From NCBI RefSeq assembly GCF_019334305.1, contig NZ_JAHWGH010000014.1, positions 620,001-684,000 on the forward strand: a stretch of DNA of 64,000 nt, given 5' to 3'. Shown here one piece after another: positions 1-64,000 of the stretch (its first letter is position 1; each line of letters starts with the position of its first letter). The notes beneath the pieces were generated by a model. That model made no database searches. It saw only the letters and a list, made by a program, of their open reading frames with translations, and was not told the origin of the DNA. This stretch comes from Rossellomorea orangium (lineage in GTDB: Bacteria > Bacillota > Bacilli > Bacillales > Bacillaceae_B). The position numbers and the translations under genes are program-made.

Positions 1-666
1 GTCGAAGTGACGACACCCATGAAGCCCCCTCAAGTCATCGCTGCCCTCCAGAAGATCGCAGACGATGATGCGACACTGTCCGTCGATGTCGGGAATGTGA
101 CGGTATGGACCGCGCGACACTTCAAAGTGACCAATCAGAAGATGATCATCTCGAGCTGGATGGCGACGATGGGCTGCGGACTCCCGGGCGCAATCGCAAG
201 CGGAATTGCCGAACCTGACCGCCAGGCAATTGCCGTGTGCGGAGACGGAGGCTTTACCATGGTGATGCATGATTTCGTCACTGCCGTCAAATACAAGCTC
301 CCGATCATCGTCGTGATCATGAACAACCGGAAGATCGGCATGATCAAGTATGAGCAGGAATCAATCGGACACCTGGAATATGAAACCGACCTACAGGACA
401 TCGATTTTGCCCAATTTGCCAAAGCATGCGGAGGAGAAGGCTATCGCGTCATCAAGCATGAGGACTTGCAGCCTGCCTTTGAGATGGCGGCCAAATCCAA
501 TAAGCCGGTCATCATCGACTGTGTGATCGAAGACCAGCCTCCTCTTCCAGGTAAGATCAACTTTGAGCAGGCAGCAGGCTACTCCAAGCACGTCATGAAG
601 AAATTCTTCAAGAAGCACGAGGCCGAAATGCCACCGCTGCGTAAAGCATTGAAACGACTATTTTAA
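1..666 (+). CDS. ydaP: Pyruvate oxidase-like ThDP enzyme, C-terminal part (5' end outside window)
   Basis: The frame is open from the first base, so the gene starts upstream. The 219+ visible residues are the C-terminal pyrophosphate-binding domain of a thiamine-diphosphate enzyme. The metal/ThDP signature is present: GDGGF, then about 25 residues later MNNRKIG. The tail (PLPGKINFEQAAGYS) resembles Bacillus YdaP, a pyruvate oxidase that decarboxylates pyruvate to acetate or acetyl phosphate with FAD. Acetolactate synthase is the main alternative, but the tail argues against it. A weak hairpin (673-690) without a T-run follows, and the next gene starts 47 bp downstream, so read-through is possible. 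Family assignment is firm; the exact substrate is inferred. Confidence 0.85.
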   Translation, partial: VEVTTPMKPPQVIAALQKIADDDATLSVDVGNVTVWTARHFKVTNQKMIISSWMATMGCGLPGAIASGIAEPDRQAIAVCGDGGFTMVMHDFVTAVKYKLPIIVVIMNNRKIGMIKYEQESIGHLEYETDLQDIDFAQFAKACGGEGYRVIKHEDLQPAFEMAAKSNKPVIIDCVIEDQPPLPGKINFEQAAGYSKHVMKKFFKKHEAEMPPLRKALKRLF

Positions 667-713
667 CAACCTGAGCCTGTAAAAGGGCTCACTTTACTAT
701 TGGAGGAATGAGT

Positions 714-2294
714 ATGAACAGCATATCCATCATTCAGTGGATTCTCCTTACGGTCATCGTTCTCGCACTCCTGATCCCCATCGGACTTATCGTTTATCTA
801 TGGCTGACCGACGAAAAACAAAAGGAGCATGCGGTGCTAAGGAATTTCCCCGTTCTCGGAAAAATGAGATACATCCTGGAGAAAATCGGGCCGGAACTGA
901 GACAGTATCTCTTTCATAATGACAACGAAGGGAAACCCTTCTCAAGACTGGAGTACACCAATACCGTCATGGCGGGAAAGTATAAATCCCGGATGCTCGG
1001 GTTCGGATCTGAACGTGACTTTGAAAAGGAGGGTTACTATATTCGAAACACCCTGTTCCCTATACAGCGGGACGAACTCAGGATCGATCAGACCCCAAAA
1101 GTGAAAACCAAAGTATATAAACTGGATAAAGACAATTTACTGAGCCGACGGGAACACCGGGAAGAAACAGAAGCAGATCCCTTTCTCCTGAAAGACGAGG
1201 ATGCCCCCGTCATTGGCGAGCATACTTGCAGGCACCCTTTTAAGGTAAAAGGACTTGTCGGCCAGTCCGCCATGAGTTATGGGTCACTCGGTGAGCAGGC
1301 TATCACGGCGCTGTCGACCGGCTTGAACCTCGCTTCCGGATCATGGATGAACACTGGAGAAGGTGGATTATCCAAGCATCATCTGAAAGGAGGCGTCGAT
1401 ATCATCTGCCAGATCGGTCCCGGCCTATTCGGTGTCCGGACAAAGGATGGGGAATTTTCCTGGGAAGAATTCAAGAAGAAGAGCGAACTGAAAGAAGTGA
1501 GGGCCTTCGAATTGAAACTCGCACAAGGGGCCAAAACCCGGGGCGGTCACGTTGACGGAAAAAAAGTGACCGAGGAGATTGCCAGCATCCGCAACGTGGA
1601 ACCGTGGACATCCATCGACAGCCCGAACCGGTTCAAGGAGTTTAACTCCAACGAACAGATGCTGAACTTCATCGAACAGCTGCGGGAAGTTGGCGGCAAG
1701 CCCGTCGGCATTAAATTGGTCGTAGGGAATACCAACGATATCGAAAGCCTGGCCTCCTATATGGCCACTTCAGGTAAGCATCCCGATTTCATCACCGTGG
1801 ACGGTGGAGAAGGCGGAACAGGCGCATCTTATCAAGAACTGGCGGCATCTGCCGGAGTTCCGATCAAATCGGCCCTTCCCTTCCTCCACGATACACTGGT
1901 GAAATACGGTGTCCGGGACAAAGTTAAAATCTTCGCTTCAGGGAAACTGTTGACACCGGATAAGATTGCCTTCGCACTCGCACTCGGAGCCGACTTCGTC
2001 AACATCGCCCGGGGCTTGATGTTCTCTGTAGGCTGCATCCAGGCGCAGGTCTGCCACACGAACAACTGCCCCGTCGGAGTTGCCACCACCGATAAGAAGC
2101 TGCAACGCGCTTTGATCGTCGAAGAAAAATCGTTCCGGGTCTGCAACTACATCATCTCTCTGCGCGAAGGCCTGTACAACCTGGCCGCTGCCGCAGGAAT
2201 CGATACACCGACGAAGTTTGGACGGGAACACATCGTATTTCGAGATGAGGACGGACGATTGCATCCGATGCAGCCGGAAAAGACTATGTCATAA
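714..2294 (+). CDS. yerD: FMN-binding glutamate synthase-domain protein (YerD-like), membrane-anchored
   Basis: The 526-aa product has one N-terminal membrane helix (about residues 6-28) followed by a glutamate synthase central/FMN barrel domain. Glycine-rich FMN/phosphate-binding segments are visible (SYGSLGEQA, DGGEGGTGASY). A cysteine cluster C441, C447, C452 in CIQAQVCHTNNCP matches the 3Fe-4S ligands of the GltB family. It lacks the amidotransferase domain, so it is not a complete glutamate synthase; B. subtilis YerD has the same architecture and no established reaction. An ATG at 708 sits directly against the GGAGG, whereas the ATG at 714 has a 7-nt spacer, so 714 was chosen. Confidence 0.85.
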   Translation: MNSISIIQWILLTVIVLALLIPIGLIVYLWLTDEKQKEHAVLRNFPVLGKMRYILEKIGPELRQYLFHNDNEGKPFSRLEYTNTVMAGKYKSRMLGFGSERDFEKEGYYIRNTLFPIQRDELRIDQTPKVKTKVYKLDKDNLLSRREHREETEADPFLLKDEDAPVIGEHTCRHPFKVKGLVGQSAMSYGSLGEQAITALSTGLNLASGSWMNTGEGGLSKHHLKGGVDIICQIGPGLFGVRTKDGEFSWEEFKKKSELKEVRAFELKLAQGAKTRGGHVDGKKVTEEIASIRNVEPWTSIDSPNRFKEFNSNEQMLNFIEQLREVGGKPVGIKLVVGNTNDIESLASYMATSGKHPDFITVDGGEGGTGASYQELAASAGVPIKSALPFLHDTLVKYGVRDKVKIFASGKLLTPDKIAFALALGADFVNIARGLMFSVGCIQAQVCHTNNCPVGVATTDKKLQRALIVEEKSFRVCNYIISLREGLYNLAAAAGIDTPTKFGREHIVFRDEDGRLHPMQPEKTMS

Positions 2295-2300
2295 TGGAGA

Positions 2301-2337
2301 GAAGCAGCCGACTTTGGGTCGGCTGCTTCTTTTTTTA
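2301..2337 (+). terminator. Rho-independent terminator after yerD
   Basis: A 12-bp perfect stem (GAAGCAGCCGAC at 2301-2312 with GTCGGCTGCTTC at 2318-2329) is followed by eight T residues. Confidence 0.93.
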
Positions 2338-2427
2338 TTGGATGGAAGGTGTGGGGATTGGATATAGGCCGTTCCGCCAAAGCACGCCTTCTTTTGACCG
2401 CGGCCTCAGTCAAATCACCACCACCAA

Positions 2428-2459
2428 CAAAAAAGCACAGCGCCCTAAGACGCTGTGCC
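2428..2459 (-). terminator. Terminator of the GH16 gene (minus strand)
   Basis: GCACAGCG (2435-2442) pairs with CGCTGTGC (2451-2458). The A-run at 2429-2434 is the T-run on the minus strand, directly after the GH16 stop. Confidence 0.9.
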
Positions 2460-2465
2460 CACCAT

Positions 2466-5426
2466 CTACTTCAACTCCACATTATCAATCACCACATCAT
2501 GAGCGCCAATCGATGATCCGATTTTACCTAGCAGGAACTTCAGGCTCGTGTCATCGCCAACAGGCATCGTGAACGTATATTCATATCGTGTTTTATCTCC
2601 ACTAAGCTGAGCGACTTCTGATAAATATCGTGTATACGCGGCATTTTCCAGTGTCACTTCCATCGTACGGTCGACCGTCGAACTCGCATCAAAGGAAAGC
2701 GTGTATTCCACTCCCGGCTGAAGCTTTAAGCCACCCTGGAAAAGTTGAACACTCCAAGTTTCGTTTCCTTCATTCCCGATTGAAATCTTTGCCTGTCCAT
2801 TTTCTTCTGTTACACTCCCAGAAGCATCAAAATGGATGTAATTTTCCCAAAACTCTAAATTGGCATCGAATGAACCGTTTTGAACCATATTCGCACCCGG
2901 CGCTCCCGCAATTTTCTTTAACTTTAGATTATCAAGCTTTACCTCATCGGTGCTTCCACCGAGTTGGATGAAAAGCTGTGATTCCAAATCCGTCACATCC
3001 GGCATCGTGAAACTCATAACATGCTTTTCCCAATCACCAATCAGAGGGATGGTTTCAGAAGCATAAACGACTTCTCCGTCCTTACTTCTCATTTCTACCT
3101 GAATATCACGGGCACTCTCTGCAGCACCATCAAATGTCAATTCATATTCATTGAAAGCCTTAAGCTGAATGCCTTTTTGCACCAGTTGAACATCGTCTGT
3201 TTCATTTGAAGGCTTTGTCGCGAATACCCGCGCCTCCGGATCCACTCCGATGGAATCAACACTCTCAGAACATACCAGATTCCAATATAACAGACGGTCA
3301 GGGAATCCCTGGTCGAATGTTCCGTTATAGATCAGGTTCCCGCTTGGAAGTGCGGGTTTGGATGCATCCGGATCCACTTCTACAGGAGGGATCTCTTCCA
3401 CCTGGACATTCCCGATCCACACAGGAAGCTTGGACAATCCAAGATTGAACTCCACCCGTGCTGCAAGATCATTTTCCTCGGTCATTTGGAACACCATTTC
3501 ATAAGATTCCAGTCCATCATTTAAAGAAAAGGCTTCACTGTTTGAATAGGCACTGTACCCCCTGTCTGCCCCTCCACCGACTTTTACATTGATCGGTCTT
3601 GAGCCAGTCGACTTCGCATCAAAGGACACACGGTAGTATCGTCCCTTCCCCAGGGAAACATCCTGAACGAGCTGTACAGAATAAGGCTGGCTTCCCGGCT
3701 CTTCTACATCTACTTTTGCAAAATTCCTTCCATCAAGCTGATCCAGGGACAGATTCGCTTTCCCTCCAAAATCAGGTACGGTCAAGAAGTACCAGTAATC
3801 CGTATTCGGTACCCCTGCAATTCCGTCAACTTCCTCCCATTCCTGATCGAATCCATTGTTGTAAATCAGGTTTCCATCTTCCAATGGCTGCTTCGCGTTT
3901 TCCGGTAATGGTGCCTGTTCGAATATAGGAAGTTCCGGCGTTTGATACGGTCTTCCCGTCAACTCATACACCCGTACATACTCAACATCCATGGATTGAG
4001 GGAACATCGTCTCTTCCGTCGGATCACCGTCGAAATTCCCGCCGATGGCCAAATTCAACAGCATATGGAACGGCTGATCAAAAGGAGCAGGATACGTGAA
4101 GTTGGCCGCATTGCCTGCCCCTTTGCTGTACCAGTTATTCTGGGTCTGACGGAGTTTCCCGTCTACATACCAGCGGATCTCCCCCGGCTCCCATTCGACT
4201 GAATACACATGCTCGTCGGCAATGGTGGATCCATCTTCAAAGGCATAGTGACTGCCTGTGTATTTATTATTCGGCCACGATTCTCCGTAATGGAGCGTTC
4301 CGATCGCTTCACCCGGATTGCTTCCCTGTGCTTCTAAAATATCAATCTCGCCTGATGCAGCCCATCCGCCATAACGGTCATCTTCCGGAAGCATCCAGAA
4401 CGCCGGCCAATATCCCTTTCCGACTGGCAGTGATGCTTTCATTTCGAATTTCCCGAATGTCTTGGAAAACAATCCCTTCGTTTTCAAACGGGAGGACGTA
4501 TAAGCATATCCTTTATAGTCTTCTTTTTTTGCTGTGATGACTAGCTTTCCATCCTCTGTTTTCGCATTTTCCGGACGGTCTGTGTAATACTGCCGTTCAT
4601 TGTTCCCCCATCCTGGAATGAAGGTGCCGTTTGCATCGGTATATCCGTTACCGATATCGAACGTCCACTTGTCACGGTCGATCCCATCCTCATTGAATTC
4701 ATCATTCCAGATGAGGGACCATGGGGTAGTAAAAGAAGAAACGTCACTTGTTTCTTCCCCATTGAAGACGATAGCGCTGTCTAACGTCGCTTTTTCGATG
4801 GTCCCTTCCCCGTCGATGGTCGAACCTTTACCTGCTTTAGACACAGAAAGTTCCTTTACGAGTCCGTCAGAAGAAAGAACAAGAGATGAAAGCGTGTTCA
4901 ATTCTAACCGTTCGGCAATCCCTTCAAGTTCTACCTGCGCTTCTCCCTTTTTTCCAGAAGTCGTAATCGTTTCAAACTCTCCTACTAGATCTGCTTTTTT
5001 TGTCTTCACATTCGAAGCAGATACCGTCACATCTTGAAATCCTTCAAACGTAATTTCGTTTTCTTGCAGTAAGACATTTCCTTCCACTACCGTTTCTTCA
5101 ACGATTGATTCTCCAGTAACAGTGATCTTTGAAAGATGGCCCGGTCCTTTGACGGAAAGACTATGCAACTCGGAATCTGTCAGTTGAAGGGTATCGGGTG
5201 CTTCCCCCTTGATCAGGGTCTTTCCTTGTACCTTCACGTTTTCAAGGGATATGTCTTTCCCAGCATCCGGCGTGATCACCAGGTCCCCTTCAATGGTTGT
5301 ATCCTTTAACGTTGAATCTTTGAGGTGATAAGGTTTATCTTTTTGTGGTGCAGCTGTGCCGATTCCTGGTGGCAGAGTGAAGATGAGACATGCAGCGGTA
5401 AACGAAGTGACAGCTTTTTTCAACAT
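2466..5426 (-). CDS. Secreted GH16 endo-beta-glucanase with bactofilin-like N-terminus and three C-terminal carbohydrate-binding modules
   Basis: This 986-aa protein has a signal peptide (cleavage near residue 25). Residues 35-230 are rich in beta-helix-like units (DSTLKDTTIEGDLVI, ENVKVQGKTLI) resembling polymer-forming proteins. Residues 235-490 form a glycoside hydrolase family 16 domain with catalytic motif EIDILE at 360-365 (nucleophile and acid/base glutamates). It resembles laminarinase/lichenase enzymes that cut beta-1,3 or beta-1,3-1,4 glucans outside the cell. Three CBM4/9-like modules follow, each opening with a similar motif (LIYNNGFDQ, LIYNGTFDQ, MVQNGSFD). The start is supported by AGGAGG 8 nt upstream. 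A LacI gene lies just upstream on the same strand and a palindrome sits over the predicted transcription start. Family is firm; substrate is inferred. Confidence 0.9.
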   Translation of the reverse strand: MLKKAVTSFTAACLIFTLPPGIGTAAPQKDKPYHLKDSTLKDTTIEGDLVITPDAGKDISLENVKVQGKTLIKGEAPDTLQLTDSELHSLSVKGPGHLSKITVTGESIVEETVVEGNVLLQENEITFEGFQDVTVSASNVKTKKADLVGEFETITTSGKKGEAQVELEGIAERLELNTLSSLVLSSDGLVKELSVSKAGKGSTIDGEGTIEKATLDSAIVFNGEETSDVSSFTTPWSLIWNDEFNEDGIDRDKWTFDIGNGYTDANGTFIPGWGNNERQYYTDRPENAKTEDGKLVITAKKEDYKGYAYTSSRLKTKGLFSKTFGKFEMKASLPVGKGYWPAFWMLPEDDRYGGWAASGEIDILEAQGSNPGEAIGTLHYGESWPNNKYTGSHYAFEDGSTIADEHVYSVEWEPGEIRWYVDGKLRQTQNNWYSKGAGNAANFTYPAPFDQPFHMLLNLAIGGNFDGDPTEETMFPQSMDVEYVRVYELTGRPYQTPELPIFEQAPLPENAKQPLEDGNLIYNNGFDQEWEEVDGIAGVPNTDYWYFLTVPDFGGKANLSLDQLDGRNFAKVDVEEPGSQPYSVQLVQDVSLGKGRYYRVSFDAKSTGSRPINVKVGGGADRGYSAYSNSEAFSLNDGLESYEMVFQMTEENDLAARVEFNLGLSKLPVWIGNVQVEEIPPVEVDPDASKPALPSGNLIYNGTFDQGFPDRLLYWNLVCSESVDSIGVDPEARVFATKPSNETDDVQLVQKGIQLKAFNEYELTFDGAAESARDIQVEMRSKDGEVVYASETIPLIGDWEKHVMSFTMPDVTDLESQLFIQLGGSTDEVKLDNLKLKKIAGAPGANMVQNGSFDANLEFWENYIHFDASGSVTEENGQAKISIGNEGNETWSVQLFQGGLKLQPGVEYTLSFDASSTVDRTMEVTLENAAYTRYLSEVAQLSGDKTRYEYTFTMPVGDDTSLKFLLGKIGSSIGAHDVVIDNVELK

Positions 5427-5450
5427 GTGAACGCCTCCTGATTTTATTTA

Positions 5451-5505
5451 TGTCTCACGTGGGACATTTGTATATAACTATAAAACCCTCATCACCGTTT
5501 GACAA
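5451..5505 (-). promoter_or_regulatory. SigA promoter with LacI-type operator for the GH16 gene
   Basis: On the minus strand, TTGTCA (5500-5505) and TATAGT (5477-5482) are separated by 17 bp. Immediately downstream, 5451-5466 reads TGTCTCACGTGGGACA, a 16-bp near-perfect palindrome with a central CG as in LacI-family operators. It covers roughly +4 to +20, where a bound repressor would block transcription. Binding by the neighbouring LacI protein is inferred. Confidence 0.75.
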
Positions 5506-5540
5506 CATTTTTCTACCATAGTAATCTCCCATTCAATAAA

Positions 5541-5570
5541 AAAAGCCTGTCCCTATGAGGATCAGGCTTT
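5541..5570 (-). terminator. Terminator of the lacI-family gene
   Basis: AAAGCCTG (5542-5549) pairs with CAGGCTTT (5563-5570) and a T-run follows on the minus strand. The stem includes the stop codon of the regulator and separates it from the GH16 promoter. Confidence 0.8.
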
Positions 5571-6587
5571 ACGTTCACGGCAGGAGTCTCTTGTTACAAG
5601 AGTAGCTTGAAATGGACTCATTTTTTCATAAGGGGTCCCTTCGATCCGGTGAATCAGCTGCTCCACCAATGCCACTGCCATTTCCACCCTGGGAACGCTC
5701 ATGGTCGTGAGTGCAGGGGACGTATACTCCGTCAACAGAATATTATCGAAACCGATCAGGGAAACATCTTCCGGAACATCCAGGCCCGCCTCTCTCAATG
5801 CCTTGAGGGCACCAAAGGCAATATGATCATTGGAACAAAGGATGGCCGAAGGAAGGACATCCTTCTCCATCCAATGACGCACGGCATCACTTCCCGATTG
5901 TTCCATGAACCTGCCCTTATATATGTACTCGGGTTTCAGGGGAATCCCTGCTGCTTCCACTGCCTTTTGAAAACCGTGAAGGCGTTCCAATGCTGCAGGA
6001 TTATCTTCATCGCCCGTTATGATGGCGATTGCTTCATGACCAAGCTCAATGAAATGATTCGTCGCTTCCATCGCCCCCTGTTCATTTTGTAATTGAGGCA
6101 TGGGAACACGAGACGTTCGATGCGTTACATTGTTCTGATCAAAAACCCCGACCAAAAAGCCTGCTGACAGGATTTCATCTACCATTCCCTGTACATTGCT
6201 CCAGCTGATGATGATACCCGCATCAATACTCTTCTCCCGGTAAAGCTTCAGCACCGGGGTCGGATCATCCAACTCCGTCATGGTCACGAGAACCTTATAC
6301 CCACGGAGAGAACAGGCATTGATCACAGCCCCAATCACTACGCTGTAAAAAAGATCATCCGAATAGATCCTGGCCTTCCCTGGATCCTGAATGATGAATA
6401 ATCCGATTGTATGGGTCTTCTTTTTCACCAGCCGTCGTGCTGACACATTTGGCTGATACTGATTCTCTTCCATAATCTTCAAGATCCGTTCCCTGGTTTC
6501 GGCCCGCACCTGATCCGAATCATTCAACACCCGCTGCACCGTCTTCCGGGACACCCCCGCAAGCCTCGCTATATCAAAAATATCCAT
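5562..6587 (-). CDS. LacI-family transcriptional regulator
   Basis: The 341-aa product starts with a LacI helix-turn-helix (IFDIARLAGVSRKTVQRVLN, residues 2-21) and hinge (about 45-60), followed by a periplasmic-binding-protein-like effector domain (60-335). The recognition helix has TVQRVLN where most family members have TVSRVLN, which may change operator preference. The start has GGGAGGA 5-6 nt upstream, and a TATAAT lies at 6617-6622. The GH16 gene follows on the same strand with its own promoter and a palindromic operator, so this is probably its sugar-responsive repressor. The inducer, perhaps a beta-glucan oligosaccharide, is not visible from sequence. Confidence 0.92.
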   Translation of the reverse strand: MDIFDIARLAGVSRKTVQRVLNDSDQVRAETRERILKIMEENQYQPNVSARRLVKKKTHTIGLFIIQDPGKARIYSDDLFYSVVIGAVINACSLRGYKVLVTMTELDDPTPVLKLYREKSIDAGIIISWSNVQGMVDEILSAGFLVGVFDQNNVTHRTSRVPMPQLQNEQGAMEATNHFIELGHEAIAIITGDEDNPAALERLHGFQKAVEAAGIPLKPEYIYKGRFMEQSGSDAVRHWMEKDVLPSAILCSNDHIAFGALKALREAGLDVPEDVSLIGFDNILLTEYTSPALTTMSVPRVEMAVALVEQLIHRIEGTPYEKMSPFQATLVTRDSCRERKA

Positions 6588-6939
6588 AATATCCTCCCGA
6601 ATGGTTGCTTCTTCCTATTATATCCCATGAAGATTGGGTTGGGTATATGGTTGGGGTCTTTGAAGATGATTCATAATCGTTTTCTGCTCGCAATCATAAG
6701 TGACATTCAACATCACTACTGGACGAATCTGCTTTGGAATATTTCAAGAAATAGATATCTGCCTTAATCCCGTTTTATCTGCCATTCTACAATCCTCGAC
6801 ACCGACCAACTACTCCTCTTCATTCTTCGACCGAGCGCTCAGTCACACTACCCATACTTCTAAAAACAAATGAAACTTCCCCACCCCCTCATCCGTATAT
6901 ACACTATAAACAGAATCACAACCTTGAAAGGGGAACATT
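6588..6939. other. 352-bp intergenic region between divergent genes
   Basis: No coding signal is convincing. It holds the lacI-side -10 box and a 16-bp palindrome GACCGAGCGCTCAGTC at 6829-6844 that looks like a TetR-type operator half-site pair; a related copy lies at 41594-41615. The ribosome-binding site of the next gene (AAGGGG) is at its right end. Confidence 0.5.
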
Positions 6940-8625
6940 ATGGGAAACATCTTATTATTTTCACTGATTGTCGGATTGGTCATGGCGCTACTCCTCGTAC
7001 CAATGACCATCATGAAAAAACAACATAAAAAAGAGGGATATCCATCCTTTCCGGCCCTGTTCGGAGCGACCCTCATCATCACATCTCTTGTGGTATTCGT
7101 CTTCTACTACCTGACGAATCTTGACCAGAACTTTACGAGTATGTGGATCCTCCTGATCATTGCGTCAGGATTCGGGGCCGCACTCTCAACAGGGAAAGAA
7201 CGAATGGTGAAAGGTCTTCTTTTCCTGGCAACCCTCTGCGTAGGCGCTTATTTCATGACAGCTTTCGTCTTTAATGCTGATAAGAAATTCGAATCGGCCC
7301 AAATGGAGGTCAAAACAGAAATTCAAGCCTTTGATGAAAAGGAAACGCCGGCAAGCGTCCCTCCGAAGTTCGCACGGAACAAAATGAAGAAAGCGTTCGG
7401 TCAGGTTCCGAATACGAGTTATTATGAGCTCGGCAATCTGCAGATCCAAAAGGTGGACGGTGAATATGTCTACATCGCCCCTGTTGAATTCTCAGGTTTC
7501 TTCAAATGGTTCAAAGGTGACGAGACACCAGGGTACTTCAAGCTTAGTGCCACGGATTCAAACGCAAACCCTAAGTTCATCAAAGAAGAAATGGTGTATA
7601 CACCTTCAGCTTATTTCAATAAAAAAATCGAGCGTCACATCCGCTTGAACTATCCGAAGGAAATTTTCAACGGAGACGTGCAACTTGAAATCGATGATGA
7701 AGGAAAACCATTCTATATCCAGACTTATGGAAACTTCATTTCTGCACGTAATGGATTCGAAGTGGAAGGGATTGTCATGGTCGATCCCCAAACAGGTGAT
7801 ACGAAATCCTATAGCATCAAAGATGTTCCTGCGTTCATCGACGGCGCGGTTTCACCTGAAACGGTGAGCCTTCAGAACAGCTATTTCGGTAACTACGTAA
7901 AAGGATTCTGGAACAGCCGCTTTGGTAAGTCAGATGTGAAACTGCCTTCAGATGAAGGGACCGAAGCGAATGTGAGTCCGATTTTTGACGAAAATGGTGA
8001 CATGTACTACTTCACCGATTTCACTTCTCCAAAAGAAGGTGTTGATTCTATGCTCGGATATTCCCTGACAAACTCAAGAACCGGTAAAGCGACGTTCTAC
8101 ACTGGTAATCTGGAAGAATCGTATATGGATTCACAAGGGGCCCTGCAGATCATCCAGAAGAAATTCATCGAGAAAAAATGGGACGGCGAAATGCCGGTAC
8201 TCTATAATTTCTACGGTGAAGCGAGCTGGCTGACACCTGTTCTCGATGCGAATGGTTTCTTACAGAATTATTTCATCGTGTCAGCCGCCAACCCGGAAAT
8301 CTCAGCTTATGCGAATACACCGAACCAGGCGTTGAAAGCTTATAAAACCGCCCTCCAACGCGGCGGCGGAAGTGTCGACGGCAGCTCGAAAGCGGAGGAG
8401 AAACAAGCGGAAGGTAAGGTCGTCCGTGTATACAAAGAAAAATCCGGTGACTATACCGTGGTATCTTTCCTTCTCGACAATGGGAAAAACTATATCGTTT
8501 CTTCAGAAAATAGCTTACTCGCGATCTATCTGAAAGAAAATGATAAAGTGAACGTTACGTATATGGATACAGGAGAAGCATTCCTCCCTGTAAAAGACAT
8601 GACGATTGAAGGACTAGAACAATAA
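6940..8625 (+). CDS. Uncharacterised membrane protein with large C-terminal domain
   Basis: I do not recognise a named family for this 561-aa protein. Four hydrophobic helices are predicted at about residues 4-22, 37-60, 66-84 and 89-110. About 450 residues that are probably extracytoplasmic follow, with repeated beta-rich segments (YYELGNLQIQKVDGEYVYI, GFEVEGIVMVDPQTGD) reminiscent of PepSY-type folds. The last about 65 residues, after an SSKAEEKQAEGK linker, form a small beta domain (KVVRVYKEKSGDYTVV). AAGGGG lies 6 nt before the ATG. It stands alone between two terminators, so it is probably monocistronic. Confidence 0.8.
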   Translation: MGNILLFSLIVGLVMALLLVPMTIMKKQHKKEGYPSFPALFGATLIITSLVVFVFYYLTNLDQNFTSMWILLIIASGFGAALSTGKERMVKGLLFLATLCVGAYFMTAFVFNADKKFESAQMEVKTEIQAFDEKETPASVPPKFARNKMKKAFGQVPNTSYYELGNLQIQKVDGEYVYIAPVEFSGFFKWFKGDETPGYFKLSATDSNANPKFIKEEMVYTPSAYFNKKIERHIRLNYPKEIFNGDVQLEIDDEGKPFYIQTYGNFISARNGFEVEGIVMVDPQTGDTKSYSIKDVPAFIDGAVSPETVSLQNSYFGNYVKGFWNSRFGKSDVKLPSDEGTEANVSPIFDENGDMYYFTDFTSPKEGVDSMLGYSLTNSRTGKATFYTGNLEESYMDSQGALQIIQKKFIEKKWDGEMPVLYNFYGEASWLTPVLDANGFLQNYFIVSAANPEISAYANTPNQALKAYKTALQRGGGSVDGSSKAEEKQAEGKVVRVYKEKSGDYTVVSFLLDNGKNYIVSSENSLLAIYLKENDKVNVTYMDTGEAFLPVKDMTIEGLEQ

Positions 8626-8628
8626 AGA

Positions 8629-8663
8629 AAAGGCCGGAATCATCATTGATTTCGGCCTTTCTA
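8629..8663. terminator. Bidirectional terminator
   Basis: AAAGGCCGGAAT (8629-8640) pairs with ATTTCGGCCTTT (8649-8660) across an 8-nt loop, with one G-T pair. T/A runs flank it, and it separates two convergent genes. Confidence 0.85.
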
Positions 8664-8666
8664 TAT

Positions 8667-9224
8667 TCACTCCCCGGCGTTCACATAGTACACCAGGTTA
8701 TCCGTCCACTTCCCGAACTCGTAAATGAAACCTTTTCTCGTACACTCATACTGCATCCCGACACTCTCAGCGAGCCTGATCGACGGAGTGTTATCCAGAT
8801 TGATATGGGCTTCGATCCGGTGATAATTCAATTTCACGAAAGAAAGTTGAAGGGCCGCTTTCACCGCTTCCTTCCCGTATCCCCGGTTCCAGTATCGATT
8901 ATGTAAAGTGTAGCCCACTCTTCCCCAATTAAAGTTGTATCTCATGAGGGTAGAGAAATCGATGGTCCCGATATTGGCTCCATTTTCCTTCAGGAAGATC
9001 CCGAGAATGTAGACCTGGTCCCCATCCATCATTTCGTCATGCTTCTCGATCATCTCCCGGAACCAGAACTCCGTGCACTCGCTCATATCCTGATAACCGA
9101 CATCATATTTATGTTGTGACGGGAGCCTGTTCAAATGTTCCCTTAACCAGTTCTCATAATCACTGTTCACGAAAGGCCTGATCACCAGTCGCGTTGTTTC
9201 AATGGTTAAGTCCTTGTGCTTCAT
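8667..9224 (-). CDS. GNAT-family N-acetyltransferase (RimJ/RimL type)
   Basis: The 185-aa product has the acetyltransferase_3 layout: TTRLVIRPFVNSDYENW at the N-terminus, a substrate-loop region, the acetyl-CoA segment GYTLHNRYWNRGYGKEA, and INLDNTPSIRLAESVGM near the end. Such enzymes acetylate ribosomal proteins, small molecules or antibiotics; the substrate cannot be read from sequence. The frame stays open 39 codons upstream, but that stretch has no GNAT character. ATG 9224 (MKHKDLTIETTRL) has AAGGAT about 10 nt upstream and fits the family start. Confidence 0.85.
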   Translation of the reverse strand: MKHKDLTIETTRLVIRPFVNSDYENWLREHLNRLPSQHKYDVGYQDMSECTEFWFREMIEKHDEMMDGDQVYILGIFLKENGANIGTIDFSTLMRYNFNWGRVGYTLHNRYWNRGYGKEAVKAALQLSFVKLNYHRIEAHINLDNTPSIRLAESVGMQYECTRKGFIYEFGKWTDNLVYYVNAGE

Positions 9225-9337
9225 CTCCTGCACCATCCTTTTATGTATTATGTTAATAGTACCAACTGCCCAATTAGAATGGTAGCTCTTTTTCAACAAA
9301 CGGAAGGCGCCCCTCTTTACGAGAAACGCCTCCATCG

Positions 9338-9511
9338 TCACTTATCTTTATTCCACTCTTCCTCTAATTCCTTCTCGATCTGTTCATCGGTCAAATACTC
9401 CTCATCCATCTGCCGCACATGCTCGGTGATTCGGTTGAGCTTGGAATGCACGATCCAAAGGCTGATTACCACGAAGACCATGAAAAAAATGATGATGAGT
9501 CCCACATCCAT
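9338..9511 (-). CDS. Small single-pass membrane protein, 57 aa
   Basis: The frame runs ATG to TGA. The N-terminus (MDVGLIIIFFMVFVVISLWIV) is one membrane helix, followed by a highly charged tail (DEEYLTDEQIEKELEEEW) likely to form a cytoplasmic coiled coil. GGAGG lies 10 nt before the ATG. No family is recognised. The hydrophobic/charged pattern, codon structure and strong Shine-Dalgarno make it convincing despite its length. Confidence 0.75.
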   Translation of the reverse strand: MDVGLIIIFFMVFVVISLWIVHSKLNRITEHVRQMDEEYLTDEQIEKELEEEWNKDK

Positions 9512-9608
9512 ATAATCGACGCCTCCTTTACCTATATTTATTAACGAAACATAGGAAAAAGAAGGCTTTAGTCAGAAAAAGTGGGGAAAAGGTTCGAAAG
9601 TCCCCTGC

Positions 9609-10205
9609 CTATCTGGAACTCACAAAATACCAATGTTCAGCCAGCTGCTTGACTTCGATAAAATCTCCCCCAAAGTCTCCTGAACGGGGTTTCTCCCCGG
9701 AAGACGAGTAGACAAACCCTGAGAAGCTGTCAAGTATTCCGCGCAAGGTAAAGAAAAGGACCTTGCATTCGTCATTCTTCTTCTCTACCACAATATCTCC
9801 TCCGCCTTTGGATAACTTTCCATATTCCTCTGGAAGGTGAATGAGAGAGTCATTGTAAGAGACGTTTGAAGCGAGTACGCCTTCCTGAACCTTCTTCACC
9901 ACAATTTCCCGATCACCACGATGTTTTTCAAAGTCCAGGTGGATTATTACCTTGTTGATGGGAAAAAAGATGATGAAGATCAAGGTAAGGGCTTGAATGA
10001 GAACCGGTTTCCATCCCTGCTTCTTGACTATGGCAATGATAGAGAAGATGACCGTTACAAGGAAAAAACCTGCCACAGTCAACCAAAGAAACGGCATCAA
10101 AAACGGCGTCAGAATGTGGACGAGTTGCCACTGAAAAAACGCCAATGCCAAGAGCATTAAACTACTGACTATAGACAATGCAAGTATAATGTTTTCTTTC
10201 CTCAA
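9609..10205 (-). CDS. Uncharacterised membrane protein, 198 aa
   Basis: Three hydrophobic helices are predicted (about residues 6-25, 30-58, 68-88). A C-terminal soluble domain follows ([38 protein letters not shown]). It begins with TTG overlapping the proS stop codon (TTGA), so it is probably translationally coupled to proS and transcribed from the same T-box-controlled promoter. No family is recognised; a functional link to proline or tRNA charging is only suggested by position. Confidence 0.7.
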
Positions 10206-11632
10206 TATGCCTTAGCCCAATACACCAAATGTTCCCCATCCTTGTCACAGCACACACATTTGTCCGAAACTTTCTCCTGCTCAAACGGCATACAGCGTGA
10301 AGTCGCACTCGTTTCTTCCTTGATTTTATCTTCGCAGGCACGATCCCCGCACCACATCGCTTTGATGAATCCACCCTGTTCATTGATGACGGTTTTGAAC
10401 TCGTCAAAGTCTTTAACTACCGATGTTTTTTCTTCTCGATGAGCCCTCGCTTTTTCCAGTAGATTACGCTGGATATCTTCCAATAGCTCAGCGACCTTCT
10501 CTTCAAGTTCCTCCATCTTCACGATGATCTTCTCACCGGTATCGCGTCTGGCGAGGACAACCTGCCCATTCTCGATGTCTCTTGGCCCAACTTCCAGGCG
10601 GAGTGGGATCCCCTTCATTTCATACTCATTGAACTTCCAGCCAGGCTTCTTGTCACTCGCATCGATCTTCACACGGGCAACATCTGCCAGCTGACTTTTC
10701 AGGTTATAAGCAAAATCCAGGACACCTTCCTTATGCTGGGCAATCGGTACGATCATCAGCTGGGTCGGAGCGATCCGTGGCGGTACCACAAGCCCCCGGT
10801 CGTCCCCATGGACCATGATCATGGCCCCGATGATGCGAGTTGTGAGACCCCACGATGTTTGCTGTACATATTGAAGCTTGCCGTCACGGTCTGTGAATTG
10901 AATGTCGAATGATTTCGCAAACCCGTCCCCCAGATGGTGGGATGTACCTGACTGCAGGGCTTTCCCATCATGCATCAGACTCTCGATTGTGTACGTATAT
11001 TTCGCACCGGCAAACTTTTCTTTTTCCGTTTTCTGCCCCTTGATGACCGGGATCGCAAGCATCTCTTCACACAGCTCTGCATATACTTCAAGCATTTTGA
11101 CCGTTTCGTCATGTGCATCCTGATCGGTTTCATGGCACGTATGCCCCTCCTGCCAAAGGAATTCCAGTGTACGGAGGAACGGACGGGTCGTCTTCTCCCA
11201 GCGGACAACATTCGCCCACTGATTATAAAGCTTAGGCAGATCGCGATACGAATGAATGATATTCTTATAATGCTCACCGAATAATACTTCGGACGTCGGA
11301 CGCACGCAGAGTCTTTCCGTTAATTCCTCGTCCCCTCCGTGTGTCACCCACGCTACTTCCGGAGCGAATCCTTCAATGTGATCCTTCTCCTTTTGCAATA
11401 GGCTTTCTGGAATGAAAAGGGGCATATACACATTTTCATGCCCGGTTTCCTTGATTTTCGCATCAAGGGCATCCTTGATATTCTCCCAAATCGCATACCC
11501 GTAAGGTCTGATGATCATCGATCCCCGGACGCTTGAGTAATCGATGAGCTCCGCTTTCTTGACGACATCGGTATACCACTGGGCAAAGTCTTCCTCCATG
11601 CCCGTTACATCCTTTACAAATTCTTTAGCCAT
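10202..11632 (-). CDS. proS: Prolyl-tRNA synthetase, archaeal/eukaryotic-type (short form)
   Basis: This 476-aa class II synthetase charges tRNA-Pro with proline. Visible class II signatures include [23 protein letters not shown] (motif 2) and [16 protein letters not shown] (motif 3). It lacks the long bacterial-type editing insertion. Its C-terminal Cys-containing domain ([31 protein letters not shown], ending WAKAY) is typical of the archaeal/eukaryotic group found as an extra ProRS in some Bacillus. ATG 11632 ([11 protein letters not shown]) has GAGGTG 7 nt upstream. The frame stays open further upstream only because it runs through the T-box leader. Whether a bacterial-type proS also exists in this genome cannot be seen here. 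Confidence 0.95.
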
Positions 11633-11697
11633 TTTATAGCACCTCGTTTTTTGGTTGGATTTATCGTCCATTTTTTCAGCGAACCATCCGTCAGAAA

Positions 11698-11928
11698 CAA
11701 AAAAAGCCCTGCTTCTCATCAGGGACCATTTCTGGCGGTACCACCCTGATTCAAAGCAAAGCTTTACACTCATTCCATGATAACGGTTTCGGACCGCTGA
11801 TATCTTCAATCGATACAGAACTTAGAGGCAGGTTCAAAGGTTCATCAATGGGAGCTTCTCACCAAACCGCTCCCTCTCTGAAAAGACAAGATCCTTTTAC
11901 TGATCCTCTTCAATGTTTCAGTTATTTT
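11698..11928 (-). promoter_or_regulatory. T-box leader of proS, proline specifier
   Basis: Minus-strand elements appear in order. There is an AGTA loop at 11898-11901 and an apical AGAGAG plus GGTTTGGTGAGAA segment. A specifier loop GAA-CCT-G follows, with the CCT (proline) codon at 11830-11832. The T-box core AGGGTGGTACCGCC lies at 11734-11747, and a terminator stem with T-run ends at about 11699. The acceptor-pairing TGGT (11740-11743) fits a tRNA with an A discriminator, as tRNA-Pro has. Uncharged tRNA-Pro should stabilise the antiterminator and switch on proS. Confidence 0.93.
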
Positions 11929-11933
11929 AGATG

Positions 11934-11962
11934 ATTATATAGAGATTTGATGGGGGTGTCAA
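11934..11962 (-). promoter_or_regulatory. Consensus SigA promoter of the proS leader
   Basis: TTGACA (11957-11962) and TATAAT (11934-11939) are separated by 17 bp on the minus strand, just upstream of the T-box RNA. Both hexamers are perfect consensus matches. Confidence 0.92.
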
Positions 11963-11969
11963 TTGCATT

Positions 11970-12491
11970 TTATTCACCCGATCGCACAGGGGCTACCTCA
12001 AGCCCATTATAGTCTGCTTCATGAATACTGAAATACAGCCGCGAACCACTCGTAAATGTCAAATCCCTTTGAGGTCCGTCCCCCGATAGCACCATCTTCT
12101 TAATGCTTACATCAAATGCTTTCCCACAGATAACAGGAACCTTGACTCCACTTTCCGTTGAGAGCTCAAAGCCTCCCGTAGAATAATCACCGCCTCCTTC
12201 GAATCCGAAATGAGGAGCGGTTCGATACCAGCTATATCCCTTTTCACTCCTGGATATACTGGCCGCGCCAAAATCACCTGCCAGGTCAAAGAATACGAGA
12301 GTTTCTCCCCGATACTCTTTCGTAGAAAGTATTTTCGGAGGAATCCCCTCAAAACCTTCCGTGCGTAAACCATATTGAATAGCCTCTTCCTCCGTCTCAA
12401 ACCATTCCCTGGAATCCTGGTTGCTACAGGCCAACAATGAAAGAATGCTGAGTATGATCACAGCATATAGCCTCCCATGTTTACAAAGCAT
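11970..12491 (-). CDS. Uncharacterised lipoprotein, 173 aa
   Basis: The product opens with a lipoprotein signal peptide (LYAVIILSILSLLACSNQ, lipobox LLAC). A small soluble domain follows, beginning EWFETEEEAIQYGLRTEGF and ending with beta-rich segments. No named family is recognised. The frame is open upstream, but only ATG 12491 gives a lipoprotein leader and has GAGAGG just upstream. It overlaps the end of the upstream gene by 11 bp, implying a two-gene operon. Confidence 0.75.
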   Translation of the reverse strand: MLCKHGRLYAVIILSILSLLACSNQDSREWFETEEEAIQYGLRTEGFEGIPPKILSTKEYRGETLVFFDLAGDFGAASISRSEKGYSWYRTAPHFGFEGGGDYSTGGFELSTESGVKVPVICGKAFDVSIKKMVLSGDGPQRDLTFTSGSRLYFSIHEADYNGLEVAPVRSGE

Positions 12492-13506
12492 AAAACCTCT
12501 CCATCTCCCCCTCAAAAAAATCATTCCCATTCCTCTCATCAAAATCCGCCGCAATCTCCTCGGCCACCTCACTCATCACATCCACTGCGAAACCAGGACG
12601 ATGACCCGCTTCAATCAGCTTTCGGTGAAGGACGATGCAGCTCATATAAAAATAAAACATCCCATATGGATCCTTCCCGCTGTCAGCGTATTCAATATGG
12701 CGTTCCAGCACCTTGATTCCCTTTGGAGGTTCGGTTAACGCCAAAAAACGGATATGTTCGGAAGCTTCCACCAAATAGTGAGGTTTATCATAGATGAAGA
12801 AATATCCTTCGGACTGGTATCGGCGCGCCTGCTCCACCCGTCCATCCTCATAATAAGGCAGGAGCAGTTTACTGTAAGTCAGATGAGGGATTTCACCACA
12901 GCTCACTTCCTTTGACAATAAAAGCTTTTCGATGGGAGAGGCTTTTTCCTTTTCTCCAGTAAAATAAAAATACTCCAGCTGGGTTTGATATTCACACGCT
13001 TCACAATCCGAAAGGGAATCACGCTCAGCTGCCATCCATTTTGTATAATGGTCATGGGCATCTCCGGCTTCACCTGTCTTCAAAGCCCGTTTATGCTGAT
13101 GCTGATAATATGGGCGAAGGCTGTATCCATATCGGTCGTATGTTTCCTGAAAATCCCGGAAAAAGGCATCCAGAAGCTCCCTTTCTATGCCGGGCATCTT
13201 CACTAAATGCTCTGCCATCCATTTATACATCCACAGCAGGTCTTCCACCCAATCCTCAAGATTCTCTTCATTGTCAAAGAAGAAGCCGCTGCACCATTCA
13301 AAGTGATCGAATAATTCCTCATACTCCCCGAGATAGTTGACGGTACTGATGATACCGAAACGGCAGCAGAACTCCTTATAGAGATCGCCTTCCTTTTGGG
13401 CAATGAACAATAGGTCCTCAAGACCCTCCCACTTATCAAAGCTCGCTTCTTCCCTGTTCATCAGATCTTCCCATCTGTTCCAATACTGATCCACCGTCAT
13501 CTTCAT
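12481..13506 (-). CDS. Uncharacterised TPR-like protein, 341 aa
   Basis: This cytoplasmic, acidic protein is rich in aromatic residues and predicted helices, with no signal or membrane segment. The spacing of aromatic/Ala positions (for example YLGEYEELFDHFEWC, VEQARRYQSEGYFF) suggests helical TPR-like repeats, but no consensus TPR is clear. A GGGGGG lies 7 nt before the ATG. It overlaps the lipoprotein gene that follows. No function can be assigned. Confidence 0.7.
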   Translation of the reverse strand: MKMTVDQYWNRWEDLMNREEASFDKWEGLEDLLFIAQKEGDLYKEFCCRFGIISTVNYLGEYEELFDHFEWCSGFFFDNEENLEDWVEDLLWMYKWMAEHLVKMPGIERELLDAFFRDFQETYDRYGYSLRPYYQHQHKRALKTGEAGDAHDHYTKWMAAERDSLSDCEACEYQTQLEYFYFTGEKEKASPIEKLLLSKEVSCGEIPHLTYSKLLLPYYEDGRVEQARRYQSEGYFFIYDKPHYLVEASEHIRFLALTEPPKGIKVLERHIEYADSGKDPYGMFYFYMSCIVLHRKLIEAGHRPGFAVDVMSEVAEEIAADFDERNGNDFFEGEMERFYAL

Positions 13507-13535
13507 CCGCGAACCCCCCTGTATGAGTATATTTT

Positions 13536-14759
13536 TTATTTATTATAACATTCTGAATGTTGTTTCAACTGTTTTTCCCAAGAATTCTTCTGTAAGCTGA
13601 AATATAAAATCAGCGTGATCAATAGCATGAGAATCGAGCCCCCTGCCACGGCGGTCCGGATCGACCACGCCTCTGCGCCGATTCCGATCACGACTGTTAA
13701 TAAAATGACAAGTACTCCTTCAAGCAATCCATAGAGGCTTCCCACACGGCCCATGATATCAACCGGAATATGTTCTTGATAAAATGTCTCGAATCCTGTA
13801 GTCGCAAAGGCGAGGGCGAAGGATAGGAGGGCGAACCCAATCGCCACCGTCAGGAAGTTATGTGAACAGGCATAGATGATATACCCCAGGGAAACGACCA
13901 CAGAGCCTGAGCCCATGAGAGTCATATGCTTGAGCTTGTGAGAAAACGCCGTGTTCAGAAGGGATCCTATTACGAACCCTCCCCCTGCAATACTCACCAG
14001 ATAACCGTACGTACTGTCGGAAAGGTACAAGACCTCCTTTGAAAAAGCGGCTTCAAGGGAATCGATCACGGCCGTCATGACAAGCATCACCGTGAACAGA
14101 ACGTAAAGGACCATCACATACGCTGCCCTGCGGCTAAAGCTCCAGACCACCATCCAATCACCCTTGACCACTTCCCAGTTGGAACCGCCCGTATGAACCC
14201 GCTCCCCATTCTCTAGCTTCGGTAAAAAGAGGGTAATCACTCCTGATAATAGAAGCGCAAGGGCATTCAGGTAAAGCGCGACCGTCGGGGTTCCCATCAT
14301 GAACATCAACCCCGCTACCCCTGGTCCTATCAAAAATGCCCCTGACCCGATCAGTCCCCTGAGAGCATTGAACCTCTGCCTGTTATCCCCCGGAATCAAA
14401 GCCGTGATATACGTCATCGATGCCGGATAAAAGATGGCACTCCCCATGTTGATGAAAAGCACCACTACATACATCCACCATCCTGTAGAAAGAAGGGGCA
14501 ACGCAGCAATCAACACCGCCCTGAAGAAATCCAGAAATGCCATCAAATTCCGTTTATTGACCCTGTCAATCACACTTCCGGCCCAGCCATTTGTTAAAAG
14601 GGCCGCTCCGGGCTTCAATACATACAACATGACGACCGCCATGGGAGATGCCCACTCATCCAATACGATCAAATTAAGGGCGATCAAATAAATCCACCCG
14701 CCGATATTCGAAATTCCAATTCCAAGCAAAAGCAATAAAGGATCCTTCCATTTTTTCAT
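13536..14759 (-). CDS. MFS transporter, MFS_3 / efflux type, under T-box control
   Basis: The 407-aa protein has twelve predicted membrane helices with the loop 2-3 motif GSVIDRVNKRNLM and the weak second-half equivalent. It resembles MFS_3 proteins (MefA/EntS-like exporters) more than uptake permeases. GGAGG lies 8 nt upstream of the ATG. The gene is preceded by a complete T-box leader, so expression should respond to an uncharged tRNA. That is unusual for this exporter family, because T-box-linked transporters are more often amino acid importers. Substrate unknown; an antibiotic or amino-acid-related compound is possible. Confidence 0.85.
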   Translation of the reverse strand: MKKWKDPLLLLLGIGISNIGGWIYLIALNLIVLDEWASPMAVVMLYVLKPGAALLTNGWAGSVIDRVNKRNLMAFLDFFRAVLIAALPLLSTGWWMYVVVLFINMGSAIFYPASMTYITALIPGDNRQRFNALRGLIGSGAFLIGPGVAGLMFMMGTPTVALYLNALALLLSGVITLFLPKLENGERVHTGGSNWEVVKGDWMVVWSFSRRAAYVMVLYVLFTVMLVMTAVIDSLEAAFSKEVLYLSDSTYGYLVSIAGGGFVIGSLLNTAFSHKLKHMTLMGSGSVVVSLGYIIYACSHNFLTVAIGFALLSFALAFATTGFETFYQEHIPVDIMGRVGSLYGLLEGVLVILLTVVIGIGAEAWSIRTAVAGGSILMLLITLILYFSLQKNSWEKQLKQHSECYNK

Positions 14760-14793
14760 ACACTATTCCTCCCCGCGATTGTGTTTGTGAAAC

Positions 14794-15082
14794 AAAAAAA
14801 TCCCACCCCCAAGACATTCATCTTGGGGGCGAGATTATGAATCGCGGTGCCACCCCAGTTCGCCGAATATGTCACCATACCGGCCTTTTCAGGTACGGCT
14901 CATTGGCATATACCCTAGCTCTATAACGGGAGCTCCCGTCACACCATCCCCCACCGGGTTCCGATGCACTGCTCAGAGTCTTGGTTCAATACCGTCCTTC
15001 CTGCCCCTTTTCAGCTGCCGGGGCTCTCTTTAAAGAAGTCTTTGATACCTACTCTTCTCTTCATGGCATTTTTTTGAAATTT
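14794..15082 (-). promoter_or_regulatory. T-box leader of the MFS exporter gene
   Basis: The minus strand carries AGTA, an AGAGAG apical segment, the T-box core GGGTGGCACCGCG (about 14843-14856), and a strong terminator (CCCCCAAGA / TCTTGGGGG plus seven T). In the best-fitting specifier loop, GAA is followed by CCA (Pro) at 14982-14984. However, the acceptor-pairing bases are TGGC (14849-14852), which fit a G discriminator, whereas tRNA-Pro has A. Reading the codon one base upstream gives AAC (Asn, G discriminator). The element is certain; its amino acid is not. Confidence 0.88.
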
Positions 15083-15087
15083 TTCTA

Positions 15088-15116
15088 ATATTAGCATGAA
15101 TGGATGGAAGTGTAAA
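15088..15116 (-). promoter_or_regulatory. SigA promoter of the MFS T-box leader
   Basis: TTTACA (15111-15116) and TAATAT (15088-15093) lie 17 bp apart on the minus strand, directly upstream of the leader. Confidence 0.75.
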
Positions 15117-15233
15117 TAGGGAAGTTAATGGCGAGCAGCGTGATCGGGATTTTATCAACCGTTTTTTCGATTTATCAATCTGTCACACCAATAACCGACA
15201 AATTCCGCACCACGCAGCCGCCTGCCAACATAA

Positions 15234-15265
15234 AAAAGAGCACTCTCAAATCCCGAGCGCTCCTC
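15234..15265 (-). terminator. Probable terminator after the 66-aa gene
   Basis: GAGCACTC pairs with GAGCGCTC with one mismatch, and an A-run on the plus strand gives a minus-strand T-run just past the stop codon. Confidence 0.6.
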
Positions 15266-15273
15266 TCCCACTA

Positions 15274-15474
15274 TTAGCTACCCATCTTCCGGCGGGTATT
15301 ACTAGGCTTCTTCGTTTGCTGGCTTTGCATGCGTTGGTTCGAAGCAAGGCCACCTGTTGCCTGCTTGCCCCCTGCCTGAGCTTCTTTCTTCTTCGCAAGC
15401 TGCTGCTTCATCGCTTCCTGAAGGCTGATTTTTTTCTTTTCTGGCTGTATTTGTTGATCATTAGTATTCGACAT
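15274..15474 (-). CDS. Small basic, Gln/Lys-rich protein, 66 aa
   Basis: The protein is hydrophilic and strongly basic, with low-complexity segments (QEAMKQQLAKKKEAQAGG, QSQQTKKPSNTRRKMGS). ATG 15474 has GGAG 8 nt upstream; the longer open frame has no start signal and runs into the upstream terminator. Composition is compatible with a nucleic-acid-binding or spore-associated protein, but no family is recognised. Confidence 0.65.
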   Translation of the reverse strand: MSNTNDQQIQPEKKKISLQEAMKQQLAKKKEAQAGGKQATGGLASNQRMQSQQTKKPSNTRRKMGS

Positions 15475-15561
15475 AATGGGATCTCCTTTTGAGACTACTA
15501 AATTTTTGAAACTACCTCCATTATAATACATCCTAACGGATAAAGACATCTGCTCTATAAA

Positions 15562-15590
15562 TAAAAAAGCCAACCCGTGAAGGATTGGCC
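15562..15590 (-). terminator. Terminator after the 34-aa gene
   Basis: GCCAA (15569-15573) pairs with TTGGC (15585-15589), extended by weaker inner pairs. The plus-strand A-run at 15563-15568 gives the T-run. Confidence 0.75.
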
Positions 15591-15598
15591 ATGAATTT

Positions 15599-15703
15599 CT
15601 AGTGATATCCATTCTGTCCGTTTGCAGAACCGGATGTTTTATGCTTTGGTTTTGCATTTTGGTTTTGCTTTGTACCGCCGTCTTTTTTCGTTTTCTTTGT
15701 CAT
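15599..15703 (-). CDS. Very small basic protein, 34 aa
   Basis: The frame runs ATG to TAG (starts MTKKTKKDGGTKQ, ends SANGQNGYH). GGAG lies 9 nt upstream and a terminator follows directly. It is Lys/Gln/Asn-rich with no hydrophobic core, similar in style to minor acid-soluble spore proteins, but I cannot place it in a named Ssp family. Confidence 0.6.
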   Translation of the reverse strand: MTKKTKKDGGTKQNQNAKPKHKTSGSANGQNGYH

Positions 15704-15751
15704 GCTGAATCACTCCTACAACATAGTTTGTGAATCATCTTTATTTTGTGC

Positions 15752-15795
15752 AAAAAAGGAAAAGAGTTTCCCGGTAATAACCGGAAAACTCTCCA
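15752..15795 (-). terminator. Terminator after cstA
   Basis: On the minus strand, GAGTTTTCCGG and CCGGGAAACTC form an 11-bp stem (one G-T pair) with a 6-nt loop, followed by a T-rich tract. Confidence 0.85.
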
Positions 15796-15796
15796 T

Positions 15797-17245
15797 TTAC
15801 GCTGCTGGCTGCGGTACCTCTTCGTCGACCTGGATGACCGATCCATCGTTTAAGCGCTTTCTTAACGTGTAGATAAAGGCAAGAATGGCTACGATCGTCA
15901 CAATGGATGCACCCATGTAAGCTGTCCCCATTGAAAGTCCGAATCCGATCGGTGCGCTCAAGATATATGTGAAAGTCACCATCGTCATGAAGATCGCCGG
16001 GATCGTTGCGACCCAGTGCGGTTTCTTCTGAAGACCCAGATACATGGCACCTACCCAAAGGGCAATCATCGCTGTCGATTGGTTTGCCCAAGAGAAGTAT
16101 CTCCATAACAGGTTGAAGTCCATGCGAGTCAGTACGACTGAAATCACAAACAGCGGAATGGCAATCCAAAGACGGCTGGACATTTTCACTTGTCCTACTT
16201 TGATGTAGTCGGCAATGATCATACGTGCACTTCGGAATGACGTATCACCGGATGTGATCGGAAGAATAATGACACCAAGGATGGCAAGCGTTCCACCGAT
16301 GGAACCAAGCATCAGGATCGACACTTCGCTCACGACCGCTGCCGGTCCGCCTTCTTTCAGGATGCTATTCAGTTCACCAGGCTCGAATAAACTCATCGCT
16401 GCTGCTGCCCAGATCATGGCGATGATCGCTTCCAGGATCATCATGCCGTAGAAAATTTTGCGTCCGTTCTTTTCGTTTTGAGTCGTTCTTGAGATGATCG
16501 GTGATTGTGTGGCATGGAAACCTGAAAGAGCCCCACATGAGATCGTCAAGAATAATAAAGGAAAAATAGCTACTGAATCAGGGTGCATATTCGTTAGGGA
16601 AACCTCAGGAATATCTGCTCCCGTGATAACTAATCCTGCCCCGATACCTACCGCACTGATCAGAAGAAGTGCTCCGAATAGTGGGTACACTTTACCGATG
16701 ATTTTATCGATCGGCAATAACGTTGCGACAATGTAATAAACAAAGATCGCTGCAATGATGACACCAAGAGAAATCCATGCTGGTGTCAGATTCGCAATCA
16801 GTGCTGCAGGCGCGGTCACGAACACCGTCCCTACCAATACAAGTAAAAGAATCGAGAATGCGTTGACTACATGCTTCATCGTTTTCCCTAGAAAACGTCC
16901 TGCAAGCTCCGGTAAATGAGCTCCTCCATTACGGATTGAAATCATTCCTGTTAAGTAATCATGAACCGCTCCGGCAAAAATTGCCCCGAGTACGATCCAA
17001 AGGAAGGCAACTGGTCCGTACAACGCTCCCATGATCGGACCGAAGATCGGGCCGACACCGGCGATGTTCAACAGTTGGATCATGGAGTTCCGCTTCGTGT
17101 CCATAGGCACGTAGTCTACTCCGTCCGCCTTCGCATACGCAGGCGTTGAACGTGTTTCATTAATACCAAAAATCTTTTCAATTAATTTTCCATATGTGAA
17201 GTAACCTATGATTAAGACAACAATCGAGACCAGAAATGTGACCAT
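15797..17245 (-). CDS. cstA: CstA-family peptide/pyruvate transporter
   Basis: This 482-aa multi-pass membrane protein has CstA family hallmarks: NIAGVGPIFGPIMGALYGP, GAVHDYLTGMISIRNGG, and SGFHATQSPIISRTTQNE. It is the shorter family form (about 480 aa; E. coli BtsT and CstA are about 700). Known members import pyruvate or peptides with protons. The adjacent LytST-type sensor/regulator pair mirrors the BtsSR-BtsT arrangement, so pyruvate uptake is the best guess. The promoter carries an extended -10 and a cre-like site, suggesting catabolite repression. ATG 17245 has GGGG 9 nt upstream. Substrate is inferred. Confidence 0.88.
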   Translation of the reverse strand: MVTFLVSIVVLIIGYFTYGKLIEKIFGINETRSTPAYAKADGVDYVPMDTKRNSMIQLLNIAGVGPIFGPIMGALYGPVAFLWIVLGAIFAGAVHDYLTGMISIRNGGAHLPELAGRFLGKTMKHVVNAFSILLLVLVGTVFVTAPAALIANLTPAWISLGVIIAAIFVYYIVATLLPIDKIIGKVYPLFGALLLISAVGIGAGLVITGADIPEVSLTNMHPDSVAIFPLLFLTISCGALSGFHATQSPIISRTTQNEKNGRKIFYGMMILEAIIAMIWAAAAMSLFEPGELNSILKEGGPAAVVSEVSILMLGSIGGTLAILGVIILPITSGDTSFRSARMIIADYIKVGQVKMSSRLWIAIPLFVISVVLTRMDFNLLWRYFSWANQSTAMIALWVGAMYLGLQKKPHWVATIPAIFMTMVTFTYILSAPIGFGLSMGTAYMGASIVTIVAILAFIYTLRKRLNDGSVIQVDEEVPQPAA

Positions 17246-17284
17246 GTATATGATCCCCTTTCGTTCAGTTATGAATACGCTTTC

Positions 17285-17303
17285 ATTATAGCAAGCGTTT
17301 TCA
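17285..17303 (-). promoter_or_regulatory. cstA extended -10 promoter overlapped by a cre-like site
   Basis: On the minus strand, TGAAAACGCTTGCT (17290-17303) matches 12 of 14 positions of the CcpA cre consensus. It abuts TATAAT (17285-17290), which has a TG extension but no good -35. That fits a promoter needing an activator (the LytT-type regulator) and blocked by CcpA. Confidence 0.65.
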
Positions 17304-17410
17304 CAGATTCGTCACATTCTGTTTAAGATGTTGGTAATTAAGGTTGAAGTGTGGTGATACGGTGTTGACGTGCATCGTACAAAATGCCAAATTACGCCTC
17401 ATACCCCAAC

Positions 17411-17454
17411 AAAAAAAAGTACCAGGTACCAATCCGTCTCATTGTACCCGGTAC
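17411..17454 (-). terminator. Terminator of the lytST operon, GTACCNGGTAC type
   Basis: On the minus strand, GTACCGGGTAC (17444-17454) pairs with GTACCTGGTAC (17419-17429) with one G-T pair, followed by eight T. A related hairpin without a T-run occurs at 46830-46867. Confidence 0.85.
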
Positions 17455-17466
17455 ACACAGTAAAGC

Positions 17467-18186
17467 TTACAATTCCAACCTCTCCCGCAGTTCTTTCACA
17501 TAGTTCCTGCTCACCGGAATCGCTTCATCAGCTCCATGAACCTTCAGCTGATACACACCGCTCCCCCATGGAATCAGTTCTTCCACAAACGGCAACTGAA
17601 CGAGATAGCTTTTGTGGACCCGGAAGAATGGGTAAGTAGCAAGCTTTGCTTCAAGATCCTTGATTGGAAGCCTGCACGTATATTTCTTTTTTTCGGTACA
17701 GATGAACGTTTCCCTCTCCTCCCGGAAAATATAGAGGATGTCTTGAGGGCTGATGAACACTATTTTGTCCTCATCCTGAACAGCCAGTTTCCCCAGGGAA
17801 GGACTTTCCCTGGTCTCAGTTTCTATCTTCACCAGGGACTTTAACCTCTCCATCGTCTGGGCAAGCTGACTTTCTTCAAAGGGCTTCAACAAATAGTCCA
17901 CAGCTTCTACCCGGAATGCTTTAAGGGCATAGTCAGGATAAGCTGTCGCGAATACGATTTCCGGCTTGTGCTTCATTTTTTGAAGGGTTTCAGCAAGATC
18001 CACCCCGCTCATGCCGGGCATCTCTATATCAAGAAACAGGACATCTGGATTTTTAGTTAATATGACCTCCAGCCCTTTTTCTGCAGAACTTGCTTCTCCA
18101 ACCACTTCCACCCATGGATAACCGCTCAGAAGATGTTTCATCTCTTCACGGCTATATGGTTCATCATCGATGATCGCGACTCTCAT
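17467..18186 (-). CDS. lytT: LytTR-family response regulator
   Basis: The 239-aa product has an N-terminal receiver domain (acidic pocket IDDEP at residues 6-10, phospho-acceptor D53 in LFLDIEM, conserved K101). A C-terminal LytTR DNA-binding domain follows (about 130-238, LEAKLATYPFFRVHKSYLV). Its ATG overlaps the kinase stop codon (ATGA), so the pair is translationally coupled. The neighbouring cstA is the likely target, as for BtsR/YpdB-type regulators of pyruvate transporters. A role in murein hydrolase control, implied by the gene name, is less likely here. Confidence 0.92.
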   Translation of the reverse strand: MRVAIIDDEPYSREEMKHLLSGYPWVEVVGEASSAEKGLEVILTKNPDVLFLDIEMPGMSGVDLAETLQKMKHKPEIVFATAYPDYALKAFRVEAVDYLLKPFEESQLAQTMERLKSLVKIETETRESPSLGKLAVQDEDKIVFISPQDILYIFREERETFICTEKKKYTCRLPIKDLEAKLATYPFFRVHKSYLVQLPFVEELIPWGSGVYQLKVHGADEAIPVSRNYVKELRERLEL

Positions 18187-19922
18187 TCCTTCTCACTCCT
18201 TAGGGTAAATTCTACGACGGTTCCGTTTCCTGTTGATGAAGAGATCAATAGGCCGGATCCTTTTCCCATCATCATTTCCAGGCGCTTGTTCACATTGTAT
18301 AGTCCGATACCGGTTCCCGAATCGGATTCCACTGGCTCGTCCAAAAGGGTATTCATTTTATCTTCACGGATTCCAGCCCCGTTATCATCGATCCTTACGG
18401 TTACTTCATCCTCGTCCCCTGCTATCGAGACTTTCAAAATGAATCCCTCTTCCATATTCCTCATGCCGTGCTTGATTGCATTTTCCACAAGAGGCTGCAG
18501 GGTGATGGATGGAACTTGAACCTTCAGTGCCTCTTTATCAATGTGGTACACCACTTCAAGCCTGTCAAAAAAACGCGCTTCTTCAATCGCGAGATAGGCT
18601 TTCACATGTTGTACTTCCTCTTTAAGGGTGGACGTTGACTTCGTGCTCCCCGTCAAGTTCTGTCTGACGAATTGGGAAAGGGAAATCAGCAGGGTCCTTG
18701 CTTTGTCTGGATTGATTCTCGTCAGAGACACAATGACATTGATCGTGTTGAACAGGAAGTGGGGATTGATTTGTGCCTGCAATGCTTTTACTTCCGACTC
18801 TTTCGCGAGCTCTTTATGCGTATCGATTTCAGCCAGCTCCAGTTGATGGCTAAGGAGCGTCGCGATCCCTTTCGTTAATTCCATCAAGATCGGTGAAATC
18901 TCCTTTTCCGAATGAAAATAAAATTTAAGGGTTCCGACAATCTCTTCGCCCTTCAGCAGAGGTGCCATAATGGCCGCTCCGAGAGGGCAACCGCTTCGGT
19001 CACACTGGATATCCTCCCGTCCGACCTTCATCATTTCACCGGTTTCAATGACCCGCTTCGTGGCTTCGGTTTGAATCGGCCGCCCTTCATGATGGTGATC
19101 TGATGCCAATCCGACATGAGCGAGGATATGGGATGTATTTGTGATCGATACAGCAAGGGCATTCACGTCCCTCATGAGGATTTCACATGTTGCCTGAGCT
19201 GAGGTCGCATTCAACCCCTTCCTCATATATTTCACGGTACTGTCTGCCAGGCGCAGCGCTTTTTGTGACTGCGCCGCTCCCATCCGTTCTTCTTCATAGA
19301 AAACACTTTTGATGATAAGGAGGAAGATCCCCGTCCCGATTCCGTTTGCCAGGATCATCGGCCAGCCTATATCTGAAACGAGCAAGTAAGCATCGTCAAA
19401 CGGTTTAGACAAGAGAAGGATGAGTAACATTTGCATCCCTTCTGCCGCGAATCCGACAAGAAAGGCTTTCTGAGGGGAGACGAGCCTGTTCTTCTTTTCC
19501 CTCTTTCCGATCCACCCTGCGAGTAACCCGGCCAAAACCGTTGATATCCCGCAGGAGAATGCCGTAAATCCACCAAGGAAATAGCGATGGACCCCTGCAA
19601 CTAATCCCGCACCAAGACCGATCCACGGACCTCCGAGAAGCCCGGCTACCACGACTCCGATGACCCGGGAATTCGCAATCGCTTCATTCTGCTGCAGATG
19701 CCACTGCCACTTCGTATATTCTTCCTGAAAAGGATTCACAATCAGTCCTGTATATGTACCAACGATCCCAAAGAAACCAAACAGCAGGATTAGGAGAATC
19801 GTTTGGGATTTCTTCACATGGGTCCGCTTCTCGATCAGATGACGGAAGAAGCTGATCCTCGTCATTACAAAGGCAATCGTTACGATGATTCCCAGCCTCT
19901 CGACCATGGCCGCAATCAGCAT
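18183..19922 (-). CDS. lytS: LytS-type membrane sensor histidine kinase (5TM-5TMR_LYT)
   Basis: Residues 1-205 hold the multi-pass 5TM-5TMR_LYT sensor region. A GAF-like domain follows at about 225-365, with several Cys/His (for example IQCDRSGCPLGAAI). The His_kinase domain has phospho-acceptor H388 in QINPHFLFNTINV, and an HATPase domain with GTGIGLYNV is at the end. The ATG has AGGAGG 6 nt upstream. Homologous sensors (BtsS, LytS) respond to extracellular pyruvate, which agrees with cstA next door. Signal identity is inferred. Confidence 0.92.
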   Translation of the reverse strand: MLIAAMVERLGIIVTIAFVMTRISFFRHLIEKRTHVKKSQTILLILLFGFFGIVGTYTGLIVNPFQEEYTKWQWHLQQNEAIANSRVIGVVVAGLLGGPWIGLGAGLVAGVHRYFLGGFTAFSCGISTVLAGLLAGWIGKREKKNRLVSPQKAFLVGFAAEGMQMLLILLLSKPFDDAYLLVSDIGWPMILANGIGTGIFLLIIKSVFYEEERMGAAQSQKALRLADSTVKYMRKGLNATSAQATCEILMRDVNALAVSITNTSHILAHVGLASDHHHEGRPIQTEATKRVIETGEMMKVGREDIQCDRSGCPLGAAIMAPLLKGEEIVGTLKFYFHSEKEISPILMELTKGIATLLSHQLELAEIDTHKELAKESEVKALQAQINPHFLFNTINVIVSLTRINPDKARTLLISLSQFVRQNLTGSTKSTSTLKEEVQHVKAYLAIEEARFFDRLEVVYHIDKEALKVQVPSITLQPLVENAIKHGMRNMEEGFILKVSIAGDEDEVTVRIDDNGAGIREDKMNTLLDEPVESDSGTGIGLYNVNKRLEMMMGKGSGLLISSSTGNGTVVEFTLRSEKE

Positions 19923-19945
19923 GCGATCCCTCCTTTCGTTTACAC

Positions 19946-19997
19946 AAAAAAAGAAGATTCACTAAACGTTTCGTTTAATTGAATCTTCCCCTTTTTT
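19946..19997 (-). terminator. Terminator downstream of the yfkJ-I-H operon
   Basis: GAAGATTCA (19953-19961) pairs with TGAATCTTC (19980-19988), and TAAACG/CGTTTA extends the stem inside. A/T runs on both sides allow use in both directions. Confidence 0.85.
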
Positions 19998-20035
19998 ATC
20001 TTCTGATATGTCCGGGGAGTACATTTCCCCCTATT

Positions 20036-20878
20036 TTAACATGAATCGTTGTCCTTGATTGTCACGAGGGCATTGATTTCCCCGCCGATCATGATGATGA
20101 TGCCCGTCAGATAGAACCAGATCATGAGGACGATGATCCCCCCGATGCTTCCGTATGTGGCCGAATAGTTCCCGAAGCTTCCTACATAATAGGAGAACGC
20201 AAGGGAAACGAGAACCCATCCTAGGGTCGCAAAGATCGCTCCCGGGAAGGCACTTAAACACTTGATCCGTTTACTCGGAGCGAAATAGTACAGTCCAACA
20301 AATATGATGAAGAGAATGATGGGACTGATCGCCCATCTAATCCCATTCCATATGGCGAGAAATTGATCTGAAAAACCAAATTGAGAAAATAAGAAAAGTC
20401 CAATTTGCTTTCCGAATACCGGTAGTAAGAGTGCAATGACAAAAACGAGAATCATGGCGAACGTCAAAAGGATCGACATGAGTCGCGTAGCAATGAACGA
20501 TCTCGTTTCCTCTACGTCATAGGCGCGATTCAAACTCTTCACGATGGCATTCATCCCGTTGGACGCCGACCAGATCGTAGCGATGATACTGACAGACAGT
20601 AGACCGGAATTGCGGTTTGACATGACGTCCTGAAGCGTTTCCTCAATCATTGACATCGTTTCCCCGGGAGCAAAATCTCTGACCAGCCCCAAGATATCTC
20701 CCTGTTCAACCGGCAGATACGGGAGGAGGGTGACGATAAAAATCAGCAGTGGAAACAACGATAACAGAAAATAATAGGCAATTTGCGCCGCAAGGCCCGT
20801 TACATCATTCGAACTGATATTTCCAAAAAGACTTTTTGAAAATCCTTTCCATCCTCCTTTGACCGTTTCATCCGTCAT
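20036..20878 (-). CDS. yfkH: YihY/BrkB-family inner membrane protein (YfkH)
   Basis: The 280-aa product has six predicted membrane helices with family features: LAAQIAYYFLLSLFPLLIF, SASNGMNAIVKSLNRAYD and GSIGGIIVLMIWFYLTG. The family was once called RNase BN, but members are membrane proteins of unclear function. It is last in the yfkJ-yfkI-yfkH operon, as in B. subtilis. GAGGTG lies 5 nt before the ATG. Confidence 0.92.
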   Translation of the reverse strand: MTDETVKGGWKGFSKSLFGNISSNDVTGLAAQIAYYFLLSLFPLLIFIVTLLPYLPVEQGDILGLVRDFAPGETMSMIEETLQDVMSNRNSGLLSVSIIATIWSASNGMNAIVKSLNRAYDVEETRSFIATRLMSILLTFAMILVFVIALLLPVFGKQIGLFLFSQFGFSDQFLAIWNGIRWAISPIILFIIFVGLYYFAPSKRIKCLSAFPGAIFATLGWVLVSLAFSYYVGSFGNYSATYGSIGGIIVLMIWFYLTGIIIMIGGEINALVTIKDNDSC

Positions 20879-20895
20879 GCTTTCACCTCATTTCA

Positions 20896-21315
20896 TTAAT
20901 ACCCCTTAAAGGAAGAAGCAATCGGCTGACTCTCTTCATCCTGAGCAGTTAGTTCATTGGATGTTTCACGGTCGGAAAACGTCTCTTTATATGCTTCTGA
21001 TGAGTCTTCAAACGTTTCTTTCGTCTCCTCGATGATCTCTTTCACCTGAGGAGTCATCCCTTTGATTTCCTCAACCTTGTCACTGATGAATTGAATGTCT
21101 CTTGTGACCTGATCGGCGGTCGTACGCAATTTTTCGTACACTTCTCTGGATGACTCGATCAGTTGCTGAGGGTTTTTGGAGTAGGTTGAAATGTAAGTCC
21201 CGCTATTCTTTAATGTGGAACCCACTTCCTGTCGGGTTGATCTGTCCAAGAGCGATAGTAGCCCCCCTGCAACAGCACCCAGCATGACCCCTTTAAAAAA
21301 CTTATTACTTCCCAT
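20896..21315 (-). CDS. YtxH-domain protein (YfkI position)
   Basis: The 139-aa product has an N-terminal glycine-rich membrane segment (FFKGVMLGAVAGGLLSLLD). A long charged helical region follows (TTADQVTRDIQFISDKVEEIKG), typical of YtxH-like stress proteins. Its start overlaps the end of the phosphatase gene by 11 bp, and GGAGG lies 9 nt upstream. The operon position matches B. subtilis yfkI, but I did not compare the sequences. Function unknown; general stress proteins often have this form. Confidence 0.8.
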   Translation of the reverse strand: MGSNKFFKGVMLGAVAGGLLSLLDRSTRQEVGSTLKNSGTYISTYSKNPQQLIESSREVYEKLRTTADQVTRDIQFISDKVEEIKGMTPQVKEIIEETKETFEDSSEAYKETFSDRETSNELTAQDEESQPIASSFKGY

Positions 21316-21796
21316 ATGTATTACCCTCCTTTAAATGATTGTCTTTTTTTATTTTATTCAATAATCGGCTGCAGCCGGATTCCACCAGATCATACACTTC
21401 CTGAAAGTTTCCTGTGTAGTATGGATCAGGGACATCCTTATCCCTGCTTTCGTCCATCAGGTCCAAAAGCTTGAATACCTTCCCGTGATGATCACGGTCC
21501 AGTATTGTCTTCATATTCTGTTCATTGGAAGCGTCCATCGCTACGATATAATCATATTTCTTATCTTCAACATGAAATTGTCTCGCGACGAGGCCATCGC
21601 TCTTTATATTATTTTCTCTAAGAATGGCTAAAGTTCCTTCATGAGGTTTCTTTCCTACATGCCAGTCTCCTGTACCGGCTGAATCTACCTCGATCGATTC
21701 ACCAAGATTCTCTTCCTCCACCTTGGCCCTGAAAATCGCCTCTGCCATCGGGGACCTGCAAATATTTCCCAAACACACAAACAACACAGATACCAT
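21305..21796 (-). CDS. yfkJ: Low-molecular-weight protein tyrosine phosphatase
   Basis: The 163-aa product carries the P-loop C8-LGNIC-R14-S at the N-terminus and the general-acid DPYY segment (VPDPYYTGNFQEVYDLV) near the C-terminus, the complete LMW-PTP active site. It should dephosphorylate phosphotyrosine or phosphoarginine proteins. ATG 21796 (MVSVLFVCLGN) has AAGGG 7 nt upstream and fits the family start, whereas an upstream GTG would add six residues. It is first in the operon with YtxH and YihY proteins. Confidence 0.94.
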   Translation of the reverse strand: MVSVLFVCLGNICRSPMAEAIFRAKVEEENLGESIEVDSAGTGDWHVGKKPHEGTLAILRENNIKSDGLVARQFHVEDKKYDYIVAMDASNEQNMKTILDRDHHGKVFKLLDLMDESRDKDVPDPYYTGNFQEVYDLVESGCSRLLNKIKKDNHLKEGNTYGK

Positions 21797-21975
21797 GAAC
21801 AATCCCTTCCTCACGTTTTAGCTTACCTACTCATTTCCCATTCCTTAATAGTGTAAAACATTCTTCGAAAAAAATCCTCCAAGAGTCACTCATGTTCGGG
21901 GGGCTTATTGACAGGATGAAGGAATCATGGAAAGATTAATGGTAGTAAAGGTACGTCAGAAAGGACGATTCGGAA

Positions 21976-22203
21976 ATGGATTTATCTCAAAACACAACTG
22001 AAAACATCGAATTCATGGTCAATGCCATCAAAGAAAAGCTCAGAATGGTCAATGCAGGCGCCGTAAAACCTGAAGACTTTAATGAAGAAATGTATGAGGA
22101 CCTCCACGACTTATATGTAATGGTGAATCGCAAGGATCACTTCAGCCCAAGTGAAATGAATGCGATCATCGAAGAAATGGGTAGCCTTAGAAGAAAAGCA
22201 TAA
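21976..22203 (+). CDS. yfkK: UPF0435 / DUF1128 protein YfkK
   Basis: This 75-aa acidic helical protein matches the YfkK family throughout ([37 protein letters not shown]). Function unknown. It is divergent from yfkJ, as in B. subtilis. AAAGGA lies 10 nt before the ATG, and a TTGACA is present upstream at 21908-21913 without a clear -10. Confidence 0.92.
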
Positions 22204-22212
22204 AGCTCCTAT

Positions 22213-22272
22213 AAAAAAAGGGGGACATTCCCACAAAGGTATGAAATACCTTGGGGAATGTCCCCTTTCATT
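22213..22272. terminator. Long bidirectional terminator hairpin
   Basis: AAAGGGGGACATTCCC and its complement, with an inner AAGGTAT/ATACCTT stem, form a long hairpin flanked by A and T runs. It sits between convergent yfkK and yfkM. Confidence 0.9.
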
Positions 22273-22280
22273 TACTTGTC

Positions 22281-22796
22281 CTATTTTGAAAGAAGCGCCA
22301 GTGATTCACGGTTGAATGCCGGAATATCATCCGGAGTCCTGCTTGTGACGAGTTGATTCCCGCATACGACGACTTCTTTATCCTCATACGTCACGCCTGC
22401 ATATTCCATATCCACCTTGATGGACTTGAAGCCCGTTGCTTTCCGTCCTTCCAGCGCTTTTGCCGTAATCAGTAATTGCGGACCGTGGCAAATAGCGAAT
22501 ACCGGCTTCTTCTCATCCATGAAATGCTTTGCAAACTTCACGAAACGGTCATCTGCACGGAGCTGATCCGGAGAGAATCCACCTGGTAATAACAGGGCAT
22601 CAAAGTCTGATGGATTGACGTTGTCGATGCTTTCATCGATCTTCACCGTTGCATCCCCCTGCTTACCCTTGACTGATTTGCCTTTTTCCTTTTCAATCGT
22701 CACGACTTCGTGACCTGCTTCTTTAAACGCTTTCTCAGGATCTGTAAATTCTACGTCTTCAAACATATCGGTAATTAACGTTGCGATCTTAGCCAT
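22281..22796 (-). CDS. yfkM: DJ-1/PfpI-family protein, general stress protein 18 (YfkM)
   Basis: The 171-aa product is a class I glutamine-amidotransferase-like DJ-1/PfpI protein with nucleophile C103 and H104 in FAICHGP, and the oxyanion-loop region LLLPGGFSPDQLR. Family members act as proteases, chaperones or deglycases; the precise activity is debated. ATG 22796 (MAKIATLITDMFEDVE) fits the family; the longer frame adds an unrelated 13-residue extension. A SigB-type promoter lies upstream, consistent with stress induction of the B. subtilis orthologue. Confidence 0.92.
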   Translation of the reverse strand: MAKIATLITDMFEDVEFTDPEKAFKEAGHEVVTIEKEKGKSVKGKQGDATVKIDESIDNVNPSDFDALLLPGGFSPDQLRADDRFVKFAKHFMDEKKPVFAICHGPQLLITAKALEGRKATGFKSIKVDMEYAGVTYEDKEVVVCGNQLVTSRTPDDIPAFNRESLALLSK

Positions 22797-22844
22797 AAAA
22801 TGAAACACTCCTAATAATGGTTTAATTTTTATCACACTTGTACT

Positions 22845-22869
22845 TTACCCTCTTGGCATAGATTAAAAC
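22845..22869 (-). promoter_or_regulatory. SigB-type promoter of yfkM
   Basis: On the minus strand, GTTTTA (22864-22869) and GGGTAA (22845-22850) are separated by 13 bp, close to the SigB consensus GTTTAA-N12-15-GGGTAT. The -35 box overlaps the end of the upstream gene. Confidence 0.65.
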
Positions 22870-24179
22870 CCTTTTTTATCCATCGTAAATTGAGAAAAGA
22901 TTGTATTCCTCTGCACTTCATATACCTCTTCCCCCACGATGTCATTGATGATCTGGATGTTCCGGTCAACGGCGAGTCCTAGATTCGTCGCCCCTGCACC
23001 GTGGGAATGCTCCAGATTCGTCACTGTATAGAAATGATGTTCACGGTCCGGTTTCTCTTTGAACTGAAGCTTATAGTTTCTCGACACCTTAAATTTCATC
23101 TCGTCTTCCCATACAATTCTTTCCTCAAATTCATCCATAAACCAGCTCGGTATATTGGGTTTATATCCCGTTGCGAGGATCACCTTATCACTTTGATAGG
23201 AAAAATCACGATCCTCCTGCCATTGACGGCAGTTCAAAACATAACCTTCTTCTTCTTGATGGATCTTATTCACTTCAGTAAGGGGCTGTATGGTAATGCT
23301 CGGTGATTGATCGCTGACTGAATGGTTATAAAGAATGTTGTAAATGTTGTTGAGGGTATCCGGATCGATTCCATTCCGGAGCTGATCCAGTGTCCCCAAA
23401 GCTTCCTCACGCTTTTCAAACGTCAATCCGTGGAAGTAATCCACATAGTCAGGGGCGAAGAATTCCTGACCGAGCTTTGACGATTCAAGCTGAAGGATCC
23501 CTTCTGATCGGGTAAGCCATGTCAGCTGGTACGAATGATTTTCCTGCTCCTTCAATAAATCGACGAATACCTCAGCGGCGCTTTGACCGGATCCCACAAT
23601 GGTGATGGTGGATCCTTCCATCGTTGCACTCTTATGAAACAGGTACTTGCTCGTATGGTGGACGTCTTCATCCGGAAGACCTTCCATCCCATCCAGGATA
23701 AGAGGCTTGCTTCCAGTCCCCATCACCACATGCTTTGCATAATAGACTTCACGTACATCCCTTAATCTGTTATCCACCTCAACCTTATAGCAGTCCCCAA
23801 CATCCGTGACCCCGATCACTTCACTATGAAATTGACAGGAACCGAGTTGCCCCACCACCCATCTGGCATAGTCATTATACTCCTGCCGCGGCATTTCAAA
23901 CTTCTGAAAAAAGAAAAATTTATATAAACGATTATGAGTATGTAAATAATTCAAATAACTGTACCGGCTCTGAGGATTCGCAAACGTCACGAGATCCGCG
24001 ATGAACGGTACTTGCAGATCCGTCAGGTTGATCAGCATCCCGGGATGCCACTGAAATTCAGGTGTCTGATCGAAAAACTTCACCTTCAGATCCGTCTTCT
24101 CTTCCATCAGGGCCGCCAAGCTCAAGTTATATGGCCCGATTCCAATCCCGATACAATCATGCATGTCTTGTCTACTCAA
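22863..24179 (-). CDS. Lysine/ornithine N-hydroxylase (IucD/SidA family)
   Basis: The 438-aa flavoprotein has FAD-binding GIGIGPYNLSLAAL near the N-terminus, NADPH-binding VGSGQSAAEVF in the middle, and the ATGYKPN motif towards the end. Such enzymes N-hydroxylate lysine or ornithine for hydroxamate siderophores. FQWHPGMLINLTDLQVPFIADLV is characteristic of the family. TTG 24179 has GGAGGA 7 nt upstream; the GTG at 24194 lies within that Shine-Dalgarno. No siderophore synthetase or transporter is in the window and no Fur box was seen upstream, so it is an orphan here. Confidence 0.88.
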   Translation of the reverse strand: MSRQDMHDCIGIGIGPYNLSLAALMEEKTDLKVKFFDQTPEFQWHPGMLINLTDLQVPFIADLVTFANPQSRYSYLNYLHTHNRLYKFFFFQKFEMPRQEYNDYARWVVGQLGSCQFHSEVIGVTDVGDCYKVEVDNRLRDVREVYYAKHVVMGTGSKPLILDGMEGLPDEDVHHTSKYLFHKSATMEGSTITIVGSGQSAAEVFVDLLKEQENHSYQLTWLTRSEGILQLESSKLGQEFFAPDYVDYFHGLTFEKREEALGTLDQLRNGIDPDTLNNIYNILYNHSVSDQSPSITIQPLTEVNKIHQEEEGYVLNCRQWQEDRDFSYQSDKVILATGYKPNIPSWFMDEFEERIVWEDEMKFKVSRNYKLQFKEKPDREHHFYTVTNLEHSHGAGATNLGLAVDRNIQIINDIVGEEVYEVQRNTIFSQFTMDKKGF

Positions 24180-24282
24180 TTGGCTCTCCTCCACATTCAG
24201 TATCTACTTTTTTATTCTTACCCTAAAATGATGGGAGGCTATCCTGTTTTGGGAAATTAATTTGTTTGGATGGGCTCGGGGA

Positions 24283-24345
24283 TTCAGCTGTTGATTATGA
24301 CTTTCATTTCAGCTGCTGATTTTCATCCATTATTCAGCAGCTGAA
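24283..24345. repeat. TTCAGCTGCTGA inverted repeat with extra half-site
   Basis: TTCAGCTGTTGA (24283-24294), TTCAGCTGCTGA (24308-24319) and its inverse TCAGCAGCTGAA (24334-24345) lie between two minus-strand genes. The inverted pair recurs at 39603-39640, so this is a dispersed small palindromic repeat. No T-run follows it. Confidence 0.75.
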
Positions 24346-24353
24346 CTCACCCA

Positions 24354-24387
24354 AACAAAAAAACCAATCCCCTCACAAGGATCAGTT
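24354..24387 (-). terminator. Terminator of the monooxygenase-methyltransferase operon
   Basis: On the minus strand, AACTGATCC and GGATTGGTT pair (two wobbles) around a short loop, followed by seven T. The stem overlaps the methyltransferase stop codon. Confidence 0.8.
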
Positions 24388-25371
24388 TTTCCTGAAAATC
24401 ATCACATACCATCCGCCTTCTTTCACAATCGGTTCCACGGACTCGACTTTAAAATCGGTTTTCCCCGCAAGGGTCTCCATCTCCTTCTGGGACGGGATCG
24501 GATAAAGGTTCTGGAATGTCATGAAGAAGCTGTTGAAAGCACTTGAAAATTGCTTTCCATGCTTAGACTTCTGCATCGGGGTCAGGACGAAGAACAACCC
24601 ATCCCCCTCGAGCCAGGTTGAGGCTTTTTCAAAAAACTTCAGCCGCTCCGATGGATCGATATAGTGAAAAAGATTGTTGGCCATGATCATGTCAAAACGC
24701 TTCTGGGGTTCATATTCATGGAGGTCCTTACAGAGGATTTCCACGTTCTGAAAATCTTGAAGGGATTCTTCCGCTGCCTTGGCGACGGCTTCATGGATCT
24801 CAATCCCGACCATTCTCTTGTCAGGATAACGGTCCCCTATTCTTTTCACATATCCGCCTTCACCACATCCTAAGTCCAGGATGGAATCAACGTTGTATTT
24901 TTTTATCGCTTTCTGTACCTTTGGAAAGGCAAAGCGTTCCAGCAGGATCGACGTCTTCGCGACGGTTGCGCCATGTACATCCGAATTAAAGTGCTGTTTC
25001 GTCTGGTTCCGCAGCAACTGAGGATAAGATAAAAGGGCCGGTATATGCAGCTCCATCATCTCTTTCAGGAGGATCCCTGAAGAATGGGGATCTTTCTTTG
25101 AAGTCGGAAGCTTCCATCTGTTTCTCGTCGTGACTTTCTCAGCTTCCACCCGTTTAAGATGCTTGATGGTGATGCCTACCTCCACCCATTGTTCAAGGAG
25201 GTCCATTTCAATGTTTCTCGAGAGGGCCACTTCCTGGATGGACGCAGGCTCTGTAAAACTGTCGAACAAGTCCATCTCGTATCCGACATAAGCATGCCAG
25301 CTGTAAAGGAACGGGACATTCTTCTTCATCCAGGTTCTTGCCCTCCATACTTTCACCATTTCTCCAATCAT
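24382..25371 (-). CDS. Class I SAM-dependent methyltransferase with N-terminal helical domain
   Basis: The 329-aa product has a helical N-terminal region (1-150) that may serve dimerisation or substrate binding. A Rossmann methyltransferase domain follows with motif I DLGCGEGGY at 166-174 and the later IMANNLFHYIDP segment. The two-domain form resembles small-molecule O-methyltransferases. Its ATG overlaps the TGA of the FAD monooxygenase gene (ATGA), so the two proteins are probably made together and act in one pathway, perhaps hydroxylating and methylating a quinone or polyketide. Substrate unknown. Confidence 0.82.
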   Translation of the reverse strand: MIGEMVKVWRARTWMKKNVPFLYSWHAYVGYEMDLFDSFTEPASIQEVALSRNIEMDLLEQWVEVGITIKHLKRVEAEKVTTRNRWKLPTSKKDPHSSGILLKEMMELHIPALLSYPQLLRNQTKQHFNSDVHGATVAKTSILLERFAFPKVQKAIKKYNVDSILDLGCGEGGYVKRIGDRYPDKRMVGIEIHEAVAKAAEESLQDFQNVEILCKDLHEYEPQKRFDMIMANNLFHYIDPSERLKFFEKASTWLEGDGLFFVLTPMQKSKHGKQFSSAFNSFFMTFQNLYPIPSQKEMETLAGKTDFKVESVEPIVKEGGWYVMIFRKN

Positions 25372-26684
25372 TGTAATGCCTCCTTTCCTTTCCAGGGATA
25401 ATCTTGATCTCTAGTAAATGTAGTCGTTGTTTTCTTTTCTTCGGTTAGGGAATCATGCCTGATCGGGAGCATCCCCCCCTGAATCAACCTGTCGTGAATG
25501 GATTCCCGCCACATGCCGAGACCCGATATGTTCAGCATCTGTTTGTAATGGGAAATCGAATCCTTTTCCATTCTCTGAAGGCTCTTATTTCTCAGCCAGC
25601 CGACCGGGCGATATGGGTAGGAGTAGACGAGGGCGGATAAATGACTGAGATGCATTTGGTGTGCAACCCGCCTCTTTCTGACTTTTGGATACCATTCAAG
25701 ATTAACGGGATCCAACTTTCCATCTGCATACATGTCACACAGCAGCTCTCCAAGGATGCTCCCATCCTGGATCGCCATATTCATTCCTTCCCCTGCCATC
25801 GGATGCACCGTGTGGGCCGCGTCCCCAATAAGGGCAAGATGATCTTTCACATAAGTTTCCGCATGATATTTCAGCGGGACCATTAGCTGGATTTTCTTCC
25901 AATCTCCTATTTGATCCACATAGCCTGCAAGATCCGGGCACATTTCAATATACAGTTTATGAAACTCCGATACCGGCTTTTTTCGAAGGGTTTTGTACTC
26001 ACCTGCCGGGATGAGATAAACGGATCTCACCTCATTGTCCGGGAGGGGAAACAGACCTAAGAATGATTGATATGTAGAAACGATCCTGCCTTTCGTCATA
26101 TCTTTTGGACGCGGGAATGTGACGGTCAGGAAATGATGATTGTACTTTTTCTCCTTCACATCCACCCCCATATAGTCGCGGGTGACGGAGCTCCTTCCCT
26201 CTGCCCCGATAATGAAGTCACTATGAATCTCTTGTTCTACCTTCGTCTCGCGGTCCTCTATGGTCACCATACGCTTGTTGATTTTCTTGCAGACGGTATT
26301 CGGCCGATAATGGAAGGTCGGATATTCCTCCCCCTTCTTCCGCAGGATATCCTTCAGCGTTTCGTGGTGGATCATAAGAGAAAACGGATAAGGAGTGGGG
26401 AGGATCGAATAGCTCATCGTTGAATGGTCCGCCTTCGATTTTGCCTGCTTCAATTCGATCAATTCCAGATCAGAAATGCTATGACCATTATGAAGGACGG
26501 CATCTATGACTCCCAGGGAATCGAATATTTCCAGACTTTTCGGCTGTAGTAGCTCACCTTTGTAGACTGAACCCGGCCCCGGTAACCGTTCCACGACGGT
26601 TACATCAATGTTACAACGGGCAAGTTTCAACCCGAGGGTAAGTCCGCCAATCCCTCCACCGCTTATAAAGACGTTCGTCTTCAT
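25368..26684 (-). CDS. FAD-dependent aromatic-type monooxygenase (UbiH/PHBH fold)
   Basis: The 438-aa product has an N-terminal dinucleotide fold GGGIGGLTLGL (residues 9-19) and the second FAD motif GDAAHTVHPMAGEGMN (287-302), both diagnostic of class A flavin monooxygenases acting on aromatic or polyprenyl substrates. GAGGTG lies 5 nt before the ATG. It is coupled to a methyltransferase. In other Bacillaceae such pairs accompany type III polyketide synthases, but none is in this window. Confidence 0.85.
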   Translation of the reverse strand: MKTNVFISGGGIGGLTLGLKLARCNIDVTVVERLPGPGSVYKGELLQPKSLEIFDSLGVIDAVLHNGHSISDLELIELKQAKSKADHSTMSYSILPTPYPFSLMIHHETLKDILRKKGEEYPTFHYRPNTVCKKINKRMVTIEDRETKVEQEIHSDFIIGAEGRSSVTRDYMGVDVKEKKYNHHFLTVTFPRPKDMTKGRIVSTYQSFLGLFPLPDNEVRSVYLIPAGEYKTLRKKPVSEFHKLYIEMCPDLAGYVDQIGDWKKIQLMVPLKYHAETYVKDHLALIGDAAHTVHPMAGEGMNMAIQDGSILGELLCDMYADGKLDPVNLEWYPKVRKRRVAHQMHLSHLSALVYSYPYRPVGWLRNKSLQRMEKDSISHYKQMLNISGLGMWRESIHDRLIQGGMLPIRHDSLTEEKKTTTTFTRDQDYPWKGKEALQ

Positions 26685-26900
26685 CTCTTCTCACCTCTTT
26701 CCAATTCTTTATCCCATTTCCAGGATGTTGAAACTTGCCGATGTGCTCTCCCCATGATGTGACACTTTTTATACTGTGGCGGCGCCCTGAAGAATTTTGT
26801 AGAACCCACTATTTCCCGGAAAATATCAGCTATTACAGCGAGATAAAATTGGTTTTTGTCGGAATATCTTCCTTGAATTATCGACATGATCCGTTTAAAC

Positions 26901-26940
26901 AAAAAAACTCTACGACAAGATTCATCTCTCATCGTAGAGT
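26901..26940 (-). terminator. Terminator of the PAS kinase gene
   Basis: ACTCTACGA (26907-26915) pairs with TCGTAGAGT (26932-26940), and the A-run at 26901-26907 gives the minus-strand T-run. Confidence 0.88.
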
Positions 26941-26945
26941 ACGTT

Positions 26946-29408
26946 TTATTTCTCTTTTGAAATTGGCAACAGGATCGTGACAGTGGTCCCTTCGCTTACG
27001 TTGCTTTGGATGGATAGTGAGCCGTGATGCTCTTTAATGATTTTCTGACAAATCATCAATCCGAGTCCCGTCCCTTTTTCTTTCGTGCTGTAAAACGGTT
27101 CGCCAAGATGTTTCATACGTTCAGGTGGTATTCCGTTTCCATTATCCTGGATGGTGATCTTACCGTATCCCTCGTCTTTCTCAAGCTGCACACTAAGGAG
27201 TCCGCCTGAAGGCATGGCTTCAAGGGCATTTTTCATCACGTTCAAAATGACCTGTTTCATTTGATGGGAATCGCAGTAGATCTCAGCTTCTTCCACTGAG
27301 AATCTCACGTCCACTCCCTGCTTGAGGCACTCCATCTTGATGAATTCGACCGAGCTTGTGAGGAGGGTCGTCAAAGATGTAAGGGAGAATTTGACGGCCC
27401 TTGGTTTCGCCAGAGCCAAGAATTCATTGGTGATGATTTCGATGCGATCAAGCTCTCCCTGGATGACACCAAGGTAGAAATCATCCTCTGCATTTTCCTT
27501 CATGAGCTGAAGGAAGCCTTTCAGTGTAGTCAAAGGATTCCTGATTTCATGGGCCACACCAGCTGCAAGCTGCCCAATCATCGCGAGCTGCTCTGACTTC
27601 TTAAGCAAGTCTTCATTCCGTTTCTTTTCGGATAGATCACGAATGATGGCTGAAATCCCAATCAAGCGTCCATTGTCGTTTAAAATTGGATTCATATTAA
27701 AGGCGATCTCCACCGGGGAGCCGTCTTTCCGGTAACGGACGGTTTCATAATCTTTAATCCGCTTCCCGGCTTTCACCGTGGCGAGATTCTGTTTAAATTG
27801 TCCGACCTGCTCTTCTTGATGAAGGAAGGTGATTACCTCTCCAGTGATTTCATCCTTCGACCAGCCGAACATGGACTCAAATTGTTGATTTACTTTCAGT
27901 ACATTTCCTTCCGGATCAAGAAGGGCGATTCCGTCTCCCGCATGTTCAAAGTACGCTTCAAGCAACTCTTTCGCTTCTTTCAGCTCTTCTTCCATCTGCA
28001 GTTTCTCCGTGATGTCCTGACCGAACCCATAGATGCCAATGACCTCATTTTTAACACGGATGGGGATATTGGTGACCGCCACATGACTTTTCCCACCTTC
28101 CCCATTTTCGAAGGTGGTCACAAATCTTGATGCTTCTCCCCTGAGGGCGACTTCGAATTGTTTGATGGCCGTCTCCCGGCTGCCCCTGGCGATGAATTCA
28201 CTGAAATGACTGCCGATCATCTGCGGTGAAATATGATCCCACTGCGTTTTCACAGCAGGGTTCACTTCTTGTATGATCCCCATTGTGTCGACCATATAGA
28301 TATTATCCGGGCTGTATTTGACGATCGATTTATATTTTTGCTCGCTTTCGATCAGCTTCCTTTGAATATCCTTGATCAGTGAAATATCCGAAATGGAAAC
28401 GATGATTTCCACGACTGTACCATGTCGTAATACCGGGACAATGGATGCCAAATACTCTAATTCTTTGTATTCATCTTCATACGTCAATTCTTCCCCTGTT
28501 TCCCAGATCCGCTTTAGTTTCGGTTGTATCTTTCCTAAATGATGGGAATCGAACACTTCCTGGATCGTTTTCCCGATGACTTTGGAAGGGGTCAGGTTCA
28601 GCTTCTTCAAAAGTTCTCCTGCTGCCATTTCAATCACGAAGTCATGATTGCTTTTCTTGATTTTATATGTGATCGTCTTCTGAAGGCGGAGTGTATTTTC
28701 CAGTTCGACTTTCAGAGACATCAATTCATTTTCATATTTTTTCTTCTCTGTAATATCATGTAGGATGATCCCCACACTGTCGACGGTTCCATCACTCTTA
28801 TAATTTGCAGGTGAAATGGTGATATTGCATGTAATCTTACGTTGATTCTCCATATCGAACGTCACTTCTTCACCAGTCGTATTCAAGCCTTTCAATCCAT
28901 TCATGACAATGCTTATGAATGATTCGTTCTCCAGGGGCTGCTGCTTACACAAGGGCTCACCCAGAATGGCATCGGAAATGTGAAACAGTTTCTGGAATGA
29001 ATGATTCATTTCCATGACCTTTCCGTTTTTATCAATGATACACACACAAGTCGGAGTATTGTGGATGAGGGATTCATACACTGCCGATTGGGAGTGGGAT
29101 GAATCTTCACGTTTCATTCCCTTAGGAATCATCATGACCAATACTTTGGATTCATCCAGCCGCTTGCGTTTGAACCCGTAAGGTTGATGGTTCAAGCGGA
29201 TTGAATAGTCCTCTTCCTCTATTATTTTCGATAGAAGATTGTCTTCTTTCAGGATGATTCCTCTCCACTCTTCATTTTCTTCTATATAGGATGGATTGTT
29301 CACATCGATGATTGCTGCAGGGACGGGAATTGAATCAACATTCAATGCATGATAGGGGTGCATTTCAGCCATAGTACCTTCCTTTTTCGTAACGTTATTT
29401 ACCATCAT
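26946..29408 (-). CDS. Soluble multi-PAS sensor histidine kinase (KinA/KinE-like)
   Basis: The 820-aa product has no membrane helix. At least four PAS domains occupy roughly residues 110-590 (for example SLIHNTPTCVCIIDKNGKVMEMN, IVKYSPDNIYMVDTMG, YFEHAGDGIALLDPEGNV). A HisKA domain follows with H620 in AAGVAHEIRNPLTTLKGF, then HATPase (NALEAMPSGG, GTGLGLMICQK). This layout matches Bacillus sporulation-type phosphorelay kinases that act on Spo0F; no response regulator is adjacent, as expected for such orphans. ATG 29408 has GAGG 9 nt upstream; ATG 29372 with AGGAAGG is a possible alternative. Confidence 0.88.
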   Translation of the reverse strand: MMVNNVTKKEGTMAEMHPYHALNVDSIPVPAAIIDVNNPSYIEENEEWRGIILKEDNLLSKIIEEEDYSIRLNHQPYGFKRKRLDESKVLVMMIPKGMKREDSSHSQSAVYESLIHNTPTCVCIIDKNGKVMEMNHSFQKLFHISDAILGEPLCKQQPLENESFISIVMNGLKGLNTTGEEVTFDMENQRKITCNITISPANYKSDGTVDSVGIILHDITEKKKYENELMSLKVELENTLRLQKTITYKIKKSNHDFVIEMAAGELLKKLNLTPSKVIGKTIQEVFDSHHLGKIQPKLKRIWETGEELTYEDEYKELEYLASIVPVLRHGTVVEIIVSISDISLIKDIQRKLIESEQKYKSIVKYSPDNIYMVDTMGIIQEVNPAVKTQWDHISPQMIGSHFSEFIARGSRETAIKQFEVALRGEASRFVTTFENGEGGKSHVAVTNIPIRVKNEVIGIYGFGQDITEKLQMEEELKEAKELLEAYFEHAGDGIALLDPEGNVLKVNQQFESMFGWSKDEITGEVITFLHQEEQVGQFKQNLATVKAGKRIKDYETVRYRKDGSPVEIAFNMNPILNDNGRLIGISAIIRDLSEKKRNEDLLKKSEQLAMIGQLAAGVAHEIRNPLTTLKGFLQLMKENAEDDFYLGVIQGELDRIEIITNEFLALAKPRAVKFSLTSLTTLLTSSVEFIKMECLKQGVDVRFSVEEAEIYCDSHQMKQVILNVMKNALEAMPSGGLLSVQLEKDEGYGKITIQDNGNGIPPERMKHLGEPFYSTKEKGTGLGLMICQKIIKEHHGSLSIQSNVSEGTTVTILLPISKEK

Positions 29409-29455
29409 TTTACCCTACCTCCACCTACATATAAATGGTGAATGTCAATTCACAA

Positions 29456-29486
29456 CAAAAACCCGGACATCCCCATCTGCCCGGGT
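29456..29486 (-). terminator. Terminator of psuK-psuG
   Basis: On the minus strand, ACCCGG and CCGGGT pair and a TTTTTG tract follows, just beyond the psuG stop. Confidence 0.75.
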
Positions 29487-29504
29487 TATCTATTATCAAT
29501 GAAA

Positions 29505-30446
29505 TTAAAATGTTCCTACACGATTCATCTCTGAATATCGAACCGCAATCTCAGCCCCGACATGGGCATTATGCTTCACCAGGGCAATATTCGCTGTCAG
29601 GCTTTTCCCATCGGTCAACTCTTTCACTTTCCCAAGCAGGAAAGGCGTTGCTTCTTTCCCTTTGATCCCTTGTTCATCCGCTTCCTTCAGTGCTTGTTCG
29701 ATGATGGAGGCCATTTCGCTTTCATCCAGGGCATCTTCTTCAGGAATCGGATTTGCGATTACTACCCCACCTTTTAGACCAAGAGCCCATTTCGCCTTTA
29801 ATATACTCGCCATCTCTTTTGCCGATTCTACTTTGTAGTTTACGGAGTAAGGACTGGTCCTCGTATAAAAGGCAGGCAGCGTGTCTGTACCATACCCTAT
29901 CACCGGTACCCCCTTTGTCTCCAGATATTCCATGGTCAATCCGATATCCAGGATGGACTTGGCTCCTGCACAAACGACAGCCACACTTGTGCCGGAAAGC
30001 TCCTCAAGGTCCGCCGAAATGTCCATGGTCACCTCTGCATTCCGATGCACACCACCGATGCCCCCTGTCACAAACAGAGCGATACCGGAGATCTCTGCAC
30101 AGATCATCGTTGCCGCCACCGTTGTCGCCCCGTCTTTTTTTGAGGCTAGGATATATGGTATATCACGGCGGCTCGCCTTGATGACGCCGCTTGCCTGCCC
30201 TAAATATTCCAGTTCTTCAGGAGACAGACCGATTTTAATCTTTCCATTCAGTATCGCAATCGTTGCAGGTACAGCCCCCCTGGAGCGAATAATATCCTCC
30301 ACTTCCCTTGCGGTCCTGACATTTTGCGGGTATGGCATGCCATGTGAAATAATCGTGGATTCTAATGCCACGATGGGAAAGCCTTGTTTCTTCGCTTCTT
30401 TTACCTCTTCTGAATATTCTACATATGCCTCTAGATTCACGCACAT
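29505..30446 (-). CDS. psuG: Pseudouridine-5'-phosphate glycosidase
   Basis: The 313-aa product matches PsuG throughout ([44 protein letters not shown]). It splits the C-C glycosidic bond of pseudouridine 5'-phosphate into uracil and ribose 5-phosphate. It follows the kinase gene by only 7 bp, forming the two-step pseudouridine salvage pathway. ATG 30446 has only a 2-nt gap to GGGGG; the GTG two codons later has a better 8-nt spacer, so the true start may be 30440. Confidence 0.95.
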
Positions 30447-30453
30447 TTCCCCC

Positions 30454-31548
30454 TTAATAATAAAGACTGAATTCCTGTTGTAGCTTGCTTGTATTCAAAG
30501 TAGGTGCCACCGTGTATCTTGACTGAAGAGTGATCGACGAACAAATTACACCGATTCGGCAGGCTCCATCTGTATCAGATCCTTTCAAATAGCCAAATAA
30601 TATTCCAGCGACAAGAGCATCCCCTGCTCCTGTCACGTCCTCGACCTCTACTCTTGGAGGCAGGATGGCCGTCGCCTCTTTATATGTGGTGTAATAGATC
30701 AACCCCTGATCTCCACGGGTGATGACCGCCCGCTCAGCTCCCCTTAAGGTCAGTTCCTTGGCTGCTTTAAAATAATCCCCCTCTGTTTCGATCTTCATGT
30801 CCAGATACATCTCCGCTTCCCCTTTGTTGCAGATGAACCAGGTAACACCTTCTAATGAAGAAGGTAATTTCTTTACCTTGGGAGCAGACACGGGGATCAC
30901 CGTCAATGGAATCCCTTCGGATTGACACCTGCGGATAATATAAATGAGCACTTCTTCCGGGAAGTTCGTGTCTAGCAGCACCATTTCCGAAGATGAAATC
31001 ATCCCCCACCTTTTCTCAATGAACCCGATGTCAACGCTTTCATAAATGCTCATATCAGCAAGGGCGAACATCATTTCACCACGTTCATCCAATATAGCCG
31101 AGTATGCTCCTGTACTTTCATTCATTCGCCTCTGGGAAGCTGAGACGTCGGCAAATGACTTTGTCTGCTGCAGAAGCCAGCTGCCTTCTGTGTCTTCCCC
31201 CACCACGGTGATTAAATTCGCTTCTCTCCCCAGTCTCCCGAGGTTTTCGGCAATATTCCGTGCTACTCCACCACTCGTTTGCTCAGTCTTCGCAGGATTT
31301 GATGTTTCAGGTATCAGCGTATCCTCAAGCCGCATCTTACGGTCGATATTGGCTCCCCCTATGCACGTGATCCCGTTTTTATTCGGCATCACGTACGCTC
31401 TTCCTAGAATCTTCCCCTGCTTCACCAGATTAGAAATATAGCCGGCCACTGCCGAGCGCGAAATCCCGCTTCTCTCTGATAATTCCTGCTGTGTCATGAA
31501 TGGATTCTCTTCAATGTAAGACAGTAAAAGCTTTTCTTTTTCGTTCAC
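30454..31548 (-). CDS. psuK: Pseudouridine kinase with N-terminal winged-helix DNA-binding domain
   Basis: Residues 1-55 form a winged helix-turn-helix ([24 protein letters not shown]) and residues 60-360 a PfkB/ribokinase domain (GGANIDRK near 64, GAGDALVAG with catalytic D310). It phosphorylates pseudouridine for PsuG. The fused DNA-binding domain suggests a bifunctional enzyme-regulator. Two 10-bp repeats flank the -10 box of its own promoter, so autoregulation is likely. The start is GTG with GGGAG close upstream. Confidence 0.92.
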
Positions 31549-31574
31549 TTTCTCCCACCCCTATAAAGAAAAGT

Positions 31575-31616
31575 AACTTTTGTTAATATTCTAAACTTTT
31601 GTTTTGGTTTACACAA
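31575..31616 (-). promoter_or_regulatory. psuK promoter flanked by two AACAAAAGTT operators
   Basis: On the minus strand, TTGTGT (31611-31616) and TAGAAT (31588-31593) are 17 bp apart. Two identical copies of AACAAAAGTT, itself an AAC-N4-GTT palindrome, lie at 31594-31603 and 31575-31584, exactly on either side of the -10 box. A dimer bound to each would occlude the promoter. The winged-helix domain of PsuK is the obvious candidate ligand. Confidence 0.7.
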
Positions 31617-31660
31617 GTTGGAAGATGAAAAATTACAACATTCATTTCGAAAGAATCCAA

Positions 31661-31704
31661 TAAAAAAAGACTTGTTTTCCCCACCCGGGAAAAACAAGTC
31701 TTTA
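31661..31704 (-). terminator. Terminator of the AGCS symporter gene
   Basis: AAAGACTTGTTTTCCCC pairs with a GGGAAAAACAAGTCTTT arm (31665-31703 overall), and the plus-strand A-run gives a minus-strand T-run. Confidence 0.9.
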
Positions 31705-31706
31705 TG

Positions 31707-33098
31707 TTAAGATACTTTCTTATCTTTCACTTTTCCTGTGTCTTTCAGGTAATATTCATCGGACGTAAAGAACTCATCCGTTAGCCTCTTCACTTCCTTG
31801 CTCAGGAGAAGGACAGCGATGATATTCGGAATAAGGATGGCTGCAAGGGCCAGATCAAGGAACTGCCAGATGACCTTTGCCGCCCCGACGGACCCAAGGA
31901 CAATGGCCACGGTGTAAACTACTTTGATTGCCTGTGAAGCCTTCCAGCCGAACAGAAATTCTGCCTGTTTGGCTCCATAAAAGACGATGACAATGATTGT
32001 CGACAGGACGAAGAAGATTAATGAAACCGTGACGAGAATCCCGCCAAATTCCCCGAAATAATTTGTGAATGCCTCAGTTGTCAGAGCTGACGGATCGTCG
32101 AGGGCGTTTTCCGCCGTCCAGACACCGGACGATAATACGACAAAAGCGGTAGCTGTACAGACGATGATTGTATCGATTACGATTCCAACAATCGCCCAAA
32201 GCCCCTGTCGTACAGGATGATCTGTTTGTGCGGCCGCATGGGCGATCGGTGCTGTTCCAAGACCTGCCTCATTAGAGTATAGTCCCCGGGCAAATCCCCA
32301 GCGGATCGTCTCAGCCACAGCCACTCCGGCAAAACCACCCATTGCCGACATTGGTTGGAAGGCATTGGACAGGATCAGACTGAAAAACTCTGGTACGGCA
32401 TCGACATTCATAAACAGGATCACCAGTGCGCTCCCGACATAGATCAGGGCCATGAAGGGAACGAATACTTCCGTTACCTTACCGATTCGTTTGATCCCTC
32501 CGAAAACGATCAATACGACAATGAGGGCAACGATAATCCCCGTAATCAGACCGTTTATATTAAACGTTTCTTCCACAGTAGATGCAACGGCATTCCCCTG
32601 TACCATCACACTTGGGATCAATTCGATCATGAGGGCAAAAGCGAACCAGACGCCAAGCCATCTCATATTCAGTCCCTTTGTCATGTAGTACATGGGACCG
32701 CCCACATACTCTCCCTTTTCATTCTTCTCACGGTATCGCACCGCAAGGACACTTTCTGAAAATTTAAGGGCCATACCGATCAGGGCGATCACCCACATCC
32801 AGAAGACGGCTCCAGGACCACCGAACATGATCGCAGCCGGGACACCGACGATGTTCGCTGCCCCGATCGTGGACGACAGTGCCGATGTCAATGCCTGCAG
32901 GGGAGTGACGGTTCCTTCTCCCTTCGGCTTTTTAAACACGCTTCCCACCGTTTGCTTAAAAATGTACAGAGGATACCGAAATTGTATGAATTTCAATAAA
33001 AATGTTAAGTACAAGCCTGTTGCACCAAGGACGATGATCAACGGTGGACCCCATAACCATGCCGAAACTTTACCTATGATGTCAAAAAACGTATCCAA
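31707..33098 (-). CDS. Alanine/glycine:cation symporter (AGCS family, AlsT-like)
   Basis: The 463-aa product has about eleven membrane helices and clear AGCS signatures: GEGTVTPLQALTSALSSTIGAANIVGVPAAI, GGPMYYM, and WGFARGLYSNEAGLGTAPIAHAAA. Such transporters import alanine, glycine or glutamine with Na+ or H+. The start is TTG, supported by GGAGG 7 nt upstream with no ATG nearby. Substrate cannot be fixed from sequence; B. subtilis AlsT is a glutamine/alanine candidate. Confidence 0.92.
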   Translation of the reverse strand: MDTFFDIIGKVSAWLWGPPLIIVLGATGLYLTFLLKFIQFRYPLYIFKQTVGSVFKKPKGEGTVTPLQALTSALSSTIGAANIVGVPAAIMFGGPGAVFWMWVIALIGMALKFSESVLAVRYREKNEKGEYVGGPMYYMTKGLNMRWLGVWFAFALMIELIPSVMVQGNAVASTVEETFNINGLITGIIVALIVVLIVFGGIKRIGKVTEVFVPFMALIYVGSALVILFMNVDAVPEFFSLILSNAFQPMSAMGGFAGVAVAETIRWGFARGLYSNEAGLGTAPIAHAAAQTDHPVRQGLWAIVGIVIDTIIVCTATAFVVLSSGVWTAENALDDPSALTTEAFTNYFGEFGGILVTVSLIFFVLSTIIVIVFYGAKQAEFLFGWKASQAIKVVYTVAIVLGSVGAAKVIWQFLDLALAAILIPNIIAVLLLSKEVKRLTDEFFTSDEYYLKDTGKVKDKKVS

Positions 33099-33408
33099 TT
33101 ATGCTCCTCCTTTGCTAGAGGCACTGGCTAACGTTTGGAATAAAGCAGGGGGAAATATTTAAGTATGTATGTAGTCGAGCAACCCCCAAATCCTGAAAAA
33201 TTAGCCACTGCTTCTAATTGCTTTTCCAGACTTTTCCCTAAAATAGGAACAGTGAAACATAATAGGAAGAATAAGCAACAAATGCTGTGCGATATGTGTT
33301 CATCAATCGATGATAGAGTACGGCCCTTCGACATGATTTTCCCATTTCCCCGGAAATACGTCACAATACAGAAAAATCTGCAGCCTATAAACGGCTGCAG
33401 ATTCTCTT
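33099..33408. other. 310-bp intergenic region upstream of the AGCS gene
   Basis: No convincing coding frame is present. I looked for a glycine riboswitch upstream of the symporter and did not find its conserved boxes. The only clear element is the motB terminator near the right end. Confidence 0.5.
33372..33403 (-). terminator. Terminator of motAB
   Basis: AATCTGCAGCC and GGCTGCAGATT form an 11-bp stem on the minus strand followed by a short T-run after the motB stop. Confidence 0.85.
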
Positions 33409-34200
33409 CTATTCAGTCACCCTTGGCAGGATCAATACTTCCACCCGGCGGTTTTGTCCACGTCCCTCTGCCGTTCCGTTATCGGCGATGGGCTCGAACT
33501 CACCGAAGCCTTTCGCACTAAACCATTGGGGATCAAGCTCTGGATTGTCCAGAATGATTTTCATGAAATTGACCGCCCTCATGACGCTGAGCTCCCAATT
33601 CGATTCGAACTCCGCATTCCTGATTGGCACATTGTCAGTATGACCGCTGATGATGATGTTCCGCGGCGGATTCATGACGAGGAGGTCCGATAGCTCTCCG
33701 GCCACGCTCAGATCACTGCCCTGAACTGTAGCAGATCCCGAATCAAATAAAACGTTATCCCGAATGGTCAGGAGCAGGCCCTCATCCGTCAATTTAGTGA
33801 TGAATTGAACCTCCAGATTATTCGTTTTAATATATTCGTTAATCTTTTTCTGGATTTCCTTCAACTCTTCCTGATCCTTCATGAATGCCTGTTTATCGAG
33901 CTCTTCTTTACTTAGTTCCTTCTCTTTATCTTCTTTTTGATTCAGTGATGCAGCTTGTTTCTCTACCTGATCACTTGATTGCTGAGGTGCCACAGGGCTT
34001 GGATACTCCATCATTCCCGTGCCCCCGGTGAAGATTTCATTGAAAACTTGTGAGAGCTCTTTGAACTTCTGAGCGTCCACCGAGCTTGAAGCATACAGGA
34101 CGATGAAGAGGGCCAGTAACAGGGTAAGTAAGTCGGCATATGGAATCAGCCATGATTCATCCATGTGCTCGTCGTCATGTTTCTTTTTACGCCGCCTCAT
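33409..34200 (-). CDS. motB: Flagellar stator protein MotB (H+ type)
   Basis: The 263-aa product has a basic N-terminus and one membrane helix containing the proton-carrying aspartate D23 in SWLIPYADLLTLLLALFIVLYASS. A plug/linker region and a C-terminal OmpA-like peptidoglycan-binding domain follow (IIISGHTDNVPIRN, GQNRRVEVLILPR). It closely resembles B. subtilis MotB, not the sodium-type MotS. The gene overlaps motA; the second of two close ATGs (34200) has GGGGG at a 6-nt spacer and was chosen over 34206. Confidence 0.95.
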   Translation of the reverse strand: MRRRKKKHDDEHMDESWLIPYADLLTLLLALFIVLYASSSVDAQKFKELSQVFNEIFTGGTGMMEYPSPVAPQQSSDQVEKQAASLNQKEDKEKELSKEELDKQAFMKDQEELKEIQKKINEYIKTNNLEVQFITKLTDEGLLLTIRDNVLFDSGSATVQGSDLSVAGELSDLLVMNPPRNIIISGHTDNVPIRNAEFESNWELSVMRAVNFMKIILDNPELDPQWFSAKGFGEFEPIADNGTAEGRGQNRRVEVLILPRVTE

Positions 34201-34978
34201 CCTCATCCCCCTTTAGTAACATGATTCGTTCACTTGCAGGTAAATAGGAAGCCAGCTTCTGTTCAATGACACGGGGAGACTCTCCCTCGATGATGGACAG
34301 GATTCCTTCCACCATCATCATTTTCATCTGTACCTCCACCTTCGATTTTCTTTTTAACTTATTGGCAAAAGGGTGCCACAGAACGTATCCCGTGAAAATC
34401 CCGAGGAGTGTGGCAACGAATGCCGCTGAAATCGCATGTCCAAGTTCTTCCGTGTTGTCCATATGACTGAGGGCCGCAATCAATCCAATGACCGCCCCCA
34501 ACACCCCAAGAGTGGGTGCGTACGTTCCTGCCTGTGTAAAGATGAGGGCTCCTGCTGAGTGCCGCTCTTCCATTGCGTCGATCTCTTCATGCAGTACATC
34601 CCTTATGTAATCACCACTTTGTCCATCCACCGCCAATGAAAGTCCGTCCCTAAGGAATGGATCGTCCACTTCCTGTGTCTTTGCTTCAAGGGCAAGTAAT
34701 CCTTCCTTCCTGGCAAGGTCGGCTATTTGTGAAAAGAATTGAATCGTTTGTTTCGGGTCCTGCAATTTTTGTTCTCTAAACAGAATCCCGAAAAGCTTCG
34801 GTACTTTTTTAATCTCATGTGTCGGAAAGGCAATGGTCACAGCGGCAACCGTGCCCAGTACAATAATTAAAATGGCTGCAGGGTTCAATAAGGCCACAAG
34901 GCTTACACCTTTGAACACCATCCCCACTCCAACCGCTATCAATCCTAAAATGACTCCTATTAAAGACGTCTTATCCAT
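34187..34978 (-). CDS. motA: Flagellar stator protein MotA
   Basis: The 263-aa product has four membrane helices with the conserved MotA patterns NPAAILIIVLGTVAAV, GTYAPTLGVLGAVIGLIAAL and the TGYVLWHPFANKLK end. With MotB it forms the proton channel that drives flagellar rotation. GGAG lies 7 nt before the ATG. A SigD-type promoter lies upstream, as for B. subtilis motAB. Confidence 0.95.
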   Translation of the reverse strand: MDKTSLIGVILGLIAVGVGMVFKGVSLVALLNPAAILIIVLGTVAAVTIAFPTHEIKKVPKLFGILFREQKLQDPKQTIQFFSQIADLARKEGLLALEAKTQEVDDPFLRDGLSLAVDGQSGDYIRDVLHEEIDAMEERHSAGALIFTQAGTYAPTLGVLGAVIGLIAALSHMDNTEELGHAISAAFVATLLGIFTGYVLWHPFANKLKRKSKVEVQMKMMMVEGILSIIEGESPRVIEQKLASYLPASERIMLLKGDEDEAA

Positions 34979-35015
34979 CTGATCGCTCCACCTTACTCAT
35001 CGTAGTCTATTACTA

Positions 35016-35042
35016 ATATCGGATGGAACTACTGATTATTGA
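35016..35042 (-). promoter_or_regulatory. SigD-type promoter of motAB
   Basis: On the minus strand, TCAA (35039-35042) and TCCGATAT (35016-35023) are 15 bp apart, one mismatch each from the SigD consensus TAAA-N15-GCCGATAT. It is 38 bp upstream of motA. Confidence 0.75.
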
Positions 35043-35089
35043 GGAAAGTTTGATTCGAAATTTTCTTTCAAATCACTGTAAAACCCTAT

Positions 35090-35115
35090 GTAAGCGCAAC
35101 CGTTTATGTCGATAT
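35090..35115 (+). promoter_or_regulatory. SigD-like promoter of the chemoreceptor gene
   Basis: GTCGATAT (35108-35115) matches seven of eight bases of the SigD -10. A GTAA lies 14 bp upstream, an imperfect -35. It faces away from the motAB promoter, giving a compact divergent motility control region. Confidence 0.55.
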
Positions 35116-35153
35116 ATGGAATATACGGGATTTTATTAAAAGGAGAGAAAGTC

Positions 35154-36635
35154 ATGACCCCTAAGCAATTGAAAGAAGTCGATAGTAAAAGAAAGAACCT
35201 TCTGCTACTGATTACGTACGGAATCAGCCTGGCAGCTGCCCTTATGTATTCCATACTACATGAATCGGGCACCATCACAGTAGCTGTATTTGCTACACAG
35301 ATCCTGGTACTGGCCGGATATTTTGTTGTCATTCAATTAATTCTTAAAAAACCGAATCTCTTTGTATACTTCAGCATCCCTACAGTCTATCTCATCATGG
35401 GAATCTGGCTATTTCTTGAAGGATCCAATCCTCCCGATTTAGTTATTCTTTTATTTTTAGCTGTGATCAGCGCCATTCACTTTAATCCTGTTATCTTCGG
35501 AATCGGCTTTACTTCCGGTCTCGTACTGCTCGTGATGAATGGTGTGCTGGCACCTGAAGGAGATCCTATATTCGCCGAATTATTCGTCCCTGCGCTATTG
35601 AGCTATGTGCTGCTCGGCATCGTCCTCGCAGTCGTCATCCAACTGAATCGAGGGCAATTTAAGCAGCTGCAGGAATTTATCCACACCACAGAAAACGAAA
35701 GTAAGAAAAAAGAAGATCAGCGAAACTTTTTACAAAAAGAATTAGCGACCATCTCATCGAGCATCAGCCAAATCAACGAACAGGTCCAAACCCACCTGGT
35801 CTCACATGATGAGATGAAGACAGCTGTGAATGAAATTTCTGCTGGAAGTGTCACTCAAAGCGATCAAATCAATAACATCGCTCTCGTGACGGAAACGACG
35901 ATGAGTAAAATGGAAGAAGTGGCAAGGCTTTCGGACGATCTTACCTCACACTCCAACGATGCGAATAGCTTAGCCGTTTCAGGAAGCGAACGAGTCATAG
36001 ATCTTCAGGAAAACATGATCGAGCTGAAAAATATTATTGAAGGCCTTCATCAAACCTTTAAAGAGCTAACAAGTAAAATCGAAGAAACCAATACCTTTAT
36101 CGGAAGCATCCAGGATATTACGGATCAAACCAATCTACTGGCTCTAAATGCATCTATTGAGGCTGCAAGGGCAGGGGAAGCAGGGCGCGGATTCAGTATC
36201 GTGGCCGATGAAATCCGGAAATTGGCGGAAATCACGCGGAACACAGCGACACGCATCAACGACAACCTGGCTTCCGTTAACGCCGTGAACTCTTCTGCTG
36301 TTGAAATCATGAATCTGAGCTCTGAAAAACTCAATGAAAACGTAGGGGCAACAGGAGAAGTGACATCCTATTTCACGACACTCCGCGAGAAGCTTGACGC
36401 ACTCTCAAACGAGTTTCAACGCCTAACGTCCACCGCTTCTGAAGTAAGGGGAGAGACGGAACAAGCCGAGCTGTCAACGAAGGAATTGGCAGCCGTCATC
36501 CAACAGACATCTGCGGGCCTTGAAGAAATCAGTGCCACCATAGAAACCCTTCATGGTGACAACCGGACGATCGCTCAATATGTTCAAGATACTGCCACAA
36601 GTGCAGAACGGATTCAGAACAGTGTCAACGCCTAA
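35154..36635 (+). CDS. Membrane chemoreceptor (MCP) without extracellular ligand domain
   Basis: The 493-aa product has five to six closely spaced membrane helices (residues 18-165) with only short loops. A cytoplasmic methyl-accepting signalling domain follows with the hairpin tip [29 protein letters not shown]. There is no HAMP domain or large extracellular sensor, so it probably senses a membrane, intracellular or redox cue. ATG 35154 ([10 protein letters not shown]) has AAGGAG about 8 nt upstream; the longer frame begins inside the SigD-like promoter. Confidence 0.88.
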
Positions 36636-36679
36636 TCTGTGGTAAACTAAAGGAAGCAGATTTAAAGGATGTGGCACTT

Positions 36680-36865
36680 TTGGATAAACGATTCACCATG
36701 ATCATTCCCATCATGATCCTTGTAGCCGTTGCTTCTTATTGGATGCTAGGCAAATACTATTCCGAGATCGAGCTTGGCTCTAAGATCATGCTCATCATCG
36801 GGGGCACGCTCCTCTCCGGAGTGATTTCCTTCTTCTTATTTAAAGAAGACAAGGAGCCGAAATAA
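36680..36865 (+). CDS. Small membrane protein, 61 aa
   Basis: The protein has two hydrophobic helices (MIIPIMILVAVASYWML and KIMLIIGGTLLSGVISFFLF) and a short charged tail. The TTG at 36680 has AAAGGA with a 10-nt spacer; a GTG at 36671 is also in frame but touches the Shine-Dalgarno. No family is recognised. It ends in a good terminator. Confidence 0.65.
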   Translation: MDKRFTMIIPIMILVAVASYWMLGKYYSEIELGSKIMLIIGGTLLSGVISFFLFKEDKEPK

Positions 36866-36867
36866 GG

Positions 36868-36903
36868 AAAAGACCACTTTCCGGGAAGAAAGTGGTCTTT
36901 TGT
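36868..36903. terminator. Bidirectional terminator
   Basis: AAAAGACCACTTTC pairs with GAAAGTGGTCTTTT around a 6-nt loop between convergent genes. Confidence 0.9.
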
Positions 36904-37280
36904 TATTTCAGAAGCTTATTTTCTAATTTATGTTCATAATTCTTGAAGAGCGAACTATTTGTATTGACCCGCTTTTTAGAAAGCATGCCGTTGTACTTCA
37001 GCATCTTCTCATTCAGGCTTTGCTGGAGGTCCCGCTTTTCATCCTCATTCTCACACGCCCTGATCATGTCCTCAATCCGCATCATTTCTTTTTTTACATT
37101 CATTTCATCCATCGTGTACCCTGCATTCTTCATCATCCGGTGGGCCATCTTCAATTCCTCCGGCACCCCCAAATCATCGTCCAGATTCAACGGCTTGCCA
37201 AATCCGGGCAAATGACTAAACTCTCCGTCCTCATACGCTTTCTTGATCCGTTGCTCCGATACAATCATTGAAAAATCCAA
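36903..37280 (-). CDS. DUF1992 (DnaJ-homologue C28-like) protein
   Basis: The 125-aa product matches DUF1992: IVSEQRIKKAYEDGEFSHLPGFGKPLNLDDD followed by helical segments. Function unknown; the domain is widespread as a stand-alone bacterial protein. TTG 37280 has GAGGGG 5 nt upstream and begins where the family begins; the longer frame adds 26 unrelated residues. Confidence 0.85.
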   Translation of the reverse strand: MDFSMIVSEQRIKKAYEDGEFSHLPGFGKPLNLDDDLGVPEELKMAHRMMKNAGYTMDEMNVKKEMMRIEDMIRACENEDEKRDLQQSLNEKMLKYNGMLSKKRVNTNSSLFKNYEHKLENKLLK

Positions 37281-37367
37281 CTTTACCCCTCCATTCAGTG
37301 GAATCAGTTGATTCTTGGCAGCAAGTAACTCGTTACTATCATTATATCCAATTTGCACGTTTTTTGA

Positions 37368-37407
37368 GTGTAAAGGATGCGTCTATTTTCTGACAATTCC
37401 TTTACAC
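37368..37407. promoter_or_regulatory. Inverted repeat GTGTAAAGGA in a divergent intergenic region
   Basis: GTGTAAAGGA (37368-37377) and TCCTTTACAC (37398-37407) are perfect inverted copies 20 bp apart, between the DUF1992 gene and the 55-aa gene. It could be a shared operator. No T-run follows, so it is not a typical terminator. Confidence 0.45.
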
Positions 37408-37465
37408 ATATTTTCAGTCCTCCTGGAAAAACTACGTGTATCACAAACGAAAAGGAGTGGCGCAC

Positions 37466-37633
37466 ATGGCACGTGGTAAATCATTCGAATCAAAGAAAAA
37501 GGGTCATCCTGGGAATTTCCCTCAAAATAGTACTTCCGCTAAACATTCTGAAGATGCAGTGGGCGATGAAGAACTGATCGTGACACAAGAAGCGTTTAAA
37601 AACCGTGAAGACAATGATGAACATCGCTATTAA
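37466..37633 (+). CDS. Small hydrophilic protein, 55 aa
   Basis: The protein begins MARGKSFESKKKGHPGNFP and ends in an acidic tail (NREDNDEHRY). GGAG lies 8 nt before the ATG. It is charged throughout, with no membrane segment. No family is recognised; composition is compatible with a minor spore protein. Confidence 0.65.
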   Translation: MARGKSFESKKKGHPGNFPQNSTSAKHSEDAVGDEELIVTQEAFKNREDNDEHRY

Positions 37634-37637
37634 AGAC

Positions 37638-37668
37638 AAAAAAACGCTAGGATTCCTAGCGTTTTTCT
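37638..37668. terminator. Bidirectional terminator
   Basis: AAAACGCTAGG and CCTAGCGTTTTT form a tight stem between the 55-aa gene and hmp, with A and T runs on either side. Confidence 0.9.
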
Positions 37669-37700
37669 GTTGCCCCTGTTGAAAGGACGAGCTCAAAAGG

Positions 37701-38894
37701 TTAAACCGACACACTTTCCTTCTTCGATAAATCCATCGCCGGACCGAAGAATTCATAACGGACCTTAGATACGCCCATTTCTTGTAACATCTGAATGACA
37801 GCTTTCATGAACGGTGCAGGTCCGCACACATAGCATTCCGTTGCCGCATCCACATATTGCTTCAGGATGTCTTTGTTCACGTAGCCTGTAAAATGAGCCC
37901 CGGATTCATCACGGGGATTTTCATATATATAGCAGGCTTGCCCATTTTCAAATTCACCCATGATGTTGTCGACCTCTTCTTTAAAAGGGTGCACTCCTTC
38001 ATTTCTGCTTGCATGGATAAACGCCGTTCTGCGCTCAGGCGCGTTCCTTGCCACCCTTTCAAGCATGCTCATCATAGGCGTGATGCCGACACCTCCGCTA
38101 ATGAGCGCTACAGGTGAGCTTCCATCTTCTAAATAAAAATCCCCCGCCGGTGCACTGACCTCAATCTCGCTTCCTTCTGTCATCTCGTCATGTAAGAAAT
38201 TAGACACTTTCCCTTTTGGATCATGTTCTGCTTCTCTTTTTACGGAAATCCTGAAGAATTTCTCCAGCGGCGCACTTGATAAACTGTATTGGCGGATATG
38301 GGTGAATTCTTCACCAGGAATCGTCACCCTGACAGAGATATATTGCCCAGGTATGAAGGTCGGAACAGTACCTCCATCTTTTGGTTGAAGATAGAAAGAA
38401 GTCACGCACTCACTTTCCACTACCTTTTTTGCCACCATAAACGGTTTAAAGTCTCTATATTCCGCCTCCTGATACATTTCTTCCTCCACATCGATAAATA
38501 CTCCGGCGATGACCCCGTATGCTTCTCCCCATGCTTCAATGATCTCATCTGTCGCTGCCTCTCCCAGAACCTGCTTGATTGCTTGAAGCAAATGCTCTCC
38601 AACGATTGGATAATGCTCCGGTTTGACTCCGAGACTTCTATGCTTATGTGCAATCTGCTTTACAACCGGAAGAATACTCTCGAGCTTATCGATATTTTGA
38701 GCCGCAGCGTAAACCGTATTGGCCAATGCCGTCTGCTGTCTTCCCTTTTTCTGATTGGCATGGTTGAAGATATTTAATAATTCTGGATGATCAGTAAATA
38801 AATTTTTATAAAAAGTGGACGTTATTTCCGTTCCTTTCACTTCTAAGACAGGAGCAGTGGATTTCACGATTTCAATGGTTTTTTGAGATAGCAT
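37701..38894 (-). CDS. hmp: Flavohaemoprotein, nitric oxide dioxygenase
   Basis: The 397-aa product has an N-terminal globin domain (proximal haem ligand H85 in AHKHRSLGV). A ferredoxin-reductase-like FAD domain (RQYSLSSAP) and an NAD-binding domain (LISGGVGITPMMSMLE) follow. It oxidises NO to nitrate using O2 and NAD(P)H. ATG 38894 (MLSQKTIEIV) has GAGGTG 6 nt upstream; a GTG three codons earlier lies in the Shine-Dalgarno. Two NsrR-like operators and the nsrR gene lie divergently upstream. Confidence 0.96.
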   Translation of the reverse strand: MLSQKTIEIVKSTAPVLEVKGTEITSTFYKNLFTDHPELLNIFNHANQKKGRQQTALANTVYAAAQNIDKLESILPVVKQIAHKHRSLGVKPEHYPIVGEHLLQAIKQVLGEAATDEIIEAWGEAYGVIAGVFIDVEEEMYQEAEYRDFKPFMVAKKVVESECVTSFYLQPKDGGTVPTFIPGQYISVRVTIPGEEFTHIRQYSLSSAPLEKFFRISVKREAEHDPKGKVSNFLHDEMTEGSEIEVSAPAGDFYLEDGSSPVALISGGVGITPMMSMLERVARNAPERRTAFIHASRNEGVHPFKEEVDNIMGEFENGQACYIYENPRDESGAHFTGYVNKDILKQYVDAATECYVCGPAPFMKAVIQMLQEMGVSKVRYEFFGPAMDLSKKESVSV

Positions 38895-38907
38895 AAAGAT
38901 CACCTCT

Positions 38908-38932
38908 AAAGATATATTTTGAATACATCTTT
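38908..38932. promoter_or_regulatory. NsrR operator 1 (hmp-proximal)
   Basis: AAAGATATATTTT-GAATACATCTTT is a 25-bp imperfect palindrome of the NsrR type (AAGATRYATTT...AAATRYATCTT). It is just downstream of the probable hmp -10 (TAAGTT, with TTGCTT 17 bp before it), so NsrR would block hmp transcription. Confidence 0.85.
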
Positions 38933-38954
38933 AACTTACTCCTCTTCCACCATT

Positions 38955-38979
38955 AAAGCAATATACAAAATACATCTTT
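38955..38979. promoter_or_regulatory. NsrR operator 2
   Basis: AAAGCAATATACAAAATACATCTTT aligns base for base with operator 1, sharing the right half ATACATCTTT exactly. It overlaps the hmp -35 area and lies 18 bp before the nsrR -35, so it may also serve autoregulation. Confidence 0.75.
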
Positions 38980-38996
38980 AACAAAACAGTCACATT

Positions 38997-39026
38997 TAGA
39001 CACAAACTTACTTCCTTCTGTATAAT
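38997..39026 (+). promoter_or_regulatory. nsrR promoter
   Basis: TAGACA (38997-39002) and TATAAT (39021-39026) are 18 bp apart; nsrR starts 30 bp further on. Confidence 0.75.
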
Positions 39027-39055
39027 GGGGATAACGGAACGGAAAGGTGAGATAC

Positions 39056-39514
39056 ATGAGACTAACTTTATACACCGACTACTCACTGAGGGTCCTGATT
39101 TTCCTGGCTTCCAAACCGAAAGAAGAACTCTCTAATATAAAAGAAATCGCGGATGCCTACAGCATCTCAAAGAATCACCTGATGAAAGTGACGTATGAAC
39201 TTGGAAAAATGGGGATGATCGAAACGATCCGGGGCAGAAACGGCGGGATCAGACTTGCACAATCCCCTGAAGAAATAAATATTGGGAAACTCGTCCGGGT
39301 CACCGAAGAGGATTTCCATCTTGTCGAATGCTTTGATGCCCAAAATAATTCCTGCATCATTACACCTGTATGCGGATTAAAGCATGTACTCGGCAAAGCA
39401 TTGAATGCCTACCTCTCTGTACTCGATGAATATAGCCTGTCCGATTTGATTCAGAACCCGATGGATTACCGGTTCCTCTTTCAGGAACAAAAGCGGGATG
39501 AAACGTCAACCTGA
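39056..39514 (+). CDS. nsrR: Rrf2-family nitric-oxide-sensing repressor NsrR
   Basis: The 152-aa product has a winged helix-turn-helix (IKEIADAYSISKNHLMKVTYEL) and three Fe-S cluster cysteines, C92, C100 and C106, at the positions known for Bacillus NsrR. The 4Fe-4S cluster reacts with NO, releasing repression of hmp. ATG 39056 (MRLTLYTDYSLRVL) has AAGGTGA 5 nt upstream. Divergent placement with hmp and two operators between them make the assignment firm. Confidence 0.95.
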   Translation: MRLTLYTDYSLRVLIFLASKPKEELSNIKEIADAYSISKNHLMKVTYELGKMGMIETIRGRNGGIRLAQSPEEINIGKLVRVTEEDFHLVECFDAQNNSCIITPVCGLKHVLGKALNAYLSVLDEYSLSDLIQNPMDYRFLFQEQKRDETST

Positions 39515-39518
39515 AGAA

Positions 39519-39552
39519 ACTTCTCACCTGTGGAGGGTGGGGAGTTTTTTTG
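39519..39552 (+). terminator. Terminator of nsrR
   Basis: ACTTCTCACC pairs with GGTGGGGAGT (wobbles) and seven T follow. Confidence 0.8.
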
Positions 39553-39602
39553 TAAGTATAAAGAGATGATTGGTTACGATCCGTTTTACACCGTATCAGA
39601 AG

Positions 39603-39640
39603 TTCAGCTGCTGAATAAAGTTAAATAATCAGCAGCTGAA
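39603..39640. repeat. TTCAGCTGCTGA inverted repeat, second copy
   Basis: TTCAGCTGCTGA (39603-39614) and TCAGCAGCTGAA (39629-39640) enclose a 14-nt AT-rich loop. The arms are identical to those at 24308-24345; the loop differs. Confidence 0.75.
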
Positions 39641-39644
39641 CGCT

Positions 39645-40037
39645 TCACTCTTTGCTCTCACTATATGTAAACGTCATTAACATAAATAGGAAAAAGCTGA
39701 GTAATAACGTGCTTCCCCCGACAATATAGAATACCGTTGTAAAGCTTGACGGCAGGTTGAATGGATTTAGATTATACATCCACATCCCGACGGTCAATCC
39801 AATCGACCCTATGATCGCTGACCAGACATGGGCAAATGCCAGTTTAGAAGATTTCGGCACCTGATAGGAACGGTAATAGGAAGAATACGCAAATAAACTC
39901 AACCAGCCCACAACTAAAATATGAGCGTGAATCGGCTTGAATGCATATGATCCGGCCCCTGCCATATGAGACCCGAGAAATGCTCCGATAAACCCATAGA
40001 TGGCGGCCATACGTAATAAAAGGACATGCCACCGCAT
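39645..40037 (-). CDS. Small haem-copper-oxidase subunit I-like membrane protein, 130 aa
   Basis: Four membrane helices are predicted. H24 (LGSHMAG) and H37/H39 (PIHAHILVVGWLSLF) resemble histidine-bearing helices of haem-copper oxidase/NO-reductase subunit I and NnrS-like proteins. It is far too short to be a complete oxidase. GGGGGA lies 7 nt before the ATG. Its position beside nsrR/hmp suggests a role in NO or haem handling, but no NsrR site was seen at its promoter. Function inferred weakly. Confidence 0.75.
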   Translation of the reverse strand: MRWHVLLLRMAAIYGFIGAFLGSHMAGAGSYAFKPIHAHILVVGWLSLFAYSSYYRSYQVPKSSKLAFAHVWSAIIGSIGLTVGMWMYNLNPFNLPSSFTTVFYIVGGSTLLLSFFLFMLMTFTYSESKE

Positions 40038-40206
40038 TTAGTACTCCCCCTTTTTTAAAAAAAATCATGCTTCCATCATTATAGTATAGTTGTCCAAAAC
40101 CAGGCTATGCTTCTTGGTTCAATGCCATAGAACGTTCATATTTTCACCGGCATGTCTAAATAATTCCCGGCATCTTTACACAGGATACAAAGATAGGTGT
40201 AAACAT

Positions 40207-40234
40207 TTGCAAACGGTGCCATCACTGATACAAT
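40207..40234 (+). promoter_or_regulatory. SigA promoter of the aminopeptidase gene
   Basis: TTGCAA (40207-40212) and TACAAT (40229-40234) are 16 bp apart, 39 bp before the start codon. Confidence 0.65.
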
Positions 40235-40273
40235 AAGAATGTAATAGAACATTCTGAAAAAAGGAGAATACAT

Positions 40274-41506
40274 ATGACTAATTTCCAACAAAATCTTGAA
40301 AAATACGCAAGTCTTGCAGTCGAAGTCGGAGTGAACGTCCAGAAGGGTCAGACCCTTGTCATCAACACTTCACTCGACTCAGCAGAATTCGTCCGCTTAG
40401 TAGTAAAGAAAGCCTATGAAGTAGGAGCTAAGCACGTATACGTCAACTGGAGTGACGATATTGTCAACCGTACGAAATACGACCTTGCCCCTGACGAAGC
40501 ATTCCAGGAGTTCCCTGAGTGGAAAGCACGTGAAGTCGAAACGCTTGCTGAAGGCGGCGCTGCATTCATGAGCATCGTTTCCTCAAGCCCTGACCTGTTA
40601 AAAGGGGTAAATCCTGAGCGTATCTCAAACTTCCAGAAGGTTGCCGGTAAAGCGATGTCCAAATACCGTCAGTTCATTCAATCGGACAAAGTGAGCTGGT
40701 GTGTACTTGCCGCTCCTTCGAAAGACTGGGCTGCAAAAGTATTCCCTGATGCTTCTGAAGAAGAGCAAGTGGACCTATTATGGGACGCTATCTTCAAAGC
40801 GGTACGCGCCGACCAGGCAGACCCTGTACAGGCTTGGAAAGATCACGACGCAAACCTTCACGAAAAAGTCGAATACCTGAACGAAAAGAACTACCAAAAG
40901 CTTCATTACACAGCACCAGGGACGGACCTTACGATCGAACTTCCGAAAGGTCACCTTTGGGTTGGAGCTGGAAGCGTGAACGAAGAAGGAACGACTTTCA
41001 TGGCCAACATGCCGACGGAAGAAGTATTCACGGTTCCACTTAAAACCGGTGTAAACGGTACAGTATCAAGCACGAAACCTCTTAGCTACGGTGGTAACGT
41101 GATCGACAACTTCACGATCACGTTCGAAAACGGACGCATCGTGGATGTGAAGGCTGAAGAAGGCGAAGAAATCCTGAAGCGCCTGGTAGATACAGATGAA
41201 GGATCTCACTATCTTGGGGAAATTGCCCTTGTGCCTCATCAATCGCCGATTTCTCAATCGAACGTGTTATTCTACAACACATTATTCGATGAGAACGCAT
41301 CAAATCACCTAGCGATCGGTAATGCCTATGCATTCTGTATCGAAGGCGGAAAGAAAATGAGTGAAGAAGAGCTTGAGAAAAACGGCTTGAACAACAGTAT
41401 CACTCACGTAGACTTCATGATCGGTTCTGACAAAATGAACATCGATGGAGTGAAAGAAGACGGCTCGACGGAAGCAGTATTCCGTGATGGCGGTTGGGCG
41501 TTTTAA
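40274..41506 (+). CDS. ampS: M29-family metallo-aminopeptidase (AmpS/PepS type)
   Basis: The 410-aa product matches thermophilic aminopeptidase family M29 (ANMPTEEVFTVPLKTGVNGTV, GSHYLGEIALVPHQSPIS, ASNHLAIGNAYAFCIEGG, HVDFMIGS). The metal-binding Glu, His, Tyr and Asp residues of the family lie in these segments. It removes N-terminal residues from peptides in the cytoplasm. AAAGGAG lies 7 nt before the ATG. It is monocistronic with its own promoter and terminator. Confidence 0.95.
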   Translation: MTNFQQNLEKYASLAVEVGVNVQKGQTLVINTSLDSAEFVRLVVKKAYEVGAKHVYVNWSDDIVNRTKYDLAPDEAFQEFPEWKAREVETLAEGGAAFMSIVSSSPDLLKGVNPERISNFQKVAGKAMSKYRQFIQSDKVSWCVLAAPSKDWAAKVFPDASEEEQVDLLWDAIFKAVRADQADPVQAWKDHDANLHEKVEYLNEKNYQKLHYTAPGTDLTIELPKGHLWVGAGSVNEEGTTFMANMPTEEVFTVPLKTGVNGTVSSTKPLSYGGNVIDNFTITFENGRIVDVKAEEGEEILKRLVDTDEGSHYLGEIALVPHQSPISQSNVLFYNTLFDENASNHLAIGNAYAFCIEGGKKMSEEELEKNGLNNSITHVDFMIGSDKMNIDGVKEDGSTEAVFRDGGWAF

Positions 41507-41532
41507 GTTTACTATGTAGTGTAAATCCCTGA

Positions 41533-41553
41533 GAGGCAGCTTGGCTGCTTTTT
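41533..41553 (+). terminator. Terminator of the aminopeptidase gene
   Basis: GGCAGC and GCTGCT flank a 3-nt loop, followed by five T and a G/T-rich stretch. Confidence 0.75.
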
Positions 41554-41593
41554 GGGGGTTTTGTTTTTTTTGATGGGTGGCTTGGCTGCTTTT

Positions 41594-41615
41594 TTTGACT
41601 GAGCGCTCAATCAAA
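41594..41615. repeat. TTTGACTGAGCGCTCAATCAAA palindrome
   Basis: A 22-bp near-perfect palindrome centred on GAGCGCTC. It resembles a TetR-type operator but lies in a convergent intergenic region with no promoter to control. A shorter relative is at 6829-6844. Confidence 0.6.
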
Positions 41616-41654
41616 TGGTTTAATTTGTAAAAAGAAGCAATTAACCATATTTTT

Positions 41655-41744
41655 GACGCAATCCCAATGGAAAATGACGCAATTATGATTAAAACGACGC
41701 AATAAACTTAATTTTGACGCAATCACCTAAAGAAATGACGCAAT
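41655..41744. repeat. Five GACGCAAT repeats at 20-21 bp spacing
   Basis: Identical GACGCAAT octamers start at 41655, 41676, 41696, 41716 and 41737, all in the same orientation, with 12-13 bp of unrelated AT-rich sequence between them. The spacing (21, 20, 20, 21 bp) corresponds to two DNA helical turns. It lies between the ends of convergent genes. No coding frame or CRISPR-like long repeat is involved. Confidence 0.9.
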
Positions 41745-41824
41745 TCCCGTTTCATACCCCATCTGATTCTCCTTCCACCTGCTATGTAGTCAGGCATCCA
41801 GCCAATATCAGTTCCAAATCACCA

Positions 41825-42406
41825 CTATCCATATTGTTTCGTCAACGCAATCGCAGCAATTGTCGCTCCTGCTGCCTGTGCATAGCTCCCGAAAGTCGTG
41901 ATCTGTAGTCCGAGATCCTTCATTTCCTTTAAAATATATACTTCTCCCACCGCTTCAAGGGCTGCACCCAGGGATTGAAGCGTATTCCCATAAGCGAGTA
42001 GCTGTGAATAGTCACGCGTACTTAAGGTAGCTCCGTATGCCTCAAGTACCGCACCGATAGATTGAACGGTATCTCCAAAGATATCCAGATTCAATCCTTC
42101 CAGCTCTTTTCCTGAAAATTGGAGCTCGGCCGCATAGACATTTGTTACGTTTCCGGAGGCTTGGATCCAGTCACCGATCACACGATAGGTTTCCCCTATC
42201 GATCCATCTGACAATTTTTCGGCACCGACAGCCTGAAGGGCATTTCCCGCCGCCTCGAATCCATTTCCGATGGAGACCAACCGAAGTCCGACAGGCTCCT
42301 GATTCAACCTTTCTTCCCGGATGATCATGGTTTCACCGATGGCTGCAATTACCGTCCCGACTACCTGAGTCCACACTCCCGTAATGAGTATTAGTCTATC
42401 GATCAC
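41825..42406 (-). CDS. Glycine-rich repetitive protein, 193 aa (DUF6944-like)
   Basis: The protein consists of about nine imperfect units built on G-N/D-x-x-Q-A/S-x-G-x-x-L-x-A-x-G (for example IGNGFEAAGNALQAVG, FGDTVQSIGAVLEAYG, YGNTLQSLGAALEAVG), suggesting a chain of short amphipathic helices with glycine turns. No signal peptide or Cys is present. It resembles a Bacillus family I recall as DUF6944 repetitive proteins; I could not verify this. The start is GTG with GGTGGA 5 nt upstream. Function unknown. Confidence 0.7.
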   Translation of the reverse strand: MIDRLILITGVWTQVVGTVIAAIGETMIIREERLNQEPVGLRLVSIGNGFEAAGNALQAVGAEKLSDGSIGETYRVIGDWIQASGNVTNVYAAELQFSGKELEGLNLDIFGDTVQSIGAVLEAYGATLSTRDYSQLLAYGNTLQSLGAALEAVGEVYILKEMKDLGLQITTFGSYAQAAGATIAAIALTKQYG

Positions 42407-42524
42407 CTCCGTCCACCGATCCTTTCATCGTTCATACATTCAATGTATTCAAAGAATTGTAATTGGTATCTTTGGACTCAGGACCATCATGATTGTATTT
42501 TTACAAATACCAGTAAAACAGTCT

Positions 42525-42553
42525 TGTTTAATTTGTCCCATCAGGCTATGATA
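42525..42553 (+). promoter_or_regulatory. SigA promoter of the MFS gene at 42594
   Basis: TTGTTT (42525-42530) and TATGAT (42548-42553) are 17 bp apart, 40 bp before the start codon. Confidence 0.7.
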
Positions 42554-42593
42554 TTCTAGTTCATCTAGAGTTTCATAAGGGGGAGGGATTTAG

Positions 42594-43883
42594 ATGAGAA
42601 TTAGGGATTGGGATCGTAATTTGAAGGTCCGGCTGTTTGGGGAAGCAGCGATAAATATTACCTTCTGGATGTTCTTTCCGTTTTTGACGATTTATTTTAC
42701 AGAGTCATTCGGAAAGCAGACGGCAGGTTTATTATTGGTCCTTTCACAGGTATTCGCCGTCGTGGCGAACTTGATGGGAGGATATTGTGCGGACCGCTTC
42801 GGGCGTAAACGGATGATGGTCATATCGGCATTTGGACAAGGATTGGCATTTCTAATCTTTGGACTCGCCAGCTCACCGTGGCTCGATTCTGCCATGATCG
42901 GATTTATCTGTTTCAGTTTAGTAGGTGTGTTCGGCTCATTTTATTGGCCCGCAAGTCAGGCCATGGTGGCAGATGTCGTGGATGAGAAAGACCGGAGCCA
43001 TGTGTTTGCCGTCTTTTACACGTCTATCAATATCGCCGTCGTCGTAGGACCGATATTAGGGGGCATCTTCTACGTCCACTACCGCTTTCAATTATTGATC
43101 GCAGCGGCACTTATTTGTATCCTTTTAGCTCTTCTGCTATCTAAAATGACGAGGGAAACGGCACCCGCCGATAAGAATAAGCTCCTCGTCACTGAAGGAA
43201 AGAAGAAAGCATGGCATAGTGTATTGTCAGATCAATTTAAAGATTATAGTGTCATATTCAAGGACAAAACGTTCTTATTGTTTATTTTAGCGGGGGTTCT
43301 CGTAGGTCAGACATTCATGCAATTGGATCTCTTGATTCCTGTATATATTAAAGATGTGATGGATAAAGCCACTCTGTTCAGCTTCGGGGACTGGTCATTG
43401 ACCCTTGTAAGTGAGCAGGTATTTGGTTTAATCCTGTCCGAAAATGGATTCCTGGTGGCCCTTCTTACAGTGGTCATTACAAGATGGATCACAAAATTCC
43501 GCGAGCGTAATGTATTCATTCTATCTTCTCTCATCTATGCGGTTTCGATCTTTATGTTTGGTCAAACGAGTTCCGTATGGATGTTTGTGATCAGCATGGC
43601 GGTGTTCACATTTGCAGAGTTGATGACGGCCGGTATTCAGCAGAGCTTCGTATCAAAGCTTGCGCCGGAGCATATGCGTGGGCAGTATTTTGCCGCAGCC
43701 AGTCTGCGCTTCACGATTGCAAGGACGATTGCACCTCTGTCCATCACCCTGTCTCTTTATGTAGGATATGATTGGACGTTCATCATCCTTTCGATTCTTG
43801 CTCTTGTCAGTGCTGGACTCTTCTTCATCATGTTCGATCGTTTTGAGAAGGAAGAATTGGAACTGAAGAAAGCTGCTCATTAA
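42594..43883 (+). CDS. MFS transporter, MDR type (YttB-like)
   Basis: The 429-aa product has twelve membrane helices. The loop 2-3 motif GGYCADRFGRKRMM is the MFS signature and AVFYTSINIAVVVGPILGG matches the helix-5 region of drug:H+ antiporters. It resembles Bacillus YttB/YqjV multidrug-type MFS proteins. GGGAGGG lies 6-7 nt before the ATG. Substrate unknown. Confidence 0.88.
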   Translation: MRIRDWDRNLKVRLFGEAAINITFWMFFPFLTIYFTESFGKQTAGLLLVLSQVFAVVANLMGGYCADRFGRKRMMVISAFGQGLAFLIFGLASSPWLDSAMIGFICFSLVGVFGSFYWPASQAMVADVVDEKDRSHVFAVFYTSINIAVVVGPILGGIFYVHYRFQLLIAAALICILLALLLSKMTRETAPADKNKLLVTEGKKKAWHSVLSDQFKDYSVIFKDKTFLLFILAGVLVGQTFMQLDLLIPVYIKDVMDKATLFSFGDWSLTLVSEQVFGLILSENGFLVALLTVVITRWITKFRERNVFILSSLIYAVSIFMFGQTSSVWMFVISMAVFTFAELMTAGIQQSFVSKLAPEHMRGQYFAAASLRFTIARTIAPLSITLSLYVGYDWTFIILSILALVSAGLFFIMFDRFEKEELELKKAAH

Positions 43884-43920
43884 AAAAAGGAATGATCCGC
43901 AATGGATCATTCCTTTTCCT
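43883..43920. terminator. Bidirectional terminator
   Basis: GGAATGATCC and GGATCATTCC form a 10-bp perfect stem flanked by A and T runs, between convergent genes. Confidence 0.92.
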
Positions 43921-43926
43921 TTTCTA

Positions 43927-45534
43927 TTACAGTCCCAGATCAAATCCTTCATCATCAGACTGCAGCATTGTATTTAGACCAAGATCTGTTGAAAGACCAA
44001 GGTTGAATTCTGAATCTGAAGACTCTTCATTTTCCCATCGTGTGTAGCTTGCATCTGTATTTACACCAAGGTTTGATAGAAGAGACGATTCGTTGTCCTC
44101 GTCAGAAGATAAAAATCCAAGAGCAGTATCCGTACCTGCATTTAATCCTGCACTTCTATACTCTTCTTCTTCAGAATCCATTGATTCAGCCCATAGTCCC
44201 GCATTCACTGCGTTCATGACAGTAGCTGCAGATTCATTGTCTTCATCGTTTGTCATAGCACCAAGCATTAGGTTATTCGCTGCATTCGCTTCGAACTTGG
44301 AATAGTCTTCGCTGTTTTCAACAGTTGTCATAACAGAAGTATCGTTCATTGCTTCTACTTGAGAAGAATCACCATCTTCTTTATCCATTGTTCCAAGTAC
44401 CAGACCGTTTGCAGATTCAGTACCGATTGACGTTTTAGAAGAATCGTTTTCTTCACTGCCTTCTGTCATCACCCATACATTGGAATCAGTCATCGCATCA
44501 GCACTCACTTCATTCTCTTCATCAGATGCAGAAGCATTAAGAACAGAAGCAAGGTTTCCGGAAGTAGTAGAAGCATAAGAATCATCTTCTTCATTGTACA
44601 TCGTTTCATTCATGATTCCAGCGTCAGTCATAGCGTTTACTGCTGCTGATCCATCTTCTCCTTCAACTGCTGCGTTTACATCCTGAGATGCTCCCGCTTC
44701 AGTCATGGATGTGAAAGAATCGTCTTCTTCGCTGTACGTCGTTTCATTCATGACACCAGCTTCTGTATCAGCATTCACTTCTGCTGATCCGTCTTCTCCT
44801 TCAACTGCTGCGTTTACATCCTGGGATGCTCCTGCTTCTGTCTTTGAAGTAAAAGAATCGTCTTCTTCGCTGTACGTCGTTTCATTCATGACACCAGCTT
44901 CCGTATCAGCACTTACTGCTGCTGATTCGTCTTCTCCTTCAACCGCTGCGTTTACATCCTGAGATGCTCCTGCTTCTGTCTTTGAAGTAAATGAATCGTC
45001 CTCTTCGCTGTACGTTGTTTCATTCATGACACCAGCCTCTGTATCAGCATTCACTTCTGCCGACTCGTCTTCTCCTTCAACTGCTGCATTCACATCCTGG
45101 GATGCTCCCGCTTCTGTCTTTGAAGTCGCTGAATCTTCTTCTACTGTCGTTTCATTCATAACAGCTGCGTCTGTATCAGCGTTCACTTCTGCTGATTCGT
45201 CTTCTCCTTCAACGTTTGCGTTTACATCTGAAGTTGCTTCTGCACCGTTCTTGGTCATGACAGAATCATTTTCTTCATCCACAACCGTTTCATTGACGAC
45301 GTTTGCATCAGCATCGGCGTTTGCATCCGTATTCGATTCTTCGTCTGATCCTCCGATGTTAAGTCCATTTAATAAACCATCTTCTGAATCAAGGATGTTG
45401 ATGTTTTCCAATAACCCATCATTGCTACCCAGCAGTGAATCATTCCCTGCCGCTAAGCTCGTGTGACCTCCGATTGCAAGACTTGCTGCTAATCCACCTG
45501 TCATTACCAATGTTCTAAATACGCTTTTTCTCAT
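43927..45534 (-). CDS. Secreted acidic repeat protein, 535 aa, unknown family
   Basis: A signal peptide (MRKSVFRTLVMTGGLAASLA..., cleavage near residue 29) is followed by an extremely acidic, Asn/Ala/Thr/Ser-rich protein. The central part holds tandem 46-residue units whose core reads GASQDVNAAVEGEDES, AEVNADTEAGVMNET, TYSEEDDSFTSKTEA. Three units are nearly identical and others are diverged. There is no cysteine, membrane anchor, sortase motif or known binding module. It follows another secreted repeat protein with only a 33-bp gap, so the two are probably co-transcribed. An extracellular matrix, surface or calcium-binding role is conceivable but unsupported. GGAG lies 11 nt before the ATG. 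Confidence 0.85.
   Translation of the reverse strand: MRKSVFRTLVMTGGLAASLAIGGHTSLAAGNDSLLGSNDGLLENINILDSEDGLLNGLNIGGSDEESNTDANADADANVVNETVVDEENDSVMTKNGAEATSDVNANVEGEDESAEVNADTDAAVMNETTVEEDSATSKTEAGASQDVNAAVEGEDESAEVNADTEAGVMNETTYSEEDDSFTSKTEAGASQDVNAAVEGEDESAAVSADTEAGVMNETTYSEEDDSFTSKTEAGASQDVNAAVEGEDGSAEVNADTEAGVMNETTYSEEDDSFTSMTEAGASQDVNAAVEGEDGSAAVNAMTDAGIMNETMYNEEDDSYASTTSGNLASVLNASASDEENEVSADAMTDSNVWVMTEGSEENDSSKTSIGTESANGLVLGTMDKEDGDSSQVEAMNDTSVMTTVENSEDYSKFEANAANNLMLGAMTNDEDNESAATVMNAVNAGLWAESMDSEEEEYRSAGLNAGTDTALGFLSSDEDNESSLLSNLGVNTDASYTRWENEESSDSEFNLGLSTDLGLNTMLQSDDEGFDLGL
44596..45285. repeat. 138-bp in-frame tandem repeats
   Basis: The same anchor (tgcgtttaca or its variant) starts at 44671, 44809, 44947 and 45085, exactly 138 bp apart, and then at 45217 (132 bp, two codons shorter). 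Boundaries of the outer degenerate units are approximate. The central copies are nearly identical at DNA level, implying recent duplication or gene conversion. Confidence 0.85.
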
Positions 45535-45567
45535 TTTATTTTTCTCTCCTTTTAAAAGTTTTTAAGT

Positions 45568-46758
45568 TTATATACTTTTGAAAAGAAGAGAATCTTGAGG
45601 TGGTTGGGACGGTGGTGCGTTTAACCACTGATCATAGTAGAGATTATTTTTCTCGTACATATTGGTTTTTTGTAAGTTGACGGCCGTTGCATATTGCTCC
45701 GACACAACCCATAGAGAAGATGATCCTGTTACCTGACCGCTCATTCCACTTGTACTGGATGACTGACTGGTTGAATTCATTGTAGTCGTCGTCAGGACCG
45801 GTTCCATCTTTTTACGGGGTGGAGAAGGCTGTTCGTTCTGATTTTCAGGTACTTCCATTTTAACGGAACGCTCTTTCTCCACTTCAACCGGTTTTGTAAG
45901 TATGGTTTCAATTTGGTTTTTGGCTTTGCTTATTCCAATGGAGCTTTGATCAGATTCGACCGGAACTTCTTCTTTGACCGGTTCCTTTCGAACATCTGCC
46001 CTCTCCATTTCGACGTCACGATCTTTATCCTCTGTGTCGACCAAAGGCTCGTCGGGCACTTCTGTTTCAATGTCCAATTTGACAGCTGGTTCCTTTGAAA
46101 CATCGGCGTCGACTACACCGGTATCCACTTTCACCTGTGGATCTTTGGACACTTCGACATCGACGACCCCTGTATTCACTTTTACTTCAGGATCATCTGA
46201 CAGATCCACTTCCAACAGAGGTTTATCGTCTGACAATGATTCCGTCACAGGCTTCGTTGTTTCTACAACTGTGTTGGTAACCGTCTTCGTCGTTGAATCC
46301 ACTGTACCCGTTACAGATTTCGTTGTTTTTTCAACGGTATTGGTAACCGCTTTGGTGGTGTTGTTCACCGTTTCCGTTACAGGAGCCGCTGAGTCCCCTA
46401 CAATATCAGTAACTGGTTTTGTCGTGTGTTCAACGGTTTTATTAGCGGTGTTTCCAACAGTCTTTGTTGCAGCGTTCACTGTGCCTGTAACCGATTCTGT
46501 CGTCTGATCGACCGTATCTGTCACCGAATCAACCGTACTGGAAAGGATATTCCCTTTGGATTGCTGATCCTCCTCTGAAGGTTTGTCCTTCTCCTCGTCA
46601 GGAGCGGACACGGCTTCATTCACGGTCGTTGTCGCGCTGTCAGTGACAGCGTTGACTTCATCCGTCACATTGGAGAGAAGTCCCCCCTCTGCTGAAGCAA
46701 AGGTTGGAATACTGATGACTCCAAGAAAAAGCAAAGCCTGAATTAGGCATTTTTGCAC
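45568..46758 (-). CDS. Secreted Val/Thr-rich repeat protein, 396 aa, unknown family
   Basis: A signal peptide (LIQALLFLGVISIPTFASAEGG) leads into 11-residue repeats of the type TTKxVTxTVxx over residues 70-175, as in amphipathic LEA-like or fibre-forming helices. Two 17-residue beta-like repeats follow (DPEVKVNTGVVDVEVSK, DPQVKVDTGVVDADVSK, then a third diverged unit). A charged Lys/Glu region, a Ser/Thr linker, and a unique aromatic C-terminus (NNLYYDQWLNAPPSQPP) complete the protein. No anchor motif is seen. GTG is the start, with GGAGG 12 nt upstream. Function unknown; the partner gene is immediately downstream. Confidence 0.78.
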   Translation of the reverse strand: MQKCLIQALLFLGVISIPTFASAEGGLLSNVTDEVNAVTDSATTTVNEAVSAPDEEKDKPSEEDQQSKGNILSSTVDSVTDTVDQTTESVTGTVNAATKTVGNTANKTVEHTTKPVTDIVGDSAAPVTETVNNTTKAVTNTVEKTTKSVTGTVDSTTKTVTNTVVETTKPVTESLSDDKPLLEVDLSDDPEVKVNTGVVDVEVSKDPQVKVDTGVVDADVSKEPAVKLDIETEVPDEPLVDTEDKDRDVEMERADVRKEPVKEEVPVESDQSSIGISKAKNQIETILTKPVEVEKERSVKMEVPENQNEQPSPPRKKMEPVLTTTTMNSTSQSSSTSGMSGQVTGSSSLWVVSEQYATAVNLQKTNMYEKNNLYYDQWLNAPPSQPPQDSLLFKSI

Positions 46759-46829
46759 TGCGTCTTGTCACCTCCTTCCGATTCAAATAGCGGATGCTAA
46801 AATGTTCTTTTGAATAGTGCTGTATCTGT

Positions 46830-46867
46830 TGTACCTGGTACAAAATGAATTGATTGTACCAGGTACA
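46830..46867. repeat. TGTACCTGGTACA inverted repeat
   Basis: TGTACCTGGTACA (46830-46842) and TGTACCAGGTACA (46855-46867) are perfect 13-bp inverted copies, each itself palindromic. Unlike the copy at 17411-17454, no T-run follows. It lies in the leader region of the two secreted-repeat genes. Confidence 0.75.
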
Positions 46868-47146
46868 CATGGTGTGTTGAAAAATCTTGTCCGACACCCA
46901 CCCTGCATCCCATTTTCACGAAGCTAACGAAGGTAGTTCATATTTGGATCACTTTTTTTCAAAAAAATTTATTTTTCTTCTGGAAAATTGTCAGAAAAGG
47001 ATGAATCTGAAAAATTCCGTTTACCCCCTTTTCCCATAAAAAGTGAGATGTTACAATGTACAACCGTAAGCAATCTTAACGTAGCTCTTTCGAGAGTTAG
47101 TCGGAGATTCCAATCAATACTACGCAAAGAAAGGATGTTGATTTCA

Positions 47147-47275
47147 ATGCATATCGGAAGCAAAGGCTGGTACGTACAAGAACTAAAAAAAGCAGGCGTA
47201 CGCCACTACGAAGAACGCTATGTCGAATCATACAAAAAACACGTTCTTGCAAACCTATTAGAACGTACAAAATAA
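47147..47275 (+). CDS. DUF2639 small protein (YflJ-like), 42 aa
   Basis: The protein MHIGSKGWYVQELKKAGVR... matches the short DUF2639 family found in Bacillus (YflJ-like). AAAGGA lies 11 nt before the ATG. The longer open frame upstream has no family resemblance. Function unknown. Confidence 0.82.
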   Translation: MHIGSKGWYVQELKKAGVRHYEERYVESYKKHVLANLLERTK

Positions 47276-47283
47276 ACATGAGA

Positions 47284-47341
47284 GGGACGGACCTCGATTC
47301 CTATGACCAGGTCATAGGAATGAAGGTCCGTCCCTTTTTTT
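47284..47341. terminator. GGACGGACC-type bidirectional terminator
   Basis: GGGACGGACCT and AGGTCCGTCCC (plus an inner ATTCCTATGACC/GGTCATAGGAAT stem) form a long hairpin with T-run. The GGGACGGACC arm recurs at 59664-59690 and in part near 51861 and 54834, so it is a dispersed repeat. Confidence 0.88.
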
Positions 47342-49166
47342 ATTTCAGTAGTTTAGATGAGTAGATGGGGTTCAGGTTTGGTTTGACAGAGTATCTTTTG
47401 GTACGGCTCAGTTTGTATGTTTTGTTTTTGAGCAGGTATGCTTTGTATTTTTGGTTCCATCTTTTCAGGGACCAAAGGATCAGTCCTGCTGTCAGGAGGG
47501 ACAATCCTCCGGTGGCCGGCCAGAAGTATGGTGAAATGACACCTGACTCGTACGCCAGTCCAATCGGTGAAAAGATGAAATATGTGAGTACGACTGAAGC
47601 CATCAATACAATGGAAAGTGGGATGCTGTATTTCCATGGCATCATGTCCACTTTCGGATTATAGCGGTATTCATATGGCTTCTCCATCGGTTTCCACCAG
47701 CCGATCATTAGCATCAAGAACACTTCTGCCACAAACAGAATTCCATAGATGTGAATGAAGTTGATGTCGATACTGAATCCGAATAGATGTCCCGTCCCCC
47801 ATACAAGCATGTAATACGTGATGACGTGAAGGATGATGACCGTTTTCGCAGCCACTGCCGGAATCCGTTTTGAAAACACCCCGACTAGCAAGACGACGAT
47901 GATCGGGATATTGAAGAAGCCTGTAAATCGCCTGATCAAGTCCCATAACCCGTCTGTTGCATGGATCAGTAATGGAGAAACGCACATGGATACAACGGCC
48001 AGCAGTGCACCGAACCATTTACTGATGGTGATCAACTTCTGATCGCTCACTCCCGGATTGAATTGAGGCTTGTAAATATCAAGGGCGAATAGTGTCGCTG
48101 CACTGTTTAACAATGAGTTAAAGGAGCTTAGCACCGCTCCAAGCAATACAGCCAGGAAAAATCCCGTCAAATAAGAAGGAAGCACGGCGTTGATCAATGC
48201 AGGATATGCCAAGTCCACACTTTTCAAAGAATCTCCATACAGATGAAAGGCGATGACGCCCGGAAGCATCATCATAAATGGGACCAGGAGTTTATAGAAG
48301 CCCGAAATGATGACGCCTTTCTGCCCTTCCGCCAGATTCTTTGCACCTAAAGTACGCTGGATCACATATTGATTGGAAGCCCAGTAGAATAAATTCGCAA
48401 AAAGCAGGCCAGTAAAAATAGTCGAAAATGGGACGGAATCCGATGCAGATCCAATGGAATTAAGCTTCTCCGGGTTCTTCGTCGCAATCTCCTTCACGCC
48501 GGAGAAGATGTTTCCATCTCCAAGCGCATAAAATCCTAAAATCGGTACAAGGATTCCAATGATCAAGAGTCCCACTCCATTTAATGTATCCGAAATCGCA
48601 ACAGCCTTCAGTCCCCCGAAAATGGCATAAATACTGCCAATGATGCCGATTGTCCACACAATCACCCATATCGATTGCGTATAGGATATGCCGAGCAGTT
48701 CAGGAATATCGAATAACTTCAGAACGGCCAGAGCCCCTGAATAAAGCATAGAAGGAATCGTCACAAACACATATCCCAGCATAAAGAGAATGGTCGTATA
48801 TTGGCGGACGCCCTTATCATATCGTTGATTGAGAAACTCAGGTAATGTGGTGAAACTTCTCCCCAAATATTTTGGGAGCAAATACAGGGCCATGATGATG
48901 ATGGCAAATGCGGCGGTCACTTCCCACGCCATGTTCGACAGGTTCGCACGGAACGCCTGCCCATTCAAACCCACCAATTGTTCTGCAGATAAATTGGTGA
49001 GTAGCAGCGACCCTGCAATAAAGGTTCCTGTCAGCCCCCTCCCTGCCAGAAAATAACCCGTGGAGTCATTCAGGGACCCCTTTGTTTTTATGTATGAAAC
49101 CCACGCAACCAATCCCATAAAAAAGACACAGGATACTAGTGTAAACAGTAAACCATTCTCAAACAT
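47340..49166 (-). CDS. Sodium:solute symporter (SSS family)
   Basis: The 608-aa product has about fourteen membrane helices and SSS signatures: YFLAGRGLTGTFIAGSLLLTNLSAEQLVGLNG and FLAVLLGAVLSSFNSLLNSAATLFALDIYKP. It resembles SGLT-like bacterial symporters for sugars or other organic solutes. ATG 49166 (MFENGLLF) has GAAGGGAAGA upstream; an in-frame ATG six codons earlier lacks one. Substrate not resolvable. Confidence 0.9.
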   Translation of the reverse strand: MFENGLLFTLVSCVFFMGLVAWVSYIKTKGSLNDSTGYFLAGRGLTGTFIAGSLLLTNLSAEQLVGLNGQAFRANLSNMAWEVTAAFAIIIMALYLLPKYLGRSFTTLPEFLNQRYDKGVRQYTTILFMLGYVFVTIPSMLYSGALAVLKLFDIPELLGISYTQSIWVIVWTIGIIGSIYAIFGGLKAVAISDTLNGVGLLIIGILVPILGFYALGDGNIFSGVKEIATKNPEKLNSIGSASDSVPFSTIFTGLLFANLFYWASNQYVIQRTLGAKNLAEGQKGVIISGFYKLLVPFMMMLPGVIAFHLYGDSLKSVDLAYPALINAVLPSYLTGFFLAVLLGAVLSSFNSLLNSAATLFALDIYKPQFNPGVSDQKLITISKWFGALLAVVSMCVSPLLIHATDGLWDLIRRFTGFFNIPIIVVLLVGVFSKRIPAVAAKTVIILHVITYYMLVWGTGHLFGFSIDINFIHIYGILFVAEVFLMLMIGWWKPMEKPYEYRYNPKVDMMPWKYSIPLSIVLMASVVLTYFIFSPIGLAYESGVISPYFWPATGGLSLLTAGLILWSLKRWNQKYKAYLLKNKTYKLSRTKRYSVKPNLNPIYSSKLLK

Positions 49167-49374
49167 CGGACTTCTTCCCTTCATATTTATTATATGTGTT
49201 TGAGAAAGTTCCCCAAAAGTTATACTAGTAAACTATTATTTTTGGAAAATTATTAAAAATAGTCATAAGGAACCACCACGTTTTTCCATTGAAATACTTT
49301 TGAAAAAACGGTTGTGGAGGGCTTTCTTCCTGTGATAAAGTAAAGAACATATTTTAAAAATAACTTCATACGAA

Positions 49375-49519
49375 TTCCTTATATATCTATGGTGATATGG
49401 ACCATAAGTCTCTACCTGGCAGCCGTAAATTGCTAGACTATAAGGAAAGTCTTTTCTATATGCTACGTGTATGGAGACTTTCCCTATGTTTATTAGAGAA
49501 TGTCTTCATGCACTTTTTT
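49375..49519 (+). promoter_or_regulatory. Guanine-type purine riboswitch with transcription-termination platform
   Basis: P1 pairs TTCCTTATA (49375-49383) with TATAAGGAA (49439-49447). Conserved loops are visible: TGATATGG, AAGTCTCTACC, CCGTAAAT and GACTAT. The pyrimidine equivalent to position 74 is C, giving guanine/hypoxanthine specificity. The P1 3' strand also pairs in an antiterminator (GGAAAGTCT 49444-49452 with AGACTTTCC 49475-49483). The terminator is GTGTATGGAGAC (49467-49478) with GTCTTCATGCAC (49502-49513) and six T. Guanine should favour termination. Confidence 0.93.
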
Positions 49520-49603
49520 ATTTGCTTTTTTGAGAAGTCTGACATCATACGACATATACCTTGAGGATTCGATGAAGAAATCATTTTTTGGAGGAATGGT
49601 ATT

Positions 49604-50797
49604 GTGAGTTTAGTGTATGGCATCTTATCTTTACTTGGCGTTTTATTTCTAGCGTGGTTGTTGAGCAGCAACCGCTCGGCCATTCAATGGCGGACGATCG
49701 TCATCGGCATCTGCCTCGAATTTCTACTTGTTCTTTTCGTATTGAAGGTTCCGTTTGGACAAACGGTCCTGAAGAAAGCGGCACTCGGTGTCCAGAAAGT
49801 CATTGATTACAGCAATGAAGGAATCATGTTTGTGTTCGGCGGATTCTTTGAAAAAGGGACGAACATCTCATTTGTTTTTGCCATCAATGTGTTAGGCGCC
49901 ATCATCTTTATTTCTGCCCTTATTTCTGCTCTTTACTATTTGCGCATCATCCCGTTCTTTGTAAAATACATCGGGATTGGATTAGGAAAGATCCTTGGTA
50001 CGACGAAGGTCGAGTCGTTTAACGCGATCGGGAATTCGTTCCTCGGTTTGGCGGAAGCTCCCCTGTTGATCAAGCCTTACTTAGTGAAGCTGACCCGTTC
50101 TGAATTATTTGCCGTCATGGTAGGGGGAACGGCTTCAGCGAGTGGCGCCATCCTGATTGGATACTCACTGATGGGGATCGATATGAAATTCCTTCTTCTG
50201 TCTGTATTCAGTGTTCCCATCGTCTCCCTCGTCATCGCGAAGATCATTGAACCGGAAACAGAAGAATCGGCGACGAACGGAGATATTTCGTTAGGAAAAA
50301 CCACTCATACGAACGTATTTGAAGCGATTTCCGAAGGCGCACTGAGCGGAACTCAATTAGCCATTAATATTGGTGGGCTATTGATCGCATTCATCGGGAT
50401 ACTGGCGGCCGTGAATGGACTGCTTGGATTAGTGGATACAAGCCTATCAACTGTCTTTGGCTACGTATTCTATCCTCTTGCACTACTCGTCGGCATCCCG
50501 ATGGATGAAGCATTCCGTGCCGCGTCCATCATCGGGACGAAGCTTTCTGTAAACGAGTTCGTGGCTTACAAAGAGCTCTCTGGCATGATGAACGAGCTTT
50601 CACCCAAGACCGTGGCGATCCTTTCTGTTGCCCTTTGTAATTTCGCCAACCTGTCTTCCATCGGACAGCTGATCGTCGGACTAGGTTCATTAGAACCGAC
50701 GCAACGACCGATGGTGTCTAAACTAAGCTTGAAAGCCATCCTTGCAGGAACACTCGCAAGCTTTATCACAGCCATCATCATTAGTATATTTCTATAA
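49604..50797 (+). CDS. nupG: Purine nucleoside transporter, NupC/CNT family (NupG-like)
   Basis: The 397-aa product is a concentrative nucleoside transporter with family motifs NSFLGLAEAPLLIKPYLVKLTRSELFAVMVGGTASASG and CNFANLSSIGQLIVGLG. It imports nucleosides with Na+ or H+. The start is GTG with GGAGG 9 nt upstream. The upstream guanine riboswitch points to purine nucleosides (guanosine, inosine), as for B. subtilis NupG (YxjA). Confidence 0.94.
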   Translation: MSLVYGILSLLGVLFLAWLLSSNRSAIQWRTIVIGICLEFLLVLFVLKVPFGQTVLKKAALGVQKVIDYSNEGIMFVFGGFFEKGTNISFVFAINVLGAIIFISALISALYYLRIIPFFVKYIGIGLGKILGTTKVESFNAIGNSFLGLAEAPLLIKPYLVKLTRSELFAVMVGGTASASGAILIGYSLMGIDMKFLLLSVFSVPIVSLVIAKIIEPETEESATNGDISLGKTTHTNVFEAISEGALSGTQLAINIGGLLIAFIGILAAVNGLLGLVDTSLSTVFGYVFYPLALLVGIPMDEAFRAASIIGTKLSVNEFVAYKELSGMMNELSPKTVAILSVALCNFANLSSIGQLIVGLGSLEPTQRPMVSKLSLKAILAGTLASFITAIIISIFL

Positions 50798-50888
50798 TTT
50801 TTTGCGTCATTTATGTTTCTTCCCGAGCCATTTAGTGAATAGTATAAGGTAGAAATCTTTTTCACATTGACAACGGAAGGTGAAACCA

Positions 50889-51392
50889 TTGAGAGAAAAA
50901 AAGACCATGAAAGAAACGAAAACCAGTAAAACGACCCACGTTCTTCCACCTGATACGAACCATCACGGTACGTTATTCGGTGGAAAACTGATGGCCTATA
51001 TAGACGATGTAGCCTCCATCGCCGCAACCCGACATGCCCGAAAGCCTGTCGTAACGGCATCCACGGATTCTGTCGACTTCCTTCAACCCATTAAAGTCGG
51101 CGACGCCGTTACACTGGAAGCCATCGTCACGTACACGGGACGAAGCTCCATGGAAATCTGTGTGAAAGTGACATCAGAGGTGCTCCTGACTGGAGAAACC
51201 AATGTGGCTGCCATCTCCTTCTTAACGTTTGTAGCATTGGAAGGAAACAAACCAGCCGTGATTCCTGAAGTGGTTCCAGAAACGGAAGAAGAGAAATGGC
51301 TGAACGAAACAGCTAAAAATCGGGCTGAACACCGTAAAGCCCGTAAAAAACATAGTGAAGAGCTGGCGGAGTTTTTCCGTAAAGCGTATTAG
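50889..51392 (+). CDS. ykhA: Acyl-CoA thioesterase, hotdog fold (YkhA)
   Basis: The 167-aa product has the hotdog active-site segment DTNHHGTLFGGKLMAYIDDVASIAA with N24 and D39/D40. It hydrolyses acyl-CoA to free acid and CoA. TTG 50889 has GGAAGG 8 nt upstream; the GTG at 50880 lies inside that Shine-Dalgarno. The C-terminus carries a charged helical tail (AEHRKARKKHSEELAEFF). It follows nupG by 91 bp with no clear terminator. Confidence 0.92.
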   Translation: MREKKTMKETKTSKTTHVLPPDTNHHGTLFGGKLMAYIDDVASIAATRHARKPVVTASTDSVDFLQPIKVGDAVTLEAIVTYTGRSSMEICVKVTSEVLLTGETNVAAISFLTFVALEGNKPAVIPEVVPETEEEKWLNETAKNRAEHRKARKKHSEELAEFFRKAY

Positions 51393-51397
51393 TTTAG

Positions 51398-51709
51398 GAG
51401 GCTGGGACAAAAGGGTTTCAGATAAGGAAGAATCCGAACGAGTGATTTGATAAAAATCTAACTCGTTCGGATTTTTTTTTTTATAATCCATTTATTTAGC
51501 AGGTTCTAGCTGTTGATTGGAGTGCAAGACGAAGACTCCTGCGGAAAAAGCGGAATAGGTGAGACCCCGCAGGAGCGACAGCGACGAGGAGGCTCGCCTT
51601 CCGCCCGAGGAAAGCGAAGTCTTGCACGGAAATCAACAGCGGTGTTACAAGTAATCTCATTGTTCGTCTTTAGAGTGTATAGATTTAGTTATGTCCCAGC
51701 CTCTTTTTG
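51398..51709. repeat. Composite non-coding element flanked by GAGGCTGGGACA inverted repeats
   Basis: GAGGCTGGGACA (51398-51409) and TGTCCCAGCCTC (51692-51703, followed by TTTTT) bracket the element. Inside are a perfect terminator and a hairpin repeat of about 130 nt (51510-51639) whose arms are GTGCAAGAC (51522-51530) and GTCTTGCAC (51619-51627), with GTTGATT/AATCAAC outside them. Its inner sequence (GACTCCTGCGG, GAGACCCCGCAGGAG, GAGGAGGCTCG) resembles that of the element at 57750-58193. Confidence 0.82.
51430..51482 (+). terminator. Strong terminator after ykhA
   Basis: AATCCGAACGAGT (51431-51443) pairs perfectly with ACTCGTTCGGATT (51461-51473), followed by nine further T. Confidence 0.93.
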
Positions 51710-51934
51710 TGTGGGTACGCCCGGCATTCGCCGATAAAATCCGCCGTCATCCATCATCCACCGGTACGAGTCCCCTTTCTCTCTCTGATCCACTCTAGAA
51801 TTATTCCCAACAAATAATTATGATTCCCCCTAACTCTTTTTCCCCACCCCCTTCAAAATAGGTCCGTCCCTCCGATAATACAGAGGTACGGACATGTGAA
51901 GTGTCTTATTATTTTTATTTTTGGAGGTTACGGT

Positions 51935-52912
51935 TTGAAAAAAATAGTCAGTATGTTTCTTCTTGTCATGCTTGTGATGGCAGGGTGTTCTTCGCCTATG
52001 ACGAAAGAAACCAGCACAGAAAAACAACAGAGTATCGGAATCCTTCTTTCTGATACAGGTCTCGGGGATGGTTCATTTAATGATTCCGCCTTCAGGGGGC
52101 TCGAACGTGCCCGTGAAGAATTGGGGATTTTATTTGATTATAGAGAAGCGCCGGATGGGGATTTCGAAGGAGCCCTTAAGGAACTTGTCGATCAGGATCA
52201 TGAACTTGTCATTGGACTGGGGTTTTCAATCCAGGATGCCCTTGAAAAGGTGGCAAGCGAAAATCCCGATCAACAATTTCTATTGATCGACGGATTTTCA
52301 GAACTCGATAATATTACATCGATTACGTTCAAAGAACATGAAGGAAGCTTCCTTCTCGGTATGGTGGCCGCGATGAAATCCAAGACAGGTACGATCGGGT
52401 TCATCAGTGGGGCCGATGTTCCAGTCATTGAGCGCTTTGAAAAAGGTTATATTCAAGGGGCTAAATATATCAACCCTTCCATTAAGGTCATCAAAAACAA
52501 CGCGAACAATTTCGGTGACGCCGACTTAGGGAGGACAATCGCAGAGAAACAAATGAAACAGGGTGCGGATTTCCTTTACCCTGCTGCCGGATTCACAGGA
52601 GTCGGGGCCATCCAGGCTGCTCAGAAAGCAGGCGTTTTATCGGGTGGGGTCGATTCGGATCAGTATTTCATTGCGGAAAAATCTGTCGTCACTTCTATGG
52701 TCAAAAAAGTCGACAACGCCGTTTTCAACATAACGGATGAACTTATGAACGAACATAAGATTTCTCAGCACGCCTATGAATTGGGCCTTAAAGAAGACGG
52801 TGTCGGACTTGCCCCAATCCGTGTCGTGAATCTTTCACCGGAAGAAACGAAAAAGCTGGAAGATGCCAAGAACAAAATCATCTCTGGTGATATTACCGTC
52901 AATATGCAATAA
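51935..52912 (+). CDS. BMP-family substrate-binding lipoprotein (PnrA/Med-like)
   Basis: The 325-aa product has a lipoprotein signal (MFLLVMLVMAGCSS, lipobox VMAGC). A BMP/PnrA periplasmic-binding fold follows with the family motif GDGSFNDSAFRGLERA and TIGFISGADVPVIERFEKGYIQGAKY. Members bind purine nucleosides for ABC transporters. TTG 51935 has GGAGG 7 nt upstream. No ABC permease or ATPase gene is adjacent; instead a chemoreceptor gene follows after 21 bp, suggesting that this lipoprotein presents a ligand to the receptor. Confidence 0.9.
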   Translation: MKKIVSMFLLVMLVMAGCSSPMTKETSTEKQQSIGILLSDTGLGDGSFNDSAFRGLERAREELGILFDYREAPDGDFEGALKELVDQDHELVIGLGFSIQDALEKVASENPDQQFLLIDGFSELDNITSITFKEHEGSFLLGMVAAMKSKTGTIGFISGADVPVIERFEKGYIQGAKYINPSIKVIKNNANNFGDADLGRTIAEKQMKQGADFLYPAAGFTGVGAIQAAQKAGVLSGGVDSDQYFIAEKSVVTSMVKKVDNAVFNITDELMNEHKISQHAYELGLKEDGVGLAPIRVVNLSPEETKKLEDAKNKIISGDITVNMQ

Positions 52913-52933
52913 ATCTACTTAAGGAGTAATGTC

Positions 52934-54592
52934 ATGGCACTAAAAAAACGTTTACTGATCTTGGGGTTGATCCCCCTTGTCCTGTCCACCATCATCATCG
53001 GCTATATCGTCTCGCAATTGGTATTCTTGCAGAATTCTGCCAAAGAAGATGTAGAGGTGCTGCTCGAGACCGAATCCTTGCGCGGAGATCTCATTGTGAC
53101 GAAGCAGGCACTTTCGAATTACTCGGTGAATTCAACAGAGGAAAATAAGCAGATGGTCGAAAGTTTGCTAAAGCAAACCTCTGCTCAAATCACCGATCTG
53201 AAGAAGCTCGTTTCAGTAAAAAATCAAAAACAGACTCTTTCTTCCATTGAGTCTAAATTCACCGATTTGAAATCGGCATCGGATGCAGCTCTCAGTGAAA
53301 TGGACAAAGCGGAAATTAAACGGCAATCGATACGTATTTCAGGTGTGTTGAACGATATGTATCTATTGCATAAGCAAACAAACGAATGGTATGAAAATTT
53401 ACTGCAAGAAAATAAGAGTCAGATCCAATTTATCGTCTGGGCCTCCATCATCGGTTTCATCGTGACGGTACTCCTCTCTCTGATAGCATCGAACCTGCTC
53501 AGCCGAAGAATCGTCAAACCATTGAACCGGATGGTGGATAATGCCGAGAAGATGGCAAATGGGGATTTAACGATCACCATCGATTCGGTCAAAGAGAAGA
53601 ACAGCCGATTCGAAGTCGATAAGCTTCAAACAGCCTTTCAACATATGGTCGAGAATCTGCGAAGTACGGTCCAATCCGTCCATGACATCGGAACCAATGT
53701 AGAAAGGTTTACCCACGATGTGCGCACCCAGATGACAAGTCTGACGGAAAGCAGCAATCAGGTAGCACTCTCCACAGAGGAACTTGCCAAAGGGAGTCAA
53801 TCGATTTCTGAGGATATCCAATCCACCGCTGCCCTTATGGCGGTGATGGGTGATGATTTCTCTCAGACTGTCGAACAGAGTGTTGAATCATCAGAAAGCA
53901 GTAAAGTCGCACTATCATCTGTCGGAAACGGTCGTACATCCTTAAATCAACAACAGGAATTTGCTGAAATGATCGCCGAATCTTCCTCCTCTATCATGGA
54001 TTCTGTTGAATCCTTTGCCCAATATACAGGGGAGATCGAGGATGCCGCCCAGGCGGTACGTGAAATTGCCGATCAAACAAACCTCCTTGCCCTGAATGCA
54101 GCCATTGAAGCCGCCCGTGCCGGCGACGCAGGGAAAGGTTTCGCCGTCGTGGCCCAGGAAGTCCGTAAGCTTGCTGAGGACTCTTCCATTGCCACCGAAC
54201 GCATCGGAAGCATGGTCGGGAGCATCAAACAGGGCATACAGTCCATCATGGATGCTTCCCAAAAAGGAAAGACCCTTTCTAACCAGCAGCTGGATTCCAT
54301 GAGCGTTACGGAGCGTTCTTTTGAAGAGATTTCCGGAAATGTTTCTACTATATTTGATAATCTCTCCAAACTCGAAACCGGGATGCATGCCTCTTCCCAG
54401 CGGACCAACCAGGTGATTGCCGCCATTGAAAATATTTCGGCCATCACGGAAGAAACAGCCGCCGGAACGGAAGAAATTTCGTCTTCAACAGAAGAACAGC
54501 TTCGATACTTTGAACGAATGAATGAGCAGGTGGGCGAGCTGAACAAGATGACGATGGAAATGAAGAAACAACTGGAACAATTTACACTTTGA
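52934..54592 (+). CDS. Methyl-accepting chemotaxis protein
   Basis: The 552-aa product has a membrane helix (8-30) and an extracellular helical sensor domain (about 32-165). A second helix (170-192), a HAMP domain ([22 protein letters not shown]) and the signalling domain with tip [41 protein letters not shown] follow. It signals to CheA/CheW. Its tight linkage to a BMP lipoprotein implies indirect, binding-protein-mediated sensing. AAGGAG lies 8 nt before the ATG. Confidence 0.93.
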
Positions 54593-54599
54593 TTGACTG

Positions 54600-54634
54600 G
54601 GAGAATGCCTCGTGCAGGGGCATTCTCCTTTTTA
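54600..54634 (+). terminator. Terminator of the BMP-MCP operon
   Basis: GGAGAATGCC pairs with GGCATTCTCC, followed by five T. Confidence 0.88.
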
Positions 54635-54978
54635 AAAATTTCAAGGAAAATTCGCTGATAAATGAGATTGCCGCCGGTATCCAGGTATAGAAATGCCCAC
54701 GATAGCCTCCCAAATTCCGACAATAACCTCACACCATTCCCCTACGACTACCTTCCCCCACCCTTTCTCACTAGTCAAAACACCCCTTTTATTATTACAG
54801 AACGTTTAAATTTTTTTAACGAACAAAAAGTAGAGGTCCGTCCCTATATACACACTAGGGTATATAGAAACCCTTTATGAAGACCTTTTGTTTTTTGAGT
54901 GACGCTTTCACTTCTGTCATACTTTGTAACAATTTGTCGGTGGTAAATATCTCCACCTACATAACCCCCGAAAATCTC
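54635..54978. other. Intergenic region upstream of mreBH
   Basis: No gene is seen. It holds a partial GGTCCGTCCC repeat at about 54834, a small hairpin CTATATAC/GTATATAG (54844-54867), and ACCCCC at 54964-54968, which could belong to a SigI-type -35 (B. subtilis mreBH is SigI-dependent). I could not identify the matching -10. Confidence 0.45.
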
Positions 54979-55008
54979 CTATACTGTATAGAAGGTTATA
55001 CTGTCTAG
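54979..55008 (+). promoter_or_regulatory. Palindrome and direct repeat in the mreBH promoter region
   Basis: CTATACTGTATAG (54979-54991) is a perfect odd-length palindrome. ATACTGTATAG recurs 17 bp further on as ATACTGTCTAG (54998-55008). It may be an operator pair or two alternative -10 boxes (TATACT), 26 bp before the start codon. Confidence 0.45.
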
Positions 55009-55033
55009 AATTCTTATAGTTGGAGGAATACTG

Positions 55034-56038
55034 ATGTTATCAAACTCTGAAATTGGGATCGATTTAGGAACTGCAAATATACTTGTTTATAGTAAAAATA
55101 AAGGAATTATACTTAACGAGCCATCTGTTGTGGCCATCGACACTGAAAACAAAACGGTCTTGGCTGTCGGAACCGAAGCCAAGAGCATGATCGGGAAAAC
55201 ACCTGGGAAGATCGTGGCTGTACGCCCTCTTAAAGATGGTGTGATTGCCGACTTTGATGTGACAACTGAAATGCTGAAGCAAGTCATGAAGAAGGCGAGT
55301 AAAAAATTAGGATTTTCTATCCGCAAGCCGACCGTGGTTGTGTGTACGCCATCCGGTGCGACAAGTGTTGAGAGAAGAGCAATTCAGGATGCGGTAAGAG
55401 GTAGCGGCGCAAAATCCGTGACCCTTATCGAAGAGCCTGTTGCTGCTGCAATCGGTGCTGACCTCCCTGTAGGTGAGCCTGTTGCCAACGTCATCGTTGA
55501 TATTGGCGGAGGAACGACGGAAGTGGCGATCATCTCTTACGGAGGGGTTGTTTCTTGCAATACCATCCGTATCGGTGGAGATCAAATGGATGAAGATATC
55601 GTTCAATATGTGCGTAAACGCTACAATCTCCTCATTGGAGAAAGAACGGCTGAATTAGTGAAGATCGAAGTCGGCCAAGCACTGATCGATCACGAAGAAA
55701 GAACCATGGATATCCGTGGACGTGACCTGGTGACAGGTCTGCCGAAAACGATTGAACTTTCATCAAACGAAATCCAGGATGCGTTGAAAGAGTCTCTTCT
55801 ACACATCTTGGAAACCATCCGTGCAACATTGGAAAATTGTCCTCCTGAACTGAGTGGGGACATCGTTGACCGCGGAGTCATCTTAACAGGTGGCGGAGCC
55901 CTTCTGAATGGACTTCAGGATTGGCTGAGCCAGGAGATCGTTGTACCGGTTCACTTAGCTCCAAACCCTCTTGAGTCTGTGGCAATCGGAACAGGACGTT
56001 CCCTATCCGTGATTCACAAATTACAAAAAGTAAAATAA
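55034..56038 (+). CDS. mreBH: Rod-shape actin homologue MreBH
   Basis: The 334-aa product is an MreB-family actin with phosphate-1 motif [18 protein letters not shown], phosphate-2 [12 protein letters not shown] and adenosine motif [14 protein letters not shown]. Its sequence follows B. subtilis MreBH more closely than MreB or Mbl (for example [22 protein letters not shown]), and it stands alone rather than with mreCD. It organises lateral cell-wall synthesis and the LytE autolysin at the membrane. GGAGG lies 8 nt before the ATG. Confidence 0.94.
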
Positions 56039-56046
56039 AAAGATTC

Positions 56047-56077
56047 TATCCCCCATTCGGTTGGGGGATACTTTTTT
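56047..56077 (+). terminator. Terminator of mreBH
   Basis: TATCCCCC and GGGGGATA form an 8-bp stem with an 8-nt loop, followed by CTTTTTT. Confidence 0.9.
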
Positions 56078-56129
56078 GTCCAATATCAAACCCATCTATT
56101 TACCCCACTAACATTTTTTTCAAACATAT

Positions 56130-56160
56130 GTGATCCAAATTCTTATTCCCCTCGTTAGCT
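56130..56160 (+). promoter_or_regulatory. Predicted ECF promoter of the sigma/anti-sigma operon
   Basis: GTGATCCA (56130-56137) and CGTTAGCT (56153-56160) are 15 bp apart, 68 bp before the sigma start. Exactly the same two octamers at the same spacing occur before the sortase-substrate gene at 58224-58254, while the intervening bases differ. That is the signature of an autoregulated ECF sigma factor. Confidence 0.8.
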
Positions 56161-56228
56161 TATTACAATTGAGTTCCTACCCGTTGTTTAGTATCCTTAT
56201 TTTATATGTCAAAGATAAGGAGCGTATT

Positions 56229-56792
56229 ATGCCCAATGATTTGCAGGATGTAGAACTGTATCAACGTGTTTTGGCAAAAGACTCGACTGCATTACGACAG
56301 CTCTATCAGCAATATGAAAAACTGATCTATTCGTTTTCGTATAAAATGACGGGAGACCGTGAAATCGCGGAGGAAGTGATCCAGGAGGTTTTCATGAAAC
56401 TCTGGAAAAAGCACTCTCCCTATGACCACAGTAAAGGAAAATTCTCATCATGGCTGTTAACGATGACGAGAAATACGTGCCTTGATGCGTTACGCAGACG
56501 CAAAAAACATGAGTCTGTTGAATATATAGAGAAGGACTCCCTTCAGGTAACCTATGAAACTCCCGCCGATCAATTAGAGTGGAAGGAAAAAGGGACCGCG
56601 ATCAGAGATTGTATCCAATCATTGAAGGATGACCAGCAAAGAATCGTGCAATTATTCTATTTTAGAGGGTTGACTCAACAATCCATCGCTGAATCAACCG
56701 ATACTCCACTTGGAACAGTCAAAGGAAGAATCCGTTTAGCCCTGAAGCATTTACACACGTGTCTAAAAGGGAAAGGAGGTACGTTCGAATGA
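56229..56792 (+). CDS. ECF-type RNA polymerase sigma factor (SigK/RskA-associated type)
   Basis: The 187-aa product has sigma region 2 (LRQLYQQYEKLIYSFSYKMTGDREIAEEVIQEVFMKLWK) and region 4 (GLTQQSIAESTDTPLGTVKGRIRLALKHL). It lacks regions 1 and 3, so it is an ECF sigma. ATG 56229 (MPNDLQDVELYQRV) has GGAG 7 nt upstream; the longer frame starts at the predicted promoter itself. Its stop overlaps the anti-sigma start (ATGA). The shared promoter motif predicts that it drives its own operon and the sortase/substrate genes downstream. Confidence 0.9.
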   Translation: MPNDLQDVELYQRVLAKDSTALRQLYQQYEKLIYSFSYKMTGDREIAEEVIQEVFMKLWKKHSPYDHSKGKFSSWLLTMTRNTCLDALRRRKKHESVEYIEKDSLQVTYETPADQLEWKEKGTAIRDCIQSLKDDQQRIVQLFYFRGLTQQSIAESTDTPLGTVKGRIRLALKHLHTCLKGKGGTFE

Positions 56793-57505
56793 CGATACAA
56801 CCATGCGATCAATTACTGGATTACTACAACGGTCATTTATCTGAACTAGAGAAAGCTCAATTTGAGAAGCATTTAAAAAGCTGTGATCAGTGTCTTGAAG
56901 AACTTCATGAACTGGAGCAGTTATCGGACTATATGCCGTTCGCATCTGATGTTGTTGAACCTCCCAAAGACCTGGAAGACCGTGTTTTCGCTCATATTCT
57001 GGGGGATGAGAAACCGGAAGGCGCTGGATCAATCAAAAAAGCGAAGAAGAACAGGACATGGTTCCTCCCTTCTGTTGCCGCAGCATTAGCCCTTTCCCTT
57101 ATCGGCAATGCTTATCTGTTTACCCAGCTTGAGGACCAGAATGAAGTAGTTGAACAAGCAACGATCGATCAAGTCGTCCAATATGTCGATCTCGCTGCCG
57201 TCAATGGCAATGCTAAGGGAACTGCCAGCATCATCAAGCAAGGAGCACAAACGAGCATGGTGGTCCAGGCATCTGAACTTCAGGATCTTTCAGATGAAGA
57301 AGTGTATCAGGTATGGCTCATTAAAGATGAAAAGCCAGAACGAGCCGGAACGTTTGTCACCAGTAAGGATGGAAAAGGCTCCGTCGTATTCAAGTTCAAT
57401 GAAGAATTTACGAAGAAAGATTGGGATACGGTGGCCATCACCCTTGAACCGGATGCTGATAGTCAGCTTCCCCAGGGGGACATCGTGTTAGCGTCGGAAA
57501 TCTAA
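56789..57505 (+). CDS. Transmembrane anti-sigma factor, zinc-finger (ZAS) N-terminus and RskA-like C-terminus
   Basis: The 238-aa product has a cytoplasmic ZAS motif H28-x3-C32-x2-C35 that should hold the sigma factor, a single membrane helix at 91-111, and an extracytoplasmic RskA-type domain (120-238, with VYQVWLIKDEKPERAGTF). Release would follow regulated proteolysis on an envelope signal. ATG 56789 has AGGAGG 8 nt upstream. The envelope topology fits control of a cell-wall-anchored protein. Confidence 0.9.
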   Translation: MTIQPCDQLLDYYNGHLSELEKAQFEKHLKSCDQCLEELHELEQLSDYMPFASDVVEPPKDLEDRVFAHILGDEKPEGAGSIKKAKKNRTWFLPSVAAALALSLIGNAYLFTQLEDQNEVVEQATIDQVVQYVDLAAVNGNAKGTASIIKQGAQTSMVVQASELQDLSDEEVYQVWLIKDEKPERAGTFVTSKDGKGSVVFKFNEEFTKKDWDTVAITLEPDADSQLPQGDIVLASEI

Positions 57506-57528
57506 AAAAAGTTTTACCCATTATGTTT

Positions 57529-57562
57529 TGCCCGTCAGCCCTTTACTGACGGGCATTTTTTC
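57529..57562 (+). terminator. Terminator of the sigma/anti-sigma operon
   Basis: GCCCGTCAG and CTGACGGGC form a 9-bp stem, followed by ATTTTTT. Confidence 0.9.
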
Positions 57563-57749
57563 AATCCCCTTTTCTTTTATTTGAATAAAAGCGCCTATCC
57601 AAATGTTTGAGGTATTCGAACTAGGGAACATAGTCCTATGTAACAGAAGTTGTACAAATATTAAACAAAAATTTCTCTTCTTTTAAAGGGCCGCTTAGTA
57701 AAGACTCTTCACTCTTTCTATCATTCCACACCCTATTTTTCCTTTATTC

Positions 57750-58193
57750 AAAGGCTGTTTTCGTAAACTTGTTGCTTTTGGATGTAGCGAGTGGCGGTTG
57801 ATTTCCGCTACAGGTGCTCGCTTTCCGCTCCAATCAACTGACGAAAAGTTTGACTATCACAAAGGAAATGGAGAGATTGCGTATGCCACTGCTTTTTCAT
57901 TCGATGAAGTGACTGATTTTATTTAATAGTCCTTTACTCTTTTTAAACGGATGGTCACACACCGTTTTGCTCTGTCAACACTTACTACTCTAGAGGGTGA
58001 AGGGAACTGCGTAGACTCCTACGGAAAACGGGCGTGCCGAGACCCCGGAAGCGAATTGTGCTGAGGAGGCTCGGCCGAACGTCCGTGGAAAGCGGAGCAG
58101 TTCCCTTCACCCTCCTGCACCACAACCTAAATGACAGAGCATCGTAAATCTAAGTTTGGATGCAATGCAACAATCTTTGCGAAAACAGCCTTT
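57750..58193. repeat. 444-bp non-coding element with 14-bp terminal inverted repeats and nested hairpins
   Basis: AAAGGCTGTTTTCG (57750-57763) and its exact inverse CGAAAACAGCCTTT (58180-58193) bracket a region without genes. Inside is a hairpin with perfect 18-bp arms (57993-58010 and 58097-58114). Its inner sequence (GACTCCTACGG, GAGACCCCGGAAG, GAGGAGGCTCG) is related to the repeat inside 51398-51709. A second segment near 57795-57845 (GCGGTTGATTTCCGCT) is of another Bacillaceae repeat type. No transposase is present. Confidence 0.8.
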
Positions 58194-58223
58194 TCAAAAG
58201 AATTGAAAAAAGTTTTTAAAAAA

Positions 58224-58254
58224 GTGATCCATGTTAAAACTTCTGTCGTTAGCT
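58224..58254 (+). promoter_or_regulatory. Predicted ECF promoter of the sortase-substrate operon
   Basis: GTGATCCA (58224-58231) and CGTTAGCT (58247-58254) are 15 bp apart, 39 bp before the start codon and identical in box and spacing to 56130-56160. Confidence 0.8.
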
Positions 58255-58293
58255 CTATGAAAATATAAAAAAATCAAAAGGAGAGATTTACTT

Positions 58294-59649
58294 ATGAAAA
58301 TGAAAAAAAGTTATTTAGCCGTCCCATTAAGTATGACACTACTAATTCCAACTGCAGGTGCAGTATCAGCACATAACGGTGAAGATCATTCTCATGATGC
58401 CAAAGTGGATACACCGGCAGGAGAATTAAGAACAACTTTGGATCGCTTACTTACTGAACATGCATACTTAGCCGTTGAAGCCATGAGACGTGGAGCAGAA
58501 GGCGCGGAAGATTTCGATGCGGCAGCCGGTGCTTTAAATGATAACGCAGCCGACTTAAAAGGTGCCATCGCTTCTGTGTATGGTGAAGAAGCCGGCAACC
58601 AGTTCAACACGATCTGGACGAATCACATCGGATTCTTCGTGGATTATGTAAAAGCAACGGGTGCGAATGACCAGGCTGCCAAAGATGAAGCCCTGGCGAA
58701 TCTGGCAGGATATAAAGAAGAGTTCTCGAATTTCCTTGAGACCGCTACTGGTGAACGTTTGAAATCTGATAGTCTGGCAGAAGGACTACAAATGCATATC
58801 AACCAATTGATCGGTGCATTTGATAGTTATGTTGCCGGAGACTATGAAAAGGCTTACGAATATGAGCGTGAAGCAATCGGACATATGGCCATGGTATCAA
58901 AAGGATTATCCAGTGCGATCACGGACCAATATCCGGATAAATTCGAAAACACGATGGCCGTGACTCCTGCAACAGACTTACGCTCGACCCTTAACCATCT
59001 GTTAACCGAGCATGCTGCCCTTGCTACCATGGCGATGCAAAACGGAATCGACGGTTCAAAAGACTTTGACGCTTCGGTTAATGCACTGAATGCCAACACG
59101 GAAGATCTTTCTGCAGCCATCGCATCTGTATATGGTGAAGAGGCCGGTAACCAATTTAAAGACATGTGGTCAAAACATATCGGATTCTTCGTGGACTATG
59201 TAAAAGCAACGGGAGCCGAGGATGAAGCAGCTAAAAAAGAAGCGATCAAGAATCTTGATGGATACCGCGCTGAATTCTCTAAATTCCTTGAAACAGCAAC
59301 AGACGGCCGCTTGAAATCCGATGCCCTGGCAGACGGTCTTCAAATGCACGTAGAACAACTGACTGGCGCATTCGACAGCTACGCTGCAGGTGACTATGAA
59401 AAAGCATGGGACGGAATCCGTATGGCATATGAGCATATGCTGAACCCGGCAAAAGGATTATCAGGTGCTTTCGCTGATCAATTCCCTGACAAATTCAAAG
59501 CCAACATGCCTTCAGAAATGCCTAACACTGGTATGGGTGGAACCGCTGACGAAAACGAATTCCCATTCGAATTCCTTCTTGCAGCCCTTCTGATCATCGC
59601 TGGTGGAACAACACTCGGAATGAAAAAATACGCTTCACACAAACAATAA
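58294..59649 (+). CDS. Cell-wall-anchored protein with two four-histidine helical domains (MPNTG sortase substrate)
   Basis: The 451-aa product has a signal peptide (cleavage near residue 26) and a mature His-rich start (HNGEDHSHD). Two tandem, similar helical domains of about 185 residues follow. Each has histidines at matching places: H56/H240 (LTEHA), H111/H295 (HIGFFVDYVKATGA), H168/H352 (LQMH) and H197/H381. That pattern suits a metal or haem site in a helical bundle. The C-terminus is a sortase signal: MPNTG (409-413), a hydrophobic helix (424-442) and a basic tail. GGAG precedes the ATG. A class F sortase gene follows. I know no named family; function inferred only in outline. Confidence 0.85.
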   Translation: MKMKKSYLAVPLSMTLLIPTAGAVSAHNGEDHSHDAKVDTPAGELRTTLDRLLTEHAYLAVEAMRRGAEGAEDFDAAAGALNDNAADLKGAIASVYGEEAGNQFNTIWTNHIGFFVDYVKATGANDQAAKDEALANLAGYKEEFSNFLETATGERLKSDSLAEGLQMHINQLIGAFDSYVAGDYEKAYEYEREAIGHMAMVSKGLSSAITDQYPDKFENTMAVTPATDLRSTLNHLLTEHAALATMAMQNGIDGSKDFDASVNALNANTEDLSAAIASVYGEEAGNQFKDMWSKHIGFFVDYVKATGAEDEAAKKEAIKNLDGYRAEFSKFLETATDGRLKSDALADGLQMHVEQLTGAFDSYAAGDYEKAWDGIRMAYEHMLNPAKGLSGAFADQFPDKFKANMPSEMPNTGMGGTADENEFPFEFLLAALLIIAGGTTLGMKKYASHKQ

Positions 59650-59663
59650 TCTTTAACATGAGA

Positions 59664-59690
59664 GGGACGGACCTATAATAGGTCCGTCCC
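59664..59690. repeat. GGGACGGACCT hairpin between substrate and sortase genes
   Basis: GGGACGGACCT (59664-59674) pairs perfectly with AGGTCCGTCCC (59680-59690) over a 5-nt loop. There is no T-run, so it may process or stabilise the transcript rather than end it. Confidence 0.7.
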
Positions 59691-59723
59691 CCAGTGTGAA
59701 GATGAAAGGAGTGGCTTCACATA

Positions 59724-60371
59724 ATGTATACTATGAGGGTTGTACTGCTTGTGCTTGTACTATTGCCCATTTCTGCATGTTCTGCTGGAATTAGTTCAAA
59801 TTCTACAGGAGATGATAAGGCAACTACTCAAACAGCAGAGAAGCAGGAAAAACCAACAACTCAGATGGCCAGTACCACAACCTCCCCTTCTCCATATGCA
59901 GATACCATCATTATGGATGAAAGAAGCGGAATCGTTCCCGCTACGATCGACATCCCTGCCATTGGTGTTTCTACATCCATCGAAGCCGTTGGCTTGAAGG
60001 AAAACGGAGAAATGGCTGTAACGGAAAGCTTTGAAACGACTGCCTGGTATCAGGGCGGATACAAGCCGGGTGAACCAGGTAATGCCGTCATCGGTGGTCA
60101 TGTGGACAGCCGGAACGGTCCAGCGGTTTTTTATAAGTTGAATAAGCTTTCAAAGGGCGATGAAATCACCATCAAAAATAAAGATGGCGAAAAGAGGACC
60201 TTTGTTGTCATAGACAAGAAAGAATATCCATGGGACGATGCTCCCCTGAAATCAATTTTTGGATATTCCGCGGCAAGCTCCCTTAACCTTATCACCTGTA
60301 CAGGTGACTTTGACCATTCTGCAAGGAATTACAGCAAGCGGCTTGTCGTCTACACCGAATTGAAATCCTGA
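59724..60371 (+). CDS. Class F-type sortase with lipoprotein signal
   Basis: The 215-aa product has a sortase domain with catalytic H126 (VIGGHVDS), C192 (NLITCTGDFD) and R206 (YSKRLVVY), and the class D/F-like beta-barrel start ATIDIPAIGVSTSIEAVGL. The N-terminus ends LPISAC at C19, a lipobox, so it is probably a lipid-anchored sortase with a Ser/Thr/Gln linker (20-60). It lies just downstream of a MPNTG substrate and is its likely partner, cutting between Thr and Gly and linking the protein to the wall. AGGAG lies about 12 nt before ATG 59724. Confidence 0.92.
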   Translation: MYTMRVVLLVLVLLPISACSAGISSNSTGDDKATTQTAEKQEKPTTQMASTTTSPSPYADTIIMDERSGIVPATIDIPAIGVSTSIEAVGLKENGEMAVTESFETTAWYQGGYKPGEPGNAVIGGHVDSRNGPAVFYKLNKLSKGDEITIKNKDGEKRTFVVIDKKEYPWDDAPLKSIFGYSAASSLNLITCTGDFDHSARNYSKRLVVYTELKS

Positions 60372-60373
60372 TG

Positions 60374-60407
60374 AAAACAGCACGGAATCCCTCCGATGCT
60401 GTTTTTT
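60374..60407 (+). terminator. Terminator of the sortase operon
   Basis: AACAGCA-CGGA and TCCG-ATGCTGTT pair with a small internal bulge, followed by seven T. Confidence 0.85.
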
Positions 60408-60459
60408 TATGGATATTTTTAGAAGGAATAGAAATCCTAACAGTAAGGAAGGTGATACC

Positions 60460-60687
60460 ATGAACGAGGAGCAGTTGGAAGATCTGTTCGGCTTCTATGG
60501 ATATGAGGATTTATACAAGAGATTCAAGACTCCCCTTTATGTGACCGGCATCATGGACGATGCCGACGCCGAATTACTCGAGGATTTCTTTGAGAATTTC
60601 AAGTTCGATTGTACTGTTTTGTTCGACGAGTTCAGGTTCTGGTTCCAATATTACGAAGTTTCGAAGCGTCCGCCTTTTACATTATAG
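60460..60687 (+). CDS. Small acidic protein, 75 aa
   Basis: This hydrophilic, aromatic- and acid-rich protein begins MNEEQLEDLFGFYGYEDLY. It has no signal, helix anchor or recognised domain. ATG 60460 has GGAAGGTG 5 nt upstream; the longer frame overlaps the preceding terminator. It is outside the predicted sortase operon. Confidence 0.7.
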   Translation: MNEEQLEDLFGFYGYEDLYKRFKTPLYVTGIMDDADAELLEDFFENFKFDCTVLFDEFRFWFQYYEVSKRPPFTL

Positions 60688-60692
60688 TCCTC

Positions 60693-60734
60693 AAAAAAAG
60701 CTGTTCTCTGCACATTCACAGAAAACAGCTTTTC
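60693..60734. terminator. Bidirectional terminator
   Basis: AAGCTGTT (60698 onward) pairs with AACAGCTT across a longer loop with inner TCTGTG/CACAGA pairing; A and T runs flank it between convergent genes. Confidence 0.85.
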
Positions 60735-60735
60735 T

Positions 60736-61815
60736 TCAATATGGTTTCTCCTGATAGAAGTAATTGGTCGAATTCCACGTATTCTCGTATTCTTTATGAA
60801 AGATATGGGTCGTCGCCGGCGAAACAGGCGGGATCAACCACGTCCAGTCCCCGGTTACATCACGGTCAGCTTGTTTTTCATTTTCTTCAAACAGGCGGAA
60901 CTGCTGAGCAGCCGTATGATGATCGACAATGCTTACACCATCTTCTTTAAAAGAATGAAGCACGGCGATATTCAATTCGATCAGTGCCTTATCCTTCCAT
61001 AATGTAGCCGCTCTTGATGTATCAAGTCCCATGCAGCTTGCGACTTTCGGGATCAAATTGTAGCGGTTCTCATCGGCAAGATTCCGTGCACCGATTTCCG
61101 TTTCCATATACCAGCCGTTAAACGGGGCAGCCTTGTAAGAGATCCCGCCGATTTTCAACTCCATGTCAGAAATGATCGGGACGCCGTACCACTTCAATCC
61201 GAGATCCCGAAACCAGTCGAATTCAGGGTGACGGAGAGGTACTTCCAGTGTAAGATGGGGCTCAATGTTACTCATTCGCGGGGGCTCGTCCCCGATTTGC
61301 ACGACGAAAGGCAGAACATCGAAGTCAGTCCCTTGCCCTTTCCATCCAAGCTCCAGGCATTTATTCGTAAACTCGATGGAATGGGGATCCCCTCTGTAGT
61401 GACCATCATCCTCATAACCCGCATACCGGATCAATTGGTGATTCCATAAACGGATGTCAGGCTTATTGGGATGGGACGGTCTGAATACCGTGATCGTCGG
61501 GCGGATTCTTCCACCGTTGGACGCAAATTCCAAGTGGCGCTCTAACGCCTGGAACACCTCATCCTCGGTTGCAGCTTCCCTTTCGTCAAATACGTTCAAC
61601 GAATTCCAGAACAATCGGCCGATGCAGCGATTGCTGTTCCTCCAGGCCATTTTGGCGCCAAGGACAAGCTCTTCGTTTGTATGGGTATAAGTTCCTTCTG
61701 TAGCAATTTCATTTTCTATTTGTTGTAATCGAAACGCGATGTCTGCTTCGCTTTTATTCAGTTCCATAAACACTTGTTCAATGAAGGCTTTCGCCTCATC
61801 CATAATCGGTGTCAA
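60736..61815 (-). CDS. nos: Bacterial nitric oxide synthase oxygenase
   Basis: The 359-aa product matches bNOS along its length. C64 in [14 protein letters not shown] is the axial haem ligand, and E240 in [14 protein letters not shown] binds L-arginine. The [16 protein letters not shown] and [12 protein letters not shown] segments form the pterin/haem pocket. It lacks a reductase domain, as in other Bacillus, and relies on cellular flavodoxin/reductases to make NO. The start is probably TTG 61815 with GGGA about 10 nt upstream; ATG 61803 is an alternative. Hmp and NsrR in this window handle the product. Confidence 0.96.
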
Positions 61816-61917
61816 TATAATCGCTTCCCTACTATCTTATTCAGCGCATACTGTACCTTCAAGTATACCATTTTTCCCATACCTTTTTCCTTGGTACATT
61901 TGAACAACCCTTGAATT

Positions 61918-62433
61918 CTAGAGATTCACGGCTTTCTCATAGCATCGGTATTCCTGATGTCCTTCAGGTTTAGAGGTGAAATAAACAGAGCCCCTATACT
62001 CATATCCCATTTTTTCATAGAGAGTGTTGGCTCCTGTGTTTCTGTAGTATGCATCCAGCCGGATACTTCTGTAGCCTTTTTCCCCGGCAAGTTCCTCACA
62101 TTTTTCCATGAACGTCTTGCCAAGGCCCTTCCCCTGTTGAAGGGGATCGAGAAACAGGGCGTGAATCACCCATTCGTCATCAAGCTGCCAATCTATTTCC
62201 GACCATTCAGGGGATTGCCATTCATTCAGAGTGGCGGATCCTGCCACCTCTTCGTCCACCATGAGCACATAGAGGTTCCCGTTATCCATCACTTCTTCAA
62301 AGTACTCCCTGCTTGGATACTCATCGTTCCATTGAAGAAGGCCTTTCTCATCCAGATCCTTTTTGCACCTGATATAAACGTCCATTATGGTGTCGAGCTG
62401 TTCACGGGCTGCCTTGATTAAGTGTATATTCAT
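61918..62433 (-). CDS. GNAT-family N-acetyltransferase, 171 aa
   Basis: The acetyl-CoA-binding segment LFLDPLQQGKGLGKTFMEKCEELAGEKGYRSIRLDAYYRNTGA and the closing LYEKMGYEYRGSV are typical of GNAT enzymes. The substrate is not evident. GGAG lies 6-7 nt before the ATG. It stands alone. Confidence 0.9.
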   Translation of the reverse strand: MNIHLIKAAREQLDTIMDVYIRCKKDLDEKGLLQWNDEYPSREYFEEVMDNGNLYVLMVDEEVAGSATLNEWQSPEWSEIDWQLDDEWVIHALFLDPLQQGKGLGKTFMEKCEELAGEKGYRSIRLDAYYRNTGANTLYEKMGYEYRGSVYFTSKPEGHQEYRCYEKAVNL

Positions 62434-62512
62434 CGTTTATCTCCTGCTCATCCATTGATTTTTATGTATCCATTATAGTCTTTGTCCTGAGCAGGGTCGT
62501 TATGCGGACGGA

Positions 62513-63484
62513 TCAAATTCCCTTCCCCTTGCAGGCAACCCTTTCCCCAGCTGAAATCCCCGATAAATAAGCGCTCTCAAAGCGCGTCCTCCCTGCTTCG
62601 TCATCTTCACGGAGAAACGCATCCCCACAGATGATGATCCTTTTACTTGTCCCGACTTCGACAAACGGGCTGCGCATCACCGTCTCTGCTTCAGCATATC
62701 TCCAACGCTTCAACTCTGCTGTTGCAATCTCACTTCCCTCTGCAAGATAATGTTCTGCCACCCTTTGGATTTCAGTCAGTATTCCGTCGTCCTCGAGCGT
62801 TTCATTCTTCTTCGCCCACTCCCCCGTCATATATACACTGACAGTGACCGACTGGGAAATACCTTTCTTATGGTGATCCACCACCCTCTCAACCCCTTCA
62901 GGCAGATTCTCATCCGTATGTCCCGGTGAGGGGATGCTGCTTAATCCATTGAATGTGAACATACCAACAAAGCAAGGGGCAAATGAAATAGTGGAAACCA
63001 GTGGTTCAGTCATCCCCGGCAACAGCAATAATGCCTGGGGTACGGGAGCCGTTACGATACAATGATTCGTGAGGATTTTTTCTCCGCTTTCCAGTTCTAT
63101 TTCAAGAGGTACGTCCCTCCCGTCGCGAATGGCAGATACCTTCGTGTTCAGTTTGACGGGGATGGTTTCGGCCAGTTGTTTGGCAAGGGCATTCATACCG
63201 CCCGTGGATGTGTATCGGGGATAGGGGTTTCCAAACCATCGCTTCACCCACCCTTCCTCGAGCCATTTATCTACATTCTGTTGGAGCTCTCCGGAGCGGA
63301 CGGTGAAGAACTGGGCTCCGTGGTCGGCCTTTCCTTCTCCTATTCGCCTTGTGGCTAGCCTCCCTCCGACGCTTCTGCTCTTCTCTACTATGAGGATATC
63401 TTCTACCCCTTTTTCGAACAGTGCCCTCGCCGCCATGATTCCCGACAGGCCCCCTCCGATAATGATCACTTCTTTGGTTGTCAT
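62513..63484 (-). CDS. Renalase-like NAD(P)/FAD-dependent amine oxidase-fold protein
   Basis: The 323-aa product has an N-terminal FAD motif (IIGGGLSGIMAARALFE, about 8-24), the adjacent VGGRLATRRI and DHGAQFFTVRS segments of the renalase/amine-oxidase group, and a C-terminal FAD contact (IICGDAFLREDDEAGRTRFESAYLSG). Bacterial renalases oxidise isomeric dihydro-NAD(P); whether this protein does so is inferred. AGAGG lies 10 nt before the ATG. Confidence 0.88.
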   Translation of the reverse strand: MTTKEVIIIGGGLSGIMAARALFEKGVEDILIVEKSRSVGGRLATRRIGEGKADHGAQFFTVRSGELQQNVDKWLEEGWVKRWFGNPYPRYTSTGGMNALAKQLAETIPVKLNTKVSAIRDGRDVPLEIELESGEKILTNHCIVTAPVPQALLLLPGMTEPLVSTISFAPCFVGMFTFNGLSSIPSPGHTDENLPEGVERVVDHHKKGISQSVTVSVYMTGEWAKKNETLEDDGILTEIQRVAEHYLAEGSEIATAELKRWRYAEAETVMRSPFVEVGTSKRIIICGDAFLREDDEAGRTRFESAYLSGISAGERVACKGKGI

Positions 63485-63538
63485 GTATTCTCATCCTCTC
63501 TTTGCTTTCATTATACGAATTTCATCTGGAAAAATGGA

Positions 63539-63570
63539 AGGGAGATGACTCCTGTCGTCATCTCCCTTTC
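63539..63570 (-). terminator. Probable terminator of the ABC-F gene
   Basis: GGGAGATGAC and GTCATCTCCC form a 10-bp stem just after the ABC-F stop; the T-run (CCATTTTT on the minus strand) is a few bases away. Confidence 0.7.
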
Positions 63571-63571
63571 A

Positions 63572-64000
63572 TTACGCCAAAAATTCTTCTAAATCTTGAT
63601 ACATCCGGTTTCGTTCCTGTTCTTTCAGTTCTTTTTCCATGTACAACTCTTGAAGGACGTCCAGATCTTCCACGGAGAGAAGCCTCTCATCGATGGAGAA
63701 GATTTCCTCTTCCACCCGTTCAAGATCCGCTTCAATTTCTTCCATCTTTCGGGAAGGTTTCGGTTTCTCCCGGACCGCTTTAGGCTCCGCTCCCTTGACT
63801 ACTTTCACCTCAGGCTCTTCAGGTGCTATTTCAGGAAGCTTCTCTTTCGCCCAGCTGTACGGGCCGTCAAAGTAGTAAAGCTTCTTCCTATGAATCCAAT
63901 ACGTTTTATGAAACAGCTTATTTAAAAAGTAACGGTCATGGGATACGGCGAGGATCGTGCCCTTGAAATCTTCCAGTGCGTCCTCAAGCACCTCTCTCGA
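63572..64000 (-). CDS. ABC-F family ATPase, C-terminal part (5' end outside window)
   Basis: The frame is open to the window edge. It begins within the second ATPase domain: SREVLEDALEDFKGTILAVSHDRYFLNKL holds the post-Walker-B region and the switch histidine. A charged linker (EPEVKVVKGAEPKAVREKPKPSRK) and a C-terminal coiled coil (ADLERVEEEIFSIDERL) of the YdiF/Uup type follow. ABC-F proteins act on ribosomes, resolving stalls or protecting against antibiotics. The subfamily cannot be fixed from this part; YdiF-like is most likely. Confidence 0.88.
   Translation of the reverse strand, partial: SREVLEDALEDFKGTILAVSHDRYFLNKLFHKTYWIHRKKLYYFDGPYSWAKEKLPEIAPEEPEVKVVKGAEPKAVREKPKPSRKMEEIEADLERVEEEIFSIDERLLSVEDLDVLQELYMEKELKEQERNRMYQDLEEFLA

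Follow-up and report, generated by a model that had tools for sequence, protein, structure and literature searches.

In a 64,000-nucleotide stretch of the Rossellomorea orangium genome (the window), genes for an ECF sigma factor and an RskA-type anti-sigma factor lie upstream of genes for a putative sortase substrate and a sortase. This arrangement raises the question of whether the sigma factor transcribes both its own operon and the surface-protein genes, and how far such a regulon extends. The sequences make it very probable that an ECF sigma and an RskA-type anti-sigma form an autoregulated switch at this locus and that its direct targets have a GTGATCCA-N15-CGTTAGCT promoter in common; at this level the regulon is well predicted.

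The domains and motifs of the four proteins agree with the gene calls of the original prediction. The sigma factor gene (56229..56792, plus strand) encodes 187 aa and begins at an ATG with an AAGGAG ribosome-binding site; the GTG at 56130 given by the ORF list was rejected as a start, the ribosome-binding site belonging to ATG 56229. A Pfam search with the sequence from codon 2 on identified Sigma70_r2 (79.6 bits, cut-off 24) and Sigma70_r4_2 (45.1 bits, cut-off 25.7), that is, sigma2 and sigma4 domains only. The nearest NCBIfam subfamilies are PRK12519 and SigK (PRK09646), and the protein falls below the cut-off for both; with 122.9 bits against a SigK cut-off of 226, it is not placed in the SigK group by that model. 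The anti-sigma gene (56789..57505, plus strand; 238 aa from ATG 56789) overlaps the sigma stop codon in an ATGA. Its product has the features of a ZAS/RskA protein: a zf-HC2 domain with an H28-x3-C32-x2-C35 zinc motif, a single hydrophobic segment (residues 92–114) and an RskA_C domain (Pfam, 70.4 bits, cut-off 29.4). H28, C32 and C35 are kept in 52, 51 and 51 of 52 sequences, respectively. The gene is followed by an intrinsic terminator-like stem-loop with a T run (57529..57555, plus strand), which separates the two transcription units and is counted in favour of the proposed regulon; a consensus scan returned seven such structures in the region against 4.6 expected from shuffles, and this one has the longest stem (10 pairs).

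The second unit begins with the sortase substrate gene (58294..59649, plus strand), whose 451-aa product has the signal peptide, LPXTG-like motif (MPNTG, residues 409–413), hydrophobic segment and basic tail expected of a sortase-anchored surface protein; the hydrophobic segments span residues 8–26 and 423–443. Between them lie two homologous, helical repeats of ∼176 aa, each with three invariant histidines; the original prediction took the protein for a putative metal- or haem-binder. Profile comparison supports this two-fold repeat alone, and not a three-fold repeat within each half. The substrate matches no Pfam or NCBIfam family above cut-off, and none of the solved structures is convincingly related to it; matches to the oedema-factor helical domain were below cut-off or had E >0.2, and we judge them to be chance similarity among helical proteins. 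The database name of its homologues, ‘copper amine oxidase’, rests on two Planococcus plasmid homologues, and the window protein contains no such Pfam domain. Within the genus, a His-rich N-terminus (HNGEDHS) is present in A-type and missing from B-type substrate copies. The substrate belongs to a widespread family of predicted surface proteins tied to a sortase.

The sortase itself (59724..60371, plus strand; 215 aa) scores 77.7 bits against the Pfam Sortase model (cut-off 26.6), and its catalytic residues H126, C192 and R206 are invariant in all 60 near-full-length sequences aligned, fragments having been left out. We call it class F-like because class F scored best of the sortase classes, albeit at 139.8 against an NCBIfam cut-off of 166. 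The original prediction that the substrate is encoded with its own sortase holds in the window and fails in part elsewhere: the adjoining sortase is deleted or fragmentary in four of 24 Rossellomorea A-type cassettes (genomes G007, G028, G031 and G035), and of 40 regions in other families, 27 by our count have a sortase beside the substrate.

The octamer pairs that suggested a shared promoter are exactly as first reported. They lie at 56130..56160 and 58224..58254 (both plus strand), with a 15-bp gap at each, 68 bp 5′ of the sigma ATG and 39 bp 5′ of the substrate ATG, respectively, and the spacers between the boxes are unrelated. We regard them as the predicted ECF promoters of the sigma operon and the substrate–sortase operon; in −35/−10 terms they read TGATCC, 16 bp, CGTTAG. 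A third exact copy, overlooked at first, lies on the minus strand (46922..46952), 163 bp 5′ of rep1, and a fourth lies on another contig, 5′ of a DoxX gene. The 4.57 Mb genome therefore holds four exact copies, upstream of sigma, substrate, rep1 and DoxX, against ∼0.002 expected at equal base frequencies. With up to three mismatches allowed, the window contains three matches, all of them exact, against 0.40 expected (one of 100 shuffles reached three). The whole genome contains 23 such matches, which do not exceed the 27 of the reversed control, so only near-exact sites are informative in a single genome. Because exact copies also precede rep1 and DoxX, the set is not self-contained, as had been supposed, and has more predicted targets. 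The rep1 (45568..46758; 396 aa) and rep2 (43927..45534; 535 aa) genes, both on the minus strand, encode secreted repeat proteins; rep1 lies 3′ of the third promoter copy, and rep2, which comes after rep1, is probably in the same transcription unit.

The same promoter recurs across the genus. Among 36 Rossellomorea genomes we found 88 sites with at most one mismatch, and assigned each to a homologue starting within 420 bp on the same strand. The sites lie upstream of sigma genes, remnants included (30), substrates (42), rep1 (11), DoxX (3), a YcnK-like regulator (1) and one other gene; 87 of the 88 thus precede one of the five named classes, and the reversed control gave two matches. The motif common to the sigma gene and the targets across the genus is what is expected of an ECF sigma factor that recognizes its own promoter. 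In G011–G013 and G027, the sole near-full-length substrate is remote from the sigma gene, yet keeps a site with one mismatch, which argues for action in trans. Likewise, all 12 B-type copies located away from sigma in the genus have a site, 10 with one mismatch and two with two.

By the original prediction’s own criterion, a lack of the motif before orthologues would count against it; instead, the motif stands before substrate genes of further genera and families and tracks the sigma/anti-sigma pair. Of 397 order-level genomes, 67 contain an exact site, and 66 of these also have homologues of the anti-sigma factor (E ≤ 1e-12) and the substrate (E ≤ 1e-20); the reversed control matched in two genomes. 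Outside the genus the figure is 52 of 53 (Fisher 4e-25 and 8e-23, not phylogeny-corrected). The exception, G080, has its exact site before a truncated substrate. Conversely, 101 of the 167 genomes with an anti-sigma homologue have no exact site; the exact pattern is narrower than the real motif, and some of these homologues may be paralogous. At 72 of 80 named loci, a site with three mismatches or fewer lies no more than 250 bp from the substrate, compared with two of 1600 shuffles. Among the remaining loci, two from Planococcus have no recognisable site, two from Exiguobacterium retain little but the −10, and four from Salinicoccus have four mismatches. Such a site also precedes the substrate in 38 of 40 regions that we chose from other families; the 80 loci, these 40 regions and the 88-site genus set overlap in genomes or close relatives. 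A control stretch 1.55–1.8 kb upstream of the substrate gave matches at 21 of 78 loci, and all 21 are sigma’s own promoter, which outside the genus is often degenerate or missed by the scan. Of 80 exact sites outside the genus, 41 were examined, and six of these have no gene close downstream.

These distributions bear on whether the neighbouring sigma factor is the one that reads the substrate site. The sigma factor could be real and autoregulated while the main reader of the substrate site is another ECF sigma of that genome whose specificity overlaps; such overlap is common among the ECF sigmas of Bacillus. G027 indeed has a second sigma/anti-sigma pair (37% and 29% identity), and four of 155 substrate genomes lack an anti-sigma homologue. 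However, none of those four has an exact site, and among all 230 genomes without an anti-sigma homologue an exact site occurs in one, G080. Moreover, variants of the −10 change jointly at both promoters: the variant CGATAGCT (CGA) occurs together at sigma’s own and the substrate promoter (2 × 2 table, rows 8, 1 and 0, 54). In Scopulibacillus (L342), CGT is found at sigma’s own −10 and CGA at the substrate’s. On this evidence we consider a different reading sigma unlikely.

Less likely still, the boxes could be the operator of a DNA-binding activator or repressor, with the neighbouring ECF sigma using other sites. Two conserved boxes could also be read by a dimeric regulator, but these are neither inverted nor direct repeats of one another, and their spacing is ECF-like (16 bp from TGATCC to CGTTAG, occasionally one base longer). 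They lie ∼20–100 bp upstream of most sigma, substrate and DoxX starts, follow the presence of the sigma/anti-sigma pair, and vary at the third −10 base in coincidence with a substitution in the sigma factor. The CGA −10 accompanies an Asn-to-Tyr substitution at sigma residue 82, with three changes on the tree by parsimony; Tyr82 is also found in three CGT rows. There are just three independent CGA/Tyr82 pairs, too few for significance, on a quick tree that places two of the three CGA lineages on long branches. The change from CGTTA to CGATA, which occurs in nature and coincides with a single sigma residue, provides a test case for −10 recognition by ECF sigmas and for a regulon moving along with its sigma. 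Finally, coincidence, or a by-product of the multi-copy repeat that fills much of 57750–58200, some tens of bases upstream of the 58224 site (in a query reaching to 58200), can practically be dismissed, since at least 69 matching pieces but only four exact sites in the genome mean that the site is not part of the repeat itself; the site is conserved before the substrate order-wide and is found without the repeat.

We therefore return to the autoregulated switch, the regulatory core of the original interpretation, which comes through strongly. In this model the membrane-spanning ZAS/RskA anti-sigma would hold the sigma factor until an extracytoplasmic signal of some kind frees it. Sigma–RNA polymerase would then transcribe the sigma operon, the two-repeat, His-containing surface protein and the secreted pair rep1–rep2, with DoxX and a small number of further envelope genes added in certain species. 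In the window it would also transcribe the class F-like sortase, which could anchor the surface protein through MPNTG. The value of the model is that it defines a regulon precisely enough to be tested, by a promoter signature of 16 bases that is recognised in many Bacillales families. A broader reading is tentative and on balance doubtful: a SigK-like sigma might direct an undescribed, order-wide Bacillales stress response that builds a metal- or oxidant-buffering wall protein coat with its anchoring sortase, the −10 specificity having been rewired three times in sigma (Asn82 to Tyr) and promoters together.

Several known systems resemble parts of this arrangement. In Streptomyces, BldN-RsbN with the chaplins is likewise a case of an ECF sigma driving sortase-anchored surface proteins, but it belongs to actinobacterial development and has other substrates and another sortase class. 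Bacillus subtilis SigW, SigM, SigX and SigV are ECF sigmas that form autoregulated pairs with their anti-sigmas and act on the cell envelope; their −35 is of the TGAAAC type, compared with TGATCC at the window promoters, and we are not aware of an RskA_C anti-sigma or a sortase cassette among them. The window sortase shares with class F enzymes the Sortase domain, the invariant His, Cys and Arg and an MPNTG-bearing neighbour, but scores below their NCBIfam cut-off. As described in PMC7509140, the mycobacterial SigK-RskA system likewise pairs an ECF sigma with a co-transcribed membrane anti-sigma, and it controls genes for proteins that include MPT70/MPT83. The window system differs in its targets and in the SigK score of its sigma. 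PMC7406223 assigns SigK-RskA to ECF19 and states that RskA of M. tuberculosis is independent of a zinc motif, unlike the window anti-sigma, which keeps one. Class F sortase and sigma factor are both named in PMC13251363. Among the matches listed in our literature search, which for the genus itself covered sigma factors, no title or abstract start contained the combination described here. On these matches we consider the regulon new, of the already known ECF/RskA kind; its sigma group may be catalogued in the main ECF reclassification (NAR 2021).

Beyond the window, the promoter pattern also predicts as targets chromosomally distant substrate/sortase cassettes, sortases that stand alone in other families, and members of lower certainty. 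One possible member is an HTH_DeoR regulator whose NosL match is weak, at 21.5 bits against a cut-off of 24, presumably a YcnK-like protein, which in the window’s genome is preceded, together with a PepSY gene, by a site with two mismatches. A copper link through this regulator was rejected: across 23 Rossellomorea matches, the best site has at most four mismatches in 17 and at most two in three.

The two-box motif GTGATCCA-N15-CGTTAGCT, a predicted ECF promoter, occurs at 56130-56160 and 58224-58254, exactly as claimed in the original prediction. With the sigma gene (56229..56792) starting at the ATG at 56229 and the substrate gene (58294..59649) at that at 58294, the spacings proposed there (68 and 39 bp, respectively) also stand. 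A third exact copy, missed in that reading, lies on the minus strand at 46922-46952, 163 bp upstream of the secreted repeat protein gene rep1 (46758-45568, minus strand), and a second such gene, rep2, directly follows rep1. The whole genome holds four exact copies, the fourth directly upstream of a DoxX-family gene. At up to three mismatches there is no genome-wide excess (23 matches versus 27 for the reversed control).

The sigma factor contains both ECF domains. Its gene end overlaps the start of the anti-sigma gene (56789..57505; ATGA), whose product combines an H-x3-C-x2-C zinc motif and an RskA_C domain with a single hydrophobic segment. Downstream lie a terminator-like hairpin (57529-57555) and an intergenic, multi-copy repeat, which fills much of 57750-58200; with 40 of the 99 candidates scored, at least 69 matching pieces occur genome-wide, several of them at contig ends. 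In the substrate, a signal peptide and the MPNTG signal flank two repeats that are homologous to each other (hhalign gives E 2e-26 to 1.5e-37 when their matching thirds are compared). The protein is assigned to no Pfam or NCBIfam family, and solved structures include no convincing relative. Its His56, 111, 168 and 240, 295, 352 are invariant among 50 aligned homologues, a pattern with which metal or haem binding by the repeats would be compatible. The sortase (59724..60371) is class F-like and scores under the curated threshold; all 60 aligned sequences retain the His, Cys and Arg. Flanking genes recur in many Rossellomorea loci, namely an MreBH gene (NCBIfam model; 55034-56038) just 5′ of sigma and a downstream minus-strand ORF (60736-61815) that by eye resembles nitric oxide synthase.

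Across the order (397 genomes, 135 genera), the exact site is present in 67 genomes, compared with two for the reversed control, and spans 23 of the genera and, by our own count, 15 family codes. Substrate homologues (E ≤ 1e-20) occur in 155 of the 397 genomes and anti-sigma homologues (E ≤ 1e-12) in 167; 66 of the 67 exact-site genomes encode both, with Fisher tests on this co-occurrence uncorrected for relatedness. In the one exception the site lies upstream of a truncated substrate. The exact site is found in none of the four genomes with a substrate but without an anti-sigma homologue. We also hand-picked 40 regions from substrate matches in other families and scanned 250 bp upstream, allowing one additional base pair of spacing. 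The best site had 0, 1, 2 or 3 mismatches in 14, 14, 7 and 3 regions, and 5 or 6 in the other two. In these regions we counted sigma with its anti-sigma in 21 and a sortase adjoining the substrate in 27. Among 80 named loci (the best 80 of 387), 0, 1, 2, 3, 4, 5 and 7 mismatches were found in 32, 28, 7, 5, 4, 2 and 2, respectively, and shuffled controls gave three or fewer in 2 of 1600. A second control, 250 bp taken 1.55–1.8 kb upstream, gave such matches in 21 of 78, all of them the sigma's own promoter. Two substrate homologues on Planococcus plasmids (H1 and H2; 94% query coverage) are annotated as copper amine oxidases.

Within Rossellomorea (36 genomes, including that of the window), 33 genomes hold a site with one mismatch or none, the reversed pattern giving two matches in total, and anti-sigma orthologues (E < 1e-40) occur in 32. 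Three genomes (G015, G017 and G033) lack both. The remaining genome without the orthologue, G022, retains an exact site upstream of decayed fragments of all three genes (sigma, substrate and sortase; L108), and by these remnants has evidently lost the regulon recently. Of the 88 genus sites, 30 precede sigma or its remnant and 42 a substrate. Eleven others precede rep1, three DoxX and one a YcnK-like regulator; the last precedes none of these targets and lies 48 bp 5′ of a chemoreceptor-like ORF. Two to four tandem sites, one with two mismatches, precede the substrate at L102, L106 and L119 (G016, G020 and G034).

Twelve genus genomes encode a B-type substrate (∼40–44% identity) distant from sigma, preceded by a site with one mismatch in ten and with two mismatches in G021 and G031; in G011–G013 and G027 this copy is the only near-full-length substrate. 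The view that the substrate has its own sortase holds in the window, but strict dedication does not hold throughout the genus, since the neighbour is absent or a 64-aa fragment in four of 24 A-type-cassette genomes (L091 in G007, L114 in G028, L117 in G031 and L120 in G035). All four carry a B-type substrate elsewhere. A third substrate-sortase cassette type (55–59% identity; L159 and L160, in G016 contig 1 and G017), taken as a negative control, has no site with three or fewer mismatches in its locus; G017, a genome 84% complete, lacks the sigma pair as well. A secreted single-domain protein homologous to the substrate repeat (∼28% identity; L025, G000 contig 18) likewise has no motif at that threshold within its locus.

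The -10 box covaries with one sigma residue. The substrate -10 starts with CGA in nine rows (five Halobacillus-type, two Pontibacillus, one Scopulibacillus and the Rossellomorea outlier G014), and the sigma's own promoter is also CGA in eight of these nine versus none of 54 CGT cases. Tyr replaces the window sigma's Asn82 (script position 81) in all nine, compared with Asn in 61, His in three and Tyr in three of 67 CGT rows. Residue 82 appears to fall within the region 2.3/2.4 segment. One study attributes the -10 preference of ECF sigmas to a region-2 specificity loop (PMC8103513). CGA requires three changes on a quick sigma tree built without the residue-82 column; in random pairings Tyr accompanies CGA in 2.9 of three independent pairs, a number of pairs that cannot attain significance.

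The mechanism is ordinary ECF regulation, and most of the predicted regulon products are secreted or belong to the membrane or wall. In the literature searched, which did not include the main ECF catalogue, we found neither the regulon, with its promoter signature and breadth, nor the substrate family described. DoxX genes have a site with at most three mismatches at 20–22 bp in seven of eight examined (of 11 matches). At L135:3771-5903, a two-mismatch site precedes a DeoR-HTH/NosL-like (YcnK-like) regulator and a PepSY membrane protein; most relatives examined have a degenerate site, and membership of this operon in the regulon is uncertain. Outside the genus we counted 80 exact sites and inspected 41 of them, which lie in 40 regions. 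A substrate follows 15 of these (in one case truncated, in another confirmed separately), a sortase without an intervening substrate eight, rep1 five and DoxX two. By eye, two more precede a His-rich lipoprotein, two a CHRD-resembling secreted protein and one a small membrane protein; six have no nearby gene. At L261, L266 and L275, from two families, an exact motif lies 1–1.5 kb 5′ of ABC transporter genes, with no gene of at least 60 aa close downstream; these copies may serve an unannotated small gene or RNA.
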